Virus record (IMG/VR): IMGVR_UViG_3300032006_000850
Coordinates: 1-20,367 of that record
Length of the DNA stretch: 20,367 nucleotides
Origin: a virus
Reading direction: 5' to 3' (one strand)
Positions 1-20,367 of this stretch are shown here, one piece after another. Position numbers and translations under genes: made by a program. The number at the start of each line of letters is the position of its first letter. Position 1 is the stretch's first letter. The notes under the pieces are model-generated. The model saw nothing but the letters and a program-made list of their open reading frames with translations, was not told where the DNA came from and did not search any database.

Positions 1-1150
1 TATGTATTCTGTCGTATGATCCGCCCGAAGTCACCATTGCTTCAGCCTGATGATGACCTCCACCGACTGCTCTCATTCTTGAGGTTCCCGGTGTAGTATT
101 TATCGACTGACCATCTGAGGCGTTTCCAATTACGTTAATCGTATGCGCCGTAATATTATCGAAATACATAAACGTACACCTCGATTTCTCGATCAGTAAT
201 TCGCCCACCTCTAGGAAGGTAGGGACAGCATTCTCTCCAGCTACTACTGTTCCACCAATTAATACTGCTGTAGCCGCAGCCGCAGTACCACCAGCGGAAG
301 TATGTGCTGATGAAGGTATCGCTGAACCATTATATACAGTTCCTACCGATACATTCTCTATTTTAATCTCTCTTACTGGCGTATCGGATAATACTATTCT
401 TAACGTATTATCTTCTTTGTTATCTTTTCTCCACGCCATTGTTTGTTCTAGTGTCGGAGAAGGGTTCTCAGCAGGAGCAGCATATATGCCTGAGTCTCCA
501 TTTGTGAAGCTTCTATCAGCTAAAACCGTCTCATTAATTACAACTCCACTTCCTGCTGTACCTCCGAGTGCAAGAAGTCCGATTGCCATTTGTGGGCTGA
601 ATCCCATCATTCTTAGGAACGAATATGGAGACATCATAATTTTAAATGTCGTCTTCCATTTCTGCGATTCATTGTTGGCGTATTCGATCTTGGCGAGGAG
701 CCAATTTCTCCAGACAGTAATCTTTTTATATAAAGTAATTGGTGAGCGTAAAATTGCTTTTGGAGCCGTTCTAAAATTATTTAGATGCAGCAATAACCCA
801 AGAACAATGAATCCAGAGGATATTCCAACGGTAGGGATCAAATTAGCTTGTAGATATAATACCTGATCGTACAAACTAGTTGCTAATCCCATAGAAATAT
901 GGGGTGTAATAGTTGGAATCGGATTAATATAAGATACAAATAATCCTAAACCTCCAATTATTACCAATAAAGCTGTGTTTATAGCCCCCAACACGGATGT
1001 TATTCTTTTAATAGGTAGACTTATTGTTGGAAAAGTCCATCTAATTATAGGTAATGACACCTTTGGAAGTCGGAAACTTACAGTAGGTAAACTAATTTTA
1101 GGGCGTTTAATAGAAGGAATAGAAACCTTCTCTAGCAATCGTCTAAACAT
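1..1150 (-). CDS. Membrane-associated phage protein with N-terminal tandem repeats (partial, 3' end outside window)
   Basis: An uninterrupted frame of 383 codons runs from the ATG at 1150 to the window edge, so the C-terminus is missing. GGAGGTTCAT directly precedes the ATG, a good ribosome binding site. Residues 1-50 are basic and contain a short repeat: the core [IV]SLP occurs at 19-22, 31-34 and 43-46, exactly 12 residues apart, with a related VSIP at 9-12. Hydrophobic stretches that look like membrane spans lie at about 54-76, 107-122 and 187-205. A more polar part rich in Gly, Ala, Ser and Thr follows from about 215 and resembles a beta-rich virion-type domain. I do not recognise the family. 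It is the first gene after the only sizeable gap in the window, so it may begin a separate transcription unit. A structural or assembly role at the membrane is inference only. Confidence 0.75.
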   Translation of the reverse strand, partial: MFRRLLEKVSIPSIKRPKISLPTVSFRLPKVSLPIIRWTFPTISLPIKRITSVLGAINTALLVIIGGLGLFVSYINPIPTITPHISMGLATSLYDQVLYLQANLIPTVGISSGFIVLGLLLHLNNFRTAPKAILRSPITLYKKITVWRNWLLAKIEYANNESQKWKTTFKIMMSPYSFLRMMGFSPQMAIGLLALGGTAGSGVVINETVLADRSFTNGDSGIYAAPAENPSPTLEQTMAWRKDNKEDNTLRIVLSDTPVREIKIENVSVGTVYNGSAIPSSAHTSAGGTAAAATAVLIGGTVVAGENAVPTFLEVGELLIEKSRCTFMYFDNITAHTINVIGNASDGQSINTTPGTSRMRAVGGGHHQAEAMVTSGGSYDRIH

Positions 1151-1181
1151 ATGAACCTCCTTACCGATTAAGTACCTAATT

Positions 1182-1215
1182 TATTATACTATAGGATTCC
1201 TATTATGCTATAATA
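1182..1215. repeat. AT-rich interrupted palindrome at the end of nrdJ
   Basis: Outer arms TATTATA (1182-1188) and TATAATA (1209-1215) pair perfectly. Inner arms ATAGGA (1191-1196) and TCCTAT (1198-1203) also pair, around a single T. An asymmetric 2/5-base internal loop separates the two. The palindrome contains the nrdJ stop codon (1203-1205) and lies in the largest gap of the window. There is no U-run after it on the minus strand, so it is a poor intrinsic terminator. It could be an operator or part of a promoter. Confidence 0.5.
1183..1188 (-). promoter_or_regulatory. Candidate -10 box upstream of the left-edge membrane protein
   Basis: On the minus strand these bases read TATAAT, a perfect -10 hexamer, 32 bases before the ATG at 1150, which leaves room for a short leader with its ribosome binding site. 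At 17-base spacing the -35 position reads ATAGCA, only three matches to TTGACA. Because of the palindrome the same hexamer also occurs on the plus strand at 1209-1214. It is the only promoter-like site that falls in a gene-free gap. AT-rich DNA gives such matches by chance, so this is tentative. Confidence 0.3.
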
Positions 1216-3017
1216 CACAGGCTAAAACCACAGTTTTTACACGTTTCGCAGCCTGCTTCATGAACAATATAAGGATTTTCACAACAAGGTTCTGAAATCG
1301 CCTCATTAGTTCCTTTAACTAATACTTCTTTTTCCCTACTACCTGCTCTATAAACAGTAATACCTTTACAATGTTCTTTCCATGCTAACATATATGTATT
1401 CTTTATATCTTCAACTGTCGCATCGTTTGGCATATTTATAGTCTTGGAAATTCCGGAATCAACCATCTTTTGAAAAAATGCTTGCATTAATACATGATCA
1501 TCTGTACTAATCTCTGGAGCCGTTATATACACTTCTTTTACGTCATCAGGAACATCGGTTCGATCCTGTAGTGAACCACCCCTAGATAAGTAATTCATTA
1601 ATTCTTCAGAATAAAAACCTCTTTCATGCGCTTCATTTTCGAAATATTTATTAATATATCGTAATGTTTTTCCCTCTAGAATGTTTTGTTTCTCCCACGC
1701 TAATGCAAAAGTAGGCTCAATTCCTGAAGAACAATCAGCTATCATTGATATTGTTCCTGTTGGAGCAACTGTTAAACGACAGGCATTGCGGTATACTTCA
1801 GTAATTTTATTGTAATCGCTTTGCTCAAAAGCAGGAAATGGTCCACGTTTAACGGCTAACTCTAAAGATGCTTGATCTGCTGACTGCTTAACTGCTGCCA
1901 TAATATCTCTTCCTAAAGTTCTTGCTTCTTGGGAATCATAAGGAATTCTCAATTGAATTAATAGATCAGCAAATCCCATAACCCCAACCCCAATTTTACG
2001 AGTAGCTTTAGTCATCTTCTCAATTTCTGGAGTAGCATAATAATTAGCATCAATTACATTATCTAAGAAATTGGTAACTAATGTAGTTATTTTATGTAGT
2101 CTATCCCAATCCACGGAGTCGCCGTCAACAAAATTTGCAAGATTAATTGATCCTAAATTACAAGATTCATTAGGTAACAAGGGTTGTTCACCACAAGGAT
2201 TCGTGGCAATCATTGGTCCAAATTCATTTTGTACATGATTATCAGCATTAACTTTATCAATGAAAATCATCCCCGGCTCACCATTTTTCCATGCTCCCTC
2301 ACAAATCTTATCAAATACATATCGGGCAGGTACACTAGTCACAATGCGTCTTGTACTTGGATCAATCAAACCATACGACATATCGTATTCCACCATTTTC
2401 ATAAACTGAGTATCAACACCAACACTAATATTGAAGTTGTGTATATCACCTTCAGTAGATTTAGATTCGATAAACTCCACAATGTCAGGATGATAGACAG
2501 ACATAACTGCCATATTCGCTCCGTCACGTTTACCTCCTTGTGTAACCATAGAAGATACACTTGATAAAACTTTTAGAACTGCTACAGGACCACATGCTTT
2601 TCCATGTGTGGTTTTAATAGAGGCTCCTTTAGGACGTAATTTAGATAATGAGAATCCGGTTCCCCCTCCAAATTTCTGAACCATGGCAGCATCCGAAGCT
2701 GCTTTCATAATTCCTTCCATACTATCTTCTAAAGGAAGTACGAAACAAGCGGATAATGTTCCTTGCTCTGTTCCAGCATTCATCAATGTCGGAGAGTTGG
2801 GTAAGAAATCTAAGTTCGACATCATACTATAAAACTCAGATGCCAATAATTGTTTTTCTACAGGCAATGTTAAATATTGATCTTCAACTGCTGCAATTGC
2901 GTCAGCCACCCTAGAGAATAAAGTCTCTGATGTTTCAATAGCTTCATGCTGTTCGTTCTTTAAAAAATATCTGTGGGCTAACACAGTCTCTGCCTGTGGG
3001 GAAATCGTTGTGGTCAT
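1203..3017 (-). CDS. nrdJ: Ribonucleotide reductase, class II (adenosylcobalamin-dependent)
   Basis: Reduces ribonucleotides to deoxyribonucleotides in the cytoplasm using a B12-derived radical, so no separate radical-generating subunit is needed; none is seen in the window. The 604-residue protein has the family hallmarks in order: FLPNSPTLMNAG (71-82), Cys91 in SACFVLP, GGGTGFSLSKLRPKG (117-131), the NPCGE active-site motif with Cys275 at 273-277, ESCNLGSIN with Cys286 (284-292), IGVGVMGFADLL (342-353) and VAPTGTISM (417-425). Cys275 should carry the thiyl radical. Cys91 and Cys286 are the probable redox pair, by family position. The tail has the expected cysteine cluster GCETCKNCGFSLC (589-601). 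It is shorter than many bacterial NrdJ proteins, with no obvious ATP-cone. The start has a strong AGGAGG site, formed partly by the terL stop codon (TAGGAGG), eight bases after terL, so the two are probably co-transcribed. Confidence 0.95.
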   Translation of the reverse strand: MTTTISPQAETVLAHRYFLKNEQHEAIETSETLFSRVADAIAAVEDQYLTLPVEKQLLASEFYSMMSNLDFLPNSPTLMNAGTEQGTLSACFVLPLEDSMEGIMKAASDAAMVQKFGGGTGFSLSKLRPKGASIKTTHGKACGPVAVLKVLSSVSSMVTQGGKRDGANMAVMSVYHPDIVEFIESKSTEGDIHNFNISVGVDTQFMKMVEYDMSYGLIDPSTRRIVTSVPARYVFDKICEGAWKNGEPGMIFIDKVNADNHVQNEFGPMIATNPCGEQPLLPNESCNLGSINLANFVDGDSVDWDRLHKITTLVTNFLDNVIDANYYATPEIEKMTKATRKIGVGVMGFADLLIQLRIPYDSQEARTLGRDIMAAVKQSADQASLELAVKRGPFPAFEQSDYNKITEVYRNACRLTVAPTGTISMIADCSSGIEPTFALAWEKQNILEGKTLRYINKYFENEAHERGFYSEELMNYLSRGGSLQDRTDVPDDVKEVYITAPEISTDDHVLMQAFFQKMVDSGISKTINMPNDATVEDIKNTYMLAWKEHCKGITVYRAGSREKEVLVKGTNEAISEPCCENPYIVHEAGCETCKNCGFSLCIIA

Positions 3018-3025
3018 GTTACCTC

Positions 3026-4705
3026 CTAACCTCTATAATTACAATATAAACAAAGTTTATTTTCAGGGACCCAAAAAGACGGACGACAAAGGTCATCTGT
3101 ACAATTTGGATTTGGACAATCCGACATATCTAAATCTGCATTCAACTGCTCCTGTCCTAATAACTTGTCGGGTCCCGGTTCCCCTGACGCTAGGTTGGTA
3201 TCTTCTATTCCTTCTCGTGTTGGATGTCCGTGAGAATCGGGAGCAATTTCTGTTGCCCAATCCTGTACATCTCCCAACACAGTTAAACTATACGCTGTTG
3301 ATTCGTGTGCTGCAAGTAATGCCATTGCAATTGAGAAGAATGCATCACCATGACCCATAGGGGTTTCGGGAGCCTTCAACTGATTATTAACTGACAATAT
3401 CTGCTGTTTCTGTCTTTCATCCTTCAATATCTTCAAATGTCCACTATGGACATACTGTTCAAAAATCTGTGCCATAGTATTCTTACTTTTTAATGTGAAA
3501 CTCATGGACCACCATGTATGGTCTAATCCTCGATCTTCTAGTTCTCCACGAGTGTTATCTACGTATCCTTTTGTTATATCATAATTTTCTGCCACCTCAT
3601 TTAAAAATTCAATTTGATCAGAGTAATTCCATCCGTCTAACCATGATTGATGTATCTGTTCTATAGTATGCCCTATACGACGAAAAATTACAAGGTGTGA
3701 TGGATGGCGTTTCTTCCCTACATCAAAGCCTGCAAACAATTCTTCGTTTGGATCAACCTTCTTATATTTTTTTGTTGTTGGATGATTTACTAAATTCTCA
3801 TCCTCTAATTTTGTAATGTCTTCCCCTTCAAAATAAGCTTCTGTAGACCAATGTGGTACTAATAAAAACTCAGAAGCGAATGATTTAGGTCGTGCTTTCT
3901 GTTGTTGTAACAACCACTCCTCACTATATAGTTCGGGCATTAGCACTCTACGTCCCGGTTCGGGATCAAGAGCAGGCAAGACTCGTGAATGAAACCTGTC
4001 ATCTTCTTGTAACTTTGACAATAAATCCCCCGGCATCATTGGTGTTCCCAATACTATAACTGGAACTCCTTTCAAAGGTATAAATAAACTTTCTGTAAGG
4101 AAGTGATCTTCAACCTTAGTAATCTGTGTATTATTTAAAGGGTTCTCTGGGTCACGTAATACGTCATCAGCAATCAATGCTCCATTAACATGCATACCTC
4201 TTTTAAAGGAAAATAATCCTCCATGCATAATTTCAACTGGATGTTTATTAACATGATATCGAAATGAATAATCTGCTTTTGGATTTCGATTCTTCATCCA
4301 CTCCATTAACTGTGGGTTTCGCTTAACAGTTTTGTTAATCTCATTAATGTGATACTGAGCCATACCATCACTATACGATAGATAAAGGACTGACATATCT
4401 CTAGTAGTCTGTAATAACCTCCAAATGCTGAAGGCATGTCCTAACAATGTAGATTTAAAATGGAATCGAGGCAATACAGCAACATAGTTTAAATCGTTCT
4501 CTAAACAATATTCAATATCTTCTGCAACTACTCCCACATGCCATGCTTTAAAGTATTCAGGATGATCAAAACTTTGACTCCAAATGTCTCTAAGAAACTC
4601 CCAGAAGCTGCCAACTTTTGCTCGTTGAACATTATCTGATACTAAACCATCAGCTAATTTTGAAAATGCGTCGCTATAAGTTGTAGACTCCTGTTGTAAA
4701 ACCAT
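3026..4705 (-). CDS. terL: Terminase large subunit (packaging ATPase and nuclease)
   Basis: Powers DNA translocation into the prohead and cuts concatemeric DNA. The N-terminal ATPase has a Walker A-like PRFHFKSTLLG (79-89, Lys84), where the usual small Gly positions are bulky Phe, and a Walker B ALIADDVL (176-183). LGTPMMPGD (219-227) fits the coupling segment. The RNase H-like nuclease domain has candidate metal ligands Asp328 (AGFDVGKK), Asp383 (YVDNTRGE) and Asp454 (GHGDAFFS). The last 30 residues hold Cys530, 535, 540, 552 and 555, a spacing suggestive of a zinc-binding tail that is not a standard TerL element. A start at 4705 is supported by AGAGGA seven bases upstream. It lies two bases after the terS stop, the classic small-then-large terminase order. 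Confidence 0.93.
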   Translation of the reverse strand: MVLQQESTTYSDAFSKLADGLVSDNVQRAKVGSFWEFLRDIWSQSFDHPEYFKAWHVGVVAEDIEYCLENDLNYVAVLPRFHFKSTLLGHAFSIWRLLQTTRDMSVLYLSYSDGMAQYHINEINKTVKRNPQLMEWMKNRNPKADYSFRYHVNKHPVEIMHGGLFSFKRGMHVNGALIADDVLRDPENPLNNTQITKVEDHFLTESLFIPLKGVPVIVLGTPMMPGDLLSKLQEDDRFHSRVLPALDPEPGRRVLMPELYSEEWLLQQQKARPKSFASEFLLVPHWSTEAYFEGEDITKLEDENLVNHPTTKKYKKVDPNEELFAGFDVGKKRHPSHLVIFRRIGHTIEQIHQSWLDGWNYSDQIEFLNEVAENYDITKGYVDNTRGELEDRGLDHTWWSMSFTLKSKNTMAQIFEQYVHSGHLKILKDERQKQQILSVNNQLKAPETPMGHGDAFFSIAMALLAAHESTAYSLTVLGDVQDWATEIAPDSHGHPTREGIEDTNLASGEPGPDKLLGQEQLNADLDMSDCPNPNCTDDLCRPSFWVPENKLCLYCNYRG

Positions 4706-4707
4706 AG

Positions 4708-5202
4708 TTATTCCTCTGTGACTAGTGAGCGTAACCTAATAGCAACTCGATCAATTACTTGAGGATCAGTTACTTCATCTAAAATAATGTTTAATACATC
4801 TTGAACAAATTGCATACTTAATAACCCTTCCATAACTTTACGTTCACCTTGAATACTCAGGTCTGCAATTCGTGCTGCTTCAACCGCTCTGTCAAAAACT
4901 AGGCTATCTAACTCATGTTTAGACTTATGTCGCATTGACTCATACGTATCTAAATGTTCTTTCTGTAATCTGGCAAAACGTTGTCCTTCTGTTTCCTGTA
5001 CTTGTTCAATAGCTACTTCTCTAGCTTGAGTTCGTAAGGCTTTCCAATTATTTTGCTTCGCCCATGAATATATTGTTACAGGTTTAATACTGGTTTTGAA
5101 TTCTTTATTTAAATAATAAACAATATCGTCCGCAGTCTTATCTCCCGGTAAATACAGTTCAAGTGCTTTATCTTTTATTGGTTGCGGTATCTTCTTCGGC
5201 AT
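4708..5202 (-). CDS. terS: Terminase small subunit-like protein
   Basis: Probably recognises phage DNA and hands it to the large subunit. The 164-residue protein opens with a helix-turn-helix region (about 8-57): an ELYLPGDKTADDIVYYLN helix pair, then PVTIYSWAKQNNW as recognition helix, a layout common in phage small terminases. Residues about 60-130 are strongly helical and charged, as expected for an oligomerisation core. The C-terminal part (133-164) is helical and could contact TerL. The gene stops two bases before terL begins. A GAGGGG motif lies upstream, but about 11 bases from the ATG, which is long. The family call rests on architecture plus position, not a residue-level signature. 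Confidence 0.8.
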   Translation of the reverse strand: MPKKIPQPIKDKALELYLPGDKTADDIVYYLNKEFKTSIKPVTIYSWAKQNNWKALRTQAREVAIEQVQETEGQRFARLQKEHLDTYESMRHKSKHELDSLVFDRAVEAARIADLSIQGERKVMEGLLSMQFVQDVLNIILDEVTDPQVIDRVAIRLRSLVTEE

Positions 5203-5204
5203 TT

Positions 5205-5681
5205 TTATATATACCCCTCATGTCCCATATCAATTCTAGAATTTTGTGATTCTATACTTCCTCCATATGGAGTACCATCACCTTGTAATAGAGATGCAAA
5301 ATCCATATGTCCTGTCTTTCCATTCTGTGCAGCAGTATAGCAAACTGGAATATGTGTTCGCCCACCGGATGTATCTCGTACTGATTTATATCTTAATACG
5401 ATCTCATTAGGACGACTACAAATCCCATTCCATACCATATCTTCTGGAAACAGAGGTTGGAAACTTGGATCACCTTTTATTGTTCCCCATGTTTTTTGTA
5501 AATCTTTTACTCTTTTATTCCAAAAGCAGTCTGTATATTCACACCAGACCACCTTTCCAAATTCCTCTTGAACATCTTCTTCAGATACACCTTCAGGTAA
5601 CTTATCTTCATAACCTAATGGATCATATCGTGATGATTCATTAAATTGAAACCTTAACTGACCCTCATTCTTTTTCCTCAT
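5205..5681 (-). CDS. Hypothetical protein with four cysteines
   Basis: I do not recognise this 158-residue protein. It has exactly four cysteines, Cys47 and Cys52 in WCEYTDCFW, Cys88 in GICSRPNE and Cys114 in IPVCYTAA. The fairly even layout of two nearby plus two later cysteines could form a zinc site. The region from 20 to 45 is acidic. The last 30 residues are Gly- and Ser-rich and probably flexible. The start at 5681 has a strong AAGGAGATA site seven bases upstream and overlaps the resolvase gene by 17 bases; the stop is two bases before terS. Lying between a Holliday junction resolvase and the terminase genes, a role in packaging or DNA processing is possible but unproven. Confidence 0.75.
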   Translation of the reverse strand: MRKKNEGQLRFQFNESSRYDPLGYEDKLPEGVSEEDVQEEFGKVVWCEYTDCFWNKRVKDLQKTWGTIKGDPSFQPLFPEDMVWNGICSRPNEIVLRYKSVRDTSGGRTHIPVCYTAAQNGKTGHMDFASLLQGDGTPYGGSIESQNSRIDMGHEGYI

Positions 5682-6168
5682 TTAATATCTCCTTCTTTAC
5701 TTTCCATGCTGCGATGCAAGCTGCATCTGCAAAATCCTGTTCGGGGAATACATCTCCCCACTTCTCTACTGCATGTGTCATTATATCAGATTTCTTTGCA
5801 TTTCCATTACCAATAATTTCTTTTTTCCATGATCTATTGTCTACTACCTCTACATCATATCCTGAAATATTACAGATGGTTCGAACACATCCGATAACAT
5901 TAGCAATTTCAATCGTTGTTTTAGGATTTGAAATAAAGATTGCTTGCTCTATCGCCACATAAACTTTTTCTGTCTTACTTATATATATTTTACTAAAAGT
6001 ATCCCAAAAACTCTTGGCAAAAACAGGGAATCTTTTTTCAAATGTCTTCTCTTTACTCTCCCATTTTTTCTGAGTTACTATCTTAAAGTCACTATCTAAA
6101 GCGACACAATGAATAGCTTTACTAGAACAATCGAACCCCAAATAAATAATTTGTTCCTCAGTCGTCAT
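5665..6168 (-). CDS. RuvC-like Holliday junction resolvase
   Basis: A predicted RNase H-fold nuclease that cuts branched DNA, in phages usually to clear junctions before packaging. From the ATG at 6168 it has 167 residues. Acidic residues fit the RuvC active site: Asp13 (YLGFDCSS), Glu74 (VAIEQAIF), Asp145 and Asp148 (DFADAAC). The spacings of 61, 71 and 3 nearly match those of E. coli RuvC (59, 72, 3). A longer in-frame start at 6201 exists, but nothing like a ribosome binding site precedes it, whereas AAGGTG lies five bases before 6168; that start also cuts the overlap with the upstream membrane-protein gene to 11 bases. It lies just upstream of the packaging genes. Confidence 0.87.
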   Translation of the reverse strand: MTTEEQIIYLGFDCSSKAIHCVALDSDFKIVTQKKWESKEKTFEKRFPVFAKSFWDTFSKIYISKTEKVYVAIEQAIFISNPKTTIEIANVIGCVRTICNISGYDVEVVDNRSWKKEIIGNGNAKKSDIMTHAVEKWGDVFPEQDFADAACIAAWKVKKEILNEEKE

Positions 6169-6349
6169 GGAACACCTTATGTACCTTTGGGTGCTTTGCA
6201 ACAGCTGCTACTACAAACCCAAATAAAATTGTAGCAATAAACAACATAAATATATTAATTTCAGTATATCGTCCAAGTATTATCAAAAAAGCATCTTCAA
6301 AAAAATGTAATATAGAAACAATAACTGTAAATGGTATTAATCCTTTCAT
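6158..6349 (-). CDS. Small two-span membrane protein
   Basis: A 63-residue protein dominated by two hydrophobic segments, about 4-25 (FTVIVSILHFF... to FLIIL) and 32-52 (NIFMLFIATILFGFVVAAV), followed by a short, charged, His-rich tail (KHPKVHKVFHDD). The family is unknown. Holin-like proteins can look like this, but there is no lysis gene beside it, so that label is not given. The start overlaps the stop of the preceding gene as ATGA and has a GAGGT motif just upstream, which suggests translational coupling. Confidence 0.7.
   Translation of the reverse strand: MKGLIPFTVIVSILHFFEDAFLIILGRYTEINIFMLFIATILFGFVVAAVAKHPKVHKVFHDD
6173..6178 (-). promoter_or_regulatory. Ribosome binding site deciding the RuvC-like start
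   Basis: AAGGTG on the minus strand, four to five bases before the ATG at 6168. The longer in-frame start at 6201 has no purine-rich site. Confidence 0.6.
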
Positions 6350-6867
6350 TGACCTCGCCCCGTGGTATTCTCCATTCGTAACGTAACAACTCTTGAAACA
6401 GTATTATACGCTGTCGTATATGTATTTAGCAAACCATTGATTCGAGTTTCAATTGCTTCTTGTTCAATAATTTCTCGTTTCAATTCTTTTAATTGTTCAT
6501 ACTTATCCATAACGGCTCCACGTATTTCATCACGAGTTAATTTTTTCTGTCCTGCCGACTCACGTTCATCAGCAATTCGAAATACTGCGGTAGCAAAACC
6601 TTCATCAAAAGCTGCTGCTAAAGCATTCTTCTTAGCTTGAGCATCTGCAATCTGGCTCTCTAGAAAAGCTTTATAACCTCCGTAAGCTACTAGAAATTCT
6701 GATAAATCTCTATTAGAAGCATTCATTAGATCAGAGAATTCTAAATGTTCTCGATCTTCTAAATTAACTGATAATCCCGGAACCATTAAAGAATCAACGT
6801 ATTGTGACGCTGTTCCTAATGCTTTTATAGGACTCCAATCGGTTGGACGCTTTTGCATTGACACCAT
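6346..6867 (-). CDS. Helical hypothetical protein, possible recombination mediator
   Basis: No confident family. The 173-residue protein is mostly predicted helix. Residues 50-95 (DLSEFLVAYGGYKAFLESQIADAQ and following) form one long amphipathic helix rich in Ala. Residues 112-160 (TRDEIRGAVMDKYEQLKELK, then IIEQEAIETRINGLLNTY) look like a second coiled-coil stretch ending in TVSRVVTLR. This layout loosely resembles UvsY-type recombination mediators, and the gene lies in a block with a RecA-like ATPase and a Cas4-like nuclease, but the likeness is weak and this is inference. The start at 6867 has GGAGGT five bases upstream and overlaps the preceding nuclease gene by 43 bases, the longest overlap here. 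Confidence 0.7.
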   Translation of the reverse strand: MVSMQKRPTDWSPIKALGTASQYVDSLMVPGLSVNLEDREHLEFSDLMNASNRDLSEFLVAYGGYKAFLESQIADAQAKKNALAAAFDEGFATAVFRIADERESAGQKKLTRDEIRGAVMDKYEQLKELKREIIEQEAIETRINGLLNTYTTAYNTVSRVVTLRMENTTGRGQ

Positions 6868-7490
6868 CTGTTACCTCCACATATATTTGGTATTTCAATC
6901 ATTTCCATAATTCTTAAACATCTATCTATAATTTCTTTCCATTTTATTGGATCACGCTGTAATTCGAAAGCTTTCAATTGTTGATCATTCTTATTTTCAT
7001 ATAATACCACACCATGATCTAAAGGTAAAAGGTTTAAATAAATCTGTAACTGTATCTCATGTTCTGGTTTAGGAGCCTGCTTTAATGCATTAAATCCTCT
7101 TGTATTAATTGACTTTAATTCTAAAGCAATTTCTTTATACTTATCGTGAGTTAATACAAAGTCAACTCGTCCTGAAATTACTGGATAGTCTAGCTTAACT
7201 CTCAATTCACGGGAAATTAATATATCTAAATTTGCGAAGTAGTCTGCCATTCGATCTTCTAGATAGGCTCCATTATCAAAAATACGTTGTAATTTAGCAT
7301 CCAACGGTCGTTCTTGTATAAACCCATTATAAGCTAAATACAAATATCTATCACATGTATTACCTAATGCTGAAGGATAAAACTTTCCCGCCTCCATTGG
7401 GCTAAATTCCCCCTCCAGATATTTATCTAAAGATTTTAATAGCCACTTATCTTGGGAATAGTTTATTCCAATTTGCTTAATGCCTGCCAT
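6825..7490 (-). CDS. Cas4-like PD-(D/E)XK exonuclease with Fe-S cluster cysteines
   Basis: A predicted RecB/Cas4-superfamily nuclease of 221 residues. The nuclease core is GRVDFVL (107-113, Asp110), then IALELKSIN (121-129) with Glu124 and Lys126, and a Q-motif around EIQLQIYL (145-152). One cysteine near the N-terminus (Cys46 in GNTCDRYLY) and three near the C-terminus (Cys204, Cys210, Cys212) match the split 1+3 arrangement that binds a 4Fe-4S cluster in Cas4/AddB proteins. There is no cas1, cas2 or repeat array here, so this is a phage recombination or DNA-processing nuclease, not a CRISPR gene. AGGAGA lies before the ATG. The start overlaps the DUF559-like gene by 28 bases. Confidence 0.87.
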   Translation of the reverse strand: MAGIKQIGINYSQDKWLLKSLDKYLEGEFSPMEAGKFYPSALGNTCDRYLYLAYNGFIQERPLDAKLQRIFDNGAYLEDRMADYFANLDILISRELRVKLDYPVISGRVDFVLTHDKYKEIALELKSINTRGFNALKQAPKPEHEIQLQIYLNLLPLDHGVVLYENKNDQQLKAFELQRDPIKWKEIIDRCLRIMEMIEIPNICGGNRWCQCKSVQPIGVL

Positions 7491-7765
7491 ATAGTCTCCT
7501 TTACATCCTTATAAGACACATCTTTTATATGTAAAACGTGTTTTATCATTGGAAGTGTCATTAAATCCATGTCTCTTTTAACATCTCGTTTTTGTAAGTG
7601 TCCATACACACCGTCAGCTTCTATAACCATTCCGAGTTCAGAAATCCAAAAATCAACTGTATACCGCAAAAAGAAATGCTGTGGGTCATATCGTATCCCA
7701 AACTCATCCAATACTGTCGCAATTGCATACTCCTGTGGGGTAAAGTCTTTAGGCGGTAAGTTCAT
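7463..7765 (-). CDS. DUF559/Vsr-like small endonuclease-fold protein
   Basis: A 100-residue protein matching the DUF559 pattern, a relative of very-short-patch repair (Vsr) endonucleases with a PD-(D/E)XK-like fold. Visible elements are YTVDFWI (35-41, Asp38), MVIEADGVYGH (46-56, Glu49, Asp51, His56) and RDVKRDMDLM (60-69), followed by the KHVLHIKD strand (75-82). It therefore probably binds or nicks DNA, but the substrate is unknown. It overlaps recA-like by 17 bases upstream and the Cas4-like gene by 28 bases downstream. No clear ribosome binding site precedes its ATG, so translation may be coupled to recA. Two nuclease folds directly after a RecA gene point to a recombination or repair job. 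Confidence 0.8.
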   Translation of the reverse strand: MNLPPKDFTPQEYAIATVLDEFGIRYDPQHFFLRYTVDFWISELGMVIEADGVYGHLQKRDVKRDMDLMTLPMIKHVLHIKDVSYKDVKETIWQALSKLE

Positions 7766-8690
7766 TCTGTAAACTCAAGAATTCCTGTGGATTCTCAGTA
7801 AAAAATTTCTTTACACCATTCATACCCATTACTTTTTCATTCCTATATGTGTACCAAGGTCCGGATTGCTGAATTAATTTTTGAGTAATTCCTTCACGAA
7901 TAAAGCTTTCCATAACATCAATACCTCCGTCTACTCTAAACGGTACAACAGCTGATCGCCAATTCTCTCCACCTACCTTGCTTTTTCGTAATCGTACTTC
8001 CATATCAAATCCAACGTTATCATTACCGTCTTTAATCCATCCATTACGTCGTACCTGCAATAGGAAATGAGCAAAGAAAGACTGTGCCAATCCTCCGGGC
8101 ATATTGTCTAATGCTACGGGTCCCATACTAGATCGAACTTGGTTAATCGCTATAAATGCTGATCCATGTTTCAAATTAGGTAATAATTTTGGTAACGAAC
8201 TATTAACGAATCTTGCCTGCCATGCAATAGGGCTATAAGAAAAGTCTTGCTCATTAACCGCTGTTGGTACAAGTCCTGCAACACTATCTAATACGATTAC
8301 ATCTACACCCGCTTGCATTAACTCACGAGCAGTATCCATTGCCTCTTCACCATTAGTTGGTTGAGACACAATAACTTTAGTTGTATCTACTCCGCAACGT
8401 TCATTCCACCCTGAATCCCATGAAAGTTCTGTATCAATCCATGCAGCAATTCCTCCTTCTGCTTGGACATTAGCTACTACCTGAGATGCTAAATATGATT
8501 TTCCTACATTAGTCGGTCCATACATTAGAGTCATTCTCTTTTTAGGTATGCCACCGCCAGTAAGAGTATCAAGAGCAGGAATCCCGAAAGCGATACGTCC
8601 GAAAGAGAATTCATCGCTATCCCCCCGTAATACATTCAGATTTTTAGTTTTTAATAATTGTTCAATAGCTTCTTCAGCTGTTCGTTTCAT
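7749..8690 (-). CDS. recA: RecA-like recombinase
   Basis: An ATP-dependent strand-exchange protein of 313 residues from the ATG at 8690. Numbering from there: Walker A GPTNVGKS (58-65), the DTE motif with catalytic Glu88 (WIDTELSWDS), Walker B DVIVLDSVAG (130-139), and IAINQVRSSMG (181-191), the motif with the nucleotide-sensing Gln. NMPGGLAQSFFAH (196-208) fits the DNA-binding L2 region, followed by the VRLRKSKVGG strand. It is shorter than bacterial RecA and lacks an obvious large C-terminal domain. An upstream in-frame start at 8771 would add 27 residues with no RecA likeness; AGGAGG five bases before 8690 decides the start. It begins the block of recombination nucleases. Confidence 0.92.
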   Translation of the reverse strand: MKRTAEEAIEQLLKTKNLNVLRGDSDEFSFGRIAFGIPALDTLTGGGIPKKRMTLMYGPTNVGKSYLASQVVANVQAEGGIAAWIDTELSWDSGWNERCGVDTTKVIVSQPTNGEEAMDTARELMQAGVDVIVLDSVAGLVPTAVNEQDFSYSPIAWQARFVNSSLPKLLPNLKHGSAFIAINQVRSSMGPVALDNMPGGLAQSFFAHFLLQVRRNGWIKDGNDNVGFDMEVRLRKSKVGGENWRSAVVPFRVDGGIDVMESFIREGITQKLIQQSGPWYTYRNEKVMGMNGVKKFFTENPQEFLSLQNELTA

Positions 8691-8934
8691 TCTGCCTCCT
8701 ACGGATTGTTTCTGCCCATGCAAAATAGACAGCACAACATTGAATAATTTCGTTATACATTGCCGCATCATCTTGTTCCCAGATGGCTCTAGCTACTTCT
8801 CCATTCTCTTCTGTGGCTATTACATTCCAATATTCATCAGAATGCCCAATCTGATCGCCGTACATACCATCTTGTCTTTGTCTTTCGGCTAGCACGTCTT
8901 CTAAAACTACTGCCCTCGATATTTCGTTGTCCAT
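8674..8934 (-). CDS. MazG-like nucleotide pyrophosphohydrolase-fold protein
   Basis: An 86-residue all-helical protein with the pattern of small phage MazG-like proteins: DVLAERQRQDGMYGDQ (13-28), His31 and Trp36, then ATEENGEVARAI (40-51), where Glu42, Glu43 and Glu46 form the EExxE metal site, and Glu62 in a later helix (NEIIQCCAVYFAW). Family members hydrolyse dNTPs or modified nucleotides, or are single-domain relatives of unknown substrate. The GGAGGG motif is about ten bases before the ATG, longer than usual. It overlaps both neighbours: 28 bases with the membrane-protein gene before it, 17 with recA after it. Confidence 0.72.
   Translation of the reverse strand: MDNEISRAVVLEDVLAERQRQDGMYGDQIGHSDEYWNVIATEENGEVARAIWEQDDAAMYNEIIQCCAVYFAWAETIRRRQNETNS
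8695..8700 (-). promoter_or_regulatory. Ribosome binding site deciding the RecA start
   Basis: A perfect AGGAGG on the minus strand four bases before the ATG at 8690. It makes this start far better than the in-frame one at 8771. Confidence 0.85.
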
Positions 8935-9104
8935 ATAGGTGATGCCCTCCTGTCCTTTTTCTTTTCTATGTCGTAAGGAATGGTGTCAATTTCTTTTTGT
9001 AAAGACATCCATCCTAGTTGTTTCTTAACCGCTATATATCCTATTATACTTGTAACTACCCCACCTAATCCAATTAATCCCCATGCTTTTTTATTCACTT
9101 TCAT
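8907..9104 (-). CDS. Small single-span membrane protein
   Basis: From the ATG at 9104 this is a 65-residue protein with one hydrophobic segment (about 8-25, WGLIGLGGVVTSIIGYIA) flanked by basic residues (KVNKK before, VKK after), then a charged tail. It may be anchored with the N-terminus outside or serve as a signal anchor. A longer frame starts at 9146, but GAGGTG five bases before 9104 and the start of a hydrophobic signal right after it favour the shorter one. Family unknown. It sits among accessory genes between the Nmad1-like and MazG-like genes. Confidence 0.6.
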   Translation of the reverse strand: MKVNKKAWGLIGLGGVVTSIIGYIAVKKQLGWMSLQKEIDTIPYDIEKKKDRRASPIWTTKYRGQ

Positions 9105-9309
9105 CCAACACCTCATCAATTTGTGAATCGATTTGTTTCTTAACAAAAGACCAAATGCCTTCCGCAGTTCGTTTACTCTCTTCTAACTGATCTTCTAAAG
9201 GTAACTCGGTATCAATTTGATCTACAGACAAGTCTACACGTCCATATTGATTTGTTGATAAGTCTCCTACTCGAAAAGTAAACCCTAAATGTACACTAAC
9301 TTTTGCCAT
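9091..9309 (-). CDS. Small acidic hypothetical protein
   Basis: A 72-residue protein with no recognised family. The first half is beta-like (VSVHLGFTFRVGD, 4-16; YGRVDLSVD, 22-30). The second half is an acidic helix (LEDQLEESKRTAEGIWSFVK, 38-57, then QIDSQIDEVLDESE). A GAGGAGG site lies about five bases upstream of the ATG, so it is probably well translated. It overlaps the neighbouring genes by 14 bases on each side. Its position in the nucleotide and replication block gives no firm function. Confidence 0.7.
   Translation of the reverse strand: MAKVSVHLGFTFRVGDLSTNQYGRVDLSVDQIDTELPLEDQLEESKRTAEGIWSFVKKQIDSQIDEVLDESE
9109..9114 (-). promoter_or_regulatory. Ribosome binding site deciding the small membrane protein start
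   Basis: GAGGTG on the minus strand about four bases before the ATG at 9104, within the 3' end of the preceding gene. Confidence 0.55.
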
Positions 9310-9607
9310 ACTGATCCTCCTCTAATTTATATGTAAAACACTCTCTCTGTAACATTAATCCGATTATAGCATATCCTGCTAAGTCTGTAAAGCTATCTTC
9401 TATTGCTTCATTCTTTGGATATTTCTTTCCCCACAATAGATGTTTTAATCTTCCTATCTTATCCCACATGCGAACTATTAATCCTTCTTCTTTAAAAATA
9501 AGGATATTATCAGGACCATAATCCTTATGCTTTTCAATAACCGTGGAAGCTACTTCTAACGCAATGTTTCTACAGGCTTGTTCAAATGTTCCGTCAGTCC
9601 CAATCAA
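9296..9607 (-). CDS. DUF1599/Nmad1-type nucleotide-modification-associated protein (TTG start)
   Basis: From a TTG at 9607 this protein has 103 residues. It carries the signature of the DUF1599 family (also called nucleotide modification associated domain 1): KHKDYGPDNI (26-35), GLIVRMWDKIGRLKHL (42-57) and NEAIEDSFTDLAGYAIIG (66-83). The family is helical and often sits by genes for nucleotide metabolism or DNA modification in phages; its reaction is not established as far as I know. There is no ATG in the first part of the frame. A GGAGG site six bases before the TTG, encoded within the last codons of the polymerase gene, decides the start. An in-frame TTG at 9649 is possible but has no such site. 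It overlaps polA by 14 bases. Confidence 0.8.
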   Translation of the reverse strand: MIGTDGTFEQACRNIALEVASTVIEKHKDYGPDNILIFKEEGLIVRMWDKIGRLKHLLWGKKYPKNEAIEDSFTDLAGYAIIGLMLQRECFTYKLEEDQYGKS

Positions 9608-11570
9608 TGTAATCCTCCATACTAGTCTTTGTAAAATGTCCGTTAACAAGGGCTTTATCTAAATCTACTTTAGTTGCCCATGATGGATCACATAATTCCA
9701 TGTCTACTTGTAACGGAATATTTAAACTATTTTCTTTTAATAAGTTCTGTACTATGTCCGGTACAGTATGAATTTCATCTTTATGTATTTCGCAGATAAT
9801 TTCATCATGTACCTGTAAAAGTACCCTACTCTTTGTCTCTGTAAGGGCTTTGTGAACCTCTATTAGGCGTTCATTTAGTATGTCAGCACTCGTACCCTGC
9901 ACTAAATAATTAACGCCCTTATAGCCCAATTCAGAGGGTATATGGTACACCCTACCATATCTATTTTTAATCCATCCTCGATTCTCAACGGTCTGGACGA
10001 CAGAGTCAAAAAACTCTTTTGATCCCCTTAACCCCTGAAAATATGATCTTTTATATTGTCCTGCTTCTCGTGGTGTAATGCCTAATTGAATTGATAACTT
10101 CTTATTACCAATTCCATAAATAGTCCCAAAGGTTACAGCTTTCGCCATTTGCCTATAGAACTTAAACTCGTCACTATCCTCGTCTACAGAAAACGCCAGC
10201 TTTGCCGCCTCTCCGTGGAAGTCTACATCTGTCCGTTGTAACAGTTTTTGTATATCCTCGTTATTTAAATAACTCAGAAAGACTCTCACCTCCATCTGCG
10301 AATAGTCAAACCCCACTAAATAATAATCTTCTCGTGGTTTAAATAGTCTTCGTATCGCTAACTGGTAATCGACTGATTCATCATAAGATTCATCGCCAAT
10401 AAAACTCCACGTATCTAACACTTCTGGCTTTAAATCCTCCGTGCCAGCGTCTCCTTTAGCTGCCAAAAGTGCATTAACCCTCTGTAAAACTGCTTCTCTA
10501 TCCTCATCTGTTAATTCAATATCCTGTAATTTAAAGTGGTTACGAGGAATGTTTTGTAAGTTTGGTTCTCGTGATGAGAGCCTTCCTGTGACCGTTCCCC
10601 AATTACAGAATCCTGTATGAATTACATCCTTGTCTAAATGCGGTTCTAAATACGTGGACCTTAACTTTTCTAAAGTTCTATACTGTCGAATATACCCAGC
10701 AATCGGATGATTAATTTTAACTAGGGCTGCTTCTCCCCATGATTGCGCCCCTTTCGGAGTAGTCACAGGAGAGAAAATTCCATGGTTATTCAATGCCTCA
10801 CCTAATTGCTGAGTACTATTAATATTAAACTCGCCCACAGTTGTATGTATCTTGTTGGCAATTTCCTCCTTGCGTAATGCTATCTTATCAATTGATGCAT
10901 GGGCATATTTAGTATCTATTTCAATTCCGGTTGCTTCCATAGCTAATAAAACTGGAGTTAATTCAACCTCTAATTCCCAAACATCTTGTTGTTGTGATCG
11001 ATTAATCTGATCTAATCTATCTCGATATAACCTCCTTGTCCAGAACACATCTTTCTCGCAATAATCTCCTAATACGTCCGGAGGGGCTAGGGAGAAATCT
11101 TTATTCCATTTATTACTTCTTAGGTACTTTTTGGTTTCTATGTCGTACTCAGCTGCCTCTTCTCCGTAGGAACGCTTTATTGTGCTGGTTAAGCCCAAGT
11201 CCCTTATTTGAGTCTCCTCTGTCAACCTCACCATTACTATAACGTCTTCTAATCTTTTATCTTTAGTCTCTAACCCCTCCTTCACTAAAAAATGTAAATC
11301 AAATTTTAGGTTGTATCCTATGAAAGTGGAGCCGCTGTTCAGTACGTTGAGTAAATCTTTAATATAATCATGGGATAAATTCGTACCTTGTTGATGACGC
11401 ATTGGAAAATAGTATGTTTCATCTGTTGATGTAGCCGCAACTCCAATACCACAAATTTGATTGTGTCCAAAGGAATCAAGACCATTAGTCTCAACATCAA
11501 TCACAAACGCATCTTCTGATTTTAAATTGTCAATGATCCTGTTATAAATTTCAGGTGTGTCAACAAGCAC
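9594..11570 (-). CDS. polA: Family A DNA polymerase with 3'-5' exonuclease
   Basis: The probable replicative polymerase, 658 residues from a GTG start (GAGGT six bases upstream). The N-terminal proofreading domain has the DEDDy set: Asp25 and Glu27 (IDVETNG), Asp91 (GYNLKFDLHFL) and Tyr170/Asp174 (YCEKD). There is no 5'-3' nuclease domain. The polymerase domain has GRLSSREPNLQNIP (329-342), motif A VGFDYSQMEVRVF (419-431, Asp422), the O helix RQMAKAVTFGTIYG (473-486) with Arg473, Lys477, Phe481 and Tyr485, and motif C QVHDEI (586-591). Phe481 matches the 762 position of E. coli Pol I. Between LQNIP and the IRRLF segment that precedes motif A there are about 63 residues, where typical Pol I proteins have roughly ten, so this polymerase carries an insertion (about 345-403). 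Confidence 0.95.
   Translation of the reverse strand: MLVDTPEIYNRIIDNLKSEDAFVIDVETNGLDSFGHNQICGIGVAATSTDETYYFPMRHQQGTNLSHDYIKDLLNVLNSGSTFIGYNLKFDLHFLVKEGLETKDKRLEDVIVMVRLTEETQIRDLGLTSTIKRSYGEEAAEYDIETKKYLRSNKWNKDFSLAPPDVLGDYCEKDVFWTRRLYRDRLDQINRSQQQDVWELEVELTPVLLAMEATGIEIDTKYAHASIDKIALRKEEIANKIHTTVGEFNINSTQQLGEALNNHGIFSPVTTPKGAQSWGEAALVKINHPIAGYIRQYRTLEKLRSTYLEPHLDKDVIHTGFCNWGTVTGRLSSREPNLQNIPRNHFKLQDIELTDEDREAVLQRVNALLAAKGDAGTEDLKPEVLDTWSFIGDESYDESVDYQLAIRRLFKPREDYYLVGFDYSQMEVRVFLSYLNNEDIQKLLQRTDVDFHGEAAKLAFSVDEDSDEFKFYRQMAKAVTFGTIYGIGNKKLSIQLGITPREAGQYKRSYFQGLRGSKEFFDSVVQTVENRGWIKNRYGRVYHIPSELGYKGVNYLVQGTSADILNERLIEVHKALTETKSRVLLQVHDEIICEIHKDEIHTVPDIVQNLLKENSLNIPLQVDMELCDPSWATKVDLDKALVNGHFTKTSMEDYIDWD
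9614..9618 (-). promoter_or_regulatory. Ribosome binding site supporting a TTG start for the Nmad1-like gene
   Basis: GGAGG on the minus strand, six bases before the TTG at 9607. It is built into the polymerase codons for its C-terminal Met-Glu-Asp. Confidence 0.75.
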
Positions 11571-11583
11571 GAATTTACCTCAA

Positions 11584-12273
11584 TTAGAATAAGTTGTCTT
11601 TTGAATCTTCTGTTACGCTAACCGCTTCTGCTGTAGATGGGTTAGGGTTTCCACTATATCTACCTAGATAATATTCTTTAATGGAAGGCAGTTCTTCAAC
11701 GTCTGATTGTCTATCATCAGGCATATCAGCTTCTCGTGCTGTAGGGGCTATTTGATATGAAGTGTCATACATACCTGCACCAGTACGTTTCACTCGTACT
11801 ACTCCCCCATTTAATTTACCCCAATCATTGTATACGTCTACCAACTGATTCCAAATATAGTCGCTACGTCCAAAGGAGAGGGCTATTACTCTAAAGTCAT
11901 TAACCTCTTCTTTATACATTTTCTTTCCACCGGGACCGTTTACTTCAATCCAATCATCATTCCTCTTATCTGAATGAATCACTTCGTGAACATATCCCCA
12001 AAAAGCAAACTTATGTGCTGGTCTGTAATTATCAGGAACCACACTTGTGTCTACTGCATCATCTGATAATAGATTAATCCATCGATTACCAGATTTATAT
12101 GTGTAAAGATAAATCTCATCAAGGAGATTATCTCCATCCTCCCCACTAGCGATAGGTGTTACGAAGGCTTGATCTCCGTCCTTAAACCATATCTCTCGTG
12201 CTGGAGCCATCTCTGATTGAGATGGTTGACGAGTCTCTTCTCTTTTTGCTTGTATGCGATTAATACCGCCCAT
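11584..12273 (-). CDS. Probable single-stranded DNA-binding protein
   Basis: A 229-residue protein just after primase and just before the polymerase. It has a basic N-terminus (RIQAKREETRQ), a core of alternating hydrophobic and charged stretches from about 28 to 175 that could form an OB-like fold (AREIWFKDGDQAF, FWGYVHEVI, FRVIALSFGRSDY), and an acidic, disordered tail from about 181 ending in EDSKDNLF. A C-terminal acidic tail with a final Phe is a hallmark of phage and bacterial SSBs, which use it to contact replication partners. No diagnostic motif identifies the core, so the call rests on the tail and position. A GGAGG site lies nine bases before the ATG. Confidence 0.68.
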   Translation of the reverse strand: MGGINRIQAKREETRQPSQSEMAPAREIWFKDGDQAFVTPIASGEDGDNLLDEIYLYTYKSGNRWINLLSDDAVDTSVVPDNYRPAHKFAFWGYVHEVIHSDKRNDDWIEVNGPGGKKMYKEEVNDFRVIALSFGRSDYIWNQLVDVYNDWGKLNGGVVRVKRTGAGMYDTSYQIAPTAREADMPDDRQSDVEELPSIKEYYLGRYSGNPNPSTAEAVSVTEDSKDNLF

Positions 12274-12286
12274 AATTTATATCCTC

Positions 12287-13144
12287 CTACCAAAGTATTC
12301 TTGTTTCTATAACTCTATCTAACTCATTCTTATTTCTTATATCTTGTACATCTTTATACTCCTGTGGAATCTTTATGGAACTTACTATACACTTTGTTGA
12401 TAACCGTGTCAAACTTTTTTCAGTAGCATCTCTCCCCGCTTGATCATTGTCCAAGCATAACACTATTTCTTTTGTTGGTAAACTTAATAATAATTCTTCT
12501 TGTTGTCGAGACATATTAGCCCCAAGTAACGCAACTGATGTATAACCACATTGATCTAACCACATAGTATCTAAACTTCCTTCAGTAACACAAATAAAAT
12601 CTGTTGGTTCTACGTGGTTGATACCAAATAATACACGAGACTTGCGTAACCCTTTTGAATAAAGATATTTTGGACTCATGTATTGTCGGCGACTAATCCA
12701 GCCAACTAACTTATCTTCTGTATAAATCGGAATAATTAAACTGTTTTCATGGTCAATACCACAGCCCCATTTATTTAAAGTTGTTTTACTAAACTCCCTA
12801 TCAAATATCCAAGCTGGAACATATCCCTGTTGAAATGGAAAATCTACTTCTTCTAAGTCTGCTTCTTCTTGTTGCTCTGAATCAAAAATATTTAGATCGA
12901 AATCAAAAGCCTTATTTAAAAGATATCCGTCCATAGTCTCCCATGGGATACCTAAATACTTAGAGAGAAAGTATTTGATACTTCCTTGACCACATCCTAC
13001 GTGACAAATCCACATACCCTTTTCAATATTAATAGAAAGAGATGGTGACATATCATCATGAAAAGGACATTCGATATTAAACTCATCCTTATCATTAGGG
13101 ACGATAATACCTGCATCCATTAATATTGATGCCCAATCTGCCAC
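12287..13144 (-). CDS. dnaG: DnaG-like DNA primase (zinc finger plus TOPRIM)
   Basis: Synthesises RNA primers for lagging-strand replication. The 285-residue protein begins with a CHC2-type zinc finger, Cys26, His29, Cys47 and Cys51 (IECPFHDD and WICHVGC). The TOPRIM domain has Glu188 (CVTEGSLDT) and Asp232/Asp234 (LCLDNDQAG), followed by KDVQDIR (264-270). It is short: there is no C-terminal helicase-binding domain, and the helicase is a separate gene upstream. It starts with GTG; the A/G-rich AAGGAAGG lies upstream. Its start overlaps the stop of the small gene before it by one base (TAGTG). Confidence 0.92.
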   Translation of the reverse strand: MADWASILMDAGIIVPNDKDEFNIECPFHDDMSPSLSINIEKGMWICHVGCGQGSIKYFLSKYLGIPWETMDGYLLNKAFDFDLNIFDSEQQEEADLEEVDFPFQQGYVPAWIFDREFSKTTLNKWGCGIDHENSLIIPIYTEDKLVGWISRRQYMSPKYLYSKGLRKSRVLFGINHVEPTDFICVTEGSLDTMWLDQCGYTSVALLGANMSRQQEELLLSLPTKEIVLCLDNDQAGRDATEKSLTRLSTKCIVSSIKIPQEYKDVQDIRNKNELDRVIETRILW

Positions 13145-13320
13145 TATTTAGCCTTCCTTAAAAATATAACAATTTCATGTGTCTCACCATTGTAAGGATT
13201 TTTTACTTTACCTGCTCGTAAATCCTTTACTCTAATTCTAATAGGTAAAGTTGATCCTTTTTTCTTAATCTCCTTCACTACTATATTTTCACCTAATCCG
13301 AAAAACTTTAGCGGATTCAT
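13144..13320 (-). CDS. Small basic hypothetical protein between helicase and primase
   Basis: A complete frame of 58 residues from the ATG at 13320 to the TAG at 13144-13146. An AGGAGG site lies five bases upstream (13326-13331), formed in part by the helicase stop codon (TAGGAGG). The protein starts MNPLKFFGLGENIVVKEI, is rich in Lys and Arg, and has beta-type alternation (STLPIRIRVKDLR, 23-35; HEIVIFLRK, 49-57), so a small DNA- or RNA-binding barrel is conceivable. No family is recognised. The good ribosome site, exact fit between two replication genes and one-base overlap with primase are why I call it a gene. Confidence 0.75.
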   Translation of the reverse strand: MNPLKFFGLGENIVVKEIKKKGSTLPIRIRVKDLRAGKVKNPYNGETHEIVIFLRKAK

Positions 13321-13325
13321 CCTAA

Positions 13326-13331
13326 CCTCCT
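13326..13331 (-). promoter_or_regulatory. Ribosome binding site of the 58-residue gene
   Basis: AGGAGG on the minus strand, five bases before the ATG at 13320 and overlapping the helicase stop codon (TAGGAGG). The terL/nrdJ junction has the same stop-plus-site arrangement. Confidence 0.8.
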
Positions 13332-14568
13332 AATAATCTGGATACATTTCCTTTATTAAACCTATGTCGGGATTCCATTCAAGTACTGACGCATTTGCGA
13401 AAGACTCCGCATCCCTATATTTTTGATACTGAACTATTCGTCGTAATGGCTCGTTTTGAACCATACACATGGATAATAGCACATCAGAGGCTCTTAGTAA
13501 AGCATCTCCAAAAGCTACTTGATCAGGTTGCGGTGGTGTAAATACATCAGCCGCTGCCCGATTTGCTTGCGTAGACACCATCATACTTAAATTAGATGAT
13601 GTTGCAAGGTTCTTTAATGCATAAAACAATGTATGAGATTCTTCCCACGCTTGTTTATTTCGCCCTGCTCCACTATTAATTAGATAAGAACCATCAATCA
13701 CAACAAAGTCTGGCGAATGTTTTCTAATCAAAGATGCTAATGCGTCAATCGTCATACTAGTCTGTCCTGAAATATGATCACATATTAATAATGGTCGTCC
13801 ATTTAACTGCAATAAAAACTCTTTGTATTTCTCTTCGTCAATATCCTCACCGTTTCGTAAGGCTCTATGAGAAAATTCATACCCCATTTTATTTGCAAAG
13901 ATAACGTCTGCTCGAAGACTGATCTGTGCTTCAGGCATTTCTGTTGAAATTAATAATGTTTTAACTCCGTTATAAGCTGCCTCTACCGCAGACTCTACGC
14001 AAAACCAAGTTTTCCCAACTGCTGGTCTAGCGAAAACGGATATTAGTTCTCCCGGCATCCAACCTACACCAGTTCCATTTACAGTATCTAATGAAGTTTG
14101 TATTCCTAACATCCCTCCATCAGCCATACGAACTAATCGTTTATCTTTCCATTCCTGTAATCTCGCTTCTGCTGTTTTATCATACGATATTACATCGTCA
14201 TCATATACAACACCTATATCATTTAATCCTGACATAATAAGACTATAGGCTCTTTTAGGATTATCCTGTAAAAGAGATTTATTCTGTTGAAAGGTATTTA
14301 CTACCTGTCTATATAATAACTGCTTCTTAAAAGAATCTACTGCGTACCCTAAATCTAATGTTTGGGCTGATGTATCTAACATCGGATAATTCTCTATTAA
14401 TACTTCGGGTACTGGTACATCCCCATAATCATCAAAGTATTTAATAATGAATGTATATGCTTCTCCATGAGTCGCAAAATCCGTTGATGGATATCTAAAC
14501 TGCTTTAAATCTTTCGCTGTCTGTAATCCGAAAATAATTCCAGATTCAATAAAATCAAAACTCTCCAC
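13330..14568 (-). CDS. dnaB: DnaB-like replicative helicase
   Basis: A RecA-fold hexameric helicase that unwinds the fork, 412 residues from GTG. The N-terminal part (1-130) is helical. The ATPase core has Walker A ARPAVGKTW (180-188), the ISTEM motif with catalytic Glu210, Walker B DFVVIDGSY (287-295), the STQANR sensor with Gln334 (332-337) and the QKYRD segment (382-386) that fits the arginine-finger region. LDTVNGTGVGWMPGE (160-174) is typical of DnaB proteins just before the P-loop. A GAGGTG site is six bases before the GTG. The gene overlaps no neighbour and ends in TAGGAGG, which serves the small gene after it. Confidence 0.93.
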   Translation of the reverse strand: MESFDFIESGIIFGLQTAKDLKQFRYPSTDFATHGEAYTFIIKYFDDYGDVPVPEVLIENYPMLDTSAQTLDLGYAVDSFKKQLLYRQVVNTFQQNKSLLQDNPKRAYSLIMSGLNDIGVVYDDDVISYDKTAEARLQEWKDKRLVRMADGGMLGIQTSLDTVNGTGVGWMPGELISVFARPAVGKTWFCVESAVEAAYNGVKTLLISTEMPEAQISLRADVIFANKMGYEFSHRALRNGEDIDEEKYKEFLLQLNGRPLLICDHISGQTSMTIDALASLIRKHSPDFVVIDGSYLINSGAGRNKQAWEESHTLFYALKNLATSSNLSMMVSTQANRAAADVFTPPQPDQVAFGDALLRASDVLLSMCMVQNEPLRRIVQYQKYRDAESFANASVLEWNPDIGLIKEMYPDY

Positions 14569-14571
14569 TTA

Positions 14572-14817
14572 TCACCTCTCTGTGGAATAAACTACTCTGC
14601 TATCTAAACCATAAACTACACAAATCTGATCGTCCGTTGCATGGGTATCAGCTGTTGTCTTCGCCTCCCCAAAATCTCCGAACTTGCCATATTCAATAAG
14701 CCCTCCTTGATCATGAATTCCTACCACTTTATATGTTTCCAAAGTCTTTGTCAACCTTCTAGTTTTATTAGGGTTTCCTAAAGTCCCCACTTGTCTTGTC
14801 TTAGACCGTTTTGGCAT
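14572..14817 (-). CDS. Small hypothetical protein with basic N-terminus
   Basis: An 81-residue protein of unknown family. The N-terminal 25 residues are strongly basic (PKRSKTRQVGTLGNPNKTRR), which could bind nucleic acid. The rest (YKVVGIHDQGGLIEYGKFGD, 29-48; DDQICVVYGLDSRVVYS, 62-78) has beta-type alternation. The start is supported by AGGAGAT about seven bases upstream and overlaps the sigma-like gene by 17 bases. It ends three bases before the helicase start. Nothing links it to a specific function. Confidence 0.7.
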   Translation of the reverse strand: MPKRSKTRQVGTLGNPNKTRRLTKTLETYKVVGIHDQGGLIEYGKFGDFGEAKTTADTHATDDQICVVYGLDSRVVYSTER

Positions 14818-15319
14818 GATGTAAATCTCCTAGTTTATTTTGTAATCCTTGTCGAATTCTGTATGCTGATTCACCTATAATATTTGAAATCTCTTCCATC
14901 GTCAACCCCTCAACTCTTAATTTTAAAAATCTCTTTTCAACATCCTGTAATTCATAACTCTCAACTACAGAAGATACTAAAAGATTATCCATAGAATCAT
15001 TAGGGGCTTCTAAAGCTTGAAGAATTTTCTGGGACTTTAATCCAGTCTCTTCATCTTCAACATCGATACTTTGAGTAACCACTTGTCTTTGGGCTTTAGC
15101 AATTAAAGTTCTAAGAGTATTAACCATAGCTGTATGAAGGTAAGTATGAAATATAACTCCTTTATCTTCATTAAACCCTTTAGCAGCTTTCAGTATACTT
15201 ATTCTTAATTCTTGTTCTAAATCTTCTTTAGAATATCCTCTTACACTTGTAGTAGCTAGCATTCTATGAATCTTTGGTTCCCATTGTTTTATTAAGTCTT
15301 CATTTATTTCAATTGGCAT
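14801..15319 (-). CDS. Sigma-70 family RNA polymerase sigma factor
   Basis: Probably redirects host RNA polymerase to phage promoters. The 172-residue protein contains a region 2-like segment (29-73: YSKEDLEQELRISILKAAKG, then NEDKGVIFHTYLHTAMVNTL), with the tyrosine, phenylalanine and threonine positions that contact -10 DNA in the family, and a region 4-like helix-turn-helix (123-163: ELQDVEKRFLKLRVEGLTME, EISNIIGESAYRIRQGLQNK). An acidic linker joins them, and there is no region 1 or 3, which is usual for small phage sigma factors. GGAGGT lies upstream but about 14 bases from the ATG, so expression may be low or coupled; it overlaps the zinc-finger gene by 11 bases. Confidence 0.85.
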   Translation of the reverse strand: MPIEINEDLIKQWEPKIHRMLATTSVRGYSKEDLEQELRISILKAAKGFNEDKGVIFHTYLHTAMVNTLRTLIAKAQRQVVTQSIDVEDEETGLKSQKILQALEAPNDSMDNLLVSSVVESYELQDVEKRFLKLRVEGLTMEEISNIIGESAYRIRQGLQNKLGDLHHAKTV

Positions 15320-15719
15320 GTTTTAATCCATCTAACCTCCATCCTTTGTATTGACATTGCTTGCTGCAATATATTCGATTATAACCTGCTTTTGCCGCCC
15401 ATGTCAACCTAGAACGTTTCCTAGTGAAAACTAGTCGACAGAAAGAACACTTTACAGAAATATTACGATATTTGTCTTTACATGAGGAAGAGCAGAATAC
15501 TTTAGATGAACCTTTTTTACCAGTATAACGTAAAACTACTTGACATTGTTTACAAGAGTATTTATATTGAAATGGGCGTGGTGCTGATGTAGGTAGTCCA
15601 GCCTTCTTTAGAATTTTATGGACATACTGTCGACTAACTCCTACTTCTTTTGCAATCTGATTTGAGGGCTTTAATGGGTATTGTTTCCGATAACGTATGA
15701 TTTTTAGCTTGGCTCTCAT
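15309..15719 (-). CDS. DNA-binding protein with helix-turn-helix and two zinc-finger-like units
   Basis: A 136-residue basic protein. Residues 15-42 form a clear helix-turn-helix (NQIAKEVGVSRQYVHKILKK). Two similar cysteine units follow: Cys56-X2-Cys59 with Cys76-X3-Cys80 (KVFCSSSCKDKYR), and Cys91-X2-Cys94 with Cys118-X3-Cys122 (RIYCSKQCQYKGW). Each should bind one zinc, and the FCSxxC motif resembles MYM/TRASH-type fingers. It may be a transcription regulator working with the sigma factor directly after it, or a remnant of a homing-endonuclease DNA-binding domain; no nuclease motif is present. The start codon overlaps the tail gene stop as TAATG, with no clear ribosome site, so coupled translation is likely. 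Confidence 0.75.
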   Translation of the reverse strand: MRAKLKIIRYRKQYPLKPSNQIAKEVGVSRQYVHKILKKAGLPTSAPRPFQYKYSCKQCQVVLRYTGKKGSSKVFCSSSCKDKYRNISVKCSFCRLVFTRKRSRLTWAAKAGYNRIYCSKQCQYKGWRLDGLKHAN

Positions 15720-18700
15720 TAGGATTCAAGTGCAGCTATACGTGCCTCTAATTCTTTAATAGATGCTACTAATAACGGTATAATAGCTGAGTCATCAATA
15801 GTCTTGATATTCTCTATTTCTATTGCTGATCCTTCGGGCAAGGCATCAGCCCCGTCCACTTTAGGGCTAAAGTCCCCTATCTCATATGTATCATCTGCTA
15901 ATTTAATAACATCTAATTTAGTTGTGTTTGTATAGTCAGGTAATACTGTTCCAAAATTTGAGGCTATAAAACCATATTGAGTTGTTGTTACGTCAGTTCC
16001 ATCACTTACTCCAATGGCAGATTGATAAGCAGCTGTATATTTATATGTCTTAGGTGTTAGCAACTTCAAAGTGGTAGTGGCATTTGTTATATCAGCTATA
16101 TCAGTTTTAATTCGATCATCGGAAACGGTATCCCAACTAGACCCCCCCGAAGTTTTAGCAGCATCACCACTAACATAAAGATTATATGATACCGATCCGG
16201 TCGAATTAATACCTACATATCCATATTGTGTACTAGTATTAAGGCGAGCAGAACCTCGCATATAACGCCACGCTGATTCGGGACTATCAATATAGTTATT
16301 TGCGACAAAGTCATGATAATAATTACCTAGGAAAATATAACTATTGGTTGAAGCATTATCAATGATATAGCCATGTACAGTAAGATCATCAGTTATCAAA
16401 TCGGTGTATGCATCATGTACATGGTAATCAGCCCATACAGTAGTGTATGGGTTATCTAGTGCGCCGTCTCCTGAAGTAGTGGTTTTAATAACTTTATCTG
16501 TTCCTCCCGGACCACCTGCCGGGAGAGTAAACCAATTCGATGGTAAATTACTATTGGTGGCACGACCTGATAATGGACCTACATAATGTCCTACTAAATT
16601 CCAATCTATTACACTATAAGTATATGTAGTGCTTTGGTTTGCAATAAGCATTCCGACATCTGAATAATAATTCATGCCGAAAAGTGCGCCATTATTGGTA
16701 GACGATCCGTTTAGCCCATTAGCGTAACCTGCCCAATCCTGCTTAACACTTAATGTTAAAAGACGATTAGAGTCTGATAATCCTCCGTAATGCCAAGAAA
16801 GACCACTAAATAGGCTAGCTCCTTCATTAATAATAATTCCCCGATTATTTATGGCGACCGCCCCATCTCCTGACCCTGCTATAAGATATCCCCTATTAGT
16901 AGCAGTTCCTGCGGGAATGTGTAGGTGTGTTGTCCCGTCTCTTTGAGCAAATAATCCATCACTAGTTAACGCTACTCCATCTAATCCTGAAGCCCCTGAA
17001 CCATTTAATACTCCTGTTCCTGCAATTAAAACATTAGTTAAACTAAAACTAGAGGAAATATAATCTGCTGTAACCGTGCCTGCCGTAATATTTGCCCCGT
17101 CTATTGTAACGGTATTTGGGGACATAATAGATGACGGTGGCGTTATTCGTACCCAATCAGATGCATTTGATGATGTACCTGTATTATTGGCAGTAGCTAT
17201 ATTTGTACCTCTTTGAGCAGTATTCGTATGTAATGGAGTCGTTACCCACCAATCTCCTGACTGATAAGGTCCGGGAGGTGGACCATCGGAATTACTAGTT
17301 GTTCTAAATATTTTTCTTTTTAGTTCTGGAATTCTATTATCTGTCGCATTTCCCCCATTTCCAAGTGTGAACTCTCCCTGTGCATTAATATCTAATGTTA
17401 AATTTGCATTTAACAATTCACTATCAGTTGGCTGGCTGGTAATGTTAGTTCCCCATACGGCTCCAACTGTTGGTAAGTTTTGTCCCGTTCCAGAAAATAC
17501 ATTATCCCAATCATTAAGATTACTTTGATCTACCATTGATCCATTTATTAACATTTTTGCTTTTCCAGTAGTAGGGTCTAAGATAAACATCTCGTCACCC
17601 GTTGCATTATAACCCCTTAAACCATCATTTTTAAAAATAAATCCTGCTTGATCTGTTCCTGAACCGTCATTAACCGTTGCCGATGTTCGAATAAACCCAT
17701 TCGGATTTAAAGTAATAATAGTTGCATCTAAGGCTCCAGTAGCGATAGCATTAGCTGTAATAGAGTTGGCTGCTATATTATCAGCATTAATATTACCTAC
17801 CTTCGTACCAAAAGTTTGGACCGCTATTGAATAAGGATCATTAGGGGATTTATCTATAATAGCTAATAGTCCACGTACATCCGTATTTACTGCGGCATAA
17901 TCAGCAGTTCGTATAACAGGTACAGGAGTTCCAGTACTACCGTATTGACCATTGGCATCCTTTGTAAACCCTGTTAAATCAAAATAAACATAGCTTGTTC
18001 CCGCAGTTGTTATATTATTTAAATAACTAATCGATCCCGTCTCTAACAACGCTGTTGTATTATCAGCAAAACTTACTATTGGGTTAGTACCTGATGTTTG
18101 GCTCATAGTACATTGTGTTACAGATTCATTCGCCTGTCCTAAATTAACTGGTGCTATAATACCATTCCATGAAAATGGTTGGGTTCCTTTTCTATGTAAA
18201 GCGGCAGACATTGAATCAACTTTAATTATATCTCCCCCTTCAAATCGAATAAAATTCGGCACTTGTCCAGCCGCACCATTAAATCTTGCCCACTCTGCTC
18301 TAGTATCGCCGGGACCTCCTCTACGACACCATGCTATTATAAATTTATGAGATGCTGGCGTAAACATTTTAATGCTTCCAAAATCTTTAAAGGCAGGTCG
18401 TACTTGCAATTCTGTATCAGATTCTATAGGATCAAAGTAAATATAAAACGCCATGTATTCTTCCGGAATCATTGCAGATTCTGTATCTGGTAACTCTGCA
18501 TTACCTAATGCCGCATATGTATTTCCAGCATTAATATTATAAACTTTAGAACCAATTGATAAAATACCACTAGACCATCTAATTCGTGTAAGTTCATCTC
18601 CTAACGTACCGCTACTATATGTACCTGTGCTAAACACTCCTGAGAAATCGGGTGTCACACTAGCCTTTGGTATTGCGGACGTATGTAAAGCAGCAGCTTT

Positions 18701-20367
18701 TTGAACATCATAACTTCGTGCGCCGGGATCGTATCTTCGAGTTATGGTTGCTTCATATGGTCGGTCATCTTCTTCCCCAATAGATTTTAATGTGGTTCGT
18801 TTCGATCCCGAAACTTCTCGATATTCAGCTTCAACTAACATATGATTTCCTGCTATATTAGCTAATGTATTTTCAACTCTAATAGTTGAACCTGTCCGAG
18901 TTTGAGAATATATCTTTACATAATCTTGGCTGTTTGGATATCTATTCTGAACCGTTGTGCCTGCGGCAAAATTTATATGTAGTGACGCAGTATTGGATGC
19001 GGTTAACTCAGAAATATATCCATACGCTGTTTCGGTTGTCATAGTAGCATCTGAACCGAAAAATCTCACTACATCCCCAACTTTTATACCATAAGCTGAA
19101 AGATTAATGGCAGATGTATCATCAATTCGACGAATAGTTATATACTTATCAACGTCATGTAATCCCGATCCAGAAGATTCTATTGTATTAATTCGTCCTT
19201 CAAGCCATTGATAAGGAAATCTTTGAATATCATATTGTCCCGTTTTAATATTTTTTGAGGCTTTATACATCTTTGACATTGCTAATTGACGCACTTGATC
19301 TCGTCGTACTTTAACCTTGGCAGTAGCATTAGATGCTGTCAAATCAAAAGAAGCCATTTCAGGCGAAACATCTACTTGTAAAATATTTTTCATTCCTATA
19401 TAATGTTGTGGAACACCTGTCCATACGTCAGCAGCACTTAAATCAATACGGGCAGTAGCCTGACTATAACGTCCTCGTAAAATTGCAAATGAACTGCTTC
19501 CCGTATTAGCATTAGGGAAGTCTATCTCATCATATTCAAATCTATCAACCCGTCCATCTGATGCTACCGTAGGATACCATTGTGTAACATCATTATGTGA
19601 AACCATCATAATCTTTTTATTTGCTTCTGTAGTAGCTGTTCCCGTATTTACATTAGCAGCTTCCACCTCTAAAAATTGTACATGTCCTACAATACCTTGA
19701 AACGTATATCCAGACATTGAAGCATCTGATGATCCACTTTGAGTGGAATTTTCGTTAGTTGTAGTCCACAATTCTAAAGGTTCAGCAGACATGGGAGTTC
19801 CAGCTAACATTGCACCATTAATAGTGGCATTATCTGGATCACCCCAATATGATGGATTCGGATCATATTCCCATTCATGATTTGGATGTGATCCTCCAGT
19901 TACCTTTCTAGGATATGAGTATTTAAAAACTTTTTCAACCTCTTCTACGCTAGGTGACCACATAACAGTCGCTTCCCCACCACTAGATTTTTCTGGTGGT
20001 TGAACAGCAACACCAATTTGTGGACTAACTGATTGGTCGAACCATTCATGCTCCGAATTTATTGACCACGGACATAGTTTTCCGGTTTGACCCCAACCAT
20101 CTCCATTTAATAGATCACAATCAGCTTGATACCATGTTGTAGAAGCGTCTACTCTTCCGTTACTTCCGGTTCTCAGCCCTGAATAACTAGGGTCGTTAGT
20201 ATCAAGAGAATTAGCAGTAAAATCTGGTCGATACCATTTCTGCACAGGAAAATCTGGTGTTGCTGGAGAATTATGCATTGCTGTGCCTCTCCAATAAAAA
20301 TCTTGATCAAAAGTACTTCCTATTCCAGAAGGGTTACCTCCTCGAACATTATAAACATATAGTAGTT
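15719..20367 (-). CDS. Large tail fibre or tail protein with C-terminal peptidase S74 domain (partial, 5' end outside window)
   Basis: A very large virion protein. An ATG at 20278 with GGAGAGG upstream could start it (1519 residues), but the frame stays open to the window edge and its codons (RGGNPSGIGSTFDQDFYWRG region) look coding, so the true start is probably outside. The first two thirds are beta-rich, with a helix-linker stretch NINADNIAANSITANAIA (around 17740-17800), a type seen in phage fibres. The C-terminus has the S74 signature TVSDDRIKTDI (about 16090-16125): Ser and Lys form the self-cleavage dyad. Cleavage would release a chaperone of about 134 residues, ending in a coiled coil (IKELEARIAALES) typical of the family. 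It should recognise the host surface. Its stop overlaps the next gene (TAATG). Confidence 0.9.
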   Translation of the reverse strand, partial: LLYVYNVRGGNPSGIGSTFDQDFYWRGTAMHNSPATPDFPVQKWYRPDFTANSLDTNDPSYSGLRTGSNGRVDASTTWYQADCDLLNGDGWGQTGKLCPWSINSEHEWFDQSVSPQIGVAVQPPEKSSGGEATVMWSPSVEEVEKVFKYSYPRKVTGGSHPNHEWEYDPNPSYWGDPDNATINGAMLAGTPMSAEPLELWTTTNENSTQSGSSDASMSGYTFQGIVGHVQFLEVEAANVNTGTATTEANKKIMMVSHNDVTQWYPTVASDGRVDRFEYDEIDFPNANTGSSSFAILRGRYSQATARIDLSAADVWTGVPQHYIGMKNILQVDVSPEMASFDLTASNATAKVKVRRDQVRQLAMSKMYKASKNIKTGQYDIQRFPYQWLEGRINTIESSGSGLHDVDKYITIRRIDDTSAINLSAYGIKVGDVVRFFGSDATMTTETAYGYISELTASNTASLHINFAAGTTVQNRYPNSQDYVKIYSQTRTGSTIRVENTLANIAGNHMLVEAEYREVSGSKRTTLKSIGEEDDRPYEATITRRYDPGARSYDVQKAAALHTSAIPKASVTPDFSGVFSTGTYSSGTLGDELTRIRWSSGILSIGSKVYNINAGNTYAALGNAELPDTESAMIPEEYMAFYIYFDPIESDTELQVRPAFKDFGSIKMFTPASHKFIIAWCRRGGPGDTRAEWARFNGAAGQVPNFIRFEGGDIIKVDSMSAALHRKGTQPFSWNGIIAPVNLGQANESVTQCTMSQTSGTNPIVSFADNTTALLETGSISYLNNITTAGTSYVYFDLTGFTKDANGQYGSTGTPVPVIRTADYAAVNTDVRGLLAIIDKSPNDPYSIAVQTFGTKVGNINADNIAANSITANAIATGALDATIITLNPNGFIRTSATVNDGSGTDQAGFIFKNDGLRGYNATGDEMFILDPTTGKAKMLINGSMVDQSNLNDWDNVFSGTGQNLPTVGAVWGTNITSQPTDSELLNANLTLDINAQGEFTLGNGGNATDNRIPELKRKIFRTTSNSDGPPPGPYQSGDWWVTTPLHTNTAQRGTNIATANNTGTSSNASDWVRITPPSSIMSPNTVTIDGANITAGTVTADYISSSFSLTNVLIAGTGVLNGSGASGLDGVALTSDGLFAQRDGTTHLHIPAGTATNRGYLIAGSGDGAVAINNRGIIINEGASLFSGLSWHYGGLSDSNRLLTLSVKQDWAGYANGLNGSSTNNGALFGMNYYSDVGMLIANQSTTYTYSVIDWNLVGHYVGPLSGRATNSNLPSNWFTLPAGGPGGTDKVIKTTTSGDGALDNPYTTVWADYHVHDAYTDLITDDLTVHGYIIDNASTNSYIFLGNYYHDFVANNYIDSPESAWRYMRGSARLNTSTQYGYVGINSTGSVSYNLYVSGDAAKTSGGSSWDTVSDDRIKTDIADITNATTTLKLLTPKTYKYTAAYQSAIGVSDGTDVTTTQYGFIASNFGTVLPDYTNTTKLDVIKLADDTYEIGDFSPKVDGADALPEGSAIEIENIKTIDDSAIIPLLVASIKELEARIAALES

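Follow-up and report, generated by a model that had tools for sequence, protein, structure and literature searches.

The locus described here poses the question of whether a row of genes for DNA-processing proteins constitutes one recombination pathway, as the original prediction held, or a set of neighbors with separate tasks. The stretch analyzed (the window) is 20,367 nt of viral DNA (IMG/VR record IMGVR_UViG_3300032006_000850, positions 1–20,367). Genes for RecA, a DUF559 protein, a Cas4-like nuclease, a helical protein, a membrane protein and a RuvC-like protein form a block on its minus strand, with overlaps of 17, 28, 43, 4 and 11 bases in that order; the last overlap becomes 44 bases if the TTG start of the RuvC gene is taken rather than the ATG. 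The gene positions and overlaps of 4–43 bases originally reported were confirmed by ORF coordinates and family matches. The features are as follows, all coordinates including stop codons.

7749..8690 (−), RecA/UvsX-like recombinase, 313 aa; start at ATG 8690 or, in a longer reading, at 8771
7463..7765 (−), DUF559 / Vsr-fold small endonuclease, 100 aa
6825..7490 (−), Cas4-like PD-(D/E)XK nuclease with 1+3 cysteines, 221 aa
6346..6867 (−), helical-hairpin protein, candidate UvsY-like recombination mediator, 173 aa
6158..6349 (−), small membrane protein, variable insert, 63 aa
5665..6168 (−), RuvC-like Holliday-junction resolvase, 167 aa; ATG at 6168, alternative TTG start at 6201
5205..5681 (−), orfB, conserved cysteine-containing protein between RuvC and the small terminase, with invariant cysteines

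A scan for promoters and terminators in this DNA gave nothing exceeding shuffled controls.

The RecA protein matches PF00154 (E = 3.6e-45; 154.9 bits, compared to a Pfam cut-off of 27), and its best PHROG is the UvsX-like phrog_97 (9.3e-49). Against the NCBIfam equivalog TIGR02012 it scores 186.4 bits, below the cut-off of 325.3. Residues G58, G63, K64, S65, E88, D135, Q184, R186, K236 and K238 are invariant in 24/24 aligned members, the ATPase residues being intact. A rooted RecA tree was discarded because the outgroups were too distant. Like bacterial RuvC, the RuvC-like protein has four acidic residues (D13, E74, D145 and D148, invariant in 26/26 aligned members), and it passes the PF02075 cut-off (E = 3.8e-6; 27.3 versus 22.2 bits) and matches phrog_159 (2.5e-14), although it lies far under the NCBIfam RuvC equivalog cut-offs.

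The Cas4-like protein matches the Cas4-domain exonucleases of phrog_1990 (E = 6.8e-21) and, by profile, the structures 4ic1 (SSO0001; 6.1e-8) and 4r5q (3e-4), with which it has in common the PD-(D/E)XK core and the 1+3 cysteines. It scores under the curated Cas4 cut-offs (PF01930, 14.1 versus 22.7; NCBIfam TIGR00372, 21.7 versus 65), and its C-terminal cysteines differ from those of Cas4 exonucleases in being spaced C-x5-C-x-C. The active site is intact: D110, E124, K126, Q147, Y151, C46, C204, C210 and C212 are invariant in 32/32 aligned members, so that PD-(D/E)XK, QxxxY and all four cysteines are present throughout. The 1+3 cysteine pattern, part of the original prediction, is thus upheld. 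When this profile was run against genome contigs, it found a single contig, binned as Nanoarchaeota, whose ORFs do not include such a block.

The DUF559 protein passes the PF04480 cut-off (E = 1.2e-5; 25.5 versus 20.6 bits). That model matches 31/31 members at E ≤ 0.01, compared to 13/31 for the Vsr Pfam model, and E12, D38, E49, D51, H56, R64 and D65 are invariant in all 31 aligned members. Its nearest solved relative, both by profile (E = 3.8e-6) and by fold, is the homing endonuclease I-Bth0305I (3r3p), on which the AF2 model (pLDDT 86.8) superimposes with Z 11.8 and 2.5 Å over 89 residues. Fold matches were also obtained to the DUF559 protein NGO0050 (3hrl; Z 11.1) and to the Vsr mismatch endonuclease (1cw0 and 1vsr; Z 10.0 and 9.0). 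Vsr nicks DNA specifically at mismatches and is found beside a cytosine methyltransferase; where Vsr has F-T-H, the window protein has E49-A-D51. The sole match of DUF559 among named phage records is partial and lies within a larger protein of Thermus phage phiLo, near restriction-like genes. No recA is annotated in the stretch of phiLo shown.

For the helical-hairpin protein, the resemblance is at the level of predicted fold. The top four VIA rows for its AF2 model (pLDDT 85.8) are T4 UvsY, with Z 10.0–10.7 over 124–129 residues, values that helical models reach by common arrangement and that do not settle the assignment. Viral fold matches include an ssDNA-binding protein of an Aeromonas phage as well as a UvsY; Foldseek alone gave no match at E ≤ 0.001. 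Sequence likeness to UvsY was sought in PHROGs, Pfam and hhalign, and none was seen; against 13 UvsY sequences, hhalign gave a probability of 0.5% and a score of 15.7, within the range of 50 shuffled controls (maximum 20.3). The protein had no match in named phage records, and its profile found no relative among genome contigs. UvsY binds ssDNA as an oligomer and loads the recombinase. We consider the helical protein a candidate UvsY-like loader.

To assess gene order, we compared 302 related viral loci, drawn from best-80 relative lists whose ranking by similarity to the query makes them biased; many loci repeat a contig, and the redundant set was collapsed to 136 groups. Within contig reach, the core order RecA–DUF559–Cas4-like–helical–RuvC–orfB–small terminase is kept across the 302 loci, except in L212 and L099, and in each of the 283 loci holding RecA the next core gene is DUF559. 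After collapse, the junctions RecA–DUF559, DUF559–Cas4-like, Cas4-like–helical and helical–RuvC were counted in 123, 123, 124 and 115 groups, with L099 and L275, which carry no complete core gene, sharing one group. RecA and DUF559 overlap in 105/112 distinct loci, and DUF559 and Cas4-like in 109/111. No fusions between neighboring core genes were seen among the related loci. A motif scan, unranked by similarity, matched at least 120 stretches; of the 80 loci read, many on contigs already seen, 74 had RecA and Cas4-like neighbors, 5 lay at a contig edge and 1 was not DUF559, giving no counter-example to the RecA–DUF559–Cas4-like order. L212, with a second Cas4-like gene and DUF559 on the opposite strand at the contig end, is a probable assembly artefact. 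L099, which at 39% Cas4 identity is the remotest of the relatives recovered, starts at the Cas4-like gene and has no helical gene; a 108-aa cysteine-containing protein occupies that slot.

Inside the clade, then, the predicted RecA–DUF559–Cas4-like order is conserved, and a search there for unconserved order, or for genes of the DUF559 and Cas4-like kinds occurring apart from recA, found neither. Outside the clade, this order was not seen. The core genes are under purifying selection, with median dN/dS values of 0.065 (RecA), 0.071 (Cas4-like), 0.036 (helical) and 0.091 (RuvC-like). Gene order, active sites and purifying selection are maintained among the relatives examined, so the block is more than chance. 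As an argument against one functional module, fixed synteny within one clade can stem from common descent. The membrane gene had been described as the sole interruption of the block. It is present in the window, but in relatives ThyX and other ORFs also enter, and strict contiguity is not borne out, all of these being variable inserts. Extra ORFs follow RecA in 7/112 distinct loci (small genes) and lie between the Cas4-like and helical genes in 10/107, which argues that contiguity is not essential.

A comparable arrangement occurs in a cultured phage. In Gordonia phage GMA6 (NC_030906.1, 65953–71153), genes for RecA/UvsX-like, Cas4-like and RuvC proteins are collinear on one strand within ∼5.2 kb. 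There, an HNH gene follows RecA where the window has DUF559, and small genes lie in between; no DUF559 match was found in this recombination region, and the 145-aa protein encoded between Cas4-like and RuvC does not resemble the helical family in sequence. In the stretches read, Cas4-like and RuvC matches lie on opposite strands in Bacillus phage KLEB27-3, and RecA is the only match in Mycobacterium phage Kumao. A DNA-level search against phages gave no match. We found no paper combining UvsX, Cas4, RuvC and UvsY; papers naming DUF559, recA and phage together concern other subjects, judging by title and the start of the abstract, and two on the neighbors of viral PolA (PMC6302109, PMC9069017) do not mention Cas4, RuvC or UvsX.

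The collinearity in GMA6 supports a shared pathway for RecA, Cas4-like and RuvC. That the genes of the window serve a single pathway is something we infer, and its best reading is T4-like strand exchange. Specifically, we propose, with belief and doubt about equally balanced, that in an uncultured clade of tailed phages this block forms the module for homologous recombination, having a T4-like presynaptic layout built partly from other parts, plus a domesticated DUF559. The Cas4-like nuclease would resect DNA ends to expose a 3′ tail, a role played in T4 by gp46/47 (PMC3016280). PF00149 and PF13476 were each absent from 8/8 large related records, the completeness of which is not established, making the Cas4-like protein the evident candidate for resection. 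An SSB-like protein, the weakly matched product of an upstream gene, would coat the tail, and the helical-hairpin protein, with its UvsY-resembling predicted fold, would load the RecA/UvsX-like recombinase. The resulting filament would invade a homologue and prime replication or repair, and the RuvC-like protein would cut junctions and remove branches ahead of packaging by terminase. DUF559 most likely is a domesticated Vsr-fold endonuclease that nicks or trims recombination intermediates, this role being the weakest of the proposed steps.

Shared with the T4 presynaptic machinery (UvsX, UvsY, gp32, gp46/47, gp49) are a phage recombinase, a gene for an SSB-like protein, an end nuclease, a junction resolvase and a helical protein for which UvsY ranks first among the VIA fold matches. 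In contrast to T4, the end nuclease is Cas4-like, the resolvase is RuvC-like, the helical protein lacks sequence similarity to UvsY, DUF559 is added, and the genes lie in one block. Such a compact recombination kit would come from phages whose terminase has no match at E ≤ 1e-5 in 50,697 phage records, and would include a candidate UvsY-like loader overlooked by sequence searches. If the helical protein does load the recombinase, phages may encode more mediators of this fold than their annotation reveals.

One alternative, which we regard as unlikely, is that the genes are neighbors merely by virtue of a shared replication, nucleotide and packaging operon, with nucleases doing separate tasks and no single pathway. 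The wider operon indeed holds PolA, primase, helicase, NrdA and terminase genes, plus weak MazG-like and SSB-like matches; as this stretch is likewise syntenic among relatives, gene order by itself does not set the recombination genes apart. The block is also open to other ORFs. However, RecA, the Cas4-like nuclease and RuvC represent steps that complement one another in a single known process, and their collinearity recurs in GMA6, a distant cultured phage. Less probable still is that DUF559 and the Cas4-like protein mainly degrade host or invading DNA, feeding phage DNA synthesis or countering defense. The NrdA gene of this operon and the ThyX gene of relatives are consistent with this, but the slot between RecA and the helical gene, together with strict co-conservation, fits recombination better.

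We think it very improbable that DUF559 is a selfish, free-standing homing endonuclease targeting recA or its flank in phages without the gene. Its closest solved structure is a homing endonuclease that resides in an intron of a phage recA; at the matching place after RecA, GMA6 carries a gene for an HNH endonuclease; and one relative carries a second, distant and altered DUF559 copy elsewhere in its record, the only sign of movement. In homing endonucleases of this EDxHD type, the nuclease domain is linked to an extended region for DNA binding (PMC3943268). The window protein shares the nuclease fold but is nuclease domain alone, with the motif E-x-D-G...G-H: the aligned domain of 3r3p spans residues 167–263, and the part N-terminal to it has no counterpart in the 100-aa protein. 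Presence/absence polymorphism of the kind expected of homing-type mobility was not seen, 0/283 RecA loci being without DUF559. Moreover, its median dN/dS (0.071) is as low as that of recA, it overlaps both neighbors in nearly all distinct loci, and its distances track those of core genes (r = 0.77 with terminase, 0.71 with PolA and 0.76 with Cas4-like), indicative of co-inheritance.

The DUF559 gene seems to be a homing-enzyme-like gene that is now a permanent neighbor of phage RecA, possibly a case of a homing-type nuclease from a mobile lineage domesticated into a fixed recombination gene. A bolder version, which we rate as rather doubtful, is that this Vsr-fold nuclease became a dedicated RecA partner, acting on the RecA filament or D-loop together with the Cas4-like exonuclease; two nucleases would then operate beside RuvC and a loader with the UvsY fold. 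In this version, homing-type nucleases may have landed repeatedly behind phage recA (DUF559 here, HNH in GMA6), and one of them would have become essential.

The remaining genes of the block differ in their conservation. The membrane gene, found in 11/302 loci as 3 distinct related sequences, is outside the conserved unit, and its slot carries ThyX in other loci. In orfB, C47, C52, C88 and C114 are invariant in 21/21 aligned members, and the RuvC–orfB junction is present in 108 distinct loci.

The window is a virus record of 20,367 bases, with its large ORFs on the minus strand. The original prediction placed the recombination genes at 5665-8690 with overlaps of 4-43 bases, and this is correct when ATG starts are used. 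In transcription order, the genes are:

15719-20278, minus: 1519-aa ORF, weakly tail-fibre-like (C-terminal match only, 3.8e-8)
minus: HNH
minus: sigma factor
minus: DnaB-type helicase
minus: primase
minus: SSB-like (weak match, 2.1e-4)
minus: PolA
minus: DUF1599-like, then MazG-like (both below the Pfam cut-off)
minus: RecA/UvsX-like (ATG at 8690)
minus: DUF559
minus: Cas4-like
minus: helical protein, then tiny membrane protein
minus: RuvC-like (ATG at 6168)
5205-5681, minus: protein with cysteines invariant across relatives (orfB)
minus: small terminase, TerS (weak match, 2.8e-4)
minus: large terminase, TerL, then ribonucleotide reductase

Family searches with the orfB protein gave no match; it is possibly metal-binding.

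Five scans of viral contigs yielded 302 loci, not counting the window's own excerpt; many are the same contig again, and the lists are biased to near relatives. In all 283 loci holding this RecA, the next core gene is DUF559, and the other 19 of the 302 stop short of RecA. Collapsing the loci to 136 groups left the junctions RecA-DUF559 in 123, DUF559-Cas4 in 123, Cas4-helical in 124, helical-RuvC in 115, RuvC-orfB in 108 and orfB-TerS in 101. Genes split into two ORFs account for nine patterns (four RecA, three Cas4-like, two helical). Only two of the 302 loci break the order: L212, a probable assembly artefact, and L099, a distant relative without the helical gene. Because similarity lists favour near relatives, we added an unranked scan for DNA of the motif EADG[VI]YGH, which found at least 120 stretches, with 80 loci among the matches listed. 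RecA precedes and the Cas4-like gene follows in 74 of these 80; a contig edge lies on one side or the other in 3 and 2, and one locus (L309) matches none of the profiles. The row of genes as originally described is sound, and its regularity is greater than could be known from a first reading.

Selection and inheritance were considered in 97 non-identical complete loci, including the window. Median identity is 68% for RecA, 54% for DUF559, 48% for Cas4-like, 51% for helical and 48% for RuvC. DUF559 distances correlate with those of terminase (0.77), Cas4-like (0.76) and PolA (0.71), within the range of other core genes; correlations are lower for DUF559 versus RecA (0.51) and RecA versus terminase (0.46). 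For pairs >80% identical, median dN/dS is 0.065 (RecA), 0.071 (DUF559), 0.071 (Cas4-like), 0.036 (helical) and 0.091 (RuvC). These correlations and low dN/dS values indicate that the DUF559 gene next to recA is not drifting and shows no visible sign of mobility. In seven of the 97 loci (L020, L027, L035, L056, L121, L143, L161), RecA alone is divergent, with 55% median identity to the rest versus 69% among the rest; DUF559, Cas4-like, helical, RuvC, TerL and PolA of these loci are not. One reading is in-place recA replacement or fast evolution, with the neighbours kept.

Residues invariant among aligned members, which we take to be catalytic from family knowledge, are E12, D38, E49, D51, H56, R64 and D65 in DUF559 (31/31); D110, E124, K126, Q147, Y151 and cysteines 46, 204, 210 and 212 in Cas4-like (32/32); G58, G63, K64, S65, E88, D135, Q184, R186, K236 and K238 in RecA (24/24); and D13, E74, D145 and D148 in RuvC (26/26).

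All 31 DUF559 members match Pfam DUF559, and 13 also match Vsr. Among solved structures, the top profile match is 3r3p (E=3.8e-6), the catalytic domain of the homing endonuclease I-Bth0305I, whose gene lies in a recA intron of a Bacillus phage. The AlphaFold model (pLDDT 86.8) aligns with 3r3p (Z 11.8, 2.5 Å, 89 residues), 3hrl (Z 11.1) and Vsr 1cw0 (Z 10.0). PMC3943268 describes I-Bth0305I as a multi-domain enzyme with a DNA target extending to nearly 60 bp, whereas the window's protein is the nuclease domain alone. A second, distant DUF559 copy (E=3.1e-15) is carried by a single record (G004) among the eight large relatives, at L434:3597-3929 (minus strand, 110 aa), among structural-looking genes; it has Q at the E49 position and no match in a Pfam search. 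The lineage can move, and the recA-adjacent copy is fixed.

Neither the terminase (E<=1e-5) nor the helical protein (E<=0.01) was matched in 50,697 phage records; remote relatives are numerous for the RecA and Cas4-like proteins. Of three phages read outside the clade, the Gordonia phage GMA6 was informative. Within ∼5.2 kb, one of its strands carries RecA and then an HNH endonuclease (PF13392, 1.7e-9), followed by small genes and a Cas4-like protein that lacks annotation (clade profile 4.8e-9, PHROG 9.7e-15). Beyond this lie a small ORF, a protein of 145 aa, another ORF and RuvC. The region contains no DUF559 match, nor is the 145-aa protein matched by the helical family (probability 0.9%). 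GMA6 has an HNH endonuclease after recA where the clade has DUF559, and from this gene set we conclude that the recA, Cas4-like and RuvC association reaches beyond the clade, whereas DUF559 after recA is a feature of the clade itself. Individually the parts are of known kinds; what is new is how they are combined, together with a Vsr-fold nuclease fixed next to recA. In the open-licence literature searched, we found no paper containing UvsX, Cas4, RuvC and UvsY together.

What the data show is limited to which genes are present, their order, their constraint and the folds; the mechanism that we propose as most likely is modelled by analogy on the T4 recombination scheme outlined in PMC3016280. 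The Cas4-like protein would carry out resection, SSB coating would follow, the helical protein would load RecA, and strand invasion would lead to resolution by RuvC and then packaging. DUF559 probably cuts some recombination intermediate. The Cas4-like protein falls below formal Cas4 cut-offs, yet has the full motif set. Neither PF00149 nor PF13476 was matched in eight related records of 57-85 kb (0/8 each), which may be incomplete; search controls were positive in 14/14 genomes. We therefore saw no obvious complex of the gp46/47 type.

The helical protein has no convincing match to named families in PHROG, Pfam or NCBIfam. Its model is a long helical hairpin (pLDDT 85.8), for which T4 UvsY entries fill the first four rows of 952 aligned chains (Z 10.7, 10.2, 10.1, 10.0; next row, 9.1), with alignments of 124-129 residues spanning almost entire UvsY chains. 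The top 50 from a viral fold library include UvsY of S-CAM3 and ssDNA-binding proteins of Aeromonas and Bacillus phage. Foldseek alone gave nothing at E<=0.001, and hhalign of the helical family against a 13-member UvsY alignment gave a probability of 0.5%, within 50 shuffled controls. Given a fold match without profile similarity, we treat UvsY-like as a structural lead from the model rather than demonstrated homology, a lead supported by the neighbouring UvsX-like gene.

The block is tightly packed. Counting each distinct locus once, and only where both neighbours are complete, RecA overlaps DUF559 in 105/112, DUF559 and Cas4-like overlap in 109/111 (the other two lie <=60 bases apart), and Cas4-like and helical in 69/107, with 28 more <=60 bases apart. 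A recurrent small ORF starting MS-x-DNY(I/V/L)L separates RecA and DUF559 in the other 7 of the 112 (L045, L047, L060, L179, L193, L197, L288). A gap of 705-819 bases follows the Cas4-like gene in 10/107; in one, a 238-aa ORF (L243:7878-8594) with only a weak PRAI match fills it, and the nine others have gaps of similar size. Helical-RuvC spacing is <60 bases in 83/111, the remaining spacers holding the membrane gene, ThyX or small ORFs. The membrane gene is present in 11 loci, representing three distinct sequences. Where the window has this gene, L026:8463-9305 (PF02511, 6.5e-38) and L085:8171-8986 have a ThyX-like gene.
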